From Pedobacter westerhofensis (GTDB lineage: Bacteria > Bacteroidota > Bacteroidia > Sphingobacteriales > Sphingobacteriaceae): a stretch of 64,000 bases of DNA. The translations under genes and the position numbers were made by a program. The notes under the pieces are model-generated. The model saw only the letters and a list, made by a program, of their open reading frames with translations, had not been told where the DNA came from and searched no databases. The stretch covers positions 1-64,000 of the forward strand of contig NZ_FXTN01000001.1 of assembly GCF_900182595.1 (NCBI RefSeq), in the 5' to 3' direction. This document shows, one piece after another, positions 1 through 64,000 of the stretch (the first letter of the stretch is position 1; the number at the start of each line of letters is the position of its first letter).

Positions 1-231
1 AACTCCTTCGGGTATGCTTTTCTCTGTTGTGACATAATTTCTGTTAAGATAAGTAATCCTCTTAACTCTGTGTCTACTCAAATGTAGCAAGTCCATTTGT
101 TTAAAATCGATTATGAGAAATTGAGGGAATAATGATAATTAATTTAAACTATTAGGTCCGTTCACAGACTTAATGAGTCTTATAATAATCGTTCGAAAAT
201 AATGAGTTTGTATTTATTGTTCGGTAATAAA

Positions 232-2442
232 TTAGGCGTTTATTTTAATTGTATCTAACAGCTTGTCCAAGGTGATGGGATAATCCCGTACCCTTACCCC
301 AGTAGCATTATAAACTGCATTTGCAATGGCAGCTGCAACGCCTACTAAACCAAGCTCACCAATCCCTTTTGCTTTCATGGGAGACATAGTAGGGTCAACA
401 TCATCTAACAGGATGACTTCCTGATAAGGAATATCTGCATGTACGGGAACCTTGTAGCCTGCAAGATCATGGTTTACAAAAAAACCACGACTTTTATCAA
501 CAACCAGATCTTCCATTAAAGCGGCTCCAACGCCCATGGTCATTGCACCGACAACCTGGCTACGCGCAGATTTGGGGTTTAAAATTCTTCCTGCCTGACA
601 AACTGCAAGCATTCGCCTAACCCGTATTTCACAGGTATACATATTCACTGCAACCTCAACGAAGTGCGCACCAAATGTATCCTGCGCATATTGCTTAGAA
701 AGTTCTCCATAAGTCATTTCGTCTTCAGCGAATAGATCTCCTGTCTTTGCAGCATCACCCAACGCAACACTACGGTTACCTGAATGGACCTTACCGTCAG
801 AAAATTCTGTTTTCTCCGGATCAAAACCAAACGATCTGGCCACCGATTCGCGAAGCTTTACACATGCGGCGTAAACCCCGGACGTAGAAGAAGCTGCACC
901 CCATTGACCTCCAGAGCCAGAAGATTCGGGAAAGGCAGAGTCTCCTAGCTTTACGATCACTTTTTCGATATTTACACCCATCATTTCAGCTGCAGTTTGT
1001 CCGATAATAGTATAACTGCCTGTTCCAATATCTGTCATGTCGGTTTCTACAGTTATCATCCCTTCTTTATCCAAACGCACCCTTGCGGCTGATTTTGTAA
1101 TTGGTGCACCACGAATCGCAGAAGCAACGCCTATACCAATTAGCCATTTTCCCTCTCGGATACTGCCCGGAATCGCCTGACGCCGTTTCCAATTAAATTT
1201 CTCTGCACCGTCGCGCAAACATTTTACCAATTGCCGTGTCGAAAAATTTCGTGTTGGGTTGGATGGGTCAACCTGCGTATCATTATGGATCCTAAATTCC
1301 ACTGGATCAATCTTCAATTTTTCTGCCATCTCGTCCATCGCAATTTCCAGTGCCATCATGCCGCTGGCCTCGCCTGGTGCACGCATAGCATTGCCCTCAG
1401 CAAGGTCTAGCACTGCAAGTCGCAAATGAGACATTCGGTTTGCACCAGCATAGAGTGAACGAGTGGGTGCAGTTGCAGACTCAGTTCTACCACCAGCGAT
1501 GTTGCCTGACCAGCTTTCATGTCCTATGGCTGTAATGGTACCGTCTGTTGCTGCTCCAATTCTGATGCGCTGAATTGTTGCCGGACGGTGCGTAGTATTG
1601 TTAAAGATTAATGGCCTTTGCAACGTCAGTTTTACAGGACGTCCTGCTGCTCTGGCACCCAGTGATGCAGCAACTATATCAGAGAGCACCGTACCCTTAC
1701 CTCCAAACCCCCCACCAATAAAAGAAGAGATCAGTCTAACATTCTCTTTAGGTATTCCAAGCACATTTGCCAAATCCCGTACACCCCAGTTCAACTGCTG
1801 AATCGAACACCAGCAGGTTAGTTTATCACCGTTCCATCTCGCGAACGCAGCATGAGGCTCCATCATGGCATGGGATTGATCAGGCGTAGTATAAGTTTCA
1901 TCAAGCTTAACAGCTGCAGTAGCAAAGGCTCCCTCAAAATCGCCAAGTTCAGTTTGGGGAGGGGGGCCAAACTGCCCGGCCTGTGGAGTAATAGCAGAAT
2001 CTTTGACTGCTTCAAGGTCAAAAGATCCTTTAACCCTGGTATAAGTGATTTTCAACAATGCTGCAGCCGATCTTGCCTGTTCAAAAGTTTCTGCAACAAT
2101 GACTGCTACTGCCTGATGGTAGTGATCAATATCTGGGCCGGCCAAAAGTTTGTCGGCATAAAATTTACCTTTCTGAAGTGGCCCTGCATTCTCGTAGGTA
2201 ACAATAGCAAGAACACCTGGGGCATTTTTAGCAGCATATTGGTTAATGGAATCAATACGCCCTTTTCCAATGGCTGCGCCAACAACATATCCATAAGCAT
2301 GACCTTTGTTGAGCTCATTATACTCGTAGGCATATTTTGCAGTTCCCGTAGTTTTTAAGGGCCCTTCGATTCGGTCTAAGGGCTTACCAATTACCTTCAT
2401 CTGGTCAATTGGATTGGTGCCCGCTGGTTTATCAAATTTCAT
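232..2442 (-). CDS. Molybdopterin-binding subunit of a xanthine-dehydrogenase-family aldehyde oxidoreductase (PaoC/YagR-like)
   Basis: 736-residue large subunit of a three-part molybdenum hydroxylase that oxidises aldehydes to acids. The glycine-rich motif GGGFGGKG lies at residues 243-250, and the C-terminal GIGELG (about 693-698) carries the expected catalytic glutamate near 696. The length is normal for the PaoC type. It is the last gene of a minus-strand run: the FAD subunit ends directly before its start codon, and the iron-sulfur subunit is upstream, which is the order of E. coli paoABC. The iron-sulfur gene is frameshifted (see 3397-4043), so the complex may not assemble. No signal peptide is visible; in this family export rides on the Tat signal of the small subunit. 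The family call is firm; the actual substrate is not known. Confidence 0.93.
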   Translation of the reverse strand: MKFDKPAGTNPIDQMKVIGKPLDRIEGPLKTTGTAKYAYEYNELNKGHAYGYVVGAAIGKGRIDSINQYAAKNAPGVLAIVTYENAGPLQKGKFYADKLLAGPDIDHYHQAVAVIVAETFEQARSAAALLKITYTRVKGSFDLEAVKDSAITPQAGQFGPPPQTELGDFEGAFATAAVKLDETYTTPDQSHAMMEPHAAFARWNGDKLTCWCSIQQLNWGVRDLANVLGIPKENVRLISSFIGGGFGGKGTVLSDIVAASLGARAAGRPVKLTLQRPLIFNNTTHRPATIQRIRIGAATDGTITAIGHESWSGNIAGGRTESATAPTRSLYAGANRMSHLRLAVLDLAEGNAMRAPGEASGMMALEIAMDEMAEKLKIDPVEFRIHNDTQVDPSNPTRNFSTRQLVKCLRDGAEKFNWKRRQAIPGSIREGKWLIGIGVASAIRGAPITKSAARVRLDKEGMITVETDMTDIGTGSYTIIGQTAAEMMGVNIEKVIVKLGDSAFPESSGSGGQWGAASSTSGVYAACVKLRESVARSFGFDPEKTEFSDGKVHSGNRSVALGDAAKTGDLFAEDEMTYGELSKQYAQDTFGAHFVEVAVNMYTCEIRVRRMLAVCQAGRILNPKSARSQVVGAMTMGVGAALMEDLVVDKSRGFFVNHDLAGYKVPVHADIPYQEVILLDDVDPTMSPMKAKGIGELGLVGVAAAIANAVYNATGVRVRDYPITLDKLLDTIKINA

Positions 2443-3393
2443 TTAGCTTCTCCCTTCTTTTAAGATACCTTCCAAAGTACGTTCTACTAGTTTAATCTTA
2501 AAAGCATTTTCATGTGTAGGCCTTGCTTTTGCCAAAAGCTTTTCTGTAAAAGCTTTTGATCCAAGAGGCAATAATTTTTCAATGCTTTCACTCCGCCAGG
2601 GTTTTGCGGCAACCCCACCTAACGCAATGCGGCCTGAACCGTCGTTTTGAAGAATGGCACCTACCGATACCAAAGCAAACGCATAGGAGGACCTATCTCG
2701 AACCTTATGATAGAAATGCATTCCACCTGTTGGCGGAGGAAGAATCACCGAGGTTATAAGTTCGGCTTTTCCCAGAACAGTTTCTATATGTGGTGTTTTT
2801 CCTGGAAGACGATAAAAGTCTGCAATCGGAATACTTCGGACCTTACCTTTAGGGTTTACCGTTTCAATAGTAGCGTCAAGAGCCATCATGGCAACTGCCA
2901 TATCACTTGGGTGAGTTGCAATACAGGCATCACCGGAACCGATCACAGCCAGTTGACGGCTATAGCCATTTATGGCTGCACAACCACTGCCAGGAACCCG
3001 CTTATTGCAGGGCTGGTTGGTGTCATAGAAATATGGGCAACGGGTTCTTTGCAGGAGATTTCCTGCGGTTGTCGCTTTATTCCGAAGCTGTCCGGATGCC
3101 CCTGCAAGCAATGCTCTCGATAGAATTTGATAATCCCGTCTTACTGATGCATCCGAAGCAAGATCGGTATTTGAAAGCAGGGCTCCTATTCGGAGACCGC
3201 CGCTTGATGTGTGTTCAATTTTATTAAGTTCTAATTTGCCAATGTCGATCAGGTGTACAGGAGTTTCGATCTGTAACTTCATCAAGTCAAGCAAATTAGT
3301 ACCTCCTGCAAGAAACTTTGATCCAGGCATGCGAGCTGCAGCTGCTGCAGCTTCTGCGGGAGTATGCACACGCTCGTAAGTAAATGATTTCAT
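2443..3393 (-). CDS. FAD-binding subunit of aldehyde oxidoreductase (PaoB/YagS-like)
   Basis: 316-residue FAD subunit that passes electrons from the iron-sulfur subunit to its acceptor. The FAD pyrophosphate-binding segment [12 protein letters not shown] lies at about residues 27-38 and the second motif [17 protein letters not shown] at 108-124. Cysteines near 119, 129 and 138 (RCPYF, QPCNK, GSGCAA) match the extra [4Fe-4S] loop known from PaoB and from bacterial 4-hydroxybenzoyl-CoA reductase relatives. The start codon is followed without a gap by the large subunit gene, and the corrected iron-sulfur frame ends only a few bases upstream, so the three genes form one transcription unit. Confidence 0.93.
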
Positions 3394-3396
3394 ATG

Positions 3397-4043
3397 CTAT
3401 GATAGGTGTGAGTTTACTTCTGCCATTGCCTCAGCAATGTTTGAATAGGCACCGCAACGGCAAATATTTCCGCTCATTCTCTCTCGTACTTCCATATTAC
3501 TAAATTTTGATGTACAGTTAAATCTGCGCTTACGTGACTAGGAATGCCTGCTTTGATCTCCTGCAATACCGCTACCGCAGAACAAATTTGTCCGGGCGTA
3601 CAATAACCGCACTGATAACCGTCGTGCTTAACAAAAGCGGCCTGCATGGGATGAAGGCTATCAGGAGTACCCAAACCCTCAATAGTCACTATATGATCTC
3701 CCTCATGTTGTAGCGCCAAAGAAAGGCAGGAATTGATCCGTCGTCCATTGACCAATACCGTGCATGCACCGCATTGCCCATGATCACAACCTTTTTTTGT
3801 TCCAGTAAGCTGCAGGTGCTCACGAAGGGTATCCAGCAAGGTTGTCCGAGTATCCATATGTAGCTGCTGGATTTTACCGTTAACAGTGAAACTGACTTTG
3901 GCAGATGGCACGATCTCAGCTTTGGCTATGGCGAGCGCTTCGACATTATTAATCGTACCAGCGGCAAGGGTGATCGTGACTGCTGCAGCTGTACCCACAA
4001 TCATTTCCCTGCGGGTGAGGTTGAGTTTATTTGAATCTTCCAT
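3397..4043 (-). pseudogene. [2Fe-2S] subunit of aldehyde oxidoreductase (PaoA/YagT-like), frameshifted near its 3' end
   Basis: The small iron-sulfur subunit should carry two [2Fe-2S] clusters. The N-terminus has a twin-arginine-like signal ([14 protein letters not shown], residues 9-22), so periplasmic export by Tat is likely. Plant-type ferredoxin cysteines are at 86, 91, 94 and 106, and the first half of the second cluster motif, QCGYCTPGQ, at 144-152. The open frame then runs into WKYERE and a stop at 3474-3476. Shifting one frame from about position 3496 restores [18 protein letters not shown] and a natural end at 3397, just before the FAD subunit start. The CRC half of the second cluster is therefore lost by a one-base indel. 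It is either a sequencing error or a recent inactivating mutation. Confidence 0.85.
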
Positions 4044-4078
4044 ACCTTACATATATTGACAAAAATTTCAGAAACTGG

Positions 4079-4486
4079 TTAAACTTGACTATAATGTTCT
4101 TCATCGACAGGTTCTAACCATTCCGGTATCCCAGCAGTGATCGCCTGGTGCTCAAACCAACTGTCTTTTGTGGCGCCATGCCAGTGTTTGACACCATCCT
4201 GGATTACGACCACATCTCCAACTCTCAGGGCTTGTGCAGATTTTCCATATTCCTCATACCATCCCTCGCCTCCTGTTACCATCAAAATCTGAAATCCACC
4301 ATTATGGCGATGCCAGTTATTTCTGCACCCTGGCTCAAAGGAAACATTACCTACTATGACACTTATATTAGGATCTGAGACTAAAGCGTTATAATAACTT
4401 TTTCCAATAAAGTGTTGAGCATATGCATCATTTATTTCGCCTATTGGGAAAATAACTCCATTTTGTACTTCTTCATGTTTTGCCAT
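4079..4486 (-). CDS. Cupin-domain protein
   Basis: A 135-residue single-domain cupin. The metal-binding pattern is visible: WHRHNGGFQ (H59, H61, Q66) in the first motif and HWHG (H101, H103) in the second. It has no signal peptide. Small cupins of this kind are often found with carboxymuconolactone decarboxylase-like proteins and aldo/keto or alcohol dehydrogenases in AraC-regulated clusters, and here it sits between a CMD-like protein and the aldehyde oxidoreductase. It resembles the second cupin at 8404-8886 in spacing of motifs and in its C-terminal W-L-(x)n-V-(x)2-E-(x)-Y-S ending. It could be a dioxygenase, isomerase or metal-binding detoxification protein; the reaction cannot be read from sequence. 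Confidence 0.88.
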   Translation of the reverse strand: MAKHEEVQNGVIFPIGEINDAYAQHFIGKSYYNALVSDPNISVIVGNVSFEPGCRNNWHRHNGGFQILMVTGGEGWYEEYGKSAQALRVGDVVVIQDGVKHWHGATKDSWFEHQAITAGIPEWLEPVDEEHYSQV

Positions 4487-4508
4487 GGTGGTAAATTTAA
4501 TTGGTATA

Positions 4509-5459
4509 TTAATTTTCTATAAAAATGTCATTTATAAAGGCCAGAGCATTAAGTGTTCTAGGAAATCCCATATATGGTAGACATTGGGTGATCACGCCAA
4601 TCAATGTGGCTTTATCATTTCCAACATTTTTATTGGCTTGTACATGTGCTTTCACCTGACTATCGGCGCCACCAAGACTGCTTACCATACAGAGTGTTAA
4701 CAATTCTCTTGTTTTTAAAGCAAGCCCGCTACGGGTATAGAAATCACCGAAGCAAAACGCAGATAAATAATCCTGTATATGTTTTTGATTTTCAGGTGCA
4801 CCTGCCCTCATCTTTGGTATAAGATCGCCAAATATTTCTGTCTGCACAGCAATTCCCTCAAGTAAGCGAGTTTCTTCGCTTACTGTCTTTTGACTTGGAA
4901 GTGGTAGAACAATGTTATTGGCTTTAAATACCCCATTTATTTCATTGATAGCATTCAATGTTTTTGGGAAACCGATATATGGTGCACATTGGTAAACCGC
5001 TTCTTTTATTTCAATAGGTGTTACCCCAATTTTTAACGCTGCAGCAACCTGTGATTTAAGTTGAGGCAAATTTTGATTTACTGTAAGAACAACTATTGTT
5101 GTGAGCTCCCGCATCCTGTTATCTAGGTTGCCCTGGTTATAAACCTCTCCAAAAATGAAACTGTTCATTATTTCCTGAAAATCAGGATCAGTTGCTTCTA
5201 TGCCTTTTATCTCTTCGCCAAACAATTGCTTAAAATTTTCTTCGCTCTTCTCCTTACGTGTCATAATTGTTATCTCTTTTATTTTTTTGTTATTAACCTT
5301 AATTTCCGATTTACCTTTAGATTCGCCTATAGGAAGGGCTTTCGCTATTTTCAATTTGTCTAGCTGTTTGGTTTGCTGTGAATAAACTGTTCCTATAAAT
5401 GTAACTAAAGTTAACATTGCAATTATTAAGGTTTTCATCGTCATATTTGCTGCTTTCAA
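4509..5459 (-). CDS. Secreted protein with two carboxymuconolactone decarboxylase-like domains
   Basis: 316 residues with an N-terminal signal peptide (hydrophobic stretch about residues 7-26, ending TVYSQQ). Two CMD/AhpD-like helical repeats follow: the first at about 85-185, containing TRELTTIVVLT-type helix and PYIGFPKTLNA; the second at about 205-310, containing TRELLTLCMV and PYMGFPRTLNA. The AhpD-type CxxC redox pair is absent, so peroxidase activity of that type is unlikely. It lies 22 bases upstream of the cupin gene and 8 bases downstream of the MFS gene, in the same direction, and so is part of the AraC-linked operon. Export predicts that it works in the periplasm, like the aldehyde oxidoreductase. 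Substrate unknown. Confidence 0.9.
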   Translation of the reverse strand: MKAANMTMKTLIIAMLTLVTFIGTVYSQQTKQLDKLKIAKALPIGESKGKSEIKVNNKKIKEITIMTRKEKSEENFKQLFGEEIKGIEATDPDFQEIMNSFIFGEVYNQGNLDNRMRELTTIVVLTVNQNLPQLKSQVAAALKIGVTPIEIKEAVYQCAPYIGFPKTLNAINEINGVFKANNIVLPLPSQKTVSEETRLLEGIAVQTEIFGDLIPKMRAGAPENQKHIQDYLSAFCFGDFYTRSGLALKTRELLTLCMVSSLGGADSQVKAHVQANKNVGNDKATLIGVITQCLPYMGFPRTLNALAFINDIFIEN

Positions 5460-5467
5460 ATTTTTCT

Positions 5468-6682
5468 TTATCTGCTTATTATTTTTTCAATTTCGATCCC
5501 ATGTTTGGCTTGTATTTTAAATGCGATTATTGCGACCAATGAAGCAATCAAGGTAAATAGGCTACTGCAAATGAATACGCCACGTGCACCCGTGTAATCA
5601 AAGAATAAGCCGCCAATTACCGCTCCTAAACTGATAGCCAACTGAATGGTGGCAACTTGGATACCACCACCGCTTTCAGCCTCGTCAGGAATGGTACGGG
5701 TAAGCCAGGCAACCCAACCCACTTGTAACACACCAAATAAAAGACCCCATAATGCTATGAGCGAAGCTGCGACAACATTGTATCCGCCAAATAATACCAA
5801 GAGTGCGACAACAATGCCCATTAGTAGGGGTGCAAAGCCCAATGATTTGTATAAATCCCAAGCTAAAAGATACCGCGCCGATATAGAACCAATCAAATTT
5901 GCAATTCCAAAACCCAATAAAACAGCAGATAACAGATTTGTATCAACGCCGGTAACAGTTTCTAAAAAAGGACGTAAATAGGTGAAGAATGTTGAATAAC
6001 CGATATATAACATCAAGGCTGCCAACATTCCTGCCATTACATTTGGCCGTTTTAGAACTTTTATCAAAGTGCTGAATTTGACTGGCTTATCTACCGGCAT
6101 TGAAGGCAAAGTAAATGCCTGCCAGATTAACGCTATTCCACCTATTACTGCTGAAAGAAGAAACACATTTCGCCAACCAATGTGAGCACCTAAATAACTC
6201 CCCACGGGGGCTGCTACAACTGTTGCGATGGAGACTGCGCCAAAGATTACCGAAAGTGCCTTTGGCACCTTTTCCTTTTGCACCAAGCGCATGGCAGTAG
6301 CAGCAGCCATGGTCCAAAAACCACCAATTCCGATACCTAACAGTACGCGGCCAACTAACAGTATGCCAAAATCTGGAGCAAATGCAACCAGCAGATTGGA
6401 TAAGATTTGCATCAGACAAAAAATCAGCAAGATCCAACGTCTGTTTAGCTGTCTGGTAATAATTGCAATCACTAGACTTGTTACCATTGCCACTATCGCC
6501 GTAACCGAAATGGCCTGTCCTGCAACACCTTCCGTAACAGACAGATCTTTTGCCATGGGCGTCAATAGACTTACGGGCAAAAATTCTGATATGATCAATC
6601 CTGATACACCAAGCGCTACAGCGTATACGGCATTCCAGGAACTCTGTATATTTTTTTCTGGATTATAATTCAGTATCGTCAT
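5468..6682 (-). CDS. MFS transporter, drug/arabinose-efflux type
   Basis: 404-residue inner-membrane transporter with about 12 hydrophobic segments. Family signatures include the loop-2 region ITRQLNRRWILL (a variant of the GxLaDrxGrrxxl motif) and the segment GRVLLGIGIGGFWTMAAATA, which is typical of the YdhP/NepI/arabinose-efflux branch. It most likely exports a small toxic compound by proton antiport. Within the cluster it is followed after 8 bases by the CMD-like gene and preceded by a small lipoprotein gene. Export fits with the detoxifying oxidoreductases around it, but the ligand is inferred only from context. Confidence 0.9.
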   Translation of the reverse strand: MTILNYNPEKNIQSSWNAVYAVALGVSGLIISEFLPVSLLTPMAKDLSVTEGVAGQAISVTAIVAMVTSLVIAIITRQLNRRWILLIFCLMQILSNLLVAFAPDFGILLVGRVLLGIGIGGFWTMAAATAMRLVQKEKVPKALSVIFGAVSIATVVAAPVGSYLGAHIGWRNVFLLSAVIGGIALIWQAFTLPSMPVDKPVKFSTLIKVLKRPNVMAGMLAALMLYIGYSTFFTYLRPFLETVTGVDTNLLSAVLLGFGIANLIGSISARYLLAWDLYKSLGFAPLLMGIVVALLVLFGGYNVVAASLIALWGLLFGVLQVGWVAWLTRTIPDEAESGGGIQVATIQLAISLGAVIGGLFFDYTGARGVFICSSLFTLIASLVAIIAFKIQAKHGIEIEKIISR

Positions 6683-6720
6683 TTTTGGTTAACTGCTTTC
6701 TTTAACATTTCTGATAATGC

Positions 6721-7197
6721 TTACTGTAATTCAAACTTGACATTCACATCTCCGGATCCTAATTCAGCAATAAGTCCGGTTACGTTGTCAATTTTACCAA
6801 GCCTTGTGTAACTATATGAAGTATTGAAGCCCTTATAAAAAAGCACCAAACAGTTATTGCCATACAACATTAGATCCCCAACCTGAATATTCCCTACGGC
6901 AGATGCACTAGTTGGCAGGGTGCGAGGGAAGGGAAAAAATTTCTCGTTCGAATTGAGATCCTCCATCTTGATACTAAGTGGCAACATTGCTTTGAGTGCA
7001 GTTGCAGAGGCGTTATTATTAAGTGTCGCTGTAAAAACAGTTGTTCCTACTGTGATTTTCATCTTACTTCCTATTGGATTGCCAGTGTTTCCATTCTCCG
7101 AGTCTACTACTACAACTGTCTCCTCGCCTTTATCACAGCTAGACATGCCCAAACACAAAGAGCCAAGCAACATGATACTTATCAATAAATATTTCAT
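6721..7197 (-). CDS. Cyclophilin-like-fold lipoprotein
   Basis: 158 residues. The N-terminus is a lipoprotein signal with lipobox LGMSSC, so the protein should be anchored to a membrane. After a short acidic and valine-rich linker the remainder (about residues 45-157) matches the cyclophilin-like domain seen in Bacteroidota and Firmicutes flavin-reductase-type operons: KMKITVGTTVFTATL at the start, a central FFPFPRTLP, and VGDLMLYGNNCLVLFY. Proline isomerase residues are not evident. These small proteins often sit beside alcohol dehydrogenase, aldo/keto reductase and AraC genes, as here (10 bases downstream of the alcohol dehydrogenase). Role unknown. Confidence 0.8.
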   Translation of the reverse strand: MKYLLISIMLLGSLCLGMSSCDKGEETVVVVDSENGNTGNPIGSKMKITVGTTVFTATLNNNASATALKAMLPLSIKMEDLNSNEKFFPFPRTLPTSASAVGNIQVGDLMLYGNNCLVLFYKGFNTSYSYTRLGKIDNVTGLIAELGSGDVNVKFELQ

Positions 7198-7207
7198 CTT
7201 TTCAATT

Positions 7208-8269
7208 TTAGAATGTTGAGGCGTCGATCACATATCGGTATCTGGCTTCCTTATTTACTACTTTAATCCAGGCTTCGTTTATCTCCGTAGCTTTAATCAC
7301 CTCTATTTGAGGATAGATCTTTTTTTCTGCGCAATAATCCATCAGCTCCTGGGTTTCAGGAATGCCACCAATCATCGAACCGTTAAAATTTACACGATTA
7401 AAAATCATGTTAAAATTATTGATGGTTAATTCGCCATTTACGGGTTGCCCCACCTGGGTAAAGGAGCCATAAGGCTTTACACAATCTATATAAGCCGACA
7501 TTTCATATGCATATGGAACTGTTGAGATCATATAATCGAGCTTACCTTTCCATGGGCTTAAATCTTCTGCAGAATTAACTACAATTACCTCTTTTGCACC
7601 AAATCCCCTAATATCATCTGCTTTAGAAGACGAAGTAGTGAATGCATATACATCAGCTTCTTTAGAAATAGCCAATTTAATCGCCATATGTCCTAAACCA
7701 CCAATTCCTACAACGCCAATCTTGTCCCCTTTTTTAAACTTCACTTTCATCATGGGAGAATAGGTTGTGATACCGGCACACAGCAATGGCGCTGCGTATT
7801 TCAGATCGATACTTTCAGGAATTTTAATGGCAAAATGTTCGGTTACCACAATATTATTGGCATAGCCTCCTTGGGTAATTCCCGATGGAGATGATTTTTC
7901 CAGCGAACCGTAAGTACCTACCATTCCTGTCGTTTCACAATGGTGCTCTTCACCATTCTTACAGCTTTCACATTCCATACAGCTGTTTACCATGCAACCA
8001 ACGCCTGCCTTATCGCCTAATTTGAACTTGGTCACGTTTTTACCAACCGCAGTTACAATCCCTGCAATCTCATGTCCGGGAACCTGGGGATATTGTTCTG
8101 GTCCCCAATGTCCTTTAATGGTATGAATATCTGAGTGGCAAATGCCTGAAAATTTGATGTCGATCAATATGTCGTTGTCCCCAACTGCTCTGCGCTCAAA
8201 GTTCCAGGGAACCAATGTTCCTTGTTCATCTTTTCCTGCGTAACCCTTTGATGCTATATTTTTGCTCAT
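7208..8269 (-). CDS. Zinc-dependent NAD(P)-linked alcohol dehydrogenase, YahK/cinnamyl-alcohol-dehydrogenase type
   Basis: 353 residues, full length for the family. Catalytic zinc ligands are visible in SGICHSDIH (C44) and VPGHEIAG (H66, E67). The structural zinc site has cysteines at 97, 100, 103 and 111 (CMECESC...C). The Rossmann nucleotide-binding turn is GVVGIGGLGHMA in the middle of the chain. Enzymes of this clade (YahK, Adh-type CADs) reduce a wide range of aldehydes with NADPH. In this operon it could turn reactive aldehydes into alcohols, while the molybdenum enzyme oxidises them in the periplasm. Cytosolic, no signal peptide. Confidence 0.93.
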   Translation of the reverse strand: MSKNIASKGYAGKDEQGTLVPWNFERRAVGDNDILIDIKFSGICHSDIHTIKGHWGPEQYPQVPGHEIAGIVTAVGKNVTKFKLGDKAGVGCMVNSCMECESCKNGEEHHCETTGMVGTYGSLEKSSPSGITQGGYANNIVVTEHFAIKIPESIDLKYAAPLLCAGITTYSPMMKVKFKKGDKIGVVGIGGLGHMAIKLAISKEADVYAFTTSSSKADDIRGFGAKEVIVVNSAEDLSPWKGKLDYMISTVPYAYEMSAYIDCVKPYGSFTQVGQPVNGELTINNFNMIFNRVNFNGSMIGGIPETQELMDYCAEKKIYPQIEVIKATEINEAWIKVVNKEARYRYVIDASTF

Positions 8270-8292
8270 AATTTCTTTATTATATGTTTGTG

Positions 8293-8388
8293 CTAAATTT
8301 TTATTGGACCTGCAAGCATTAATCCTGCACCAACGACGGCGGATTGATGAATAAATTTCCTCCTTGAAGAGTGACCTTTACGTTCCAT
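8293..8388 (-). pseudogene. 31-codon Tat-signal mini-ORF, probable remnant of a deleted oxidoreductase gene
   Basis: A short open frame between the alcohol dehydrogenase and the second cupin encodes 31 residues that look exactly like a twin-arginine signal peptide: SSRRKFIHQSAVVGAG followed by LMLAGP, then a stop. No mature domain follows. The start ATG (8386-8388) lies beside an alternating TA run at about 8388-8400. I read it as the surviving 5' end of a secreted oxidoreductase gene, with the rest deleted between it and the dehydrogenase. A free-standing small peptide cannot be excluded. Confidence 0.55.
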
Positions 8389-8403
8389 ATATATATATAT
8401 TAT

Positions 8404-8886
8404 TTATTTACTGAGATATTGTTCGTCTGTTACCTTCTGCAACCAGGTTACAATGCCCTTTTCTGTTTTTGGCAAGATGTATATTTGTAGCATTCCGGCT
8501 TGGGGGCTTGCACCATGCCAATGTTCTACGTTTGGAGGGCATTTCACTATGTCGCCTTTTTTAAGGGTCTGTCTTGGCTGACCTTTTATCTGGTGGTAAC
8601 CCTCACCATCGGTGATGATCAGTATCTGTCCCGAGGGATGTGTGTGCCAGTTGCTTCTAGCACCAGGCTCAAAATAGACGTTTCCAACAACGGTATTATA
8701 GACCGAGTCATTTTCTATCAGACCGATGTTCCAGGCCTTTCCTGTAAAATTATCGGCAGGTCCAAGTTCACCTTTCGGAAATACAAAATTCGGATTATTC
8801 TGATCTACCTTGTTGGTGATCTGTGCCCTACTATTTATACTCAAGAGTATTAAGAAAGCAATTGCGCTTATTGATAATGTTTTCAT
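8404..8886 (-). CDS. Secreted cupin-domain protein
   Basis: 160 residues with an N-terminal signal peptide (hydrophobic residues about 5-20, ending INSRAQ), so periplasmic. Cupin motif 1 is SNWHTHPSGQ and motif 2 contains EHWHGASP; the histidines should bind a metal ion. It is a paralogue of the cytosolic cupin at 4079-4486, with the same order of motifs and a similar C-terminal tail ending EQYLSK. It lies between the broken Tat leader and the hydrolase gene. Exact reaction unknown; the double cupin arrangement (one cytosolic, one exported) is notable. Confidence 0.88.
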   Translation of the reverse strand: MKTLSISAIAFLILLSINSRAQITNKVDQNNPNFVFPKGELGPADNFTGKAWNIGLIENDSVYNTVVGNVYFEPGARSNWHTHPSGQILIITDGEGYHQIKGQPRQTLKKGDIVKCPPNVEHWHGASPQAGMLQIYILPKTEKGIVTWLQKVTDEQYLSK

Positions 8887-8919
8887 CTGTTTTTAAATTT
8901 TAGGTTATAACTATCTTTT

Positions 8920-9982
8920 TTATTTCAAATGTTTTACAAAGAAGGTTTCTAGCTTATCGAATGGGATCAGGTCGGTTTTATCATATAGGTCTACATGTCC
9001 GGCATTAGGAATGATGACCAGTTCTTTTGGCTGGCCCGCACGTTTATAGGCATCTTCACTAAATTCGCGTGAGTGTGCCCTGTCTCCTGTGATGAACAGC
9101 ATCGGACGGGGGGAAATGGTTTCAATATCATTGAACGGGTAAAAGTTGTTGAACTTTGTGTTACTGCTCAAAGTTGGATGTGTGGTCGTTTTTGATGAGC
9201 CGCCTTTAGGGGTATATTCCCCCCTTGGGGTACGATAGAATTCATAGAATTCACGCTGTATCGGATCGGTGTTTTCATTTAGCGCGTGAGTGGTTCCACC
9301 TGTATATTTGGTCTCGCCACCAGAAAATTTAACATATCGTTGCTCGGCAGCTTCTGCCTGATTTTTCTTGCGTTGTTCAAGGGTCTGCGAATGGTTCAAG
9401 GCATTGCGACTGGCAGAACCCATATCGTACATACTTACTGTTGCGATTGCTTTCATCCGTGGATCGATCTTGGCCGCACTGATTACAAAGCTTCCACTTC
9501 CGCAAACGCCGATAATCCCAATATTATTCCTGTCTACAAATGGTCTTGTGCCCAAAAAGTCGACTGACGCACTAAAATCCTCAGCATACATATCCGGCAT
9601 AACCGCGTTGCGAGGTTCGCCCTCACTTTCGACCCAGAAAGATAGGTCGATTGCCAAGGTGATAAAGCCTCTGTCTGCCATAGATGAGGCATATACATCG
9701 GCACTTTGTTCCTTAACCGCCCCCATCGGGTGACCGACAATAATTGCAGGGTTCTTAGTTTTTCTATCCATGTTGTTGGGGATAAAAAGATGCCCGGCAA
9801 CTTCTAGATTTATATTGGTTCTTGAACGTAACCGCAAATAGGGTTACCTTGTCACTTACTTTAAATGTCTTATAGTTTTTTGCTGATATTTCATTCATCT
9901 GTACTGAACTTGATGTTGATTGTGCCCTTGCGGTCCCATAACAAAGGACCATGGTAAGCGCAATAAAAATTGATTTTTTCAT
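8920..9982 (-). pseudogene. Secreted alpha/beta hydrolase (dienelactone-hydrolase-like), split by a one-base frameshift
   Basis: Two overlapping frames together make one protein of about 353 residues. The upstream frame (from 9982) gives a signal peptide (FIALTMVLCYGTARAQ) and KVTLFAVTFKNQY; the downstream frame (to 8920) continues with NLEVAGHLFIPNNMD and the whole hydrolase domain. Removing one A from the AAA run near 9808-9812 joins them as QYNLEVAGHLF. The nucleophile elbow reads GVCGSGSF, so the nucleophile would be cysteine, as in dienelactone hydrolases. The acid lies near ITGDRAHS and the histidine in NAGHVDLYD. It follows the acetyltransferase gene by 2 bases. The lesion is in a homopolymer, so a base-calling error is a serious possibility; otherwise the gene is freshly broken. 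Confidence 0.85.
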
Positions 9983-9984
9983 GT

Positions 9985-10560
9985 TTAAATGTTTTTAATA
10001 AATTTTGCCGGAACCCCTCCGACAACACTATTTGGAGCAACGTCTTTTGAAACAACGGCTCCGGCGGCAACTACAGCATTTTCTCCGATGGTAACTCCAG
10101 GAAGTATAGTTGCTCCTGCGCCAATCCAAGCATTTCGTTTGATCACAATTGGCTTTGTAAGCAAAGCTCTTCTATCTACTGGATCCAATGGATGATTCTC
10201 GGTCACAAGGTTAACCCTTGGCCCGATCAGTACATCATCTTCGATGGTGATACCACCCATATCGAGAAATGAACATGCGTGATTGATGAACACGTTTTTT
10301 CCTATACTGGTAAACTTTCCGAAGTTTGTATGGAAAGGGGCAAAAATTGTCGTGCTTTCATCGATTCTGGCACCTATAATCTCGCTAAGCAGAGCGCGTA
10401 TGGAATTGATGTCGGTGGCAGTATTGAGCAGCCGCGAAAGTTTGATCGTTCTGTCAACTACTTCACTTATCCTGTAATATTCGGGGTCGTTCAATCTAAT
10501 CAAATCGCCCGACCTTAACCTGTCTAAAATGTTTACTTGTTCAACTTCTACAGTCATCAT
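9985..10560 (-). CDS. Hexapeptide-repeat O-acetyltransferase (maltose/galactoside acetyltransferase family)
   Basis: 191 residues. The C-terminal two thirds is a left-handed beta-helix with hexapeptide repeats: DDVLIGPRVNLV, then NAWIGAGATILPGVTIGENA, and VGGVPAKFI at the end. The catalytic histidine is expected in TENHPLDP. The N-terminal helical part (about residues 1-60) is typical of the Maa/LacA/NodL group. Such enzymes transfer acetyl groups from acetyl-CoA to sugars or small molecules. It is the first gene of the minus-strand cluster, 188 bases from the divergent AraC gene, so its promoter lies in that gap. Confidence 0.88.
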   Translation of the reverse strand: MMTVEVEQVNILDRLRSGDLIRLNDPEYYRISEVVDRTIKLSRLLNTATDINSIRALLSEIIGARIDESTTIFAPFHTNFGKFTSIGKNVFINHACSFLDMGGITIEDDVLIGPRVNLVTENHPLDPVDRRALLTKPIVIKRNAWIGAGATILPGVTIGENAVVAAGAVVSKDVAPNSVVGGVPAKFIKNI

Positions 10561-10723
10561 TGTCGATTAATTTCATATACCGCTCTGGGTGTGATTGCCT
10601 TTCCCAAAATCTATAATACAAATATCGGCAGCAGGGCTGGCTTACGTTTTATACAGAATACTGTTTTGTTTACCACTTTTACGGATTCTCTATTACACGT
10701 GAACAACGAAGGTTCATTTTCGC

Positions 10724-10731
10724 TAAATTTG
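10724..10731 (+). promoter_or_regulatory. Bacteroidota -7 promoter box (TAAATTTG) for the AraC gene
   Basis: TAAATTTG matches the TAnnTTTG consensus of the primary Bacteroidota sigma factor. It ends 17 bases before the AraC start at 10749, so the leader is very short. No clear -33 TTG is seen at the right distance, which fits an activator-dependent or weak promoter. Confidence 0.5.
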
Positions 10732-10748
10732 AGATGTAAACCAATGAT

Positions 10749-11657
10749 ATGGAAGAGGTAAAAAGATTGGACACTGTCCGCCAGTATAATGATTATGTCG
10801 GGGTAGACACACTGCATCCCTTAGTTAGTGTGGTTAATTTCAATGAAACGCCTACGATTATCCATTATCGACATTACATGGGTGTGTATGCCATATTTTT
10901 CAAGAATATCAAATGTGGAAACATGACCTATGGTTGCCAGACCTATGATTATGAGGACGGAACCATGGTATTTGTTCAACCCGGACAGGTCTACGGAATA
11001 GACAGCAATGGCGAAGCAGTTATCCCTTCCGGTTACGGACTGGTATTCCACCCTGATCTGCTAAAGGGAACACATCTGGGGAAGACTATCGGGGAGTACA
11101 GCTTCTTTTCTTATGAAGTTAATGAGGCACTTCACCTATCTAAAAAAGAGAAAAATACGATATTGGAGTCCCTGGAAAAGATTTCTGCAGAAATAGAGCA
11201 AAATATTGATAAGCACAGCAAAACGCTGATTGTTTCCAACATCGAACTCTTCCTGAACTATTGTATGCGCTTCTATGATCGCCAGTTTATCACCCGTAGC
11301 CATGCAAACAAGGATATTCTTCTTCGCTTCGAAAACCTGTTAATCGATTATTTCCACGCTGGCAAGGCTTCAGAGCTAGGTCTGCCAAGTGTGGCCTATT
11401 GTGCAGATCAGTTGCACCTTTCCCCGAACTATTTTGGCGATCTGATTAAGAAGGAAACCGGCAGTACCGCACTGGATTACATTCAGACAAAGATGATAGA
11501 TCAGGCAAAAACCTACATTTTTGATCGCTCAAAAAATTTCAGTGAAATTGCAAGCGATCTCGGCTTTAAATATCAACAGCATTTCACCAGGATCTTTAAG
11601 CAAAAAACAGGTATGACACCGAATGAGTATAGGAATCTAAACTCATCATTAAATTAA
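10749..11657 (+). CDS. AraC-family transcriptional regulator
   Basis: 302 residues. The N-terminal half (about 1-185) is the effector-binding region shared with two paralogues in this window: it contains the conserved block GYGLVFHPDLL, then YSFFSYEVNEALHLS and a MRFYDRQFITR segment. The C-terminal AraC/XylS DNA-binding domain has two helix-turn-helix units, the first around YCADQLHLSPNYFGDLIK and the second around FSEIASDLGFKYQQHFTRI, ending in KQKTGMTPNEYR. It is divergent from the acetyltransferase gene and is the only regulator next to the 10-kb minus-strand cluster, so it is the likely activator of that cluster. Confidence 0.92.
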   Translation: MEEVKRLDTVRQYNDYVGVDTLHPLVSVVNFNETPTIIHYRHYMGVYAIFFKNIKCGNMTYGCQTYDYEDGTMVFVQPGQVYGIDSNGEAVIPSGYGLVFHPDLLKGTHLGKTIGEYSFFSYEVNEALHLSKKEKNTILESLEKISAEIEQNIDKHSKTLIVSNIELFLNYCMRFYDRQFITRSHANKDILLRFENLLIDYFHAGKASELGLPSVAYCADQLHLSPNYFGDLIKKETGSTALDYIQTKMIDQAKTYIFDRSKNFSEIASDLGFKYQQHFTRIFKQKTGMTPNEYRNLNSSLN

Positions 11658-11713
11658 GCAGAATCAGCTTACAATTGAGGATCTTCTTATCAATAACCCG
11701 TCCCAATTTACTA

Positions 11714-12016
11714 TCAAAAACGGTGGAATAATGATAATGCGTTACATGAATACCTTCTTTTTTTGAGAAAAATCCGTCTAGCTGCCAGTGCTGTTTTATA
11801 CATATCTATAATGGCTCTATAATTCATTTTCTTGTTTTTCCTACCCGGATCATATCCCCACTGCGCAATTACTTTAAGCATTAGTCGGCTTGCTTCCTGA
11901 AGAACCGGGCGCCTTTTAAGATTCATTGAGGTCTTCAGCGGCTTTTTGCTATTCAAGGCTGAAGGAGTGAATATACTGTTCATTTCTAACTCTTTTTCGG
12001 CTACATGATTTACCAT
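11714..12016 (-). CDS. Small basic hypothetical protein (doubtful)
   Basis: A 100-codon open frame rich in lysine and arginine with no recognisable domain or signal. Its first codons overlap the duplicated upstream region of the SDR pseudogene, which argues against a dedicated start. An internal ATG at residue 12 (about 11983) would avoid that overlap. It lies between a plus-strand AraC gene and a plus-strand SDR, in the opposite direction. It may be a real small gene or a chance frame. Confidence 0.22.
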   Translation of the reverse strand: MVNHVAEKELEMNSIFTPSALNSKKPLKTSMNLKRRPVLQEASRLMLKVIAQWGYDPGRKNKKMNYRAIIDMYKTALAARRIFLKKRRYSCNALSLFHRF

Positions 12017-12046
12017 TTTTACTACATGGCGCTAATGTGGACAGAA

Positions 12047-12054
12047 TAATTTTG
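12047..12054 (+). promoter_or_regulatory. -7 promoter box (TAATTTTG) of SDR copy 1
   Basis: TAATTTTG fits the TAnnTTTG consensus and lies 20 bases before the ATG of the SDR pseudogene. The same box is kept at the matching position in copy 2 (12973-12980). Confidence 0.5.
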
Positions 12055-12074
12055 CACTATAAAATTTATTAAAA

Positions 12075-12901
12075 ATGAAAAAAACGATTTTTATAACCGG
12101 AACTTCCTCCGGAATCGGTAAAGCAACCGTAAAGTTATTTGCCAGGAAAGGCTGGGATGTCATTGCAACCATGCGTAAACCGGAAAATTAGAAAGAAATT
12201 AATGAATTAGAAAACGTAACCTTATTGCCGCTGGATGTCAACGATCCGGAACAAATCAACAAAACCATAAAATCCGTTACGGAGAAATATGACATTGACG
12301 TCGTTCTCAATAATGCCGGATATTTGCTGATGGGACCTTTGGAAGGCATGTTGGACGAACAGATTGTACAACAGATACAGACCAATTTCTTTGGGGTGGT
12401 ACGGGTCACCAAGGCATTTATTCCTTACTTCAAAGCAAAAATCAGGGTTTAATCCTGACCACAGGCTCCATCGCCGGATTACTGGCTTACCCTTTGGGAA
12501 CGATGTACGATGCGAGCAAATTTGCCATTGAACGCTTCTGTGAGAGTCTTGCTTATGAGTTGGCACCACTTAACATTGGGGTAAAGATTATCGAACCGGG
12601 AATAGTAGTGACGGAATTGGTGGACAAAGCGCCTGCTGTTGCCCATCCTAATTATCAAGATTTAGCGGACTCAATGGCGAAAACATTTAGTCTGGATGGT
12701 GCCTCAAAATCGGATGATATCGCCGAAGTGGTGTATCAGGCTGCTACCGACGGCAGTTCGAAACTACGTTATATCTGTGGTGAGGACGCAATACAATTTT
12801 ATGCTAAACGTATGGAATTTGGTGATGAAGCTTTCATAAAAGATATGCATCAATTGATAGACGTGGCAAAGAGCAATTCATCATTCACGCCCAAACAGTA
12901 A
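12075..12901 (+). pseudogene. Short-chain dehydrogenase/reductase, inactivated copy (nonsense codon plus frameshift)
   Basis: A paralogue of the intact SDR at 13002-13805, similar over its whole length. It starts with the cofactor motif TGTSSGIGKAT, then an in-frame TAG at 12189-12191 replaces a glutamate codon (ENE in copy 2). Reading resumes through DVNDPEQINKTIKSV and VVLNNAGYLLMGPLEG until a one-base loss in the A-run near 12437-12442 moves the frame (KAKIRV then stop, against RAKKRGLFLS in copy 2). The rest continues in another frame as GLILTTGSIAGLL, then MYDASKFAIERF with the catalytic Y and K, to the end. Two independent lesions make sequencing error alone unlikely. Confidence 0.9.
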
Positions 12902-12972
12902 AACTTAATTTCCAGAACCTTTTTGGCTACATCATTTACCATTTCCACTACTTAACCCTAATGGAAGCAGGC

Positions 12973-12980
12973 TAATTTTG
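12973..12980 (+). promoter_or_regulatory. -7 promoter box (TAATTTTG) of SDR copy 2
   Basis: TAATTTTG, consensus TAnnTTTG, 21 bases before the SDR start at 13002. It is conserved with copy 1, which supports a functional role. Confidence 0.55.
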
Positions 12981-13001
12981 TACCATTAAATTTATTAAAA
13001 A

Positions 13002-13805
13002 ATGAAAACAGTATTTATAACCGGAACTTCCTCCGGAATCGGTAAAGCAACCACAAAATTATTTGCAAGCCAAGGTTGGCATGTCATTGCAACTATGCGC
13101 AAACCAGAAAACGAAACAGAACTTAATCAGTTAGAAAACGTAACCTTGTTGCCGCTCGATGTCAACGATTATGAACAAATCAACGAAACCGTGAAATCAG
13201 TTACAGAGAAATATGACATTGACGTTGTCTTCAATAATGCTGGATATTCTTTAATGGGTCCATTAGAAGGATTCACGGACGAGCAAATCGTACAACAGAT
13301 ACAAACCAATTTATTTGGTGTAGTACGGATCACCAAAGCATTCATTCCATATTTCAGAGCGAAAAAAAGAGGTTTGTTCCTTTCTACGGGCTCTCTCGCC
13401 GGATTGGTCGCTTTCCCTTTGGGGTCTATGTACGATGCCAGCAAATTTGCAATCAACGGCTTTAACGAAAGCCTTGCCTATGAATTGGCACAATTTAATA
13501 TTGGTGTCAAACTTATTTTACCGGGACTGACTGCTACGGATTTATTGGACAAATCTCCTTACGTAACGTATCCAGGGTATGAAGGCCTATCTGACTGGTT
13601 TGAAAAAGCATTTGTCATAGAAAATGCTACAAAATCAACCGATATTGCGGAAGTAGTATATGAGGCTGCTACGGACGGCAGCTCCAAACTACGTTATCTA
13701 TGTGGTGCAGATACGATGCACGTTACGGGACAAATTAAGGAAATCGGTGTGGAAGCTTTCATAGAAAATATGCATAAATCGTTGAAAGACACCCATAACA
13801 GTTAA
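13002..13805 (+). CDS. Short-chain dehydrogenase/reductase (classical SDR)
   Basis: 267 residues. The Rossmann cofactor motif TGTSSGIG is at 8-15, the structural NNAG at 78-81, and the active-site residues are S131, Y144 and K148 (STGSLAG and YDASK). An arginine after the second beta strand (TMRKPEN) hints at NADP preference. It reduces a carbonyl compound of unknown identity. It is the intact member of a tandem pair and is followed by a strong terminator and then an AraC gene in the same direction. A similar SDR-then-AraC order recurs at 52.9-54.7 kb. Confidence 0.93.
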   Translation: MKTVFITGTSSGIGKATTKLFASQGWHVIATMRKPENETELNQLENVTLLPLDVNDYEQINETVKSVTEKYDIDVVFNNAGYSLMGPLEGFTDEQIVQQIQTNLFGVVRITKAFIPYFRAKKRGLFLSTGSLAGLVAFPLGSMYDASKFAINGFNESLAYELAQFNIGVKLILPGLTATDLLDKSPYVTYPGYEGLSDWFEKAFVIENATKSTDIAEVVYEAATDGSSKLRYLCGADTMHVTGQIKEIGVEAFIENMHKSLKDTHNS

Positions 13806-13816
13806 CCATATACCAT

Positions 13817-13859
13817 TAAAAAACGGCGGTGTAAACAGTTTTTATACGCCGTTTTTTTT
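13817..13859 (+). terminator. Rho-independent terminator after the SDR gene
   Basis: An inverted repeat AAAAACGGCG / CGCCGTTTTT encloses a 15-20 base loop and is followed directly by a run of eight T. The A-run before the stem makes it partly bidirectional. It separates the SDR transcript from the AraC gene, whose start is only 15 bases further on. Confidence 0.8.
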
Positions 13860-13866
13860 AAATTTG
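13859..13866 (+). promoter_or_regulatory. -7 promoter box (TAAATTTG) overlapping the terminator tail
   Basis: TAAATTTG matches TAnnTTTG and begins in the T-run of the SDR terminator. The AraC ATG at 13874 is 7 bases beyond it, so the transcript would start at or just before the start codon (leaderless or nearly so). Confidence 0.5.
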
Positions 13867-13873
13867 CAATAGC

Positions 13874-14797
13874 ATGAAATCGAAATTGAACAACATCCCT
13901 CAGCATTTCCGTACCATTTCTGATATGTTGCATACTTTTAATCTGCCTAAGCCTTTGCATCCACTTATTTGCCTGTTGGATTACAGTGATATCGTGAAAG
14001 CAGGTAACATGCTATCCGCCAATTTCGTGACTGATTTTTACAGTATATATTACAACAAAAAAGCTGGTTGCAGGGCAAGTTATGGGCAGACGATTTACGA
14101 TTTTGCTGAGGGCGGCATGTCCTTTATATCGCCTGGACAACCTTTGACGTGTCTAAATGCGACGGAACCAGTAGAAGGGTTTACATTATTGATACATCCC
14201 GATTTTTTACGTCAGTATCCTTTGGATGCCCGAATCAAAAATTATGGATTTTTCTCGTATTCGGTGAATGAAGCACTGCTTCTTTCTGACAAGGAAAGAC
14301 AAGTGATCCAAACGATTGTAAACATCATCGAAGATGAACTGAAAACGTCTATTGACGATCTAAGTCAGGATGTTCTGGTATCTCAACTTGACTTGTTGCT
14401 CAATTACAGTCAGCGGTTTTATAAACGCCAGTTCATCACCCGAAAAATCATCAATAACGATTTGCTCGATCAGTTTGACAGCGTACTTTCTCGGTATTTC
14501 AAGGAAGAAACTTCGTTGAATAAAGGTCTTCCAACCGTAACTTACCTGGCCGAAGCGCTCAAAGTATCGCCCCGTTATCTCAGCGATATGCTCCGGCTCT
14601 ATACCGGAAATAATACCCAACAGCATATCCATAAAAAACTGATCGAAAAAGCAAAAGAAAAACTATCCATTTCCAGTGCGAGCATCAGCGAAATCGCTTA
14701 TGAGTTAGGATTTGAACATTCCCAGTCTTTCAGCAAACTTTTTAAAAAACAGACCAATCAGAGTCCGCTGGAATTCAGGGCGAGTTTAAATAACTAA
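13874..14797 (+). CDS. AraC-family transcriptional regulator
   Basis: 307 residues, closely similar in layout to the regulators at 10749 and 53804. Shared blocks include NLPKPLHPLICLLDYSD, YGQTIYDFAEGGMSF, LLIHPDFLRQYPL and YGFFSYSVNEALLLSDKE in the sensor half, and QRFYKRQFITRK at the junction. The DNA-binding half has a first HTH near VTYLAEALKVSPRYLSDML and a second near SISEIAYELGFEHSQSFSKL, ending TNQSPLEFRASL. It is downstream of the SDR pair in the same direction but behind a terminator, so it has its own promoter. Likely regulator of the neighbouring SDR; the signal is unknown. Confidence 0.92.
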   Translation: MKSKLNNIPQHFRTISDMLHTFNLPKPLHPLICLLDYSDIVKAGNMLSANFVTDFYSIYYNKKAGCRASYGQTIYDFAEGGMSFISPGQPLTCLNATEPVEGFTLLIHPDFLRQYPLDARIKNYGFFSYSVNEALLLSDKERQVIQTIVNIIEDELKTSIDDLSQDVLVSQLDLLLNYSQRFYKRQFITRKIINNDLLDQFDSVLSRYFKEETSLNKGLPTVTYLAEALKVSPRYLSDMLRLYTGNNTQQHIHKKLIEKAKEKLSISSASISEIAYELGFEHSQSFSKLFKKQTNQSPLEFRASLNN

Positions 14798-15273
14798 CTT
14801 TGGTATTGTTAATTTAAATAGATGCTGCCATCCCATCCCGGACGTTGTTAAGGGTAACCTGAAAATCTGACAAAGTTGGAGTTGGAAGGTTATCAAACCT
14901 ACAGTTAATTAATGACTAGAAAGTACAATGGATCCTACTAATTAAGGAATCTAGTAGTTTGTTACGATAGCCGGCGATTAACAGTAACCCATAAACCTAA
15001 GATAAGTGGATATAAAAGGGTATCATGTTACATTATCAATATTCCATGGATTAATGACAGGAGCAAAACTATAAACAATATTCAATAGGGCCTACAAATA
15101 GCTGCAATAAAGGGACGGTATCCTTGCTTTATATGTTAACCGTTTATCAAGTCACATACACAAGGAGATAAACAAGTCTGTATACTCCTAAGCGTTTTTC
15201 GCCGGCTTAGTGATTTCTTTTATACAGTTGATCGTAAAGGGTATCACATATGAAACCGCTGGCGGCACATGAG
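14798..15273. other. Intergenic region without a recognised gene
   Basis: Between a plus-strand AraC gene and the 3' end of a minus-strand kinase gene. I see no open frame with coding character, no RNA gene and no strong hairpin with a T-run. Confidence 0.6.
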
Positions 15274-17772
15274 TTAGCCCTCTACCGGAAGGCTGAACCA
15301 AAAAACCGTTCCAACACCTTCAGTACTATCCACACCGATCTCTCCCCCGTGCCGTTTGACAATGTCAGCGCAAATATATAGGCCCAGGCCCAATCCCGAA
15401 ACCTGAGCGCCCGTCTGGTCTGCCCTAAAATAGCGATCAAACAGATGTGGCAACTTATCTGGGGGGATGCCCGGCCCGGTGTCCCTTACTGAAACCTTTA
15501 CGGAACTACCAAGGTCTTCCGCTGTTAGAAAAATCTGCTTGCTATCTGGCGCATACTTCACTGCATTGGTAACGAAGTTAGAGATTACCTGCTCAATGCG
15601 GTTCTCATCTCCAAAAATTTGAAGCTCACCTATATCCTCTACAACGAGCTCATGAGATCCGAGCTGTCGCAGGTGTAAGCAACGTTCCTCGATCATATCG
15701 GCAAAACTGAATTTGCTTCTATTCAGCGTTACCTGCCCCTCTTTCATCACTGTAACCGTTAACAGGTCATCCACCAATACTGAAACCTTCTGCATACTTT
15801 TTACAGACTGCCCGATCAGCTTAGGGAACAAGGCTGTTGGATTTGACTTCATCCTTTCCAGTAGTTGCAAGGAGGCTTTTAGACTAGTTAGTGGGGTTTT
15901 CAACTCATGACTGGCAATAGAAATGAAATCGTCTTTTTGCTGCTGCAATCTTTTGAACTCAGTAATATCAATTACAGTACCCAGCAGCCTGGCCATGTTG
16001 CCATCGCTGTCATAGTACACTTTTCCATGCACCCGTACCCATCTGAGCGATCCATCTAAAGGTGCAAGACGCGCCTCATAGAAAAGCTTGCCAGTCTTTT
16101 TTGCAAGGGAGTGCGCCTGTTCACTAATGTCAGCATCCAAAGCATGGTAGGTGGCCAGCACCTGATCCCGGCTTACCGGTCTGTCAAGACCAAATATCTC
16201 GTTGAATCGCTCAGAACTTCTGAGCGACTGCTCAATATAATCAAACTCGTAAGTACCTATTTCAGCCGCTTGAATCGCTAGTCGACTGCGTTCCTCAGCA
16301 TCTTCAATCCGTTTTCGGGCAATTACTTTATCAGTCACCTCATTGATTACCACCATTATTGTCGTGATTTCTCCATTTAAGCCAATCACCGGCTCATAAA
16401 CAAAGTCGACAAATACAGTTTCTTCTACTCCCTTTCTGATCAACAGGAGTTCATGTTCCAGGGCATGGAAGGCGGTCCCTGTCGCGATCACATCCTGCAT
16501 CACAGGTGCATATACCTCCGCGGCTTCGGCCATGGCATCCCAGATGGTATGGTTTTCTATCTGCTCCCGCTGCCTTCCCACTAATTCGAGATAGCTTTTA
16601 TTTACATCCATAATCATCAGGTCTTCTGCACGGATCACACAGATGGCAACAGGTGCTTGTCTGATCAAATTACGAAACCGCGCTTCGCTCCGTACCAATT
16701 CATCATAAGACGCTGCCAGTTCTTCATTCGTTGTGGAAAGTTCTTCATTAACGGCCGCCAGTTCTTCATTAGAAGTGGCTAACTCTTCAATAAAGTCCTG
16801 CATCTTATGTTCATCCTCTTTCTTTTGAGTTATGTCAATACAAGAACTAATGTATCCCGCAAACTTACCATCCGAAAGAAACCTTGGTGTCCCTTTTTTC
16901 AGCAACCAGTGATAGGATCCTTCTGCACCCAATAACCTTAGCTCGGCTGTGTAAGACACCCTTTTTGTAAAGGCGGCACTGTGGATATCAAGAAAATTCT
17001 GTCGGTCCCGCTCGTGGATCAAATCCTGCCAGCCCACCTCAAGCAATCTCTCGGGGCTCCTTCCAGTAAGTATTGACCAGGCTTTATTAAAGTAAAATCG
17101 CTTTCCGGTTTCATCTGCTACTGTAATATGAATATCCGTGTTATCGGCCATCGACCTAAAGCGTATCTCACTTTCGGCAAACGCCTGTACCCGCTCGGCT
17201 ACCATCGATTCCAGTTCTGAGTTGATTTTTGATAGTTCTTCCCTGCTTGAAAACAGCTCCTCATTGATTGCATTGAGCTGCTCATTCGAGGCCGCCAGTT
17301 CCTCATTTAATGACTGCTCCTGCATAAGCAAGGCCTTATTTTGAGCCGCTTCTTCCAGCTCGCGCCTATTCAGATATAATTCTGTCACATCAGTAGCCGT
17401 ATGTAGGATGGCTATCACCTGACCTCTTTCATCTTTCACAGCGCGGTATTCAAAATTAAAATAGAAAGTGGACAACTCACCGTCCACCAAAATGTCTGCA
17501 GCCGTTTCAGTACCGGAAATGGTAATGCCGTCCCGCCATACCCTGGCAAACATTTCCACAAACGGCTGGCCTATGAGTTCGGGCATAGCCTGTATCAGCG
17601 TTTTGCCAATTACTTCAGTCCCCCTGCCCCAAATGGTCAGCATTGCATGATTGGCAAACTGAATCTGCGCATCTACCCCAACATGTATGGCCGTAGCTGT
17701 TTGCGTAAAGGACAATACATGATTTAATTGTTCAGCACTCAATATCTTTGTTTGATCACTTATGCCAGGCAT
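15274..17772 (-). CDS. Multi-PAS sensor histidine kinase
   Basis: 832 residues, no membrane segments, so cytosolic. About four PAS-like modules occupy residues 1-600. Between them are two repetitive coiled-coil linkers built of NEELAAxNEEL-type heptads (about residues 155-195 and 325-360), a feature of Bacteroidota PAS kinases. The kinase core follows: HisKA with IASHELKTPLTSLK (H622), N-box NFVTNAVKYA (about 732-741), G1 DTGPGIPP and G2 GLGLGLYIC, ending in a typical HATPase_c fold at 832. No receiver domain is fused and no response regulator is adjacent, so the partner is unknown. Its shorter relative with the same layout lies at 36835-38412. Confidence 0.93.
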   Translation of the reverse strand: MPGISDQTKILSAEQLNHVLSFTQTATAIHVGVDAQIQFANHAMLTIWGRGTEVIGKTLIQAMPELIGQPFVEMFARVWRDGITISGTETAADILVDGELSTFYFNFEYRAVKDERGQVIAILHTATDVTELYLNRRELEEAAQNKALLMQEQSLNEELAASNEQLNAINEELFSSREELSKINSELESMVAERVQAFAESEIRFRSMADNTDIHITVADETGKRFYFNKAWSILTGRSPERLLEVGWQDLIHERDRQNFLDIHSAAFTKRVSYTAELRLLGAEGSYHWLLKKGTPRFLSDGKFAGYISSCIDITQKKEDEHKMQDFIEELATSNEELAAVNEELSTTNEELAASYDELVRSEARFRNLIRQAPVAICVIRAEDLMIMDVNKSYLELVGRQREQIENHTIWDAMAEAAEVYAPVMQDVIATGTAFHALEHELLLIRKGVEETVFVDFVYEPVIGLNGEITTIMVVINEVTDKVIARKRIEDAEERSRLAIQAAEIGTYEFDYIEQSLRSSERFNEIFGLDRPVSRDQVLATYHALDADISEQAHSLAKKTGKLFYEARLAPLDGSLRWVRVHGKVYYDSDGNMARLLGTVIDITEFKRLQQQKDDFISIASHELKTPLTSLKASLQLLERMKSNPTALFPKLIGQSVKSMQKVSVLVDDLLTVTVMKEGQVTLNRSKFSFADMIEERCLHLRQLGSHELVVEDIGELQIFGDENRIEQVISNFVTNAVKYAPDSKQIFLTAEDLGSSVKVSVRDTGPGIPPDKLPHLFDRYFRADQTGAQVSGLGLGLYICADIVKRHGGEIGVDSTEGVGTVFWFSLPVEG

Positions 17773-17913
17773 TTTTTTCTGTTTAGGCGCCTAAAATAAC
17801 TAAAATGAAGAGACCAAACGATTTAACATTAAACTAAATCGGACGGATTAACCGCAATCTTGGGATCAATGGCCGGATGAAAGCCGAATGAACCGGCCCG
17901 ATGGCACAAGAAA

Positions 17914-18225
17914 TCATAGGCGAATTTTCCGTCTTGGGCTGTTTACCATCACGGTCCTGCCATCGAGTGAAATTTTATCATGGCGAGACTGCAGAAGAAG
18001 CCAGCCAGTTTTGCTCAGCAAATATGATTTATCCTGAACACTAATGACACAATTTTCGTTATTTACTTTGGCAGAATCAAATTGCGAATCGAAAGACTTT
18101 CCATCTTTCCATGACTTTGAACCTTCAAGTAGAGATTGGTAAGTGGTACCGGCATTACTGCCTAACAATTTCGAGAACAGTTGGGTGATGCCAATCAGGG
18201 ATACAGTTGGCCGCTTACACAACAT
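17914..18225 (-). CDS. Unrecognised small protein overlapping the end of the PRISE-like SDR gene
   Basis: 103 codons starting with ATG at 18225 and overlapping the SDR stop (18215) by 11 bases, an arrangement common in translationally coupled genes. The central part (SLLEGSKSWKDGKSFDSQF and ENCVISVQDKSYLL) has protein-like composition with alternating charged and hydrophobic residues. I do not recognise a family. It could be a genuine small protein or the tail of a decayed gene. Confidence 0.35.
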   Translation of the reverse strand: MLCKRPTVSLIGITQLFSKLLGSNAGTTYQSLLEGSKSWKDGKSFDSQFDSAKVNNENCVISVQDKSYLLSKTGWLLLQSRHDKISLDGRTVMVNSPRRKIRL

Positions 18226-19303
18226 TCCTCACAGGCCCGTTGTTGAAGTCGGGTATAATCTTTTTGTTTTTCAGTTCATCAAACAGATCAAAAAACATTT
18301 TTTCGGTTTCTATATATTCGTGAAAACCTAGTCTTCTTGCTTTACTACCATCAGAAAAAAAGTCATAGTCCCATGAAAATACAAAGTCACCAAATCCCCA
18401 GGATGATACATTTTCATAACGATGTTTTTCTAATTTATATTTCTGCTGAATACTTTCCCAAACCGAAACCTTATCGCTCATGATCGTTTGTAAAGGCATA
18501 TGTAATGGCGGAGCCACTTCCATTTTAAAATAACCTGCAATTTTTGGCCATAATTCGTTCCAACGAATGAGATCACCATTGGTAATATTAAATGCTTGAT
18601 TAGCACATTGAGTAGTTGTGGCAGCCCAAATAGTTGCCCTGGCCAGTAAGCTGGAATCAGTCATGTCCATTAATTTATCATAAGCCCCAGGTTTCCCTGG
18701 AAAGCGAAGAGGCAGACCCAATTCCTTAGAAATCGTTGCATAAACAGCTATTACCATGACCAGGTTCATAGGATTTCCTAAAGCAGTACCGCCAACTACG
18801 GATGGCCTTAATGCTGTCCAGGTCCATTGCTTTCCTACCTGCTGTTTTTCCAGGAATTGCTGTTGATCAACATTAAACTCCGGAGGCATGTGCCCCCCAT
18901 CATTCTCCTTAGCAGGGGTTTTGAACGGCCCATAATGAGCGCCATAAACCTTATATCCCTGCATCAGGCTAACATGTTCTAAATTCGGTGCAATGCTTTC
19001 AATTATATTTACAACATTGATAAGCATGGTTAAATTAGGTTCGACCAGTTCAGCCCATGTCGGTTTATCCTGATAAGCTGCATAAAAAATATGTGTAACG
19101 GCTGTTAGGGGCAGTAGTTTATTTTTGCAATCATCTGCATCAAGCAAATCAACAGAGATATAATCTGTTTTGCCGGTGTTGTGCCCGCCCCGTCGAGATA
19201 GTCCGATTATATTCCAGTCCTCTAAAGTTTCGAGGTAAGTTATAAGATTACTACCAATTACACCATTGGAGCCAACTACGAGTGCTGTTTTTTTATTTTT
19301 CAT
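18215..19303 (-). CDS. NAD(P)-dependent reductase/epimerase of the PRISE (progesterone 5-beta-reductase/iridoid synthase-like) SDR group
   Basis: About 362 residues from ATG 19303 (MKNKKTALVVGSNGVIGSN); an upstream in-frame start at 19381 would add 26 residues that do not look like part of the fold. The Rossmann motif VVGSNGVIGSNL is at the N-terminus, followed by IIGLSRRGG with the NADP-binding basic residues. The atypical SDR active-site region QGYKVYGAHYGP and the strand ALRPSVVGG are typical of PRISE enzymes, which reduce enones such as progesterone or other activated alkenes. It is transcribed away from an AraC gene that starts at 19557, which probably controls it. Confidence 0.85.
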   Translation of the reverse strand: MKNKKTALVVGSNGVIGSNLITYLETLEDWNIIGLSRRGGHNTGKTDYISVDLLDADDCKNKLLPLTAVTHIFYAAYQDKPTWAELVEPNLTMLINVVNIIESIAPNLEHVSLMQGYKVYGAHYGPFKTPAKENDGGHMPPEFNVDQQQFLEKQQVGKQWTWTALRPSVVGGTALGNPMNLVMVIAVYATISKELGLPLRFPGKPGAYDKLMDMTDSSLLARATIWAATTTQCANQAFNITNGDLIRWNELWPKIAGYFKMEVAPPLHMPLQTIMSDKVSVWESIQQKYKLEKHRYENVSSWGFGDFVFSWDYDFFSDGSKARRLGFHEYIETEKMFFDLFDELKNKKIIPDFNNGPVRNVV

Positions 19304-19539
19304 TTTCTTTATTTGTGATTGGTTGACATTAATTTGGGCAAGTTCCCGTGTTACATTAGGGGTGATGTTTGGGCTTGGCAATGCATATTTAGAAATCTCT
19401 TACTTTGAGCCGCAATAGGACTAATGCCATTGCCGCGCCTCAAACGACCCTGTAGCTATGAATTTTCTTCTGTTCATATTTTAATTGATAGATCAAAGAT
19501 GAGAACGAGAAATGTGGTCTTTTTTGTAATAAACTATGT

Positions 19540-19547
19540 TAATTTTG
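19540..19547 (+). promoter_or_regulatory. -7 promoter box (TAATTTTG) for the AraC gene
   Basis: TAATTTTG, TAnnTTTG consensus, ends 9 bases before the ATG at 19557. The resulting mRNA would have almost no leader. Confidence 0.5.
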
Positions 19548-19556
19548 TAAGAATCT

Positions 19557-20366
19557 ATGAAAAGATATAAGCAATTTGCACCAGTTCTAATTTCTGAATT
19601 TGAAGTATCAGACTGGATTCATCCTTTACACAACCATAATCATTATGAGCTAATTTATATTAGGAGTGGAAAAGGCAATCACATTATAAATTCCAATTCC
19701 ATTAAATACAATGATGGTTATGTTTTTCTATTAGGTCCAGAAGATGAGCACTATTTTGAAATAGAAACTATAACACACTTTGTATATTTAAAATTCACGG
19801 ATCTATATATTCATCAAGAGGAAGGAATGCTTAATGCAGGTCTTCGTCATTTAGAATACTTAATTAAAAGCAGGGAAACACATTTATCCGGTTTTGTTTT
19901 TAATGATTCAGATCGGGTTACTATAAGTCGGATTTTTGATGTAATTATATCAATGAAAAAAGAAGTACTGCGAAATGAAGATCTTATATGGATGCAAGTG
20001 CTAACGCTGGCTCATATCCTGCAGCGTAACATGCCGGAAATCAGATCAAATGAACATAGAACAAAGGACATGCAGGCAGTGTTCTGTTATATTCACAAAA
20101 ACATATATTATCCTGAAAAGTTAAAAGCGCAGGTGATGGCTGAACACTTCAAATTTACGAAGGATTATATTGGCCAGTACTTCAAAAAAAATACCGGTAT
20201 GACCATAAGGGACTATGTCAGTGTCTACAGAGTGAATTTGATAAGGCAAAGACTTGATAGCGGTAAATTCCGTTTAAAGCAAATTGCGTCAGAATTTGGT
20301 TTGACTGATGAAAGCCATGTTAGTAAGCTGCTCAAGCAAAATCGAGATAAGTTTTCCGGTTTTTGA
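19557..20366 (+). CDS. AraC-family regulator with N-terminal cupin sensor
   Basis: 269 residues. The N-terminal half is a cupin-type sensor: HPLHNHNHYELIYIRSGKG (about 21-40) and GYVFLLGPEDEHYFEI. The C-terminal HTH pair is seen at VMAEHFKFTKDYIGQYFKK and LKQIASEFGLTDESHVSKL. It is of a different subfamily from the three paralogous AraC proteins of this window. It is divergent from the PRISE-like reductase gene and is probably its regulator. It is lower in GC than its neighbours, which may mean separate acquisition. Confidence 0.9.
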   Translation: MKRYKQFAPVLISEFEVSDWIHPLHNHNHYELIYIRSGKGNHIINSNSIKYNDGYVFLLGPEDEHYFEIETITHFVYLKFTDLYIHQEEGMLNAGLRHLEYLIKSRETHLSGFVFNDSDRVTISRIFDVIISMKKEVLRNEDLIWMQVLTLAHILQRNMPEIRSNEHRTKDMQAVFCYIHKNIYYPEKLKAQVMAEHFKFTKDYIGQYFKKNTGMTIRDYVSVYRVNLIRQRLDSGKFRLKQIASEFGLTDESHVSKLLKQNRDKFSGF

Positions 20367-20696
20367 TGATGAGTTTTTGAAGATTTGGATTACAAAAAAG
20401 CGAAATTATTCGTGTAACCCATTATCATTATTCCACCGTTTTTTGATCAACATTTCAGGTTTAACTTTGAACATTTAATCGAGGTTTGAAGAACTTGCCT
20501 AAAATTCGGTAAATTGAAAAGATTCGTTGCGAATGATATAAACCTGTCTCCCTCAGCGTTCAGGCAGTCCTTTAAAAATTAGCATCAACCTTCATTTTAT
20601 TTAATACAGCATGTTGTAGAGGAAGTAATTTCCTGTCTAAAACATTTGATAACCAGTCACATTTCCTGCTGACCGCCAAACGATCCGGGAGAATAA
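20367..20696. other. Intergenic region without a recognised gene
   Basis: 330 bases between the AraC gene and the cyclase-like gene. No supported coding frame or RNA gene. A GGGAGAA sequence at its right edge may be the ribosome-binding site of the next gene. Confidence 0.55.
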
Positions 20697-22031
20697 TTGT
20701 TAATACAAAAAATCGATGATTTGGAAAACGCAAGACCACAGGAGTTAGCTATCCTGGTACAGGACAAACTCAAAAAAAGTAAGCGAATTACGCTAATACC
20801 CGAACTTGGGGTACTGAACAACTTATTTGAATGTTTATTTTTCACCAGTATGTGTAAGGAGGAAAGTGAATTGATTAAGGTTACCGTGACCTTCATTGAT
20901 CCAGCAAACCCCGATCCGCACCCGCCACGGCGCAGTGTCGCCGAAAGGTGGAGCTGTATCAGCTTCGATCAGCGAATACCAATGACCACTAAATCTCTGG
21001 CAAAGCTTTCAAAAGCTGCCGACCCCTCCTGCACCTCACTTGCTGTCTATTATGATGACCATGGACTTTTTATTTGGGGCATGATAGATCAGGCCATGCA
21101 ATACCAAAATTTTCTAAATTATGAATCTGAGAACGACTCTGAACAGCCAGGCTTTTTCCAGGTCTCTATTAAAGACATAGGCACACTAAACATACTATTT
21201 GATTACGAGCTCCTGGCAACGCTCAACCAAAACGTACTGGTGCAGCGGTACCTTGACGTGCTTACTATTGGCCCTGTCGCTAAAATCCTTAAACGAAATT
21301 CTGACTTTCTTAAAATAAAGATCAGAGAGTATCTATTGGAAACTTATCCAGAACAGGCTTTCCAGGAATGGGAAGATTTTTTAGATAACCTATGGATACA
21401 AACATTGTCCAGGCTTTTGCTGAAAATTCAGAATTATCAGCATGGCGGTGCCTTGCTCATTGCGGACGAAAGCGCCGACATCGATATCAAATATAAGATA
21501 CACTATCAGCGCCTCATTTTCGCGATGATTGCCTATGCCAAAGCCTCAATTGAGAACCATGTGCTGGACAGATATATAACCGCTCAAATTCATGAAGGAA
21601 AACGTAGCATTAGCAAAAGCCTATATCAGAAAGAATCAGCTGCATTGCTGCAGAAAGCAGGAATAGCAGATGAAATTACGGGAGCTATCAACTTTATCGC
21701 CTCTCAGACTTGTGTGGATGGTGTAGTGCTGTTCAATAGGGACATGGTTAGCAATGGTTTTGGAGCGGTCTTACGTGCGAAAAGAATGCCCCGCAAAATC
21801 TATGTTTCCGCAACTGCCACTGCAACAGCAAAATCACTCAGCGCGGCGGACCCTAAAGACTACGGTACCCGGCACCGCTCCATGATCGCCTACTGCTGGA
21901 ACCATCCAACCGCATTAGGCCTGGTCATCTCACAGGACGGCGAAATCAGGGCATTCTCGAAAATTGAAGACAAACTGATTATGTGGGAAAAAATCAAAAC
22001 ACAACAGTATATTAAAAACAAAAAACTGTAA
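20697..22031 (+). CDS. DACNV-like sensor plus DisA_N (diadenylate cyclase-fold) protein
   Basis: 444 residues; the start is probably TTG 20697, preceded by GGGAGAA (no good ATG until residue 52). Residues about 1-270 resemble the DACNV putative sensor region described in computational surveys of nucleotide signalling. Residues about 325-425 are a DisA_N/CdaA-type domain: the DGA-type motif is VDGVVLFNRDM (341-343 DGV) and the hallmark GTRHR is intact at 390-394, followed by LGLVISQDGEIRAF. In DisA and CdaA these two motifs bind ATP and metal to make c-di-AMP. The usual SEETG is replaced by SQDGE, so activity is not assured. The next gene, a membrane PAS protein, starts 60 bases downstream. 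Synthesis of c-di-AMP or a related nucleotide is an inference. Confidence 0.8.
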   Translation: MLIQKIDDLENARPQELAILVQDKLKKSKRITLIPELGVLNNLFECLFFTSMCKEESELIKVTVTFIDPANPDPHPPRRSVAERWSCISFDQRIPMTTKSLAKLSKAADPSCTSLAVYYDDHGLFIWGMIDQAMQYQNFLNYESENDSEQPGFFQVSIKDIGTLNILFDYELLATLNQNVLVQRYLDVLTIGPVAKILKRNSDFLKIKIREYLLETYPEQAFQEWEDFLDNLWIQTLSRLLLKIQNYQHGGALLIADESADIDIKYKIHYQRLIFAMIAYAKASIENHVLDRYITAQIHEGKRSISKSLYQKESAALLQKAGIADEITGAINFIASQTCVDGVVLFNRDMVSNGFGAVLRAKRMPRKIYVSATATATAKSLSAADPKDYGTRHRSMIAYCWNHPTALGLVISQDGEIRAFSKIEDKLIMWEKIKTQQYIKNKKL

Positions 22032-22090
22032 TTTTTCGTTTTCATATCTAATTAAATTCTTTTGGCTTTGACTCCCTAATTAAGTACCAT

Positions 22091-23389
22091 TTGTCACAAC
22101 AAGCGCCTCAAACCAGTAAATTATTGCAGCCTTGGAAACTTTACAGGCAGTATGTGATGCACAGAATTCTGGGCAAGGAACATGAAATAAAAGTTCAGCA
22201 TCTTGATTTGTGGAAGGATAAACTATTTGCAAATTCCGTAGTGTACGCAATGCCTGTAAGCCTTTTTGCATTGATCCCTAGTTTCATCATTGCCTATTAT
22301 AGTGAACATGATTTACTCTGCGTTTGCAACGCTGGTGCCTTTACTGCACTTGTGATTATAGCGTTGAGTAAAAGGATTAAACTGGCAATACGAAAACTGA
22401 TTATTGTTGTGATATTGACATTGATCGCCATTATCCTGATCGCTTACCTGGGCAGTTTTGGCATCGGCAGCGTGTATCTCATGGTGATTGGGGTATTCAT
22501 AGCCTTTATCTTTTCTCCTCGTGTAGCCTATATGGCATTTGCACTAAATGTCCTGATATATATTACTTTTGGCTTAATCATCTTTTTTAAATGGTTCAAT
22601 TCACCTCTCATCGGGCAATATCCTATTAACTACTGGATTGCTTATTCTCTTAATTTCCTATTTCTAAACTACATTGTTATTACTCAGATCAGTCATATAC
22701 TAGCCGGACTTGAGCAAACAATATACAAAGAATACAGGCTCATGGAAATTTTGCGTCGAGATTTGAAAGAGAAGGAGCAAAACAATAATCTGCTAAAACA
22801 ATCGGAAGCTCATTACAAAACATTATTCTTTTCTAATCCGACTCCCATGTGGATTTTTGACCGCGATACAATGCGGTTTCTGCAGGTGAATGATGCTGCC
22901 CTTGAAAAATATGGCTATACCAAGGACGAGTTTTTAAGTATGACCATTCCCGACATACGTGAAAGCGGGAGCATTGAAGATCTCTCAAGAACCATAGCAG
23001 AAGTAGAACGTTCCCAAACATTTGTAGAGAATATTGCAAAACATCGGGGAAAGGATGGACACCCATTCTATGCAGAGGTTAGATGCGGAATTATACCTTT
23101 TAATGGCAAAACGGCATTTCTAGCCATTGCAAGAAATATTACCAGACAGATTGAATATACCGGGGCTATCGAACAGCAAAATGAAAAACTCCGTAAAATA
23201 GCTTTTATGCAATCTCACGTGATCAGGGCACCCTTGTCCAGAATTTTAGGTTTAACTGATCTTATGTTACAAGATAAACAAGGAGATCAGGAACTACTGA
23301 ACTTTCTGGATATATCTGTTAAGGAACTGGATGTGGTCATTCAAAGTATCGTGAACGACACTGGTGAAATCTTGCCTCCGCGGGTTTAG
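22091..23389 (+). CDS. Membrane PAS protein ending in a histidine-kinase dimerisation box, without ATPase domain
   Basis: 432 residues from TTG 22091; ATG 22157 is an alternative start. About six hydrophobic segments lie between residues 50 and 205 (for example VSLFALIPSFIIAYY and IIVVILTLIAIILIAYLG). A short coiled linker is followed by a PAS domain (about 235-355; NPTPMWIFDRDTMRF, LAIARNITRQIE). The C-terminus is a HisKA-like helix pair with QSHVIRAPLSRILGL, where the histidine is kept but the TPL is changed to APL. The protein stops there; no HATPase_c N, G1 or G2 box follows. It could act as a sensor that uses another kinase, or signal through the preceding cyclase-like protein. Lesion-free, so the short form looks natural. 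Confidence 0.85.
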   Translation: MSQQAPQTSKLLQPWKLYRQYVMHRILGKEHEIKVQHLDLWKDKLFANSVVYAMPVSLFALIPSFIIAYYSEHDLLCVCNAGAFTALVIIALSKRIKLAIRKLIIVVILTLIAIILIAYLGSFGIGSVYLMVIGVFIAFIFSPRVAYMAFALNVLIYITFGLIIFFKWFNSPLIGQYPINYWIAYSLNFLFLNYIVITQISHILAGLEQTIYKEYRLMEILRRDLKEKEQNNNLLKQSEAHYKTLFFSNPTPMWIFDRDTMRFLQVNDAALEKYGYTKDEFLSMTIPDIRESGSIEDLSRTIAEVERSQTFVENIAKHRGKDGHPFYAEVRCGIIPFNGKTAFLAIARNITRQIEYTGAIEQQNEKLRKIAFMQSHVIRAPLSRILGLTDLMLQDKQGDQELLNFLDISVKELDVVIQSIVNDTGEILPPRV

Positions 23390-23515
23390 AATGGGATAAT
23401 CTCTACCTCAATGGCGCCTACTGCTTTGGGTCTTCATGATATCGGGAAATATTTATTTTGAAAACCTATTAATGTGTTCTGTTATATTGCTAACTGTTCT
23501 CAATCTACTGTAAAT

Positions 23516-23549
23516 TACTGCGCGGCACAGGATCATTTACCGCGCAGTA
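23516..23549. terminator. Perfect 10-bp stem-loop between convergent genes
   Basis: TACTGCGCGG and CCGCGCAGTA form a GC-rich stem around a 14-base loop, between the 3' ends of two convergent genes (stops at 23389 and 23582). The position suggests a bidirectional terminator, but there is no T-run on either side. Confidence 0.5.
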
Positions 23550-23581
23550 TGAGGGGTGGTTAGGCTCTTCAGCAACCCTGT

Positions 23582-25498
23582 TTATTTATTCAATAATATT
23601 TCAATCTCTACACCCAGCTTCTTTTGCAGGATTTCCCCTTCAAAACCTACCGTTCTGAACTGAAGTAAACCTGACTGGTCAATCACGGCAATAGTAGGAA
23701 TAAGGGCAAAACCAACCTTTTCGCCAATATTTTTATCATTGTTAAAGTACAGGGGAAATGTATACTGGGGGTTTTGCGACTTCCATTTACGTGCATCCTC
23801 AATCGTATTATTAGAGCCGCTGTTTACGACCATGAACATCACTTCAGGATTATTCCGGTATTTTTCATACACTTTGTGGAAATATGGCATTTCCTGCATA
23901 CAGGGCACGCACCAGGTAGCCCAGAAATCAAGTATCACAATTTTTCCCTTCATCATCTCTGCCGTTACCGGTTCGCCCTGCAAATTAACCAGACCTGAAA
24001 GCTCCGGCCCGGGTTTGTGCATCAGCTGAGTCTTAATTTTAGCAGTCAGCTGGTCAATTTCCAATCGCTCCAGCTCAGTCACCTTCTGATTAAACTGTAC
24101 TTGTGAGGGGTTAAACTTCAAAAAGTTCAGCTTTGCGGTTTTCAGCACTGCAGAATCTGTAGGATTTTTTAAGAGTAAAAGCCACAAGGCATCAAAAGCC
24201 TGCTGAGGGGAGCCTGTTGCAGCATATATCTCTGCTGTGTTCAACAACCCTTCACGGCCTGAGGACAGGCTTTGCGCTTCCCTGGCAAGTTCCAGTGCTT
24301 TGCTCCGGTTTCCCTGCTCCAGATAATTTAGTCCCTGCAGGGAGAGCAATGCCGACTTGGCTTCGGCAACAGCCTGCTTCCTTACAGAGTCAGCCACATA
24401 GGAAGGAATATATCCAAACTCCGGAAAATAACGGATAATCCCCACCGGCCAGTCCTGCACCATTGACAAAGAGCGTCCGGCATAGCTGATCGCCGCAGCA
24501 GGCGCAATTTTGTTTTTTGTTAAGGTCATTGCAATATCTTTCAGTGAAGTCGGCGTGTAAGGATTGGTCTTGGTCACCAGCTTTGCCGCATGAACTAAAG
24601 CTTTTACAGAATCCTTCGCCGCAGCATAGTGTTCAAAAAGAAGATTGTGGACAGTTCCGGAGCCCTCTTCCCCAGGCTTGTCGTCCTTTAGCAAGGCTTC
24701 CAGTTTCGCCGTTCGGGCCGGACTATCTTGTTCCCTGCCTATGAGTGCAGCGCGCAGATCTTTAGAAATATCTGCTTCTGGAAAACGCATCATGATCACC
24801 TTACGGACAGAATCCAGCCGGGTTTTCTCGCCGATCATCAGGTAACCCATCGTTACCTTATTCACGTTGCCCGGCAGTGTCGGGTTTTCCTCTAGTTTGG
24901 CTGCAATAACTTTCCTCGCCTGCTTCCTGTACATCAGCTTCTCTGCGGGGGTTTTTGCTATTGCCATTTTGGTAGTAAGCAAAGCCACTTTAGCCTCGTA
25001 ATTGTCAGGATTATTTTTGAGCTCTTCCTTCAGCAGCAGCTGCTTGCGCTGTTGCAGATCCGGAGCTTTCGGCGATTGTGCGGATAAACTATACGCTTCA
25101 TGCAGTAAACTGCTTTTGACCCGCCTGGATCCTTCATATACAGGAATTACATAATGTTTGTCTGCTGCCGGCTGCTGGATCAACTCTCCGCTTTCGAGAT
25201 AAAAGGTGGCAAAAGTTGCAAAGCGTCCGGCAGTAAACGACGTTGTCCACACTGCACCGCTTTTCTCCAATGGCATTTTATACGGGAGATCGTAGAAAGT
25301 TGAAAAGGTAAAAACAAGCGTTACCGCTGGAACACCGGCATTGATCTTTGCATCAGCTGCTGCCGGATCATAAGTAACAGTTACTTTATCGCCCCTTTGG
25401 GGCCTGGCAGGATTGATGGTTACTGCCTGCCCCCTTGCCTGCAGTAAAGCAAACAGAGGGAGCAACAGTGCAAAACACATTTTTTTTATCAGGAGCAT
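23582..25498 (-). CDS. Secreted TlpA-like thioredoxin-fold protein with long helical N-terminal region
   Basis: 638 residues with a signal peptide (about 1-24, ending LQARGQA). A beta-rich N-terminal domain (about 25-130) and a long alpha-helical, TPR-like middle (about 150-480) precede the thioredoxin domain at about 500-630. The active site is ATWCVPCMQEMP, so the redox pair is WCVPC. The cis-proline region is FALIPTIAVID. Periplasmic disulfide reductases of this build are frequently encoded behind SusCD pairs. It starts 12 bases downstream of the SusD gene, so it belongs to the same operon. It may process a thiol- or metal-containing substrate taken up by the SusCD pair. Confidence 0.9.
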   Translation of the reverse strand: MLLIKKMCFALLLPLFALLQARGQAVTINPARPQRGDKVTVTYDPAAADAKINAGVPAVTLVFTFSTFYDLPYKMPLEKSGAVWTTSFTAGRFATFATFYLESGELIQQPAADKHYVIPVYEGSRRVKSSLLHEAYSLSAQSPKAPDLQQRKQLLLKEELKNNPDNYEAKVALLTTKMAIAKTPAEKLMYRKQARKVIAAKLEENPTLPGNVNKVTMGYLMIGEKTRLDSVRKVIMMRFPEADISKDLRAALIGREQDSPARTAKLEALLKDDKPGEEGSGTVHNLLFEHYAAAKDSVKALVHAAKLVTKTNPYTPTSLKDIAMTLTKNKIAPAAAISYAGRSLSMVQDWPVGIIRYFPEFGYIPSYVADSVRKQAVAEAKSALLSLQGLNYLEQGNRSKALELAREAQSLSSGREGLLNTAEIYAATGSPQQAFDALWLLLLKNPTDSAVLKTAKLNFLKFNPSQVQFNQKVTELERLEIDQLTAKIKTQLMHKPGPELSGLVNLQGEPVTAEMMKGKIVILDFWATWCVPCMQEMPYFHKVYEKYRNNPEVMFMVVNSGSNNTIEDARKWKSQNPQYTFPLYFNNDKNIGEKVGFALIPTIAVIDQSGLLQFRTVGFEGEILQKKLGVEIEILLNK

Positions 25499-25510
25499 GA
25501 TTTTTTTCTT

Positions 25511-26959
25511 TTAGTTATAACCTGGGTTCTGGACCATATTTGGATTGGTGCGCATCGCTTCGGATGGGATCGGGAAGAGAATCGCCGTAGACTTCCATCC
25601 TGTTTTCGTTTGGCTCAGCACATCGTCAGCACGCGTTTTACCTGCGGCTCCGCTGGTACTCTTCCACCGTTTCAGGTCAAACCAGCGGTGCCCCCATTCT
25701 GCGAAAAGCTCCACCCGACGCTCCTGCTCCACCTGCGCCATTGCAACAGTAAGGCTTGATGCAGTAACCAATGGTGCTAATCCTGCCCTGCTGCGGATGA
25801 TATCCAGATCTGCTTTAGCTCCCGCAAAATTGCCTTGTTGAGCACGCGCTTCGGCCCTGATGAGGTAGGCTTCGGCAAATCTCAGGACCATGGCATATTC
25901 CGTAGGAGCTGATCCTGCAATGCCCACACGCACTTTGTACTTAAATGGATAATAATACGTCACTGGCGGAAAGGCCGTGGTGGTATAACTCCCAACCCAG
26001 TTGCTAAAGCGTTTATCACCGGGCTCAAACCCAGATTCTAATCCCAGGGCGCCTCTGGTTAATCTGTAGAACGGGGCAGCGGTGGGAACGATTGTATTTC
26101 CTTCCCAGGTATTCCTTCCGTTGGCAGTATTGACTACCTGCAGCTGCCAAACGGCTTCGCTGCTGTTCTTGAGAAAGGCTTTGGTCATGTTTGCTGCATT
26201 CGTCACATCCGGGTTATTCAGTAAACTGTATCCCGATGAGCTGATGACTTCGTTAGCTTCCTGCTCTGCCAAAGCATTGTTTCCGGTATACAGGTAAGCT
26301 CTTGCCAACAGGAGCGATGCGGCAGTTTTATTGGGACGTGTGCGCTCTGCACCACCCGGATAGGCTGCAACAAGCAATTTTTTCGCTTCCACCAAATCTG
26401 CAATTACAGCTGCATAAACATCTTTGCTGGCTGTTCTGGGCAGATTGGTGTTTTTTAGCACGTCAGTATTCAGGATCAGCGGTACATCTCCAAAAAAGTT
26501 TATCAGATAAAAATGGCAGAAGGCCCTCACAAACCTGGCTTCGCCGAGTAACTGGTTCTTTACACCTGAGCTCAGGGTATTTGAAGCCGTAGCGCCTTCA
26601 ATGACTGCATTGGCACGGTAAATAAATCCGTAGGGTTGCGACCACATAATGCCCACATAACTGTTGCCGGGAGTTACAGCATTATTTTTGAACTCGTCAA
26701 AGTTTGCTAATGTAGATGCGTAAGTAAACTCATCTGCGCTCATTGCACACATGAACGTGGTGATGACATTGGCAAACTGATAGTTAAATGCATTCATGTC
26801 GCTGTAGATCCCTACCATAGCGGCAGTTGCGGTTGCATCATTTACAAAAATGCTGGAACTTACCAGCTGGTCTTTTGGATCTTCAACCTGTACATATTTC
26901 TTGCAGGACATGATATTCGTTAACACTGCAATACAAAGTATATAATATAATATTTTCAT
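25511..26959 (-). CDS. SusD/RagB-family nutrient-binding outer-membrane lipoprotein
   Basis: 482 residues. The lipobox is TNIMSC within the first 19 residues, so it is lipidated. The family layout is complete: N-terminal KYVQVEDPKDQL and IYSDMN, the helical TPR part with GEARFVRAFCHFYLINFFG, and the C-terminal RAEARAQQGNFAGAKADL and VEQERRVELFAEWGHRWFDL, which is the typical SusD signature, ending NPNMVQNPGYN. It caps the SusC barrel encoded immediately upstream (139-base gap). The ligand cannot be told; no glycoside hydrolase genes are near, so it is not a classical polysaccharide locus. Confidence 0.95.
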   Translation of the reverse strand: MKILYYILCIAVLTNIMSCKKYVQVEDPKDQLVSSSIFVNDATATAAMVGIYSDMNAFNYQFANVITTFMCAMSADEFTYASTLANFDEFKNNAVTPGNSYVGIMWSQPYGFIYRANAVIEGATASNTLSSGVKNQLLGEARFVRAFCHFYLINFFGDVPLILNTDVLKNTNLPRTASKDVYAAVIADLVEAKKLLVAAYPGGAERTRPNKTAASLLLARAYLYTGNNALAEQEANEVISSSGYSLLNNPDVTNAANMTKAFLKNSSEAVWQLQVVNTANGRNTWEGNTIVPTAAPFYRLTRGALGLESGFEPGDKRFSNWVGSYTTTAFPPVTYYYPFKYKVRVGIAGSAPTEYAMVLRFAEAYLIRAEARAQQGNFAGAKADLDIIRSRAGLAPLVTASSLTVAMAQVEQERRVELFAEWGHRWFDLKRWKSTSGAAGKTRADDVLSQTKTGWKSTAILFPIPSEAMRTNPNMVQNPGYN

Positions 26960-27098
26960 CTGTTTTCTTATTTTTTAGATTATTGGATGGAATCTTTGCT
27001 GATTAAAACCAATACTGCCCAATGTGCTTTAATACTCATTTTGATTTTGCGGGGTTCTTCAATTTATCTTCTTATCCGCTGACCGGTTTGTTAAATCC

Positions 27099-30000
27099 TC
27101 AAAAGGAAACCTGCAAGCCGGCAGTGTAAATACCAAGGGGCGGCAAGGCGTAGGCCTTCGTTTCAGGATCAAAGCCTTTGTATGGCGTGATTGTCAACAA
27201 ATTCTGGCCCTGCAGGTACAATGTCACATTATTGAGCTTCCAATTTTTAAGCATGCTGGCGAAATTGTATTTGATCGATACATTCTTTAAGCGGATAAAA
27301 GATGCATCAACCCAATTGGCACTGGAGAGCCTGTACTGGTTCTGATAAGCATTATATATGGCCTTGCCCGCGGTAGCGCTCGCACCCGGAATGTCTGCCT
27401 CATCGCCCGGCTGCTGCCAGCGGTCCAGGGCACTCACATCTTTGTTTTTGATTAGTCCAAGCGAGTAAGACTGGTACCCATAATTAAGACCAGGCCCCTC
27501 CTGCTTTACAAACTGGAAAAGAAAATCGAACGTAAAATTCTTATACGACAAGCTGTTAGACAATCCTCCGTAAAACTTGGGTGTCGTATTGCCAATTACT
27601 ACCATGTCTGCCGGATCGGTAATCACACCATCGCCGTTTACATCCCTAAAGAGAGGCACCCCGGTTTGCTTATCAATTCCCAGGTAATCAAATCCTTTTA
27701 CAATATTCAGCGGCTGTCCGATCACATAGGTTGTGGCGTTGGATGAATTTTCCAGATCCGGATATTTGAGCAGTTTGGTTTTGGCAATCGAAAGATTAGC
27801 AGAGGTACTCCAGGTAAAGTTGTTGCTGCGGATGTTTACCGAATTCAGTTCAAATTCAAATCCTTTATTCTGTACCACTGCAGGCAGGTTTGCAGTATAC
27901 TCACTGAATCCCGACTGGGATGACAGTGTATAACCAATCAGCTGATTACCGGAACGGTTACGGTAAAAATTGGCGGTAACGAGCAATCTGTCTCCCAGAA
28001 ATCCAAGATCCAGTCCGGCTTCAAGCTTTTTATTCACCTCCCAGCTGTAATCAGGGTTAGGGAAACGGCTTGGTGCCAGACCAGAAACGCCACCATAGGG
28101 ATAACTTGTAGATGACCAGCTGTCAAGGTACTGGTAATTGCCGATCTGGTCATTTCCCACTGTTCCGTAGCTGGCCCTCAACTTACCAAAGCTCAAGAAG
28201 CTGAGTTTATCCTTTACAAAGGATTCGCTGCTGAACAGCCATGCCGCACCTACTGCACCAAAGTTCCCAAACTGCTTGTCGGGCCCAAAACGTGAGGAAC
28301 CGTCTCTTCTGAATGTTCCATCGATGATATATTTTTCATCCCAGTTATAGGTTAACCTTCCAAAGACTGAGGTGTAACGGTATTTGGTATAAGTGTAACT
28401 GCGCGCAGTGATCAGGGTAGCAGCCTTAATATTCTCCAGCTGCTCATCGCTCGCGTATCCGCTGCCAATAATCGACTCCCCTTCGGTTACACTATGCTGC
28501 CAGGTACCTCCTGCCAGTGCAGAAAGATTTCCTTTGCCCAGCTTTAGTGTATAATCAAGTTGTGGCTCAACAATGTAAGAGTTCAGGCTACTGTTACCAT
28601 AATTAGCCGTACTTCCTGTATAGGTTGCCGGATCAAAAGATAATTTGGGAAATGTTTGCGTCTGCTTCAGGTCCATTTTGTTGATGCCGCCGCTGACCTT
28701 GGCATTCAGGCCAGGAATAATCTGGTAACTTACTGCAGTATTGAAAAAGAGGTTATTTGTTTTACTGAGGCTGGTTCTCTCCAGGTACGCATAGGGATTC
28801 TGTTCGTTGCTAAACCAGTAATAATTCCCTGCCGGGTCGTAAATTGGATAGTTTGGCGCCAGGTTAAAAAAACTTGTCACGTCTGTCGGCAGTGTATTGT
28901 TCTCGTCGGCCGTATACTTTACGGAACTGGTTACTTTAAACTTCTCGTCGAGCGATTTATGGTTCAGTGAGAAATTGAGCGCGCCCCTTTTATAACCCAG
29001 ATCGCCAGGCAAAACCGTTTTTTCATCACGTACCGTACCACTGAGGATAAAGTTCGTTTGCTCAGAACCTCCACGCAAACTAAGTTCTGCCTGCGTAAGC
29101 GGTGCTGATTTGCCAACGAGTTTTTCCTGCCAGTCCTGATTCAGGCTCTGGTCCCACAACAGCAGATCCGGTGCGTTCAGTTGTGTAGGTGTCACAGCGT
29201 CATTTTTAAGTGCTTCGCGACGCAGATCCAGATACTGCGGGGTATTCAGCATGTCCACCTTTTTGTTTACGGCTGAGATCCCCCGGTAAATATTGGCGGT
29301 AATCTGAGGTTTTCCTGCCCGTCCTTTCTTGGTGGTGATGAGAATGACTCCGTTTGCACCACGAGATCCGTAGATAGCAGTGGCATCCGCATCTTTAAGG
29401 ATATCTATCTGCTCGATATCTGAGGGATTGATACTGCTGAGCGGGCTCTGGCTGCCGTTGGCCCCTGTAAACTGGCTCAGGCTTTCGGAGATAAAGGGAA
29501 TTCCATCTACGATATACAGCGGATCATTTCCGGAAGAGATCGAGTTTTGTCCACGCAGGTGGACGCTGTATCCTGAGCCAGGATATCCTGTGACAGCAGA
29601 AATGTCCAGTCCGGCCACCCTTCCCTGTAAAGCGGCAAGAGGATCAGTTACAGGCTGATTCGCTATTTCCTTTGCAGATATCGTAGTGACAGAACCCGTG
29701 TTATTTCTTTTTGTGGTAGTACCATAACCGATGACCACAACGGCATCGAGTGTTCCTACCGCTGATTTCAGGGTCACATCAATAGGTTGTTCATCTACTA
29801 CTTTACGTTCAGTACTGATATATCCGATATAGCTAAAAACCAGCGTCTCAGTCCTGCTGGCCTGGATCCTGAAAGTTCCGGAAGCATCGGTCATCGCAGC
29901 TACTGTTCCTCCTTTTATTTTCACAGATACGCCCGGCAGCGGCCCGCCCTTTTCATCGGTAACGGTACCGGTAATGGTGTGTTGTTGGAGCTGAGCGGAT

Positions 30001-30410
30001 ATTACCGGAGTAGTCTTGGTGATGATAATGCTGTTGTCCACCTGTTTATACTGTAAGTCTGTACCTGCCAGCAGGGCGTCCAGGGTTTCCTGCACGCTGC
30101 GCGTTTGTGCAGAAAGGGCCGGCGAACGAATACCTGTCAGGATACCTTTGCGGTAAGCAAACCTGAACTCTGTTTCACGCTCAATGCGTGCAAATGCCTG
30201 TTCCAGTGTGCCGGGAGAAAATCCTGCGGAGATCTTTACCTCCTTTACAGACTGGGCGGAAACAGAGGATGCGTTAATGCTGTTTACCGAGAAGAGCACG
30301 ATGATACATATGATCGCATTTATCTTCATAAAAAAGCTCGAATTTTTGACAAAAAAGTAGTGGCATGCCGAAATGCTCCGGCTTGCAATAAGCGTAGAAT
30401 TGTAATACAT
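27099..30410 (-). CDS. SusC/RagA-family TonB-dependent outer-membrane transporter with STN domain
   Basis: 1103 residues. After the signal region (an alternative start at the later MKINAIICIIVLFSV is likely) there is an STN/secretin-like domain (about 58-130; KISAGFSPGTLEQAFARIE), the hallmark of transporters that signal to an anti-sigma factor. A carboxypeptidase-like domain (about 145-215; ITGTVTDEKGGPLPGVSV), plug (about 225-370; DPLYIVDGIPF, ADATAIYGSRGANGVILIT) and a large barrel follow, ending YTAGLQVSF. It forms a complex with the SusD downstream. The STN domain together with FecR and the ECF sigma factor upstream make a self-regulated trans-envelope system: substrate binding leads to FecR release of sigma. 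Confidence 0.96.
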   Translation of the reverse strand: MYYNSTLIASRSISACHYFFVKNSSFFMKINAIICIIVLFSVNSINASSVSAQSVKEVKISAGFSPGTLEQAFARIERETEFRFAYRKGILTGIRSPALSAQTRSVQETLDALLAGTDLQYKQVDNSIIITKTTPVISAQLQQHTITGTVTDEKGGPLPGVSVKIKGGTVAAMTDASGTFRIQASRTETLVFSYIGYISTERKVVDEQPIDVTLKSAVGTLDAVVVIGYGTTTKRNNTGSVTTISAKEIANQPVTDPLAALQGRVAGLDISAVTGYPGSGYSVHLRGQNSISSGNDPLYIVDGIPFISESLSQFTGANGSQSPLSSINPSDIEQIDILKDADATAIYGSRGANGVILITTKKGRAGKPQITANIYRGISAVNKKVDMLNTPQYLDLRREALKNDAVTPTQLNAPDLLLWDQSLNQDWQEKLVGKSAPLTQAELSLRGGSEQTNFILSGTVRDEKTVLPGDLGYKRGALNFSLNHKSLDEKFKVTSSVKYTADENNTLPTDVTSFFNLAPNYPIYDPAGNYYWFSNEQNPYAYLERTSLSKTNNLFFNTAVSYQIIPGLNAKVSGGINKMDLKQTQTFPKLSFDPATYTGSTANYGNSSLNSYIVEPQLDYTLKLGKGNLSALAGGTWQHSVTEGESIIGSGYASDEQLENIKAATLITARSYTYTKYRYTSVFGRLTYNWDEKYIIDGTFRRDGSSRFGPDKQFGNFGAVGAAWLFSSESFVKDKLSFLSFGKLRASYGTVGNDQIGNYQYLDSWSSTSYPYGGVSGLAPSRFPNPDYSWEVNKKLEAGLDLGFLGDRLLVTANFYRNRSGNQLIGYTLSSQSGFSEYTANLPAVVQNKGFEFELNSVNIRSNNFTWSTSANLSIAKTKLLKYPDLENSSNATTYVIGQPLNIVKGFDYLGIDKQTGVPLFRDVNGDGVITDPADMVVIGNTTPKFYGGLSNSLSYKNFTFDFLFQFVKQEGPGLNYGYQSYSLGLIKNKDVSALDRWQQPGDEADIPGASATAGKAIYNAYQNQYRLSSANWVDASFIRLKNVSIKYNFASMLKNWKLNNVTLYLQGQNLLTITPYKGFDPETKAYALPPLGIYTAGLQVSF

Positions 30411-30627
30411 TGCAATAGTTTTAGGTTGTCTGATATATAATTTAAAACTGTTGTAAAGTCCGGTTGGCGCCGGAGTTTACTTTGTTCTTTAATATCTGTC
30501 AGCCAGGGGATTTGAGGTTCAGCATGGTTAGTTTGAAGTTTAGGTGTGTAGGTTTGTTAATTGTGGTATTTAGATTTGTTAATCAGATCATTTGGATTTT
30601 GCCGGGACGGTTATTCAATTTGATTCT

Positions 30628-31713
30628 TTAATGATCACATCCCGGGCCATCTATAAATAAAGTATTCCCTTTAAGATCATAGCTGGCATTGGTGATGTCG
30701 GTCAGTACTGTGATGACCTGGCTAAGCTGGTTCCGGTTGAGGAATGCCGCAGTAAAACGACAATCTTTTACCTTATCATTTTTAAATATCACCTTTATCT
30801 TATAACGGGCGGCAATCCTATCCGCAGCCTGTTCCAGTGAAACATCATCCAGGATCAGGTCCTGTGCTTTCCAGGCAACCACCTCTTCTGCATTCACCAC
30901 GTGTTTCTGTGCAACTGCAGTAGTGATGTCCCATGTGAGCTGCTGGTTAGGCCTCAGTACTGCAAGAGTTGCAGAAGCATTCTGTACCATCACCTTTCCA
31001 CGGGTCACTGTTACAGTTAGTGTCCTGGCGGATGGGTAGGCAGAAATGTTAAATGCTGTGCCTAAAACAGTGGTTTTGAGTTTTCCGGTATGAATAATAA
31101 AGGGATGGCTGGCATCATGTTTTACATCAAAAAAGGCCTCACCGGTTAGCGTCACTTCCCTGGTATTTTTTCCTGCAAAGCTCTCTGGATAATCCAGTTT
31201 ACTGTCTGCATTGAGCTGTACAGATGTGCCATCCGGTAGTTTTATCCATTTGCGCAGTCCGGGATGCACGGGGGGTTTTATCCCTGCGGTGGTTTGTAAA
31301 AGTTTATCCTTCTGTTCTGCTGGTTTCAGAAAAAAGAGCCCTGCGGCCAAAAGAATCAATACTGCAGCAGCGTAAGCGATCCAGTGATCACCTGATCTTT
31401 TTAGCGCAAGGAAAAGTTTCCTGTTGATACGCTGGTATAAAAGTGCGGTATCCAGTTCCGGGAAGTTATGCGCTGATACATGAGGTGCCGAATAAACATG
31501 CGCTGACCGATCACGCTCTGACTGATCACGCCCTGAGTCTTCAAGCTCCGATTTTTCAGGCTCGGATCTTTCAGGCTCTGAATCCAGCATAGCGGACTCC
31601 CACTCTGCAGAGTATCCTCCGGCTTTGATCAAAGCGATCACCTCCTCTACCTCTTCACGGGTAGCGCGGTTTTGAATGTACCTGCAAAAAAGCTGCTTGA
31701 CTGAATGTTCCAA
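30628..31713 (-). CDS. FecR-family anti-sigma factor
   Basis: 361 residues. The cytosolic N-terminus (about 1-105) should bind the ECF sigma factor; one membrane segment is at about 111-129 (WIAYAAAVLILLAAGLFFL). The periplasmic FecR domain lies at about 147-245 (WIKLPDGTSVQLNADSKL, GEAFFDVKHDASHPFIIHTG) and a DUF4974/STN-like domain at about 285-357 (LDDVSLEQAADRIAARY). It should receive the signal from the SusC STN domain. Unusually, residues 45-84 in the cytosolic part are eight pentads that each begin with serine (SEPER, SEPEK, SELED and so on), encoded by a degenerate 15-base repeat. The sigma gene ends 63 bases upstream. Confidence 0.94.
   Translation of the reverse strand: MEHSVKQLFCRYIQNRATREEVEEVIALIKAGGYSAEWESAMLDSEPERSEPEKSELEDSGRDQSERDRSAHVYSAPHVSAHNFPELDTALLYQRINRKLFLALKRSGDHWIAYAAAVLILLAAGLFFLKPAEQKDKLLQTTAGIKPPVHPGLRKWIKLPDGTSVQLNADSKLDYPESFAGKNTREVTLTGEAFFDVKHDASHPFIIHTGKLKTTVLGTAFNISAYPSARTLTVTVTRGKVMVQNASATLAVLRPNQQLTWDITTAVAQKHVVNAEEVVAWKAQDLILDDVSLEQAADRIAARYKIKVIFKNDKVKDCRFTAAFLNRNQLSQVITVLTDITNASYDLKGNTLFIDGPGCDH
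31462..31581 (-). repeat. Degenerate 15-bp tandem repeat inside the FecR gene
   Basis: Eight consecutive five-codon units, each beginning with Ser (residues 45, 50, 55, 60, 65, 70, 75, 80): SEPER, SEPEK, SELED, SGRDQ, SERDR, SAHVY, SAPHV, SAHNF. The first two differ by one residue, later ones drift. Because the unit is a multiple of three, copy-number change would keep the frame and change only linker length. Confidence 0.75.
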
Positions 31714-31776
31714 TATTTCCTCTTTATTGCATTACACACAAGGACGGCCCTACATATACCCGGAAATAAAAAAAAA

Positions 31777-32358
31777 TTAATACTTGATGAAAAACAGAAA
31801 GAACAGCGCGCCGTTCCTTAACAGATATCCCTTGATAAACCGCAGTGCTTTTACCATTTGGCTGTTAATGGTCCCATCAGTAATTCCCAACTTTTCTGCT
31901 GCCTGTTTATAGGAATAGCCCTCCTGGTGACACAACTCATATATCTTTCTGCGCTGAGGGGGAAGTTGGGCGATCGCATCATTCATTAGCGCAGCGGTTT
32001 GCCTGCGTTCTGTATAGGCCATTCCATCTTCAGCGCTGTCCAGCGCATAGGCGGCAATTTCATCAGTGATCCAATGCTCCTTTGCTGCACTGCGCAACAC
32101 ATTCAGGGACAGGTTTCTGGTAATGGTAAAAAGATAAGCTTGCAGGGAAAGTTCTGGCTTTAGCTGAGCTGCAGTTTCCCATAGTTTGATAAAAACATCC
32201 TGGGTAATATCCTGGGCAAGGTTTGGCGATTTGATAATACTTAGCGAGTAGGCATATATCTTTTTTACATGCAGGTTGTAGAGCTGTAAGAAAGCAGACC
32301 TGCTGCCTCCCTTTAACGCTAACAATAAATCCTGTTCCTGACCCCTGAGCAACTGCAT
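31777..32358 (-). CDS. ECF RNA polymerase sigma-70 factor (FecI/SusC-linked type)
   Basis: 193 residues from ATG 32358; a TTG three codons upstream would lie inside the promoter box and is rejected. Region 2 is present (FLQLYNLHVKKIYAYSLSI and AQDITQDVFIKLWE) and region 4 (AIAQLPPQRRKIYEL, GYSYKQAAEKLGITDGTIN) with its helix-turn-helix. It is the first gene of the sigma-FecR-SusC-SusD-TlpA series and should direct transcription of the SusC operon when FecR lets it go. The C-terminal hydrophobic tail (GALFFLFFIKY) is common in Bacteroidota members of this group. Confidence 0.94.
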   Translation of the reverse strand: MQLLRGQEQDLLLALKGGSRSAFLQLYNLHVKKIYAYSLSIIKSPNLAQDITQDVFIKLWETAAQLKPELSLQAYLFTITRNLSLNVLRSAAKEHWITDEIAAYALDSAEDGMAYTERRQTAALMNDAIAQLPPQRRKIYELCHQEGYSYKQAAEKLGITDGTINSQMVKALRFIKGYLLRNGALFFLFFIKY

Positions 32359-32364
32359 ATACGA

Positions 32365-32392
32365 CAAAAATAGTAGAATTATTTGAAAACAA
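32365..32392 (-). promoter_or_regulatory. Primary-sigma promoter of the ECF sigma gene (TTG-N17-TATTTTTG)
   Basis: On the minus strand a TTG (32390-32392) is 17 bases from TATTTTTG (32372-32365), close to the Bacteroidota TTG/TAnnTTTG consensus. The box ends 6 bases before the ATG at 32358, implying a leaderless or nearly leaderless message. Confidence 0.55.
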
Positions 32393-32608
32393 TCAGTTCC
32401 AGTGCTTAAGATAAGCTATCATCAGGCAATTATCAAACTTAAGGTAACAATCTGACTTTATCAAAAGATATGTTTTTAAGTGGTGATCTGGTTTCAGAAG
32501 ATGGTCTAACAACAGACACTAAATACAGAACAAATCAGTTCAGCCGCTATTTTGCCCGCTTCGGTGATTTTTCTGAACAGTCATATTGCAAATTCGTTAA
32601 CTTTAGCA

Positions 32609-33649
32609 ATGCACGAAAAATTACCCTTACGACGTTTAATCTGGCTAACCTGGTTGCAAGCGTTGATTATAGGTTTTATTTTTTATCTGGTTGCCTCCTA
32701 TGCGGACAAACCAACTCTTCATATTATCCCCTATACAGCGTTAACGATGTTTGGAATTCTGCTGGTTGGCTTTTCGGATATCGGCATCATGGTGATCCTG
32801 GCCGAACACCTTTCAATAAGGGGGAGAAAATTCTGGCTGTGCAGGCGGCTATCCATCTATGGGCTGAGTATTGCGATTTACCTTCTGCTACGTCCGGCGT
32901 TTGCGTATGCGAGTAATAAGCAGTGGTCTTTTTGGCACCTGGGCTCATTACTGGCTTTTATCGGCTCGGGCATTGTGATTAGTACCCTGATAACCCTTTT
33001 GCACGATTCAGTATTGTTATACGAACATAAAATGCATAGCCAACTGGAACTTTCGCGTTTAAAGGCCAGCAATGCAGAGGCGATGAACCTGGTTCTCAAA
33101 CAACAAATCCACCCGCATTTTTTATTTAACGCTTTAAATACACTAAAGGCCCTTTATCACAAGGATACACAGACGGCCGACGACTACATTGTGCATATGG
33201 CCAATTTTTTAAGAGCATCTATTTACCACCACAATGCAAAAGTATCGCTATTAAGAAATGAGATAGATCTTCTCCATGATTATTTAGAGATGCAGCGAAT
33301 CCGTTTTGGTAATGCTATGGAGTGCAACATTGACTTGCCGGAAGAAACACTAAACAAATATTATCTCCCTTCCTTTTCGTTACAACCTTTGATAGAAAAT
33401 GCTTTTAAACATAATAACTTTACACAGGAAGAGCCCCTGAGGGTAATGATTAAGCAGCATGGCTGCTGGTTAGTGATTAGCAATAATCTGCAAAAGAAAC
33501 TGTTGAAAGTGAATTCTACTAGTTACGGACTCGCAAATCTTGCAGAAAGATACAAGTTGTGGTCTGGTGACGAGGTGCGGATTACAGAAGAATTAAATAT
33601 CTTTTCAGTTAGTATCAAATTATTAAATAATGAACATAGTAATCATTGA
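32609..33649 (+). CDS. LytS/YehU-family sensor histidine kinase
   Basis: About 346 residues from ATG 32609 (MHEKLPLRRLIWLTW); an earlier TTG at 32552 is less likely. Four hydrophobic segments fill residues 10-135. The His_kinase domain has the phospho-acceptor LKQQIHPHFLFNALNTL, the N-box LQPLIENAFKHN and a weak glycine box NSTSYGLANLAERY. This is the standard Bacteroidota partner of LytTR regulators. Its 3' end overlaps the next gene by 20 bases, so the two are co-translated. Confidence 0.93.
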   Translation: MHEKLPLRRLIWLTWLQALIIGFIFYLVASYADKPTLHIIPYTALTMFGILLVGFSDIGIMVILAEHLSIRGRKFWLCRRLSIYGLSIAIYLLLRPAFAYASNKQWSFWHLGSLLAFIGSGIVISTLITLLHDSVLLYEHKMHSQLELSRLKASNAEAMNLVLKQQIHPHFLFNALNTLKALYHKDTQTADDYIVHMANFLRASIYHHNAKVSLLRNEIDLLHDYLEMQRIRFGNAMECNIDLPEETLNKYYLPSFSLQPLIENAFKHNNFTQEEPLRVMIKQHGCWLVISNNLQKKLLKVNSTSYGLANLAERYKLWSGDEVRITEELNIFSVSIKLLNNEHSNH

Positions 33650-34394
33650 GGATGAAGCCGTTGTTGCGGAGGAACTGGAAAGCAATATCAGGAACCTCAT
33701 TGACACCCCTATAGAGATTGTTCAGCTTAGATCAGTTAAAAGTGGTATCGCCTACTTTAGAGATCACGAAGCACCTGACCTGATATTCAGTGATATACAA
33801 TTGGGTGATGGTTTAAGTTTTGAAATCTTTATCAGCCAGCCCATGGCAGTTCCCGTCATCTTCTGTACTGCATACGACGAATATGCACTGGATGCCTTTA
33901 AAGCCAATGGAATAGATTACATTTTAAAGCCCTTTACCACTAAGATATTAAATGATGCCCTGCAGAAATATATGCAATTGAAGAAAATATTTTCTTCTGA
34001 ACAAACCCCACAATATGGGGCCTTACTCAAGCTAATTGCTGGCAAGGATGCGGACAAAGCTTCGTCTGTATTAGTGTATCACCTCGATAAAATTATTCCC
34101 ATTAGCCTGGATGACATCGCTATGTTCTACCTGCAAAATGAGATCATCCACTTACTCACCTTTTCTGGAAAGATATATTATCCCAACAAAAACCTGGATG
34201 AACTGGAACGTTTATCAGGTAGCTCATTTTTCCGCGTTAACCGTCAAAACCTGGTTTGCAGAGCCGCTATCCTTGATGTTTCCAGCTTCTTCTCCCGAAA
34301 GTTATCACTTAATCTGAAATTCCCTTTCGCAGAAAAGGTGATTGTAAGCAAAGCTAAAGCACCTCAATTTCTCAGCTGGCTGACCACAGTATAG
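33630..34394 (+). CDS. LytTR-family response regulator
   Basis: 254 residues. The receiver domain (about 1-120) has the acidic pocket VIIEDEAVVAEE, the phospho-acceptor Asp in DLIFSDIQLGDG and the conserved lysine in YILKPFTTK. A LytTR DNA-binding domain fills about 150-250 (IISLDDIAMFYLQNE-like start, FFRVNRQNLVCRAAI). It pairs with the overlapping kinase gene. The membrane-protein genes just downstream are candidates for its targets. Confidence 0.93.
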   Translation: MNIVIIEDEAVVAEELESNIRNLIDTPIEIVQLRSVKSGIAYFRDHEAPDLIFSDIQLGDGLSFEIFISQPMAVPVIFCTAYDEYALDAFKANGIDYILKPFTTKILNDALQKYMQLKKIFSSEQTPQYGALLKLIAGKDADKASSVLVYHLDKIIPISLDDIAMFYLQNEIIHLLTFSGKIYYPNKNLDELERLSGSSFFRVNRQNLVCRAAILDVSSFFSRKLSLNLKFPFAEKVIVSKAKAPQFLSWLTTV

Positions 34395-34576
34395 TACTAC
34401 TTTTTCCGATCAATAATCCTCAATTATTTCAAATAATCTATACGTCCTTTTAAACCCATCTTTGCCCGCTTCAGCTTCTTTTTATCTTAATAACTTCCTC
34501 AGCAGGGCCATCTTTGAATTAATAATTATCCAGCGGATCAAGCTGGATACACTTAATTCAAACTAAAAAAGAGATT

Positions 34577-35185
34577 ATGAGAAAGTTAGTATTTATGTTG
34601 GTTGTTTTCGTAACAATCACAATTGAAGGGTTTAGTCAAACAGCACCGGAAAATCAAAGTTTCGCAAAAAAGATCCTGAGCAAAATGGAATTTGGAATTA
34701 CTGCAGGTGGTAACGCGAGTAATTTTACAGAAGCAAATTTTGGAACAGATCCACTACCGGGTTTCCAGGCCGGGCTTACCGTTGCTTATAAGTTTAGCCC
34801 TAATTTTTTGGTACAGGAAGAATTTTTATATGCTACGCAAGGGGCAAAAGTAACCAATGGCATACTTGCCGGACGAGAGGTAAAACTATCCTATGCCTCT
34901 GTACCAATCTTGTTTAAATACCGTACCAATGGGGGCTTTTTTGTAGAAGCCGGACCACAGGCAGGTTTTAAAGTGAAGGAGGATATTGGTGGAATAACAG
35001 ATGCTGAATTTGCGAAAAAAATTGATTTTGGTATGGTTGGCGGCCTTGGTTATAAATCCAAGATCGGACTGGGCTTTGATGCCCGGTACGTTTATGGATT
35101 CCAGAAAGTTCAGGAAACACCTTCGCTGGGATTGGGCGACTTTAAAAACAACAGCATACAGGCCAGTATCTTTTATACCTTTTAA
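34577..35185 (+). CDS. Outer-membrane beta-barrel protein, PorT/OmpW-like
   Basis: 202 residues with a signal peptide (about 1-20, ending IEGFSQ). The rest alternates amphipathic strands with glycine turns (FGITAGGNASNFTEANFG, GFQAGLTVAYKF, FVEAGPQAGFKVKE, LGFDARYVYGFQKV) and ends in an aromatic residue (ASIFYTF), the C-terminal signal for outer-membrane insertion. This matches the PorT-family outer-membrane barrel common in Bacteroidota. Function unknown. It is followed after 20 bases by the DUF2141 gene. Confidence 0.85.
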   Translation: MRKLVFMLVVFVTITIEGFSQTAPENQSFAKKILSKMEFGITAGGNASNFTEANFGTDPLPGFQAGLTVAYKFSPNFLVQEEFLYATQGAKVTNGILAGREVKLSYASVPILFKYRTNGGFFVEAGPQAGFKVKEDIGGITDAEFAKKIDFGMVGGLGYKSKIGLGFDARYVYGFQKVQETPSLGLGDFKNNSIQASIFYTF

Positions 35186-35205
35186 ATCATTCCTCATATA
35201 AAATT

Positions 35206-35652
35206 ATGAAAAAAGCACATGTGTCAGCCGTCAGGTTATTGACGGGCCTGTTCCTGATTTTCCTCGCTTCCCACGTAAAGGGCCAACAAAAATCAGAAGT
35301 TTTCATCACCGGCATCAGATCTGCCAAAGGGAAAATTCTTGTACAAATCTTTAAAGACGATGCCAGCTATCAGGATCAAAACCCTTACAAAAAAGTCATG
35401 TTTGACAAAAAAGGCATGACTAACGGAACACTGGCAGTACAACTACAGTTGGAGTCAGGAACCTATGGATTTACGATGGTTGATGATGAAAATGGCAACG
35501 GAAAAATCGATAAAAATATCGTTGGCATTCCTAAAGAAGGATTCGGGTTTTCAAATTTCTTTATGGAAAAGTTGAAGAAGCCAAGCTTCGACGAAATCAA
35601 AGTAGAACCCAAAGCCCAGGCAGAGATTAATATGAAAGTGAAGTATATGTAG
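35206..35652 (+). CDS. DUF2141-domain secreted protein
   Basis: 148 residues with a signal peptide (hydrophobic about 10-24, ending HVKGQQ). The body matches DUF2141: VFITGIRSAKGKILVQIFKD, the acidic loop DDENGNGKIDKN (possibly calcium-binding), and GIPKEGFGFSN. The length is usual for the family. It is encoded behind a beta-barrel protein, so it is probably periplasmic or surface-exposed. Role unknown. Confidence 0.9.
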   Translation: MKKAHVSAVRLLTGLFLIFLASHVKGQQKSEVFITGIRSAKGKILVQIFKDDASYQDQNPYKKVMFDKKGMTNGTLAVQLQLESGTYGFTMVDDENGNGKIDKNIVGIPKEGFGFSNFFMEKLKKPSFDEIKVEPKAQAEINMKVKYM

Positions 35653-35711
35653 TGTGTACTGCCAAAATTATAATTCAATAGTCTAATTATTAAATATTTA
35701 AATATATTACC

Positions 35712-36395
35712 ATGAAAATATCAGGAACAAACAGAAATGTATTTATGGCTTTCGCCCTAATTTTAATCGCATTCATTTCATCTTGTGAGAAAAATGACGT
35801 CGACGACTCAGGCCAATTCAGGCTGAAGGTGGTAAACGCCTCGCCTACCGCTGGTCCACAAACCTTTACACTAGCAGGTACCTTGCTGGTCAGCAACGGT
35901 TTGAACTATCAGGAAACATCAGACTATTTGACTAGTCCATCCGGAACAAGGTTGGTAGCAGAATACAAAAATGTGGGAACAAACACTGTATACGCGTCTG
36001 GTGAAATCTGGACGGCAAACAACATCACCCAAACCGTATACCTGGCTGGGCAGGGTTCTAAGGCAAGGGTTAAAGTGTTTAAGGACGATCTTGCTGCACC
36101 AAACAATAACCAAGTGAAAGTGAAGTTTATATATTTTAGTGACAACGGCCCTTCCGTTGTAAAGTTAGAAAGTGGTTCCGGGGACGACCTGGTAAGCAGT
36201 TTGCCTAGAAATGAAGACAGCGGATATAAGTATGTTGCGGCCGGCAACTTTAGCGTACAGATCAAAAGTATAACCGGAAACAGCAATTCGAATAGTTTCA
36301 TCATTCCGGGATTACAGGCCGGAAAAATATACACCATTTATTTTACTGATGCTGCTGATGGCAGTATGGTAGCGAATACCGTGTTACATAACTAA
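35712..36395 (+). CDS. DUF4397-domain lipoprotein
   Basis: 227 residues. The signal ends in a lipobox (FISSCEKND), so the protein is lipidated. DUF4397 covers most of the chain: FRLKVVNASPTAGPQTF at the start, a VNA(S)P-type motif usual for the family, and VKVKFIYFSDNGPSVVK. These beta-sandwich lipoproteins occur in many Sphingobacteriaceae, often in several copies, with no defined role. It is the last of three genes in the same direction, 59 bases after the DUF2141 gene. Confidence 0.9.
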   Translation: MKISGTNRNVFMAFALILIAFISSCEKNDVDDSGQFRLKVVNASPTAGPQTFTLAGTLLVSNGLNYQETSDYLTSPSGTRLVAEYKNVGTNTVYASGEIWTANNITQTVYLAGQGSKARVKVFKDDLAAPNNNQVKVKFIYFSDNGPSVVKLESGSGDDLVSSLPRNEDSGYKYVAAGNFSVQIKSITGNSNSNSFIIPGLQAGKIYTIYFTDAADGSMVANTVLHN

Positions 36396-36419
36396 CACTG
36401 ATCAGCAAAAAGTTCGTTC

Positions 36420-36453
36420 AAGCAGCGTCTGCATAATCGTGCAAGCGCTGCTT
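36420..36453 (+). terminator. Probable terminator hairpin after the DUF4397 gene
   Basis: AAGCAGCG and CGCTGCTT form an 8-bp stem with an 18-base loop, 25 bases after the stop codon. Only a short T-rich stretch follows, so it is a weak call. Confidence 0.4.
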
Positions 36454-36834
36454 TGTGTTCAATATCTTTGTTCAAGCAGACCGTTGGATTTTCTATTCTC
36501 ATCATAAGCCTTCTGTTAGTCCAAATCTCCGTACTTTTGCTCACCGCGTCCGAACAACTCGAAGTTGTCAAAGAAGATGTAAGTAAGTGCGACCTTGACT
36601 ATGTGTGTAAACGAGCAGTGGAAGAATGAATGCTGTGAAGCCTAAATACCCCCTTAAGGAGTATGACAAGAAAATGCCGAACAGTATCTACTGATAAGGA
36701 CGTATTGTTTTATTTAAATGCTCACTAGCTGTGAGGTATATTTTCTCTGTAAATATTATTTTAACCTTTATTGATTTTGGTCATGTTGAATATTTATATA
36801 TTTTAGTGATACCTAAATCATAATACAGTTCGAA
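36454..36834. other. Intergenic region without a recognised gene
   Basis: No supported reading frame. A TACTTTTG sequence at about 36532 fits the -7 consensus but no gene follows closely. Confidence 0.5.
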
Positions 36835-38412
36835 ATGCACCACTTATCTAACCCGTCATCATTATTGAGCGTACTTAATGAATCAGAAGTAGCAACTGCG
36901 ATTTATGAGGACCAGGAAATTATAATTCGGTTTGCCAATCAAGCTATGATTAAGTTCTGGGGTAAAGATCAAAGTATTATAGGTAAAGCCCTTGAAGATG
37001 GTGTTCCTGAACTTCGCGGGCAACCCTTTAAACGGATGTTACAGCAAGTCTTGCTTACAGGAATTACAGATGAAGGTGTTATACCGGCTACAACAATGGT
37101 TAGTGGAAGGTTGCAAACAGCATATTACGAATACCAATATAAGCCCATATTCAATGCGGATGGTATACCATATTGCATTATACACACTGCAAAAGATGTT
37201 ACAAAGTTATATGTGGCAGAAGAAGAAAACCAAAGTTTAACTAATCACCTATCTGTAATAAATGAAGAACTAACTGCTACAAATGAAGAATTACTCTCTG
37301 CAAATGACAGCTATGCAATTTCACAAAGGCAATTAAACTCAACTATTATACAACTTGAAGAAAGTGAAATTGCGCTTAGATTGGCTATTGAGGCTGCAAA
37401 CTTTGGAACTTGGCACATACATTCGATCACTAGGGAGTTCATCACCTCAGCAAGATTGAGGGAACTTTTCGGATTTAACCATGATGATGAAATCACTATT
37501 GAAGATGCTATAGCACAAATCACTCCTGACTATCGTGAGTATGTTACGATAGAACTTGAGAATGCTATATATAATGGTGGGGATTATGATGTTACTTATC
37601 CAGTTATTGGCTACGGTGATCAAAGGCGCAGATGGTTAAGAGCTATAGGTAACTTGAAAAAACATGTATCCGGTGAATATTCTTCATTTACTGGAGTCGT
37701 TATGGACATCACGGAACAAAAGGAAGATGATCAGCGAAAGAATGATTTTATTGCGATGGTTAGTCACGAGTTAAAGACTCCTGTTACCTCGCTTAATGCT
37801 TATATACAATTGCTCCACAGGCAGGCATTGAAAAAAGGCGATGAATTTGCACTAGGAGCCTTAGAAAAGTCATTGAAACAAGTTAAGAAAATGACGGCAA
37901 TGATTAATGGATTCTTAAATGTTTCGCGATTCGAATCCGGAAAGATACACCTAGATCAGCAAACATTTGATCTCGCTATATTAGTAAAAGTGGTTGAAGA
38001 TGAGATAATGCTATTGGTAAATACTCACAACATTTACTTCGCTCCAATAATGGAAACTATCGTTTTCGGGGATCGAGAGAAGATAAGTCAAGTGATTATG
38101 AACCTTATAAGCAATGCAGTAAAATATTCGCCTCCTGGATCGACGATTCAAGTGTCCTGTGTATATGCTAACAACAATGCAGTACTTGGCGTTAAAGACA
38201 AAGGCATAGGTGTCAAACCTGAAGATAGAGATCGCTTATTTGACAGATATTATAGAGTTGAAAATGAAAAGACGAAGCATGTATCTGGTTTTGGTATAGG
38301 GCTTTACTTGTGCGCTGAGATCATTAAAGAACATGGTGGTAAGATTTGGGTAGAAAGCAGTTATGGCAAAGGGTCAGAGTTTCGATTTAGTTTGCCAATA
38401 GGTAACGTATAA
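36835..38412 (+). CDS. PAS-domain sensor histidine kinase
   Basis: 525 residues, soluble. The first PAS (about 10-125) is clearly related to that of the kinase at 15274-17772, with similar IRFANQAMIKFWGKD and GVPELRGQPF. A coiled NEELTATNEELLSAND linker follows (about 140-175), a second PAS (about 185-300), then HisKA with MVSHELKTPVTSLNAY (H311), N-box NLISNAVKYS, G1 VKDKGIGVKPED and G2 GFGIGLYLC. A single receiver protein is encoded nearby on the other strand (38536-38892), facing this gene tail to tail, and may be its partner. Confidence 0.93.
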   Translation: MHHLSNPSSLLSVLNESEVATAIYEDQEIIIRFANQAMIKFWGKDQSIIGKALEDGVPELRGQPFKRMLQQVLLTGITDEGVIPATTMVSGRLQTAYYEYQYKPIFNADGIPYCIIHTAKDVTKLYVAEEENQSLTNHLSVINEELTATNEELLSANDSYAISQRQLNSTIIQLEESEIALRLAIEAANFGTWHIHSITREFITSARLRELFGFNHDDEITIEDAIAQITPDYREYVTIELENAIYNGGDYDVTYPVIGYGDQRRRWLRAIGNLKKHVSGEYSSFTGVVMDITEQKEDDQRKNDFIAMVSHELKTPVTSLNAYIQLLHRQALKKGDEFALGALEKSLKQVKKMTAMINGFLNVSRFESGKIHLDQQTFDLAILVKVVEDEIMLLVNTHNIYFAPIMETIVFGDREKISQVIMNLISNAVKYSPPGSTIQVSCVYANNNAVLGVKDKGIGVKPEDRDRLFDRYYRVENEKTKHVSGFGIGLYLCAEIIKEHGGKIWVESSYGKGSEFRFSLPIGNV

Positions 38413-38535
38413 GGAGACAATACAGTGAAATGATGAAAATGAATTAAAATTAATTTTGAAAATTGCGATACAAAGGCAAAAGATCATAATCACTATCGTT
38501 TCTTTACAAAGAAACATATAGCCAGATGGGTATTC

Positions 38536-38892
38536 TTATAATGGCAATAATTCTTTAACGCATGAAGTCAGATCATCAATGTCAAATGGCTTGCTAATGC
38601 ATGCATCTGCATGACAACTTACAGCGGTCTCGTTTAAGTTGTTCCCAGCAGACATAAGAATTATTGGAATGCAAGCAGTTACTGTAACACTTTTGAGTTG
38701 CATACAAATATCGTGTCCAGTTTGGCCGCGCAAATAATTATCCAGAATAATTAGATCTGGTAATTCGTCTTTTGGATCAAGTTCAATCATACCGGGCTTA
38801 GTAAGTACGTTGTAACCTTCCTCAGTCAGAATCATGTTCATCACATTCCGGATTTCCTCATCATCCTCTATAATCAATATACTTTTCTTCAT
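38536..38892 (-). CDS. Single-domain response regulator (receiver only)
   Basis: About 118 residues from ATG 38892 (MKKSILIIEDDEEIRNVM); an upstream alternative start at 38943 adds 17 residues outside the fold. The receiver landmarks are the acidic pair IIEDDEE, the phospho-acceptor in LIILDNYLRGQTG, the Thr/Ser position in IILMSAGNN and the lysine in ACISKPFD. There is no output domain, so it works by protein contact or in a phosphorelay. Convergent with the PAS kinase at 36835-38412. Confidence 0.92.
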   Translation of the reverse strand: MKKSILIIEDDEEIRNVMNMILTEEGYNVLTKPGMIELDPKDELPDLIILDNYLRGQTGHDICMQLKSVTVTACIPIILMSAGNNLNETAVSCHADACISKPFDIDDLTSCVKELLPL

Positions 38893-39017
38893 TATTACGA
38901 AACGACATTGTTTTAATGAATTTAAGATTAATTTATTAAACACATGTTCTTTGTAAGATAATTGTTATAAAAATGATTTTGACTGTAGCTGTATAGCAAC
39001 CGAACTGTCGCGCACCA

Positions 39018-39853
39018 CGAGCTATGAGGGCAAGATCCTCCGGTTTAACATTGAACCAGACACTGACCCTGGAGTGTATGATAAATGGCTGCTTAATGAT
39101 AATCCTTTTAATACCACCAGACAAAGTGCGGTGTGGTCCCTTGGTCACAGGAACCGTCAGGGCCTCGCCTCTGCTGTAATCAATGGACAGGAAATGATTT
39201 ATTCTACTGAACATGGTCCTTATTCCGACGACGAGATTAACCTGATCGAGAGAGGCTGCAACTACGGACATCCGCTCGTTATTGGATATGCGGACGGAAA
39301 CTATGATGGCTTTGCAGCTTCCGTATCAACAAATAAAGCGCTTCCGCGTATTTGGCATACCACGTACCTATTAATTGACAGTGAAGTACGGAACGCAAGG
39401 GCGATAGGTCCAAACTACAGTAATCCGATTGTCAGCCTCGATCCCGCACCTAAGGAGACGATGAATAAACACTTCCAGTCAATCATTTCCAACAAAGAAG
39501 ATCAGGAATGGAATTCTTATGCCCCTTCAAGTATAGCGGTATACACTTCCTCAGCTATTCCGGGCTGGAAAAATTCTGTACTCATTCCTACCTTAAAAGG
39601 TGGAGCGCTGTTGCGGATTAAACTTGATACCTCCGGAAAAAAGGCTGCAGGTAATATTTACAGTTATGTAAAAGGAAATGTTCGCTACAGGGATATTGCC
39701 ATTTCTCCGGATGGACTGAAAATTTATCTGGCTGTAGATAGTTCTTCGGTGAGCTCGGGACCATCAAAAGAGAATCCACAGCAAATATCCTATCGGGGAT
39801 GCATCATAGAACTGTCCTACAAAGGATTGTATAAAGAGCCAGCAAAATTATAA
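39018..39853 (+). pseudogene. 5'-truncated copy of the PQQ-type sugar dehydrogenase gene
   Basis: From about 39018 the sequence nearly repeats 61690-62523 (the sugar dehydrogenase near the right end), beginning at SYEGKILRFNIEPDTDPG and running to the same stop context KGLYKEPAKL. Upstream of that point similarity ends abruptly and no ATG is available in frame: a stop lies about 65 bases before the junction. The first possible start (GTG, 39074) would give 259 residues lacking the N-terminal half of the beta-propeller. It is therefore a remnant produced by partial duplication or recombination, not a working enzyme. Its frame is undamaged, so the event may be recent. Confidence 0.85.
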
Positions 39854-40093
39854 GTGTATGGTATAAATCAGAGCAAATCTTACTATCAAGTGTATTGGTT
39901 ACAATCATTAAAAATCTTTGCAATCCATATGACTTATAGCGAATTCAGGACCACCCAAGCTACCTGCGATTTATCAATTTGGCTTGTTTCTATATTGCCT
40001 TAGATTTAATTTTTCGCCCATTGATCTCCCGCCATTCAGGTAAGACAGCAGCTCAATTTTAACAATAAGTTTAGGATTCCGTACGTCAGAATA

Positions 40094-43000
40094 CTATTTA
40101 AAATTCCTGCCCCCGTGAAAGGCTTGCTTTGATGCATCCTGCCGTACCTGCGTGCGTTTATCTTGTGCCTGGAATGGCACGGCATCGTCATCCAGTTCTT
40201 TTTCAACGAGCTTGCCAAGCATTTTCGTCAGATCGATACATTTGCTGACGATGACGTGGACGACTTCCTTTTCACGCTGCAATCTCCCTTCTACCATTAA
40301 TAACTTCGCGTGTAATATTTCCTTCCGGTACTTCTCAAAAAGTTTCTCGAAAACCACCAGGTTGCTGAAACCAGTTTCATCTTCGATAGTGATAAAACAC
40401 ACCCCTCCTGCTGTACCGGGGCGCTGCCGCACCAAAACTAATCCTGCAACTTTTACAAGCTGCCCATGCCCTGCATCCTCGTTGATCTGCTTACAGGAAA
40501 GAATACGTAACATCTCAAGCTGGCTCCGCACAAAACTTACCGGATGGGCTTTAAGGGACAAACCCATAGTTGCATAATCCTGAACCACATGTTCTCCTTT
40601 GCTCATCAGCGGAAGTTCTACCTGTGTTTCCAGCACACTTTCCGAAGGCTGCCCTTTAAACAGTTCTTCCGGCATATCCTGCAAGGCAGAAACTTCCCAA
40701 AGTGCCTTCCTCCGGTCCATACCGATGGAACGAAAAGCATCGGCATCTGCCAGACGCTCAAGTGTTGTAATAGAAATGCCTGCATTCCGCAGGGCGGCTA
40801 TACTTTGGTAATTGTTCCCACGACCCTTGACCAGCAAGGCGATCTCTTCTTCCCTGATGCCACTAATTTGCCGGAAACCTAAACGTATCGCACGATACTT
40901 TCCCGATTGCTCTTCCAGTTGGTTATCCCATAGCGAATAATTGATATCCACCTCCCTGACCACTACAGTATGTTTCTTAGCGTCAATCACGATTTGTGCA
41001 GGCTGATAGAATCCCATCGGCATACTGTTGAGCAGTGCAGTGGCAAAAGCATCCGGAAAGTAATGTTTTAACCAGCAGGAGACATACACAAGCAGTGCGA
41101 AGCTTGCCGCATGGCTTTCGGGAAAACCATAGCTCCCGAAACCTTCCAGCTGCTTAAAGATCCGCTTCGCAAATTCCTCGGTATAGCCTTTGGCCAGCAT
41201 GCCGTCGATCAGCTTTTTCTCAAAATGGTTCACCAGTCCCTTGAACTTGAAAGTGGCCATGCTGCGCCGCAGTCCATCCGCCTCGGCTGGTGTAAATCCT
41301 GCAGCAACAATCGCGATTTTCATCGCCTGTTCCTGGAAAAGCGGTACGCCCAGCGTCCTGCCCAGAATTTCTTCCAGTTCCTTTGATGGATAACTAACAG
41401 GCTCTTCGTTGTTTCGTCTTCTGAGATAAGGATGCACCATATCACCCAGTATCGGACCGGGCCTCACGATCGCCACTTCGATCACCAGATCATAGAAACT
41501 CTTTGGCCTCAGGCGCGGCAGCATAGACATCTGTGCGCGGCTTTCAATCTGGAATACCCCCAGAGTATCTGCTGCACTGATCATTTTATATACATCAGGA
41601 TCATCCTGCGGAATATTTGCCAGTGTTAGATTAAGGCCGTAATGGTCGCGACACAGATCAAAAGCTTTACGGATGCAGGTGAGCATGCCCAATGCCAGCA
41701 CATCGACCTTTAAAAATCCCAGATCATCAATATCATCCTTGTTCCATTCGATATTGGTTCTGTCCTCCATCCTTGCATTCAGGATCGGACACAAATCGGT
41801 AAGCTTCCCATTGGTTACGACGAATCCGCCTGTATGCTGGCCCAGCTGCCTCGGAAAACCCATCATCTGTGACGTCAGTTCCAGGGTTTTCTTTAAATGG
41901 GGATCGTCGGGATTGAGCCCCTGCTCGATTAAGCGCTCTTTCTCGAACCACTCATCGGTATGTTGCCATAATGAAGCAGACAGCCTGTTGATCGTATCTA
42001 CGGAAAGTCCCATCGCTTTGCCTACATCCCGGATGGCTCCTTTCTGATGTTGCTGCGTAACGGTAGCGACGATAGCCGCGCGGTCACGCCCGTACTTGTT
42101 ATAAATATACTGGATGATCTCCTCACGCCGCTCATGCTCAAAATCCACATCAATATCCGGTGGCTCATTACGGGCAGGAGAAATAAAACGTTCAAAGAGC
42201 AGGTCAAACTTCATCGGGTTCACGGAAGTCACCCCCAGACAAAAACAGATTGCTGAATTGGCCGCGGAGCCTCTCCCCTGGCAAAGAATCCCGCGGCTGC
42301 GTGCTTCCCTCACAATGTCTTCTACAAAAAGAAAATAGTTCGCGTAATCCATCTGTTTGACGAAAGCCATTTCATGATTGACCATTGTGACCACCTTTTC
42401 AGGTATCGTTTCTCCATAGAATTCATGGGCGCCTTTCCAGGTGAGGTATTCCAGTTCTTCCAGAGGCGACCTCCCGCTTTTGTTGATCTCTTCGGGATAG
42501 ACGTATTTGAGCTCATCCAGTGAGAAGGTACATGCTTCAGAGATCCGCAGCGTATTTTCAATTACCCCGGGATATTTCCTGAAGAGCCTTTGTACTTCTT
42601 CCACAGGTTTGAAATAACGTTCTGCATTTTGGTGCAGGCGGAACCCGGCCTCCTGGATGGTGCATTTCTCCCGTACACAGCTCAGGATATCCTGCAGCTC
42701 CCTGCGTGAGGGATCGTGGTAATGGACATCGCCCGTGGCGACTACAGGAATATCCAGTTTTTCTGCCAGCTGGCTGACCCGGAAGATCAGCTTGTCGTCA
42801 TTGCCCAGATAAGTCCGGCTTGCAGCGAGGTATAACTGTTGCCCCAGCGCCTCACGGTACTGCGCAATGGCGCTGACAAATTCCTGTTCAAACTGAAAAC
42901 GCCTGTCGAGCACACCCGGCATCACCGCTACAAACAACATCCCTTTGGCATGTTCGTATACATCCTGGCGTGAGATATGGCAGGACCCTTTCTCCGCACG

Positions 43001-43291
43001 CAGATTCCCTAAGGTCAGCAAGGCCGACAAACGCGCGTAAGCCTCCTGATCAGTAGGGTAAGCCAGCAAACTTGGCCCGTCCAGTAAATCCAGCCTGCAG
43101 GCGGGGATCAGCTTGATGCTCTTTTCCCTGCAGGCGGAATGCGCTCTCACGATTCCGGCGAGGGTATTCCGGTCGGTGATCGCTATCTTTTGATAACCCA
43201 AAGCCTCCGCACGTTCCACCAGCTCATTTGCATGAGATGCCCCACGCAAAAAACTGAAATTTGAAGTTACCTGTAATTCACTGTATCCCAT
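40094..43291 (-). CDS. dnaE2: Error-prone DNA polymerase III alpha subunit, DnaE2/ImuC
   Basis: 1065 residues, the usual DnaE2 length. The PHP domain opens with TSNFSFLRGASHANELVERA and ITDRNTLAGI. The polymerase palm has GRGSAANSAICFCLG and the catalytic aspartates in PPDIDVDFEHERRE, followed by HHQ-type finger motifs and QLGQHTGGFVVT. The C-terminal OB-fold part is present (VAGLVLVRQRPGTAGGVCF). It lacks the beta-clamp-tail/tau extension of replicative DnaE1. It lies 9 bases behind imuB in the imuA-imuB-dnaE2 mutasome operon, which carries out damage-induced translesion synthesis in many bacteria lacking umuDC. Short pieces of this gene recur at 50656 and 60172. Confidence 0.96.
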   Translation of the reverse strand: MGYSELQVTSNFSFLRGASHANELVERAEALGYQKIAITDRNTLAGIVRAHSACREKSIKLIPACRLDLLDGPSLLAYPTDQEAYARLSALLTLGNLRAEKGSCHISRQDVYEHAKGMLFVAVMPGVLDRRFQFEQEFVSAIAQYREALGQQLYLAASRTYLGNDDKLIFRVSQLAEKLDIPVVATGDVHYHDPSRRELQDILSCVREKCTIQEAGFRLHQNAERYFKPVEEVQRLFRKYPGVIENTLRISEACTFSLDELKYVYPEEINKSGRSPLEELEYLTWKGAHEFYGETIPEKVVTMVNHEMAFVKQMDYANYFLFVEDIVREARSRGILCQGRGSAANSAICFCLGVTSVNPMKFDLLFERFISPARNEPPDIDVDFEHERREEIIQYIYNKYGRDRAAIVATVTQQHQKGAIRDVGKAMGLSVDTINRLSASLWQHTDEWFEKERLIEQGLNPDDPHLKKTLELTSQMMGFPRQLGQHTGGFVVTNGKLTDLCPILNARMEDRTNIEWNKDDIDDLGFLKVDVLALGMLTCIRKAFDLCRDHYGLNLTLANIPQDDPDVYKMISAADTLGVFQIESRAQMSMLPRLRPKSFYDLVIEVAIVRPGPILGDMVHPYLRRRNNEEPVSYPSKELEEILGRTLGVPLFQEQAMKIAIVAAGFTPAEADGLRRSMATFKFKGLVNHFEKKLIDGMLAKGYTEEFAKRIFKQLEGFGSYGFPESHAASFALLVYVSCWLKHYFPDAFATALLNSMPMGFYQPAQIVIDAKKHTVVVREVDINYSLWDNQLEEQSGKYRAIRLGFRQISGIREEEIALLVKGRGNNYQSIAALRNAGISITTLERLADADAFRSIGMDRRKALWEVSALQDMPEELFKGQPSESVLETQVELPLMSKGEHVVQDYATMGLSLKAHPVSFVRSQLEMLRILSCKQINEDAGHGQLVKVAGLVLVRQRPGTAGGVCFITIEDETGFSNLVVFEKLFEKYRKEILHAKLLMVEGRLQREKEVVHVIVSKCIDLTKMLGKLVEKELDDDAVPFQAQDKRTQVRQDASKQAFHGGRNFK

Positions 43292-43300
43292 ACCCCAGTC

Positions 43301-44809
43301 CTAAGCAAAAAAACCATGTATAAACCATTTGTATTTCTTTTCGACGCCATAATGGCCCGAACGGAACAGCCAGTAACGCTGCCCCTTGTCGTCCTCTACT
43401 TGGTAGTAATCGCGGTGTTCACCTTCATCCAGCCACCACTCCCGTTCGATCCGTTCCGGCCCGTCTGCTTTGGCCACCTGATGCTGCACACCTTTGTAGA
43501 TAAAGAATTTTGGCGGATGATCCGGGATCAGCGCCATCACCTCTATTGGGTCAGGCTGTCTGAGCAATTCCGTTGGCCGGGGCCTGCTGGTACTCCAGTC
43601 GGCCACAGGCTTTTCGCTCAGTGATACCGCTCCCTTGATGGAACGCTCAGGCCAGTAGCGCGTCGCAGGCAGATAACGATGAATGGCCGAAGCGCCTACT
43701 TTTCCTGCTACCCTGTCCAGCAGCTGCGTAACACTTTGATCATCCAGTCCCGGGGTAGCCGTCCACATTGCTCCCTGCGGAACTTCTACATCTCCCGTTT
43801 TTGGTGCATCCAGAATGAAAAGCTCAATGCCCAGCCCTGGTTTGATCTGGTCGATTTTTAACTGAAAGAGCTTGAACAAATGACTGACGCTGTGCGTTGC
43901 CGCACTGGTACCTATTGCGATCTGGACCATCTTCCCATCGATCCTGTGCCCGGTCAGGATACCTGTGCGTAAACCTTTACCTTCTTCCTGCAGCCGTTTA
44001 CACATACATTCCAGCAGTTTCGTGATCGCGATCTCAATGCCTGTCCGTGTTTTGATGGGTTCCAGGCAGGACAATCTTTCCTGAAAAGGCAGGACAGGCT
44101 GAAGCGGAGTTAACACCTCCTCTTCGGTACCAATCGCCTGGGCGAGCCGCAGCAGGAAAGCTTCCCCAAAGCGCCTGCGGAGTACGGAGCGCGGCATCCC
44201 TATAAAAGTTTTGATCTGGGAGAAGCCGAGCTTGCGCAATTTCATAATCAGCGCATCATCCAGCCTCAGCGCTTCCGGCGGAAGTGAAAGCAAGGCCTCC
44301 GTATGTCCGCCAGGCTGGATCAATGGCGTCCGTTTGCCCCAGCGCGACACCGCCCAGGCAGCACCAGTTGTATCAGCCATAGCCAGCCTTACCGTATAGC
44401 CTTTGCTTTTAAATTTGGTAATGATCTCTTTGATATATTCACGTTCTCCGCCCCAGAGATGTGTGCAGCCGCTGACATCCAGCAGTAAGCTGTCCATGCC
44501 AAACTCATCTATTGAAACGATGGGCGCATACCTGATGCACCAGTCTCCAAGTCCGCGAAGCAGCTGTGCAGGTCGTCCCGGTTTATCATCAAGGATTTCC
44601 AGCCCGGCACAGATCGCCTTTGCATCCGCTGCGCGCATTCCTTTTTCGATCCCCGCTTCATGGGCGAGCTGACTCACCGAGGTGATGATTTTGCGACCGT
44701 GATCAGCAGCGGCAAACACAAAAGGTACCGCAGCCAGTTCGGGACGGCGGATCAGCTGCCAGTCGGCCAGCAAGTGGCAAAACCATATGGAAACAAAACG
44801 TTTTTGCAT
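43301..44809 (-). CDS. imuB: Y-family polymerase-like protein ImuB
   Basis: 502 residues. It has the Y-family layout but lacks the catalytic aspartate of the first motif (the N-terminus reads FVSIWFCHLLADWQLIRR instead of the DMDxFFA type), as is typical of ImuB, which acts as a scaffold and not as a polymerase. The second motif region is retained as APIVSIDEFGMDSLLLDVSG. A little-finger-like domain and a long C-terminal tail follow (YWLFRSGHYGVEKKYKWF). ImuB recruits DnaE2 to the sliding clamp in characterised systems. It lies 5 bases after imuA and 9 bases before dnaE2. Confidence 0.92.
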   Translation of the reverse strand: MQKRFVSIWFCHLLADWQLIRRPELAAVPFVFAAADHGRKIITSVSQLAHEAGIEKGMRAADAKAICAGLEILDDKPGRPAQLLRGLGDWCIRYAPIVSIDEFGMDSLLLDVSGCTHLWGGEREYIKEIITKFKSKGYTVRLAMADTTGAAWAVSRWGKRTPLIQPGGHTEALLSLPPEALRLDDALIMKLRKLGFSQIKTFIGMPRSVLRRRFGEAFLLRLAQAIGTEEEVLTPLQPVLPFQERLSCLEPIKTRTGIEIAITKLLECMCKRLQEEGKGLRTGILTGHRIDGKMVQIAIGTSAATHSVSHLFKLFQLKIDQIKPGLGIELFILDAPKTGDVEVPQGAMWTATPGLDDQSVTQLLDRVAGKVGASAIHRYLPATRYWPERSIKGAVSLSEKPVADWSTSRPRPTELLRQPDPIEVMALIPDHPPKFFIYKGVQHQVAKADGPERIEREWWLDEGEHRDYYQVEDDKGQRYWLFRSGHYGVEKKYKWFIHGFFA

Positions 44810-44814
44810 GATCC

Positions 44815-45552
44815 TTATCCAAATTTAAGACCCTCCTGTTCAGGTAATGTTTCATATTTCCTGCTCTGTTCGATTTCCTCAAATCTGTCTCCCGCCCATT
44901 CCATCACGTAACTGCCGGGATTCCCGTTGCGCACTTTTAACAGGTCCACCTGCCACCGCGGAAAGCCAAGGCCGGGCATCCCTTCTTCGGTTACACTGGG
45001 CAAGGGGCTGATCTGCCAGCGGGCAGTAGCTACTGTACTGGCAGTTTTTCTTCCATCCTTGCGGAGGATAAAACCTGTTACTCCGCTACTTTCCACCGCA
45101 AGCTGCAGGCGACGGGATTCAATGAGGCTGATTTCATTCAGTTCTGCTACGACAGCAGCTAATCCTTCACATTTGAGGGCTTCTTCGGTAATCCAGAGGG
45201 CTTCTCTTTCTGTGTTGACATCTATAAAGATAATCCGTTCGGGCGCCACGTTAAAAGTGCTCAGGGATGCAGGGAAAAGCCGGCGGGAAGTGCTGACCCA
45301 TACACATGCGGCACCATCCTCCATTAAGGAAGCAAGGACCCCCGCAATGAAACCATCACTCGCTGCTGCGTCCTCGGGAATAACTGTAATGAATTCATGG
45401 ATGGCTCTTTTTGGAAACACGCCACCGGGAAAAGCAGATTCAATTGTGCCAAGCCCTATCTTGCCGCAGGCAGAGGCTGAAGTAGTCTTATAACCTTGCC
45501 ACTGGAGGATATCTTGCTGTAACCTATGTATCAAATCTCTTTTAGCCTCCAT
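44815..45552 (-). CDS. imuA: ImuA, RecA/SulA-like mutasome component
   Basis: About 245 residues from the ATG at 45552; a GTG four codons upstream (about 45564) is possible. It is RecA-like with a degenerate core: FPGGVFPKRAIHEFI near the N-terminus, ACVWVSTSRRLFPASL in place of the Walker A strand, and RRLQLAVESSGVTGFIL. The length and the FPkgavhE-type start are typical for ImuA of the imuA-imuB-dnaE2 cassette. First gene of the operon; a pair of inverted repeats lies just upstream. A lexA-like gene, often part of the cassette, is not present here. Confidence 0.88.
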   Translation of the reverse strand: MEAKRDLIHRLQQDILQWQGYKTTSASACGKIGLGTIESAFPGGVFPKRAIHEFITVIPEDAAASDGFIAGVLASLMEDGAACVWVSTSRRLFPASLSTFNVAPERIIFIDVNTEREALWITEEALKCEGLAAVVAELNEISLIESRRLQLAVESSGVTGFILRKDGRKTASTVATARWQISPLPSVTEEGMPGLGFPRWQVDLLKVRNGNPGSYVMEWAGDRFEEIEQSRKYETLPEQEGLKFG

Positions 45553-45582
45553 AACTCCCGGCACCCGCCTAACTATTTAGTT

Positions 45583-45628
45583 TAGTAAAATGTTACTACA
45601 ACAAACATAGTGCTAAAATATTTAGCAT
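45583..45628. promoter_or_regulatory. Two AT-rich inverted repeats upstream of imuA, candidate SOS operators
   Basis: The first, TAGTAA-AATG-TTACTA, is a perfect 6-bp inverted repeat at about 45584-45599, some 20-30 bases before the imuA start. The second, TGCTAAA-ATA-TTTAGCA, is a perfect 7-bp inverted repeat at about 45612-45628. The two share the core TAAAAT(G/A)TT, so they may be two sites for one dimeric repressor. Coordinates may be off by one base. Confidence 0.5.
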
Positions 45629-45939
45629 TAATGTAATGTTGATAACTCTAGGAAATTTGTGGATAAGGAGGACTTTTTTCATAGCACATCTATGATTCTA
45701 CATTGATGAATAACTCATTGCTGTAGTATACTTGCGCTTCAATTTAGAAAATAAAACTACCTCACAGTGCTACCTCTATTTATTTAAGAAAATATTAGTA
45801 ATTATATAACACGCCATCCAGGTTATTATACTTATATTCACAATGATTAAAGCTTTAGTAAAACTATATAAGGAGTGTAATTTGTAAATGACCAAATATT
45901 TAAAACTATGAATTATGAAAGATCGCAAATAGGCTGGTT

Positions 45940-46368
45940 ATGATCGCCTTATTTACAATAATACCAATGCAGATTTCCTATTCCTATTTTAAACAGGGCT
46001 CTTCCCAGCTGCCAACATTGGTTTATATTTTATTAACAATAATCATGATAGCACATGCCAGGCTTGTTAATTTTCACCAGCTATTTATTTATAAAAAATG
46101 ACCGGGAGTATTATTTTGCCGATTACTATCCTGAGCAGTTAACTGTAACGGGTAAACAATTGTCCCTTATAATTTGAGTATTGAAGATTCATACGCTCTT
46201 GCCTGGAGCGGAGTCCAGGATTCAGCGGCATGGACACAGGCTGATAAAGACACTCCTTTCCGGCTTAGTGACACAGGTGTTTCATTAACAAAAGAAGAAA
46301 TAAAACAACATAATATTAAATATAAGGATTATGCAGCATATCAGGTTGGGCAATCATTATGTCAATAA
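45940..46368 (+). pseudogene. Short coding remnants in three frames
   Basis: Three consecutive open stretches look like decayed coding sequence. 45940-46101 encodes 53 residues with a membrane-type segment (TLVYILLTIIMIAHARL). About 46083-46173 in a second frame gives NDREYYFADYYPEQLTVTG and a stop. 46174-46368 in the next frame gives SYALAWSGVQDSAAWTQAD and SLTKEEIKQHNIKYKDYAAY, with a TTG as the only start. The last piece reads like the C-terminus of a longer protein. I do not recognise a family. No intact gene is visible between imuA and 46370. Confidence 0.35.
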
Positions 46369-46369
46369 G

Positions 46370-47064
46370 ATGAAAAGACTGTTGTTCTTAACAATCATAT
46401 ATTCATCGTTTTTATTGAAACCTAACATTTCAGTCGCTCAAAGATTTGATTCAGCTCCCCTGTTCGACATTTTAAAGAAAACTGCAGATAGTACAATCAT
46501 TTTTTCCTACATCGGGATAGTGTATGAATATCCTGATTACTATATGATAACCAAAACCGGTGACACTGTTAATATGTACACCTACAAATATAAAAATCTT
46601 ATTGAACCATCTTCGAAAGTAATTGTCCCTAAAGCTATGAATAAGCTGATTACACATCGAAACTTGATGATGATGATGCAGGAACCACCTGATATCAATG
46701 CTTTGTTTGAAGTGAAAATAGCTGAGAAAGGTACATTCAATAACTTGTGGAATGAATTGGCAAAAGAGCAGATCTGGAAGATCAGGGATGATGTTCTTGA
46801 CGGTGAGGGATGCCAAGCATTGGTGATGAAAAACAACCTCATTACATATATGATGGAGGCGGTCTGTTTTTTAAACTTATTACCAGGGATAAAGTAAAAG
46901 ACTTAAGATTTTATGCACCTCATCATTTTGAAAAATATTGCCCGGGTCGCGCCGGGAGGATTTCAGCAATCAAAATCGAGAATATAATTAAAAATTATTT
47001 CGTTGCCGCTGGTGAAAAAGACTTCGGCGTACTAAAAAAGCATACTCCCCTATTTAGAAATTGA
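46370..47064 (+). pseudogene. Secreted protein of unknown function, split by a frameshift
   Basis: From ATG 46370 a signal peptide (LFLTIIYSSFLLKPNISVAQ) leads into about 125 residues (TADSTIIFSYIGIVYEYPD, TKTGDTVNMYTYKYKN). The frame degenerates after DDVLDGEGCQA. A second frame continues convincingly from DEKQPHYIYDGGGLFF through YFVAAGEKDFGVL to a stop at 47064. One base missing near 46815-46822 joins them to a protein of about 231 residues. No family is recognised. It lies in an AT-rich accessory stretch behind the imu operon. The lesion may be real or a base-calling error. Confidence 0.6.
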
Positions 47065-47252
47065 TGTTGAACAACCATGATCTCTTGTTTCCGCCGACTG
47101 TCAAATAATGGAAGTTAAATTGCAATGTCAAGGGATTGATAAAATATATTTATCCGAAAGTTCGAAACTACTTACATATAATTCCTCAACATATCACGGT
47201 CAAACTACTCCGTGCCCATAATTAAGCTAGATATCATACAAAATAAAAAACC

Positions 47253-47753
47253 ATGAAAAAATTATTATTTGCATTGTTGCTAACAACGTTTAATATTTCT
47301 TTATTTGCGCAAGTAAAACCATATCAACCTAATCCTGTACTTGATAAATTTCTAGGCACATGGGTTGCTCAAACGGGTAAAAAAAAGATAACAATTACCA
47401 TAAGAAAGGTACAGCAACCAGTTTTAGATTCTAAATTTGACATATTAGAGGGTGATGTGTCGTATAATGATGAGGTATTAGATAAATCAATCACACCTGT
47501 TTTAACTTCAGGATTTAACTATGCAAGGAGTGGTAAAATCTTTCAAGACAAGGTGTTTTTCAATTTTTATGATAAAATAAAAAAGAAACGGGGTAGATTA
47601 ACACTGATCCTTTCCGAAACAAATCCTAATAAATTTAATGTGAGCTTAGCAGAGGATAGACATTTCAGCGTTAATACTTCTTCCACTCCGGATAGAAAAG
47701 TAGAACCAGGATTTACATTGCTTACAGGTTCTACTTTTTACAAAAAGCTATAA
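47253..47753 (+). CDS. Small secreted protein, DUF6705-like
   Basis: 166 residues with a clear signal peptide (KKLLFALLLTTFNISLFAQ). The body begins with NPVLDKFLGTWVAQTGKKK, a pattern like the small lipocalin-like or DUF6705 secreted proteins of Bacteroidota, and is predicted to be rich in beta strands (KITITIRKVQQPV, GRLTLILSETNPNKFNVSL). Family assignment is tentative. AT-rich compared with the imu operon. No operon partner is evident. Confidence 0.7.
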   Translation: MKKLLFALLLTTFNISLFAQVKPYQPNPVLDKFLGTWVAQTGKKKITITIRKVQQPVLDSKFDILEGDVSYNDEVLDKSITPVLTSGFNYARSGKIFQDKVFFNFYDKIKKKRGRLTLILSETNPNKFNVSLAEDRHFSVNTSSTPDRKVEPGFTLLTGSTFYKKL

Positions 47754-48208
47754 ATTTGATCAACAATTTAATCACGGATAGCTACGGTTTTCAAAAAATG
47801 GAATTAATAGGCAAATACCATACTTTTAAAATTTTATTGTAAAGAACCAGATTGAGGCACACCATACACCAAAAGTTTTGTATCCAACGTAGTTGTATTA
47901 CGAATCATTTTGTATACAAATGCTATTTAACAGTAAGTATACCATTGCCAGAGATAAGATTATCAGTTGTCATTCCTTGAATCTTTATGTATTGTTTGAT
48001 GTTTCGGGTACCAGTCAGTTTAAGCACGATCGAAATGAAACCACAGAGATGAGGGGTAAGGTCGTACAAAACGAATACACAATTTATGTTTTCACAATCA
48101 CAAAACATATTTTTATTTACGTTTACCGGGCCTACAACGAACTTGGTATTAGTTCAAACCGAACTAAGCAAATGCATTTATAACAACAAACCCCAAACAA
48201 TTGTGTCA
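47754..48208. other. Intergenic region without a supported gene
   Basis: An AT-rich 455-base stretch between two secreted-protein genes. A 96-codon frame at 47893-48183 overlaps the next gene region and has no recognisable features, so I do not call it. Confidence 0.45.
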
Positions 48209-48658
48209 ATGATGCGAAAGATTTTATTAACCACTTCAATTTTGTTATCACTCATCGCGAGCGTGCAGAGCCAGCAACTTAAAAAACCGACTCTTTATTT
48301 ATATTTCGACTCTTCCAATACCAGTTTATATTATAAAGATCACGAAAAAACCACAATAAAAGTGAAAGGTAAACGCGTTCCTTATATGTATGAAACCTAT
48401 CATTTTAAAATTCTGTCCGAGAATGTCAAGTGGGTAGCATTCGTAAATGATCATCTAGAAAATTACAAAATTGTAGATAGCCTATTTCTAAAAAAATATG
48501 CCGTTGCGATCAATGATATCAAAAACGCATCAAAAATTAGATTTGACACCTACGATAAGAGAAGGTTTCCTTATAACAAACTATATATAATAGAGTTAGG
48601 CTCAATGAATAAGTATAAGCTGTTCGAAGTGCGGACTATGCTGGATTCCAATTATTAA
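48209..48658 (+). CDS. Small secreted protein, unknown function
   Basis: 149 residues from ATG 48209 (MMRKILLTTSILL); the longer frame back to 48086 precedes the signal peptide and is rejected. Signal peptide about 1-22 (LLSLIASVQSQQ). The body (PTLYLYFDSSNTSLYYKDH, VKGKRVPYMYETYHFKIL, YNKLYIIELGSMNKYKLFEV) is charged and tyrosine-rich, with alternating strand-like segments. No family recognised. It faces the minus-strand gene at 48760 tail to tail. Confidence 0.7.
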   Translation: MMRKILLTTSILLSLIASVQSQQLKKPTLYLYFDSSNTSLYYKDHEKTTIKVKGKRVPYMYETYHFKILSENVKWVAFVNDHLENYKIVDSLFLKKYAVAINDIKNASKIRFDTYDKRRFPYNKLYIIELGSMNKYKLFEVRTMLDSNY

Positions 48659-48759
48659 TGATTAGCAATTGACCTGCCTGATCACCTGACTTAATATCTG
48701 ATAAAGGACTTTGCCATAGTCTAAATGAAATAATTGTCACAAGAATAAATTGAACTTGT

Positions 48760-49458
48760 CTAATTGGCTCGTTTACCAACTCTGAAAGCACCTGAGAAGT
48801 ATTTCATCCTCTCTCTATAGTACTCTAAAGGCTCCGTCTCCAGATATTCCTTGGACAGGTCAATTCGATTTTCATCTGACGCGGCATTATATATGTCAAA
48901 GAAACTATTAATTTTAATATTCGCACGTTTTAAATCCTCTGATAACAGGATAATCCAATCCGCGAAAGAAACAAAATCATCTTTCTTAATTCCCATACTT
49001 GCCATGATGTTTATTATATTGAATTCAAAATCGCTTGAGCTGGCAAGTCCTTGTTTGATGTGCCATTCAATATACCAACTGAGTGCATAACTCCTATCGT
49101 TTTCACGGTAATCTGTTGTGTGTAAGAACGAAATGATGTATGGCATCACCTCATTTATTCGGTTAAGTTTTTCACCACAATTTATTGCACTAGCTACTAA
49201 GGCGTCATAACCCATCGTGGTAGGTGGATTCTCCCTCATCAACCTCAAGTCTAATTCCAGAGCGTTCTCAACCAAATGGTTTTGCAAGTAAATGGTACTC
49301 ATAAAACTTTCACAACCAAATTTGATGGAACTATAATCCTCTCTTCCTTGGTATTTTTGAGAAAAAACATGAAGTCTATCAATATCGAGAAGCGCAAATT
49401 TATTGCCAATTATATCCATAACAAGCACTTCCAATTCCTGTTTCCAATCTGATTTCAT
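48760..49458 (-). CDS. Hypothetical cytosolic protein, all-helical
   Basis: 232 residues without signal or membrane segments. The sequence suggests mostly alpha helices, TPR-like in rhythm (SSIKFGCESFMSTIYLQNHL, ALVASAINCGEKLNRINEVM, SYALSWYIEWHIKQGLA). No recognised family. Acidic helical proteins of this size in Bacteroidota accessory regions are sometimes immunity proteins, but no toxin gene is adjacent. No RBS or promoter can be assigned with confidence. Confidence 0.65.
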   Translation of the reverse strand: MKSDWKQELEVLVMDIIGNKFALLDIDRLHVFSQKYQGREDYSSIKFGCESFMSTIYLQNHLVENALELDLRLMRENPPTTMGYDALVASAINCGEKLNRINEVMPYIISFLHTTDYRENDRSYALSWYIEWHIKQGLASSSDFEFNIINIMASMGIKKDDFVSFADWIILLSEDLKRANIKINSFFDIYNAASDENRIDLSKEYLETEPLEYYRERMKYFSGAFRVGKRAN

Positions 49459-50379
49459 TATATCATTTATGACGTTGTAAAAAATTATTTAGAGTGTTTA
49501 AAAATCATTACTAATTTACTGATTTACCTTGTTAATGTTCTTCAGGTGATGCCAGGTTTATGAGGTCGTTTCCGTCCATGCAAATAGGATCTTATTCAAA
49601 TAGTTCTGTAGTCAAGAGATTCTTTCCTAATAGCCATAAATTTGGTGTATGCATACTGAACTTCCCGATCAGCCCTAACAATCAGTTGCTTTGTAATTGC
49701 TGAGCTAAAATATAGTGCACATTGACAGTAAAAATATCCTCCTACAATGTGGCTTCATATATATTTATTAATGAGCAGGAGCAAACTAACTAACTCAGTC
49801 TCCTGGCGTTTGCGGAGAAGCTTGAAATCAGCAAATTGAGGCGGCACAAGAGCTATCAGAAAACAAGACTTATTAAAAAAATCTCCGTAAAAGATTTCCA
49901 AATTATTACTAATTTTCAATAACTTAGGGTTATGAAAACAAATCGCTGGTACAATTTTTTCAAAAGTAAGACTTACGCAACAATTTGGTATATTTATTTT
50001 ATACTCTCGATTCTATATATTATACTGTTCAGTTAGTTCACAGTAGCTACCTGTACATTTCATAGGCAGGTACTAACTTATCAAACTAAATCTTTAACTG
50101 AAAAATAGATGATTTGAGTTAAACAAACTTGAGGTCCATGATCCCAGACTGTATGACAGTTCGGACAGCTTAAGGAATTTATTGATCTTCGGCCACAAGT
50201 AATGTCAAGCTTGCAATTGTCAGTAACCGTGCTAACAGATTCTGACGTTTTATTTCCTTAAATCTCCCCACGCGTACATGCAAATAGGAGACATAACGCC
50301 AACCTATTAAGCTTACTTTTATTGACGATAAAACCATTCGAGGGTGTATTAAAAAAAGCATGCAACTTATTGACTGTAA
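49459..50379. other. Long AT-rich region with one possible small gene
   Basis: About 0.9 kb without a normal-sized gene. It holds the 34-codon membrane mini-ORF described separately (49932-50036). Other frames look random. Confidence 0.5.
49932..50036 (+). CDS. Possible 34-residue single-pass membrane peptide
   Basis: ATG 49932 opens a 34-codon frame: a basic, aromatic N-terminus (KTNRWYNFFKSKTYA) followed by a hydrophobic segment (TIWYIYFILSILYIILFS) and a TAG stop. The design (positive inside, one membrane helix) is that of small membrane proteins. It stands alone in an otherwise empty region, which makes a clean frame more striking. Too short to be sure. Confidence 0.4.
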   Translation: MKTNRWYNFFKSKTYATIWYIYFILSILYIILFS

Positions 50380-50655
50380 TCTATCCCAAAACTGCTGCTA
50401 ACCCTGTTTTATATTAGCATGTTTACGGCATCACTTTTAGCACCATCATTCAATCTAAAATTATGAAAACTGATCAGTTGAACAATGAACCCGAGGAACT
50501 AACCACTTCTCTAAATTTTGACATTACTGACCGGCAGAAACTGAAGCTGATGAACGTTAGAATGATGACTTCCATTATGCGGAAATAATTCCTGATAAGA
50601 ATGGCAATGACGATGATGGAGACTCTGCATTCGGCGACGACGGGTCTTCCAGTAC
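50380..50655 (+). pseudogene. Truncated and frameshifted copy of the acidic-protein gene
   Basis: From about 50380 the sequence resembles the upstream region and first 190 bases of the acidic-protein gene at 60572 (leader TTTACGGCATC, then CTAAAATTATGAAAACTGAT). The frame starting at ATG 50464 shifts early (KTDQLNNEPEELTTSLNFD, then unrelated residues), so no acidic domain is made. Similarity ends at GGGTCTTCCAG near 50655, where a piece of dnaE2 begins. Confidence 0.8.
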
Positions 50656-50712
50656 GCCTCGGCTGGTGTGAAACCTGCAGCAACAATAACAAATTTCATC
50701 GCCTGCTCAGGC
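50656..50712 (-). pseudogene. 57-base fragment of dnaE2
   Basis: This segment matches part of dnaE2 at about 41281-41338 in the same orientation; read on the minus strand it encodes MKFVIVAAGFTPAEA, against MKIAIVAAGFTPAEA in the full gene. It abuts the truncated acidic-protein copy, so the junction is a deletion or recombination scar. Confidence 0.75.
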
Positions 50713-50873
50713 CCTGATTTCGATTGGCTATACAGATTATCCTTTCATTACTAAAGCTTCGCAATGCTTTTCAGGACACCTGCATGGAATCTCAAAACGG
50801 ACAAACTCAGCATTGGCAGATTAATGTCTTGATTTCACATCATATTCCGCTTTTTATTTTGGTTTGAAAAGTA

Positions 50874-50881
50874 TAAATTTG
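50874..50881 (+). promoter_or_regulatory. -7 promoter box (TAAATTTG) for the AraC gene
   Basis: TAAATTTG fits TAnnTTTG and ends 12 bases before ATG 50894. It overlaps the first codons of a longer reading frame from 50864, which supports choosing 50894 as the real start. Confidence 0.45.
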
Positions 50882-50893
50882 ATAGTGAAGGCA

Positions 50894-51754
50894 ATGGAAT
50901 TCAAAAAAGATGAAGGTCAGTTCAAGGTAGCAGCAATCGGAGAAAACCAATGTACGCTTGAATCTTACAGCAGGAGGGAATTTTTCAAAATCGGAGTGAT
51001 CACCGAGGGATTCCCTTTTGAATTACAGTACGGTTCATTATCCAGGATCAAGGTCGACAAACCCTGCCTGGTATTGATCAATCCAAAGATTCCTCATGCC
51101 TGGAACGTTGCTGACAAGACCTTACAGGTAACTGGATATTTCTGTGTTTTTAATGATGCGTTTATCAGGACAAATCCCCAGTTATCGGCCATGTCTGACA
51201 GGCTGCTTAATAGCCAGGGGTTCCCGGTTTATTTCCCCGTTGAAGGTAGCATGCACTTTCTGATCACTCTTTTTGCCCGGCTTCGGTTGGCAGCTGATCA
51301 GGAATACTCGCAAAAAACTGATCTGTTCAGAAGTAATTTGAATTTGATCTTTCATGAAGCCAATCAAATGCGTAATGTAAGGGAACAACCAGAAAGCGGA
51401 CCCTCACGGATTGCAAATGCGTTTATGAATTTACTCAGCACGCAATTCCCTGTCGATCTTCCCTTGCAGCCAATCAAACTTAGAAGCCCTGCTGACTATG
51501 CAGACATGTTAGCCGTACATGTGAACCATCTAAATAAAGCGGTTCAAAAGGCAACCGGTAAATCAACTACCGTATGTATCAATGAAAAGATATTTGCAGA
51601 AGCCCAATCTTTACTAGCCTATACACTTTATAGTGTTGCCGATATCTCAGCCGGCCTGGGATTTGAATATCAAAGCTACTTTAATCGCTTTTTCAAAAAA
51701 CATGCTGGTGTAGCACCTACGTATTACCGTAAGACGATTGAAATGTATAAATAA
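50894..51754 (+). CDS. AraC-family transcriptional regulator
   Basis: About 286 residues from ATG 50894 (MEFKKDEGQFKVAAIGE). The N-terminal sensor half is cupin-like (YSRREFFKIGVITEGFPFEL, KPCLVLINPKIPHAWNV). The C-terminal HTH pair is at YADMLAVHVNHLNKAVQKATG and LYSVADISAGLGFEYQSYF, ending AGVAPTYYRKTI. It belongs to the branch that senses small aromatic or redox compounds in Bacteroidota, but this is only inference. The aldo/keto reductase gene follows after 65 bases in the same direction and is its likely target. Confidence 0.91.
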   Translation: MEFKKDEGQFKVAAIGENQCTLESYSRREFFKIGVITEGFPFELQYGSLSRIKVDKPCLVLINPKIPHAWNVADKTLQVTGYFCVFNDAFIRTNPQLSAMSDRLLNSQGFPVYFPVEGSMHFLITLFARLRLAADQEYSQKTDLFRSNLNLIFHEANQMRNVREQPESGPSRIANAFMNLLSTQFPVDLPLQPIKLRSPADYADMLAVHVNHLNKAVQKATGKSTTVCINEKIFAEAQSLLAYTLYSVADISAGLGFEYQSYFNRFFKKHAGVAPTYYRKTIEMYK

Positions 51755-51819
51755 TGCATTGAATAGTTTACAATGGATAAGCCGTTGAACCTATATTTTT
51801 GACTGATTTAAAATACAGT

Positions 51820-52683
51820 ATGAAAAACAACGCAGATCTAAAAACAACTTTTGAACTGGGCGGTGATCTTGAGATCAATCGCTTAGGTTATGGAGCTATG
51901 CGGATTACCGGACCTATGTTATCTGGGATGCCGGAAAACCCGCAAAACTCAATCGATGTAGTCAGAAAAGCTGTCGAACTGGGCGTTAACTTTATTGACA
52001 CAGCCGACGCCTATGGCCCCTTCACTTCTGAAGAGCTCATCCGCGATGCCTTATTCCCATACAGCAAAGACGTCACAATCGGTACCAAAGGCGGCCTGGT
52101 TCGTTTCGGAGCGCATGTGGATTTTAACCATGATGCGAGTCCCCAGCATCTGCATGATGCATTGGATGGGAGTTTAAGACGACTGAAACTTGACCATATC
52201 GAACTTTATCAGTTACACCGGATTGACCCTAAAGTTCCCGCAGAAATTACGTTTGAATTTCTGGCAAAAGCGCAACAAGCCGGTAAAATCAGGCACCTGG
52301 GCTTGTCTGAAGTCTCTGTCGAGGACATTCAACTTGCCCGGAAATACTTTAAAGTAGCATCTGTACAAAACCGTTACAGCGTACTTGATCGTAAATGGGA
52401 ACCGGTATTAGAGTATACTGAATCTCAGGGAATCGCATTCATCCCCTGGTTTCCAATCGGCGGCGGAACTACAGCCGAGAGCAGCAAACTTCAGCAGGCC
52501 GCAGATAGAAAAAGGGTTAGCACGCATCAACTTGCACTTAGCTGGCTGCTACATCGCGCCGACAATATCCTACTGATTCCGGGAACATCAAGTATCGCCC
52601 ATCTGGAAGAGAATATGCGCAGTTTAGATATTCGAATAACCACTGAGGAAATGAATGATTTAAACGCGCTGTCGGAAGTTTAG
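51820..52683 (+). CDS. Aldo/keto reductase
   Basis: About 287 residues from ATG 51820; a TTG seven codons earlier is less likely. The catalytic tetrad is visible: D and Y in FIDTADAYGPFTSEE, K in VTIGTKGGLVR, and H in ELYQLHRID. The C-terminal NADPH-binding portion has LIPGTSSIAHLEENM. It most resembles the YajO/oxidoreductase type that reduces aldehydes. It ends with TAG and is followed by a very strong hairpin (52790-52826). Confidence 0.93.
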   Translation: MKNNADLKTTFELGGDLEINRLGYGAMRITGPMLSGMPENPQNSIDVVRKAVELGVNFIDTADAYGPFTSEELIRDALFPYSKDVTIGTKGGLVRFGAHVDFNHDASPQHLHDALDGSLRRLKLDHIELYQLHRIDPKVPAEITFEFLAKAQQAGKIRHLGLSEVSVEDIQLARKYFKVASVQNRYSVLDRKWEPVLEYTESQGIAFIPWFPIGGGTTAESSKLQQAADRKRVSTHQLALSWLLHRADNILLIPGTSSIAHLEENMRSLDIRITTEEMNDLNALSEV

Positions 52684-52789
52684 TTTGTCTGAAGAATTCT
52701 GAGGATTTTAAGTAATTCGTCAAAGAAAAGCTTTTCGGGCTGCAATCTCCATCCACCTGCCAACATTGCGATTCCTGAATTTAGTCTAG

Positions 52790-52826
52790 GCAAAGGCTGT
52801 TATGAAAGATTTATAACAGCCTTTGC
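52790..52826 (+). terminator. Perfect 14-bp hairpin downstream of the aldo/keto reductase
   Basis: GCAAAGGCTGTTAT pairs perfectly with ATAACAGCCTTTGC around a 9-base loop. An A-run follows on the plus strand, giving a T-run on the minus strand side before the stem, so it is not a textbook plus-strand terminator, but the position (between the AKR stop and the SDR promoter) fits transcription termination or mRNA protection. Confidence 0.6.
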
Positions 52827-52938
52827 TCAAAAAAAACTGACTCTACTTTCATTTAGGTTATGGATGTCCTTGGTTCGGTTAGTTTTGTCATCCGGCAACT
52901 CCCTACTTTCGTTTTATCTATTAATTAGTTATTATAGT

Positions 52939-53712
52939 ATGGAAAATCACGAAAAAAAAACTAACAGTAACCAGCCAGTCGCTTTAGTAACCGGGGCCAA
53001 TCAGGGTATAGGGTATCAAATTGCAAAAGCACTTGCAGAAGAGGGCTATGTGGTATATATTGGGTCCCGCAACTTAAATAATGGTAATAAAGCTGCCTCA
53101 GAGATAGGCTTCAACACATACGCTTTAGAACTTGATGTTACAGATAAAATAATCATCGAGGGAGCAGTAAAGCAAATCGAAGACAAACATGGTTACCTTA
53201 ATCTTCTTGTTAATAATGCAGCGATCTCTAATGCTGGAAAGCAGGGCCGGTCGACGGAGGAAATTAAAGCAGCAAGAAATGCAAGCACGGCATCAATTGA
53301 TGATGTGAGGACCGTTTGGGAGACCAATGTATTTGGTGTGATCAGCGTTACGCAGGCAATGTTGCCTTTATTATGGAAAGCAAATGATGCCCGCATTGTC
53401 AATGTGTCGAGCGCAGCAGGGTCATTAACCTGGATATCCGATCCGAACTGCTGGGCACGGGAAACGTTTGGCATCGTCTATTCGGCTTCTAAGACAGCTT
53501 TGAATGCTGTAACGATGGCATTCGCAATAGAACTGGAGAAACATAACATCAAAGTAAATGCAGTCAGTCCAGGTTATACTGCAACAGCATTGAACAATTT
53601 TGAAGGGACAGATACTGTTGAAGTCGGTTCACGGGAACCTATCCGCGTGGCTTTGGAAACGAATGGTCCAACCGGTACTTTCACCGGCCCTGATGGCATA
53701 CTCCCCTGGTAA
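52939..53712 (+). CDS. Short-chain dehydrogenase/reductase (carbonyl reductase type)
   Basis: About 257 residues from ATG 52939 (MENHEKKTNSNQPVAL); the longer frame from 52864 begins inside the promoter region. Cofactor motif VTGANQGIGYQIA, then NNAAISNAG, serine in VNVSSAAGS and YSASKTALNAV with the catalytic Y and K; VSPGYTATALN follows. The TGANQGIG start and the GPTGTFTGPDG end are typical of CBR-like SDRs. A TActTTcG box about 30 bases upstream may be the -7 element. An AraC gene follows in the same direction, as at 13 kb. Confidence 0.92.
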   Translation: MENHEKKTNSNQPVALVTGANQGIGYQIAKALAEEGYVVYIGSRNLNNGNKAASEIGFNTYALELDVTDKIIIEGAVKQIEDKHGYLNLLVNNAAISNAGKQGRSTEEIKAARNASTASIDDVRTVWETNVFGVISVTQAMLPLLWKANDARIVNVSSAAGSLTWISDPNCWARETFGIVYSASKTALNAVTMAFAIELEKHNIKVNAVSPGYTATALNNFEGTDTVEVGSREPIRVALETNGPTGTFTGPDGILPW

Positions 53713-53741
53713 TCATCTTTTTTTATAAATCAATTTCAATT

Positions 53742-53753
53742 TTGACCGGTCAA
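53742..53753. promoter_or_regulatory. 12-bp perfect palindrome upstream of the AraC gene
   Basis: TTGACCGGTCAA is a perfect palindrome located 26 bases before the -7 box of the AraC gene, in the spacer after the SDR stop. It could be an operator for autoregulation or for another dimeric regulator. Confidence 0.4.
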
Positions 53754-53778
53754 TGAAAATAGGATTGGTCATTATTGT

Positions 53779-53786
53779 TAATTTTG
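53779..53786 (+). promoter_or_regulatory. -7 promoter box (TAATTTTG) for the AraC gene
   Basis: TAATTTTG ends 17 bases before ATG 53804. It lies within the first codons of a longer frame beginning at 53753, which argues for 53804 as the true start. Confidence 0.5.
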
Positions 53787-53803
53787 AATATTGGCAAAAC
53801 GAA

Positions 53804-54715
53804 ATGAATAAAGAAGTCAAACTGGATACAATTGCAGGGATTCATAGGGCATATAACCTGCCCGGCCCCGCCCATCCACTAATTACGATGCTGGATTTCT
53901 CAGACAACTCTCTTAAAATGTGTGGAAAGCTGGAAAGTCATGTCCTGAACTTTTATAAAATTTTATTGGTAACCAGGTACAGCGGAAAGTTCATTTATGG
54001 CCAGGGTTATTACGATTTTGACGAGGGGAGTATGCTATTCGCTGCGCCAAAACAGCTTGTAGGAAGCACAGGAAATTTTGCTGACCATCAAGGTTATTCT
54101 TTATTAATTCACCCGGATTTCCTCCTCGGTTATCCCCTGGTAAGAAAGATTAAACAGCTGGGCTTCTTTTCATATGCCGCAAACGAAGCCCTTCATCTCT
54201 CTGAACAGGAAAAGGCAACTATTGCATCGATCTATAATATCATCCGCAATGAACTCAATAGCAGAATTGATGATTTTAGCCATGAGGTAATCATCGCGCA
54301 AATCGAGCTACTGTTAAGTTATGCCAAACGCTTTTACAAACGCCAGTTTCTTACCCGGAAAGTTATCAGTAATGACTTACTGGAAAAATTGGAGGATTTA
54401 TTGGAGCAATATTTTAACGAAAAAAACACCTCTTCGCAGGGCATCCCTACTGTTCAGTTTATTGCTGATAAGTTGAACTATACCTCTAATTACCTGAGCG
54501 ATATGCTACGCGCACTCACAGGTCTTAACGCTCAGCAACATATACATCTCAAGCTGATTGAAAGGTCCAAGGAATTGTTAACAACAACCGACAAAGCGAT
54601 TAATGAAGTGGCTTTTCAGTTAGGCTTTGAATACCCACAATCTTTCACCAGACTGTTCAAGATTAAAACTAAAATGTCTCCCCTTCAATTTAGATCACAG
54701 TTTAAACAACATTGA
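53804..54715 (+). CDS. AraC-family transcriptional regulator
   Basis: About 303 residues from ATG 53804 (MNKEVKLDTIAGIHRAYNL). It is a paralogue of the regulators at 10749 and 13874: it has YNLPGPAHPLITMLDFSD, LLIHPDFLLGYPLV, LGFFSYAANEALHLSEQE and KRFYKRQFLTRKV. The HTH pair is near FIADKLNYTSNYLSDMLRA and INEVAFQLGFEYPQSFTRL, ending KMSPLQFRSQF. It stands directly behind an SDR gene (91 bases from its stop), the same order as at 13.0-14.8 kb. Confidence 0.92.
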   Translation: MNKEVKLDTIAGIHRAYNLPGPAHPLITMLDFSDNSLKMCGKLESHVLNFYKILLVTRYSGKFIYGQGYYDFDEGSMLFAAPKQLVGSTGNFADHQGYSLLIHPDFLLGYPLVRKIKQLGFFSYAANEALHLSEQEKATIASIYNIIRNELNSRIDDFSHEVIIAQIELLLSYAKRFYKRQFLTRKVISNDLLEKLEDLLEQYFNEKNTSSQGIPTVQFIADKLNYTSNYLSDMLRALTGLNAQQHIHLKLIERSKELLTTTDKAINEVAFQLGFEYPQSFTRLFKIKTKMSPLQFRSQFKQH

Positions 54716-55257
54716 TATCATCGAAATTGGGGCTTGTTTCCTGCTGCCAGATATATTTTTACATAAGCAGGCCTGTCGGTGATTGATTTTCGTGGTCACT
54801 CTGAAACCATGTTCTATTTTCACTCAGAGGTTAATACAGGTTTATACTACCCCCCTGCCTTTATAACGCTGTTTCCCTTTGTAAATGCAGCAGTACTCAC
54901 TACTAATTCTCCACATAGCTCATTTGCGTTTCTGCCATTTTGATGTTCTTTTATTGCTTTTACAAGAAGAGCAAAGCCCGCAATTTGCTTCCATTTAGAG
55001 CCCTGAGGAAAGCTTACAAGACCTATCTTACCATTAACCAGCCTGTATGTGCGGCAGATTTACACCCCCAATTGAACCTGATCATGAGAATTAAGATGAA
55101 TTGTTCTACATCGCATACCTTTTCAGCAATCTCTTACTAAAAGTTTGTTCATGTTTCCTGATGAATTTATTTTGAAGCCGGCAATCAGCTTAAGATAATC
55201 GGCATTCACGTTAAATTTGGCACCATAAGCTTGCAGACCTTTGGAAAAAAAGAAATT
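54716..55257. other. Intergenic region without a supported gene
   Basis: About 540 bases between the AraC gene and the chimeric oxidoreductase fragment. A 66-codon frame at 54940-55140 has no signal, domain or RBS and is not called. It may be the scar of lost genes. Confidence 0.5.
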
Positions 55258-55806
55258 ATGAAAGCAATAAGAATCTTTGAGTACGGCGAACCTGAGGTCA
55301 TGAAAATTGTAGAAGTTGAACGCCCTACCCGCAAACCTGACGAAATCCTGGTGAAAGTTTATTCGGCAAGTATAAACCCTGCTGATTACATCATACGCCG
55401 CGGAGGAAACGAGGGGCTGAAGCCTCTTTTGAAATTACCGATGGCCGTGGGCATTGATTGTGCGGGAATTGTCAAAGAAGTTGGTAGTGAGCTAACCTTG
55501 TTCAAAAACGGCGACCGGGTGTATGGTGTACCAAACTATCTGGACGGCAGCTATACGGAGTACCTTGCAGCGAAAGCCGACCAGTTTGCCCTGATGCCGG
55601 ACACCCTTAACTACAACGAAGCGGCATCTCTGCCAGCCTGCGCACGCATGGCATGGAGCGGTATGGTTGAAAAAGCAAAGGTAAAAGTAATTTATCGATT
55701 GACCGACCTGGGTCAGACGACTATTCCCATGCTGCTTGCCGTGAACGATTGGGGGAAGCAACTCGCCAAAGAAAGCGGTGAGATTTTAGGTAACCTGCAA
55801 GTTTAA
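55258..55806 (+). pseudogene. Chimeric gene: N-terminal half of a quinone oxidoreductase fused to the C-terminus of an HxlR regulator
   Basis: 182 residues from ATG 55258. Residues 1 to about 138 are the GroES-like half of a zinc-free medium-chain dehydrogenase (MKAIRIFEYGEPEVMKIVEV, VGIDCAGIVKEVGSELTLF, LPACARMAW). The expected Rossmann domain (AGxGGVG and onward, about 180 residues) is missing. From about 141 the chain is instead KVKVIYRLTDLGQTTIPML and AVNDWGKQLAKES, the usual ending of HxlR-type winged-helix regulators. An in-frame deletion between two neighbouring genes would explain this. The product probably has no activity. The reading frame is otherwise clean, so the event may be recent. 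Confidence 0.75.
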
Positions 55807-55947
55807 AACTCTGAACAATATTGTTTTAACAAACTCGTCAAGGACTGCTTTTGTTGCAGCCATAACGGAATACCTTTTATTAAGGCAGCAACTCGCTCAA
55901 GGCACTTTGATCTCCCTCTCTTTTAAGTTGCTGCCGGTAAAATGATA

Positions 55948-56835
55948 TTAAGCTCGGGTGTACCTGTTTTTGAATTCCTCCGCAAACTGTTCCAGCTTGA
56001 CCTTTCCTATCACATTGCGGTCTGTGTTGAAGAAATCGTTCATGATAAGGCCATTTTGCACGCCCTGACCCATTTCTACGATCAGGCCAACTAACTCCGC
56101 CGACATACCGGTAGACAGCATGCCTTGTTTCAGCTGCTCATCTGGTATCGCCGTCCATGTAAGTTCAGGTTTGCCTATAGCTTTGCCAAACAATGCAGCA
56201 AGCTGATCACCGGTTGCTACGTCGCTTACCACATATTTCACTTCAAAACCATCTCCTATAGCCTGCAGCGCCTCAGCTATTGCCGAAGCCAGATCATCGG
56301 GGTGCGTTAACGCCAGCCTGATATCTCCGCTGTAGTTATTACCAAATACGTTCCGGCTTTTGATCTGGGGAATGTCCCTCAGAAAATTAACATAAAAAAA
56401 TCCGGAGCGAATGACGGTTACATTAACACCATTAAGCTGGCGGAAGATATTTTCGACCCGGTGAACGCCTTGCACCGGGCCATTGCCTGACTCTGCATCT
56501 GCTCCCACGCTGCTTAACAACACTACCCGGTTGATGCCTGCTGCTTTGATAGCATCAGCATAAGCCTGACCAGCATCTGCGATGTTTTGTATAAAGTTGC
56601 TGGTGCCGATGGATGGCGGCATCATGGTGTACACGGCATCAGCACCGCTGAATGCCCGGGTAAGAAACGATGCATCGCTGATGGAACCTACGGCAGCTTT
56701 AGCGCCTAAAGCTTCAATATCGCTTACTTTGTCATCCTTGGTAGTGATGACGGTAACTTCATGACCGGCTGCGATCAGTTGTTTTACTAATGGTTGGGCT
56801 ATATTTCCTAATGAGCCTGTTGTGGTAATCTTCAT
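55948..56835 (-). CDS. NmrA-like NAD(P)-binding reductase (QorB/NAD(P)H-quinone reductase-like)
   Basis: 295 residues. The N-terminal dinucleotide motif is ITTTGSLGNIAQPLVKQL, followed by VITTKDDKVSDIEALGAKA, typical of the atypical SDR branch with NmrA and QorB. VLLSSVGADAESGNGP and VTVIRSGFFYVNFL are conserved strands of the fold. These enzymes reduce quinones or act as NADP sensors. It is the last gene of a minus-strand set AraC, old-yellow-enzyme, NmrA-like; 28 bases separate it from the old-yellow-enzyme gene. Confidence 0.9.
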   Translation of the reverse strand: MKITTTGSLGNIAQPLVKQLIAAGHEVTVITTKDDKVSDIEALGAKAAVGSISDASFLTRAFSGADAVYTMMPPSIGTSNFIQNIADAGQAYADAIKAAGINRVVLLSSVGADAESGNGPVQGVHRVENIFRQLNGVNVTVIRSGFFYVNFLRDIPQIKSRNVFGNNYSGDIRLALTHPDDLASAIAEALQAIGDGFEVKYVVSDVATGDQLAALFGKAIGKPELTWTAIPDEQLKQGMLSTGMSAELVGLIVEMGQGVQNGLIMNDFFNTDRNVIGKVKLEQFAEEFKNRYTRA

Positions 56836-56863
56836 GGTTATGTATGTTTTAAAAGTTAAATGA

Positions 56864-57927
56864 TCAGTTCAATTCCGGGTAATCGGTGTAGCCCTGTTCG
56901 CCGGGCGTATATAGAGTGTTATAGTCCGGCTCGTTTAGGGGTTCGTTTTTTTCTATCCTCCTCATGAAATCGGGATTGGCCAAAAAACTTCTCCCAAAGG
57001 CCACCAGGTCGGCCGGTCCATCCTGTAACATTGTCTCAGCTGTTTCGGCAGTAAGGCCGTTACAATAAATAATGGTGTTTGTAAAAGCTTCGCGAATCGC
57101 GTTATGTGTCTTTTGCGGGATACCAGGGTTGTTAGAGATGTGGAGGTATGCAATACCCAGTCGGTTTAATTCCTGGGCCAGGTAAACATAAGTATCGTGC
57201 ACTTCGCTTTCTTCGTATGGAAGCATACCGTTAGTTGTCAGAAATGGCGACAAGCGAATACCAACTTTATTGGCACCGATCTTTTTCGAGGTTTTATGCG
57301 CGATCTCTAATATTACCCGGCTACGGTTCTTTATAGAACCCCCATAGTTGTCTGTGCGGTTATTTGCGTGCGGGTTAAGCGATTGGTCCAGCAGGTACCA
57401 TGTGCACCATGCAGTTCCACGCCGTCAAAACCGGCGGCCATGGCATTTTCTGCAGCGCGAACATGATCGTCAATAATGCGTTGTATACCAGCAGTATCCA
57501 ACGCTTTAGGCGCCGAATATTCATACATACCCGTTTCGGTGTAGATCTCACCGGCAGCCTGGCTGTCCGACATACCGACCACCTGGTAACCTTCAGGCAA
57601 GTTGCTGCTATGCGCTACACGGCCGGTATGCATGAGTTGAAGAAAAATTTTAGAACCACCCTCGTGCACGGCATTGGTCACCAGTTTCCAGCCTTCTGCC
57701 TGTGCCTCAGAGAAAATACCTGGAATACGCGGATAACCTAAACCTTCCGGACTTGGCGAGGTACCTTCGGTAACAATAAGCCCGGCACCCGACCGCTGCT
57801 TATAGTAAGTGGCCATTAGTTTATTGGGAATGTTATCGATGGCGCGACTACGGGTCATGGGCGCCATCACCACATGATTCTTTAATTGTAAGGTGCCTTT
57901 GATATACGGCTGAAATAACTTTTTCAT
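56864..57927 (-). pseudogene. Old-yellow-enzyme family alkene reductase (NADH:flavin oxidoreductase), frameshifted
   Basis: Two frames make one FMN enzyme of about 355 residues. The first (from 57927) reads KNHVVMAPMTRSRAID, YKQRSGAGLIVTEGT, FLQLMHTGRVAHSSNL and FDGVELHGAHG, then turns into TCWTNRLTRTQ and stops. Adding one base near 57400 restores YLLDQSLNPHANNRTDNYGG, NRSRVILEIAHKT, then SPFLTTNGMLPYEES, LVAFGRSFLANPDF to the stop at 56864. FMN-binding and the HxxH-type active site (ELHGAHGYLLDQ) would be intact in the corrected protein. Such enzymes reduce the C=C bond of enones, nitro-compounds or N-ethylmaleimide. A T-run or TA step lesion; sequencing error is possible. Confidence 0.88.
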
Positions 57928-58006
57928 TTTGTAGTATTTTTGTTTACACTACAAAGTTGCCGCTAACTGCCGCCTGAAAATAGCAGCAAAAGACAGAAAA
58001 ACAGTC

Positions 58007-58990
58007 TTATCTGGCAGAACCGTATTTTTTGGGCTTTAGTCCGTAATGCCTTTCGAACAATCGGCTGAAGTGACTAAGATTGGTAAAGCCTAATTCATAA
58101 CCAACTTCGGCAACGGATCGCTTGCCCTGTTTAAGCAAAAAAGCAGCTTCCTCCATGCGCGCCTGTTGAAAATAATTATAGATGGTATCGCCAAAGGCTT
58201 GTTTAAAAAGTTGTTTCAGTTTGGTCTCGCTCATGGCGGCGATCCCAGCTAACTCATACAACACAGGCGGCGTGCTCAGATCGCTCAACACCTCGTTACG
58301 GATATGCAGCAACCTGGCAGCATCGGCACTGTTGATGTTCTGATACGGTATGCTTTCTCGTTTCGATAACCTTTCAAATAGCAGGTAAAGCAGTTCCTGC
58401 ACCTTGATGTGCATATAAAAATAGCTCAGGCCATTTTTTATTTCCACTGCGCCTAAATTCTTCTGCAGCAGGCGAATTTCTGCTGTCATCTTTTCCAGGA
58501 AAAGAAACGAATTGCCACTGCCTGTAATGTTTTCAATAGTTGTGTTATGTTCTTGTAGGGCAATCAAGTTTTTTAAGTATGCTGGAGAGATAGCAATAAC
58601 CATGTAATGGATCATGTAACCTGCGGGAAAGCGGATGGTAGAATCGAGATCATTGGAGGTAACCTGAATAGCCGATTCATCCCGTTCGGAAAACTGGATA
58701 TGGGATCCGGTACCGTAAGTGATACCCAGCGGCTGTTCGTTGCTGTAAAAGAAGATGGTGATCAATTCATTTCCCTGGCCGGAAGCATTACGCTTGATGA
58801 TCAGGTCTTCCTTCAGTAAATAGTGGTGCAGGGTTACCTTAAACTCCGGCCCAAAAGAAAGTTTGCGAATAAATCCATCCCCCAATTGTAGGGGAATAAC
58901 CATCATATCATTCTCTACCGTTGCGCCGATATGCCGCGCGAAGTAGGTCATGAAGTCGAAATCCTGTGTGGCGTTGAAGCTGAAGATCAA
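58007..58990 (-). CDS. AraC-family transcriptional regulator
   Basis: 327 residues. The N-terminal half (about 1-215) is an unassigned sensor region. The C-terminal HTH pair is at LYELAGIAAMSETKLKQLF and SVAEVGYELGFTNLSHFSRL, ending HYGLKPKKYG. It lies 79 bases upstream of the old-yellow-enzyme gene, same strand, and should control that gene and the NmrA-like reductase. Differs in subfamily from the three paralogous AraC proteins. Confidence 0.91.
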   Translation of the reverse strand: MIFSFNATQDFDFMTYFARHIGATVENDMMVIPLQLGDGFIRKLSFGPEFKVTLHHYLLKEDLIIKRNASGQGNELITIFFYSNEQPLGITYGTGSHIQFSERDESAIQVTSNDLDSTIRFPAGYMIHYMVIAISPAYLKNLIALQEHNTTIENITGSGNSFLFLEKMTAEIRLLQKNLGAVEIKNGLSYFYMHIKVQELLYLLFERLSKRESIPYQNINSADAARLLHIRNEVLSDLSTPPVLYELAGIAAMSETKLKQLFKQAFGDTIYNYFQQARMEEAAFLLKQGKRSVAEVGYELGFTNLSHFSRLFERHYGLKPKKYGSAR

Positions 58991-59606
58991 TGCAGGTATA
59001 TTTTGCCTTAAAAATACAAATTAAAATAGATATTGCTCATTACTGTCAGTTTGCTGGATAGGATCATCATATTGGAGCTGCAAGATAAACATACAGGGCA
59101 TGTCAGAGCTGATAACACCAGATCGCTCAATATTTATAAAAAATGGGTTTCGAAATCCGCACCGGAATGATCATATACATTCCTGGTAATCAGTATTTTT
59201 AAGATTTTGTATTGATCTCTTTACCATCGAAAAAATGAAAGCTGGCCCAGGCTGATTCCGGGAACCCATCGTAAGCCGTCAGTTCCGGTGTTTCCTTAAA
59301 GGAACCATAGGGTAAATATTAATGTTCTTCAGCAAATAACAAAATTCAATCCATAGTACGAAGTGATTCGTACATTTTTGTAACCATCGCCCTGTTCTAC
59401 ATGTCCTTCTGATTTGCCAGTGAATAGGCCCAGAGATATTAAGCGGGTAATTGCATCAAAGTATTGTGTGGATCTATAGATCTGAAGAGTGAACCTCGTT
59501 ACAGTCTTGTTATGCTATGTATTTGCCAGATAGAGGAATTACTTCGGCTTGATATTTGATTGGGGACATCACTTTATTATCAGATTTACCCCTATACAAT
59601 TAATTA
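58991..59606. other. Intergenic region without a recognised gene
   Basis: About 0.6 kb between a minus-strand AraC start and a plus-strand membrane protein. No supported coding frame, RNA gene or clear terminator. Confidence 0.55.
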
Positions 59607-60137
59607 ATGGAATTTTACAGAAACAAAAAGAAATCGGTTAACCTTATTCTTGTATGCACAGGCATACTCGCTCTCCTGATAGTGATGTTCATCTACAGCA
59701 TTGGCACATTCGACGGAAGACTAAGTATTAAACTTGCAGCGCTATCAGGAATATCCGGAATTATCCTGGTCATAATAATTGCAAAAAAATTATATAACCT
59801 CACAGATAATTCTCCCTTACTTGTGCTCAGTCCTGAAGGTATCACCGCTAAAGTTACGGCTGTAGCCAAAGCTGCAGGATTGATCTACTGGAAGGATATC
59901 ATTAACATTACTATGGGCAATGTGGGAGGAGACACGTTGATCACACTTACTGTTGATAAACCAAAGAAATATATTCCAACTATAAAAAAGAAGTTATCTG
60001 CAATGGTCGTTAATGGTATTGAGGATCCAGATGGAAATTTACCAATTCACCTGACAGCAGCTGAACTAGACATAACTGCTCAGGAACTAATGAATGTGAT
60101 TAATACCTACAGGAGCCAACTTCAGAACACGCAATAA
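59607..60137 (+). CDS. STM3941-family membrane protein
   Basis: 176 residues with two membrane segments near the N-terminus (about 11-32, LILVCTGILALLIVMFIYSI; about 42-60, ALSGISGIILVIIIAKKLY). A soluble PH-like region follows (LVLSPEGITAKVTAVAKAAG, IYWKDIINITMG, then DITAQELMNVINTYR), the layout of the STM3941 family of Bacteroidota and proteobacteria. Function unknown. It stands alone with no operon partner. Confidence 0.8.
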   Translation: MEFYRNKKKSVNLILVCTGILALLIVMFIYSIGTFDGRLSIKLAALSGISGIILVIIIAKKLYNLTDNSPLLVLSPEGITAKVTAVAKAAGLIYWKDIINITMGNVGGDTLITLTVDKPKKYIPTIKKKLSAMVVNGIEDPDGNLPIHLTAAELDITAQELMNVINTYRSQLQNTQ

Positions 60138-60171
60138 TTTGCAGGCTATTTGCCTATCATGACTTAATACA

Positions 60172-60232
60172 CCCAACTGCTGTACCGGGATGCTGCCGCG
60201 TTAAAACCAATCCTGCAACTTTTGCCGCCTCT
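60172..60232 (-). pseudogene. Short fragment of dnaE2
   Basis: About 50 bases match dnaE2 near 40402-40460 in the same orientation (CTGCTGTACCGGGATGCTGC against CTGCTGTACCGGGGCGCTGC). On the minus strand it encodes KVAGLVLTRQHPGTA, against KVAGLVLVRQRPGTA in the full gene. Both sides are unrelated to dnaE2, so it is a decayed scrap. Confidence 0.75.
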
Positions 60233-60571
60233 CTATTTACTGCATGCATAGCGGGATACATAAATACGTGGATCTACCAAAATAAAGAAACCGCATGAGA
60301 AGACATTTTGTATCCTTTCGCATACAATTTAATGCGCACAGCGCTGTTATAAGGCATTGAGTTAATACGTTTTTTTATAAGTATTGCTACGTGAACCATT
60401 CTGGATATATACTTCAATTACCCCTGACCGCCTGCAGTGATAATTTCATTTCCATTCCCTGCTGTATTTAGATGCCGATATCAACATAATCTGTCCTAAT
60501 GTTGCTGCTACCCTATTTTTTGTTGGCGTTTTTACGGCATCGCTTTTGGCATCATCATTCAAACTAAAATT
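60233..60571. other. Upstream region of the acidic-protein gene
   Basis: Contains no gene. Its last 90 bases (from about 60490) resemble 50380-50463, the leader of the truncated copy, so the promoter of the acidic gene was part of the duplicated segment. Confidence 0.5.
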
Positions 60572-60904
60572 ATGAAAACTGATCAATTAAACAACGAACC
60601 CGGGGAACTAACCAGATCTCTTAATTTTAATGTTACTAACCCGGCAGAAACTGAGGCTGACGGAAGAGAAGATGATGACTTCCATTATGCAGAAATAATT
60701 CCTGATGAGAAGGGCAGCGACGATGATGAGGACGGGGCCTCTGCATTCGGCGGCGACGGGTCTTCCAGCAGTGACGAGGAATCTTCCAAAAGCGATGACC
60801 TGGATGATGCGGAAGATCTGGATGATACTGATACTGAAAGTCCGGATGAAGTATCAAATGAAGATGATGCATTGGAAAATGAATCACTGGACGAGGAGCT
60901 TTAG
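60572..60904 (+). CDS. Highly acidic, disordered protein
   Basis: 110 residues, extremely rich in Asp, Glu and Ser, especially after residue 50 (KGSDDDEDGASAFGGDGSSS, KSDDLDDAEDLDD), with no hydrophobic core. A short conserved N-terminus (KTDQLNNEPGELTRSLNF) is shared with the broken copy at 50464. Such proteins may bind basic proteins or cations, or act as a flexible spacer; no family is recognised. A perfect 19-bp hairpin follows the stop by 5 bases, and the sugar dehydrogenase gene follows in the same direction. Confidence 0.7.
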   Translation: MKTDQLNNEPGELTRSLNFNVTNPAETEADGREDDDFHYAEIIPDEKGSDDDEDGASAFGGDGSSSSDEESSKSDDLDDAEDLDDTDTESPDEVSNEDDALENESLDEEL

Positions 60905-60909
60905 CATTT

Positions 60910-60954
60910 ATTTGAAATCAATATGCGTAACAGCAACGCATATTGATTTCAAAT
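60910..60954 (+). terminator. Perfect 19-bp hairpin after the acidic-protein gene
   Basis: ATTTGAAATCAATATGCGT pairs over its full 19 bases with ACGCATATTGATTTCAAAT around a 7-base loop (AACAGCA). There is no T-run after the stem. It may be a terminator, a 3'-end mRNA stabiliser, or a protein-binding palindrome. Confidence 0.65.
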
Positions 60955-61020
60955 CCGTCGTACCGACTAGCCTTTATTTTGGTTTAAGTAATTACCGCAC
61001 AGCACATTTATAAACAGCAT

Positions 61021-62523
61021 TTGCCCATGAAGCTCTCCATAATTTCATTACTATTACTTGTCTCCATCATCAGCCGCGCACAAATACCTGTTAATGAAAG
61101 AGATGTCAATTTTGACCTGCGCATTGTTGCAGATAAACTCAGCGACCCCTGGTCGATTGTTATTGCACCCGATCAATATATCTGGGCTACTGAAGCAAAA
61201 GGGTACAGGGTGCTGCGGATCAATCCTTCAAATGGGGAAAAGCAACAATTGCTGGATTTGAATAGTGAAAAGAACTTTGGGCGTTATGATAAAATTCCTG
61301 ACCATATTGACCACGGTAAACCCTGGCCGTAGGGAGGTTTGATGGGCATGGCACTACACCCCGGGTTAACCGCCGGTAGTCCATATGTATTTCTCGCTTA
61401 TGCATATCACTTTAATGGGGCGCAACAGGACAATGACGGTGGAGAACCAAATTCAGGAGGATATTTTTACAAGATCAGAATTGTCAGGTATTCTTATGAT
61501 CAGGCATCTGCACAGCTGGTCCGCCCCATCATTATCTGTGATAGCATCCCTGGCAGCAGTGATCATAATGGAGGAAGACTGATGATTGCCACCCAGGGTA
61601 AAAAAGAATACCTGTTCTACAGTGCTGGTGATATGGGTGCAGGACAATTTGCAAATGGCGGCCGCACTAATCATGCTCAAAGCGCCATTAGCTATGAGGG
61701 CAAGATCCTTCGGTTTAACATTGAACCAGACACTGACCCTGGAGTGTATGATAGATGGCTGCCTAATGATAATCCTTTTAATACCACCAGACAAAGTGCG
61801 GTGTGGTCCCTTGGTCACAGGAACCCTCAGGGCCTCGCCTCTGCTGTAATCAATGGACAGGAAATGATTTATTCTACTGAACATGGTCCTTATTCCGACG
61901 ACGAGATTAACCTGATTGAGAGAGGCTGCAACTACGGACATCCGCTCATTATTGGATATGCGGACGGAAACTATGTTGGCCTTGCAGCTTCCGTATCAAC
62001 AAATAAAGCGCTTCCGGGTATTTGGCATACCACATATCCATTAATAGATAGCGAAATACGGAACGCAAGGGCAATCGGTCCCAACTACCGTAATCCGATC
62101 GTCAGCCTTGATCCCGCACCTAAGGAGACGATGAATAAACTCTTCCGGTCAATCAATTCCAACAAAAAAGATCAGGAATGGAATTCTTATGCACCTTCAA
62201 GTATAGCGGTATACACTTCCTCTGCTATTCCGGGCTGGAAAAATTCTGTACTCATTCCTACCTTAAAAGGTGGAGCGCTGTTGCGGATTAAACTTGATAC
62301 TTCCGGAAAAAAGGCTGCAGGTAATATTTACAGTTATGTAAAAGGAAGTGTTCGCTACAGGGATATTGCCATTTCTCCGGATGGACTGAAAATTTATCTG
62401 GCTGTAGATAGTTCTTCAGTGAGCTCGGGACCATCAAAAGAAAATCCACAGCAAATATCCTATCGGGGATGCATCATAGAACTGTCCTACAAAGGATTGT
62501 ATAAAGAGCCAGCAAAATTATAA
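61021..62523 (+). pseudogene. PQQ-type sugar (sorbosone/glucose) dehydrogenase, interrupted by one in-frame amber codon
   Basis: The frame from ATG 61021 encodes a secreted beta-propeller of the GDH/sorbosone dehydrogenase family (signal LSIISLLLLVSIISRAQ; DPWSIVIAPDQYIWATEAKG). A single TAG at 61330-61332 falls where the family has a Gln or Glu (GKPWP, stop, GGLMGMALHPGLTAGSP). Frame and homology continue without shift to 62523 (NGGRLMIATQGKKEYLFYS, HRNPQGLASAVINGQEMI, STEHGPYSDDEINLIERG). TAG is an ordinary stop elsewhere in the window, so recoding is unlikely. The product would be periplasmic and oxidise an aldose with PQQ. The 3' 0.83 kb is duplicated at 39018-39853. Confidence 0.88.
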
Positions 62524-62960
62524 ATTTATCAAAGTACCGATAGGTCTGTGCAGTCCATATGAAACATAACCCATTCAGGATAGCACAGACTACCGGATCA
62601 GCTAAGACTGGTACTACAAAATTCATATTTTGGCACTTATATATGTAAGATCTAAATTATTGTCTTAGATTAAGTATAAAAGGAAACAATCCTGCACAAC
62701 TTATGTTAAGTTGAGGATGTTTTAAGACGTTTCAATATGTACCGCCCTATGTTGCTGCATAAAAGGTATAGAATGCTTACATAGTTATCAGCCGTTTCCC
62801 TGCTCTGTGAGTCCCGACTGACTTCCGCAGCTATCCTAGCAAGTGCTTTTTAAAATTATACACTGTAGTAATTGAACTTTTGAGCGCGTTAAATCCGGTT
62901 GGAACTTATTAACGTATCTCATCCCTCTATTTCCTGACCTCACTCAAGCAACAATTGTAA
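62524..62960. other. Intergenic region without a recognised gene
   Basis: No supported reading frame or RNA gene in these 437 bases; the promoter of the following kinase gene should lie here but no clear TAnnTTTG box was identified. Confidence 0.5.
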
Positions 62961-64000
62961 ATGAACAACGACTCGTTAAATACTTCTTCGGAAAGCTCCA
63001 CTCCTGGTGATATTCAATCTGAGGATAACTACTATAGGTCCATTATTGAAAACAATTCATTTTATGTGATCAGAACCGATCTGGAAGGCAACTATTCTTA
63101 CATGAATCCTTTCTTTTGTCAGCAATTCAGATTAAAACCTGCCGACTGGATAGGAAGACCTTCCATAGATCTGATTATTCCTGCCGACCATCAGGCCTGT
63201 ATAGAAACGGTACAACAGTGTTTTATGACACCCGGACAATCCCATTGGGTAATTTTACGCAAACCTCATCACAGCGGTATCGTATCAACACAGTGGGAAT
63301 TTAAAGTCGTTTCTGACGATGCCGGAATCCCCTTGCACTTACTATGCATCGGTCATGACATTACCTCTCTTGTGATGCGTCAACAGGAATTGCAAACGCT
63401 GGTTGAAGTCACCGCAGATCAAAATAAAAAACTGTTGAATTTTACTTACATTATTTCTCATAATATCCGTTCGCATGTTGCAAACATCATTGGCATTATT
63501 GAACTGAATGACGGTGGATCCCCGGAGGAAAAAGAAATGGGCTGGACAATGATGAAGAAAAGCATTGCTGGCCTGGATACTACTATTCATAACCTCAACG
63601 ATGTAATCAATATCCAAACCAATTTGAACCTGCCTATCAAGAAAGTCTACATTCGGGAGGAGATAGAGAAAATCATCGAAAGCATCAGGGTGCTGTTTGA
63701 AAAAGACAATACTACCATCAGCTACGATTTCGATGAGCCAGAGTTCCTTTTTACTAATCCTGCTTATCTTGAGAGCATCATTCTAAACCTTTTAACCAAT
63801 GCCTTAAAGTACAAGTCAACAAACCGGGCGCTCGAAATAAAGTTGGCCATGTATACCGAGAAGCAATATCAGGTACTTGTGTTTACTGATAATGGGATAG
63901 GAATTGACCTTGACCAAAACAGGGATAAGGTTTTTGGGATGTATAAAACATTCCATGGGAATGCTGACGCAAAAGGTATGGGTCTTTTTATTATAAAGAA
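62961..64000 (+). CDS. PAS-domain sensor histidine kinase (cut by the window end)
   Basis: An uninterrupted frame from ATG 62961 to the window edge, 346 codons so far. A PAS domain occupies about residues 25-135 (YYRSIIENNSFYVIRTDLEG, LHLLCIGHDITSLVMRQQ). The HisKA helix has LNFTYIISHNIRSHVANIIG with the phospho-acceptor H167, a variant H-box common in Bacteroidota. The HATPase domain follows: N-box IILNLLTNALKYKS, G1 FTDNGIGIDLDQN and the start of G2 ADAKGMGLFIIK. It is the third PAS kinase with a complete core in the window. The remaining C-terminal 20-40 residues lie outside. Confidence 0.9.
   Translation, partial: MNNDSLNTSSESSTPGDIQSEDNYYRSIIENNSFYVIRTDLEGNYSYMNPFFCQQFRLKPADWIGRPSIDLIIPADHQACIETVQQCFMTPGQSHWVILRKPHHSGIVSTQWEFKVVSDDAGIPLHLLCIGHDITSLVMRQQELQTLVEVTADQNKKLLNFTYIISHNIRSHVANIIGIIELNDGGSPEEKEMGWTMMKKSIAGLDTTIHNLNDVINIQTNLNLPIKKVYIREEIEKIIESIRVLFEKDNTTISYDFDEPEFLFTNPAYLESIILNLLTNALKYKSTNRALEIKLAMYTEKQYQVLVFTDNGIGIDLDQNRDKVFGMYKTFHGNADAKGMGLFIIK

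Follow-up and report, generated by a model that had tools for sequence, protein, structure and literature searches.

The stretch of DNA analysed here, in the following called the window, comprises 64,000 nucleotides of Pedobacter westerhofensis (contig NZ_FXTN01000001.1, positions 1 to 64,000). Two of its genes are the subject of this article. The first is an open reading frame at 20697-22031 of the forward strand, which is present at the coordinates given earlier; if it is read from the TTG at 20697, it encodes 444 residues, and this numbering is used throughout. Translation probably starts at the TTG at 20721 instead, which yields 436 residues, because the database copy of the protein (P0001) has this length and most of the relatives in alignment A1 begin near that site. 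The N-terminal region harbours a DACNV domain (PF21751; residues 33-130, 20793..21086, +), which Pfam detects with an E-value of 5.1e-17 and 62.3 bits against a curated cut-off of 27. The protein is a clear member of the computationally named DACNV family. A DACNV-like sensor had been surmised in this region in a preliminary description, and rightly so. The model for diadenylate cyclases (DAC, PF02457), in contrast, matches weakly at residues 384-421 (E 0.084, 12.9 bits, cut-off 27). Since this score lies under the curated cut-off, the protein is not filed under PF02457 and merely shares the predicted fold. Of the two profile searches proposed beforehand, the one with DACNV was thus successful, the one with DAC a near miss.

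Although the DAC model misses its cut-off, the structure predicted for the monomer clearly has the DAC fold, as had been supposed. According to this prediction and to structural alignments, the fold extends over residues 188-433 (21258..21995, +), with block pLDDT values of 79-93 over residues 181-420 of the database copy, which are residues 189-428 in the numbering used here. Two long helices are predicted within the fold (residues 271-338, 21507..21710, +; residues 264-291 and 299-329 of the database copy) and make up a longer stretch than in CdaA. The key motifs are kept. A DGV is found at the DGA position (residues 341-343, 21717..21725, +) and GTRHR at residues 390-394 (21864..21878, +), both at the residues first described. 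An SQDG motif at 21930..21941 (+) is invariant in an alignment of the long DACNV type, to which the protein belongs, with a type of 380 residues (see below), and DG, GTRH and SQDG are invariant across the 30 sequences of alignment A1. Judged from their conservation, the DGV/GTRHR features, like the histidine box of the second protein, are not due to chance.

With DisA and CdaA (PF02457) the protein has the predicted DAC fold, the GTRHR and the DG of DGA in common. Where CdaA has a membrane region and DisA a C-terminal HhH domain, it carries the N-terminal DACNV domain instead; it further differs from them by the DGV, the longer helical segment and the DAC score below cut-off. A Foldseek search alone with the long-type model gave no match at E <= 0.001 and no cyclase among the best 50 listed. 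Nor did a profile search of the PDB sequences with the first protein find a cyclase, and a profile comparison with the CdaA of the same genome reached a probability of only 3%, the alignment being on the GTRHR region. From other DACNV-containing proteins (PF21751, 'Probable sensor domain DACNV', in the NCBI and UniRef names) nothing sets the window protein apart. The relatives listed, out of 457 in the database, have the same N-terminal domain and are similar in length and C-terminal region; two among the matches listed are named 'diadenylate cyclase' by their source.

The second gene (22091..23389) lies on the same strand. The gap of about sixty bases mentioned earlier is 59 bases, and no terminator-like site was seen in it. 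The gene encodes a membrane sensor of 432 residues, which consists of a MASE11 domain (residues 41-207, 22211..22711, +; E 7.6e-22), a PAS_9 domain (residues 251-351, 22841..23143, +; E 1.8e-10) and a HisKA/DHp stretch (residues 375-423, 23213..23359, +) with the phospho-acceptor H376 at 23216-23218. The HisKA score is below the cut-off (20.4 versus 26.9 bits). The histidine box reads MQSHVIRAPL; its H376, R379, P381 and L382 are invariant in the 18 sequences of alignment A4. The stop comes 56 residues after H376. HATPase_c is not among the Pfam families listed for the protein, and the HATPase list of the genome is empty at this locus. A membrane PAS protein that ends after its histidine box and has no ATPase is what had been described.

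The absent ATPase had also been taken as a hint of pairing with the cyclase. It is, however, normal for this protein's family and no sign of such pairing, because the relatives equally lack HATPase and such proteins are common in the same genome. The precomputed Pfam domains of the best 50 relatives listed (P0121-P0170, query included) contain no HATPase. At a threshold of E <= 1e-70, which leaves more distant half kinases unplaced, 21 of 301 genomes contain the family, with 26 copies in all. Every copy except one, which is without the motif as written, carries the box motif and has 51-83 residues between the histidine and its end. In the genome of the window, a HATPase within 900 bases on the same strand is missing for 12 of 100 HisKA matches (E <= 0.01); the second protein is one of these 12, and two of its DHp-only paralogues fall outside the 100. 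Those of the ATPase-less HisKA proteins that were inspected stop no more than about 70 residues after a box of the kind QSHxxRxP, and those that were scanned are PAS or GAF proteins. The second protein belongs to a widespread group of DHp-only proteins, whose share of the HisKA matches in one genome raises a wider question on two-component signalling in the phylum.

In domains, length and the stop after the DHp helices, the second protein equals other MASE11-PAS-HisKA proteins of Pedobacter and Mucilaginibacter, which are mostly called 'PAS domain S-box protein' where the source names them. The papers found on MASE11 treat other subjects. As a lead only, the protein may be likened to Spo0B, a DHp-like histidine carrier that is not a full kinase either. 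Unlike the second protein, with its membrane domain and PAS domain, Spo0B is a soluble protein, and it retains a remnant ATPase-like domain that the second protein lacks. Spo0B is mentioned as a phosphotransfer protein in PMC11210211. As to the surroundings of other copies, the one of the same genome in locus L092 is followed by a GAF-type kinase with an ATPase, the latter according to the HATPase list of the genome, and by a receiver-like protein; both labels are what we presume from the sequences. The small protein after the copies in L178 and L184 presumably starts like a receiver domain.

The two genes had been proposed to form a signalling pair. As a unit, this pair does not hold. An enlarged set of 85 long-type loci was reduced to 54 by removing 31 near-copies (97% identity), and the window lies among these 54 as well as among the 26 loci of the half kinase. 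Open reading frames were called crudely (longest first; at least 80 residues in a survey of 29 loci, at least 90 in the enlarged one), whereby some neighbours may be missed. The pair occurs in 1 of the 54 and in 1 of the 26 loci, both times in the window itself. At E <= 1e-10, the flanks retrieved for the other 53 long-type loci contain no relative of the second gene. The flanks of the 29 relatives fetched by similarity, mostly 7 kb on each side, do not contain one either, their sole match being a PAS stretch of 95 residues in L051 (E 6e-4). Conversely, no relative of the first gene is found within about 1.5 kb on each side of the other 25 copies of the second. In the seven genomes besides that of the window in which both families occur, their genes are separated by 870 kb or more or lie on different contigs. 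On the tree, the first protein is closest to that of Pedobacter sp. BAL39, with 83-84% identity (84% over 438 columns); the cyclase gene of this strain has quite different neighbours, and in its genome, which we take to be G610, a copy of the second family lies on another contig. The survey of gene neighbourhoods that had been suggested found the two genes side by side in no other locus examined. Because it is absent from the other long-type and half-kinase loci examined, the pairing is taken to be confined to this strain or its nearest relatives. Cooperation of the two proteins is an idea without comparative support.

A looser pattern remains, in that full histidine kinases of several families are repeatedly encoded next to long-type DACNV genes. 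According to Pfam, they occupy 13 of 58 first positions in the 29 loci, versus 3 of 108 at positions 3-4. With a profile of our own, they account for 17 of 107 immediate neighbours in the 54 loci, versus 10 of 296 at positions 2-4; this profile was built from the kinases of these same loci, and its number agrees with Pfam for the 29 named loci (13 genes). The excess of adjacent kinases has a Fisher p of 4e-5, in loci that are related by descent. The flanking kinases represent nine or ten families: clustering yields 11 groups, of which one is formed by the kinase near a broken cyclase gene (L070) and two are 75% identical but differ in length. PAS or GAF domains are present in eight of the nine flanking kinases scanned. 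The one devoid of them belongs to a family of about 550 residues (51-60% identical); three genomes, from two genera, have a member of this family adjacent to the cyclase gene, not always in the same orientation. On the tree, from which one short row was left out, as were the pieces of the broken L070 gene from the neighbour list, the label of an adjacent kinase changes at least six times and is clustered (0 of 500 shuffles were as low). No adjacent kinase is seen in 39 of the 54 loci, and a distant subgroup (37-43% identity) has one in only 1 of 13. The recurrent placement suggests that the cyclase and the kinases respond to related stress or share the conditions under which they are turned on, and the pattern is worth a follow-up.

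Some single loci deserve mention. In the window, a full histidine kinase of 832 residues is encoded at 15274-17772 on the reverse strand, four genes from the cyclase gene; it is of the same broad type as the cyclase-adjoining kinases of other strains, yet merely 33-34% identical to them. In Pedobacter agri, a GAF-PAS-PAS protein without a kinase part (L050:5509-6864) is encoded 158 bases downstream of the long-type gene on the same strand, which makes it a second sensor lacking the kinase half at this place. The long-type gene is interrupted in Pedobacter fastidiosus (L070:6968-8340) and in genome G672 (L137), probably the same strain.

The genome of the window encodes one strong DAC protein, CdaA (C3:49133, E 1.5e-39), next to a gene that we take to be folP, and also a 7TM-HD protein of the PgpH kind. 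Its DACNV proteins are one of 380 residues (at 385 kb of contig C5) and the long type of the window. Likely, three proteins of the DAC fold coexist: CdaA, the 380-residue DACNV protein with GTRHL and the accessory long type with an intact GTRHR. In the genus sample, where the two DACNV types were separated by score and frame length, the 380-residue type is near-universal (34 of 36 genomes); the long type, present in 9 of 36, is accessory. In the phylum sample, 11 of 395 genomes, from 4 of 170 genera, have DACNV; in the family sample, long-type relatives (E <= 1e-40) are present in 52 of 399 genomes, from 2 of 25 genera.

The two types differ in the GTRHR motif. The 380-residue paralogue (G000:C5, about 384.5-385.7 kb; L043:8519-9661) has an intact DGA and GTRHL for GTRHR. 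By text pattern, GTRHL is also found in its 120 closest relatives among the matches listed (77-96% identical), and all 31 genus sequences of this type have GTRHL or GTRHF, the F occurring in 12 (own copy counted twice). Because the last arginine of GTRHR is lost there, the 380-residue branch at least may have changed its function. The split between GTRHR and GTRHL/GTRHF is worth a follow-up. The 380-residue gene overlaps by 11 bases with a gene preceding it, presumably that of the rRNA methyltransferase RlmF, and follows the RlmF-like gene by about 22 bases in five other loci.

How could such proteins work? We consider it rather probable that c-di-AMP is made by the DACNV protein of the first gene through its C-terminal half, of predicted DAC fold, and that the half kinase, a common type of protein, works with other kinases instead of being a dedicated partner. 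The first protein would then likely be an accessory, sensor-controlled c-di-AMP synthase. Speaking against this reading are the DAC score under its cut-off, the 3% probability in the comparison with CdaA, the lack of a cyclase among the PDB profile matches and the best 50 of Foldseek, the replaced alanine of DGA and the altered GTRHR of the 380-residue branch; the clustering of kinase neighbours on the tree and the many loci without one also count against it. Upon binding of a cytosolic signal to the DACNV region, two DAC domains would come together face to face, and one ATP from each would yield c-di-AMP and two pyrophosphates. The conditional pool would add to that of the canonical CdaA and be removed by the PgpH-like enzyme. 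The second protein, presumably unable to phosphorylate itself, would take phosphate from, or dimerise with, a complete kinase encoded elsewhere and pass phosphate on to a response regulator.

Of course, the DAC-fold region might no longer make c-di-AMP and instead bind it, or ATP, as a receptor or regulator, e.g., of CdaA. The sub-threshold DAC score would comply with this, as would the presence of a canonical CdaA in the genome, the loss of the last arginine of GTRHR to L or F in the 380-residue paralogues and the alteration of DGA to DGV, DGL or DGI, the third residue being V, L or I in the 120 long-type proteins listed (text pattern). We regard it as rather unlikely nonetheless: by the same kind of tally, GTRHR is kept in 114 of 120 long-type proteins among the matches listed, and in the DacA of M. 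tuberculosis the RHR is essential, while the glycine of DGA is dispensable, as stated in PMC3328451. That the cyclase forms another product, or uses substrates beyond ATP alone, appears very unlikely. The protein has diverged strongly from CdaA and DisA (12-19% identity in 40 structural alignments among the matches listed) and has a longer helical segment within the fold, which would leave room for this; yet the DGA and RHR positions, which PMC8573169 reports as needed for ligand binding in known diadenylate cyclases, are largely kept.

In a dedicated pair, a signal perceived by the membrane PAS protein would be relayed to the cyclase through direct contact of the DHp helices, for which no ATPase would be needed. 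DAC enzymes depend on the geometry of their dimers (PMC8573169), and a DHp protein that itself dimerises could influence it; the common strand, the short gap without a terminator-like site and the kinase-less sensor downstream of the cyclase gene in Pedobacter agri also speak for such an arrangement. It is quite unlikely, however, in view of a partner gene that, among the 54 loci, adjoins the cyclase gene in the window alone, of the different neighbours and separate contigs in BAL39 and of the 25 further copies of the second protein without a first-gene relative in flanks of about 1.5 kb. Even bolder is the idea of the long-type DACNV-DAC protein as a portable c-di-AMP output module that is placed beside varied PAS/GAF sensors in Pedobacter and Mucilaginibacter and is here switched by contact with a kinase-less DHp protein, i.e., by a two-component-like route without phosphorylation. 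We think it very unlikely.

Both proteins belong to types already named in databases. To our knowledge, c-di-AMP has mainly been studied through the CdaA and DisA of Gram-positive bacteria; we know of no enzyme activity of any DACNV protein and of no test of either DACNV type. A search for DACNV and DACND found no paper; it mostly covered literature other than subscription papers, and absence from print is not claimed. The match for c-di-AMP together with Pedobacter concerns bacterial STING. If the long type indeed makes c-di-AMP, the Bacteroidota cell would gain a second, sensor-controlled source of this messenger, and the recurring kinase neighbours would be a starting point for learning when the cell draws on it. 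Downstream of the cyclase gene, three loci (L056, L060 and L066) encode an HD-PycTM protein, followed by a gene that we take to be polyphosphate kinase-like; in the genus, HD-PycTM is widespread whether or not the long-type cyclase is present. Finally, in two distant loci (L058:5678-6925 and L040:9679-11301) a Na+/H+ exchanger gene lies directly upstream of the DACNV gene on the same strand, which would fit a control of ion balance by c-di-AMP.
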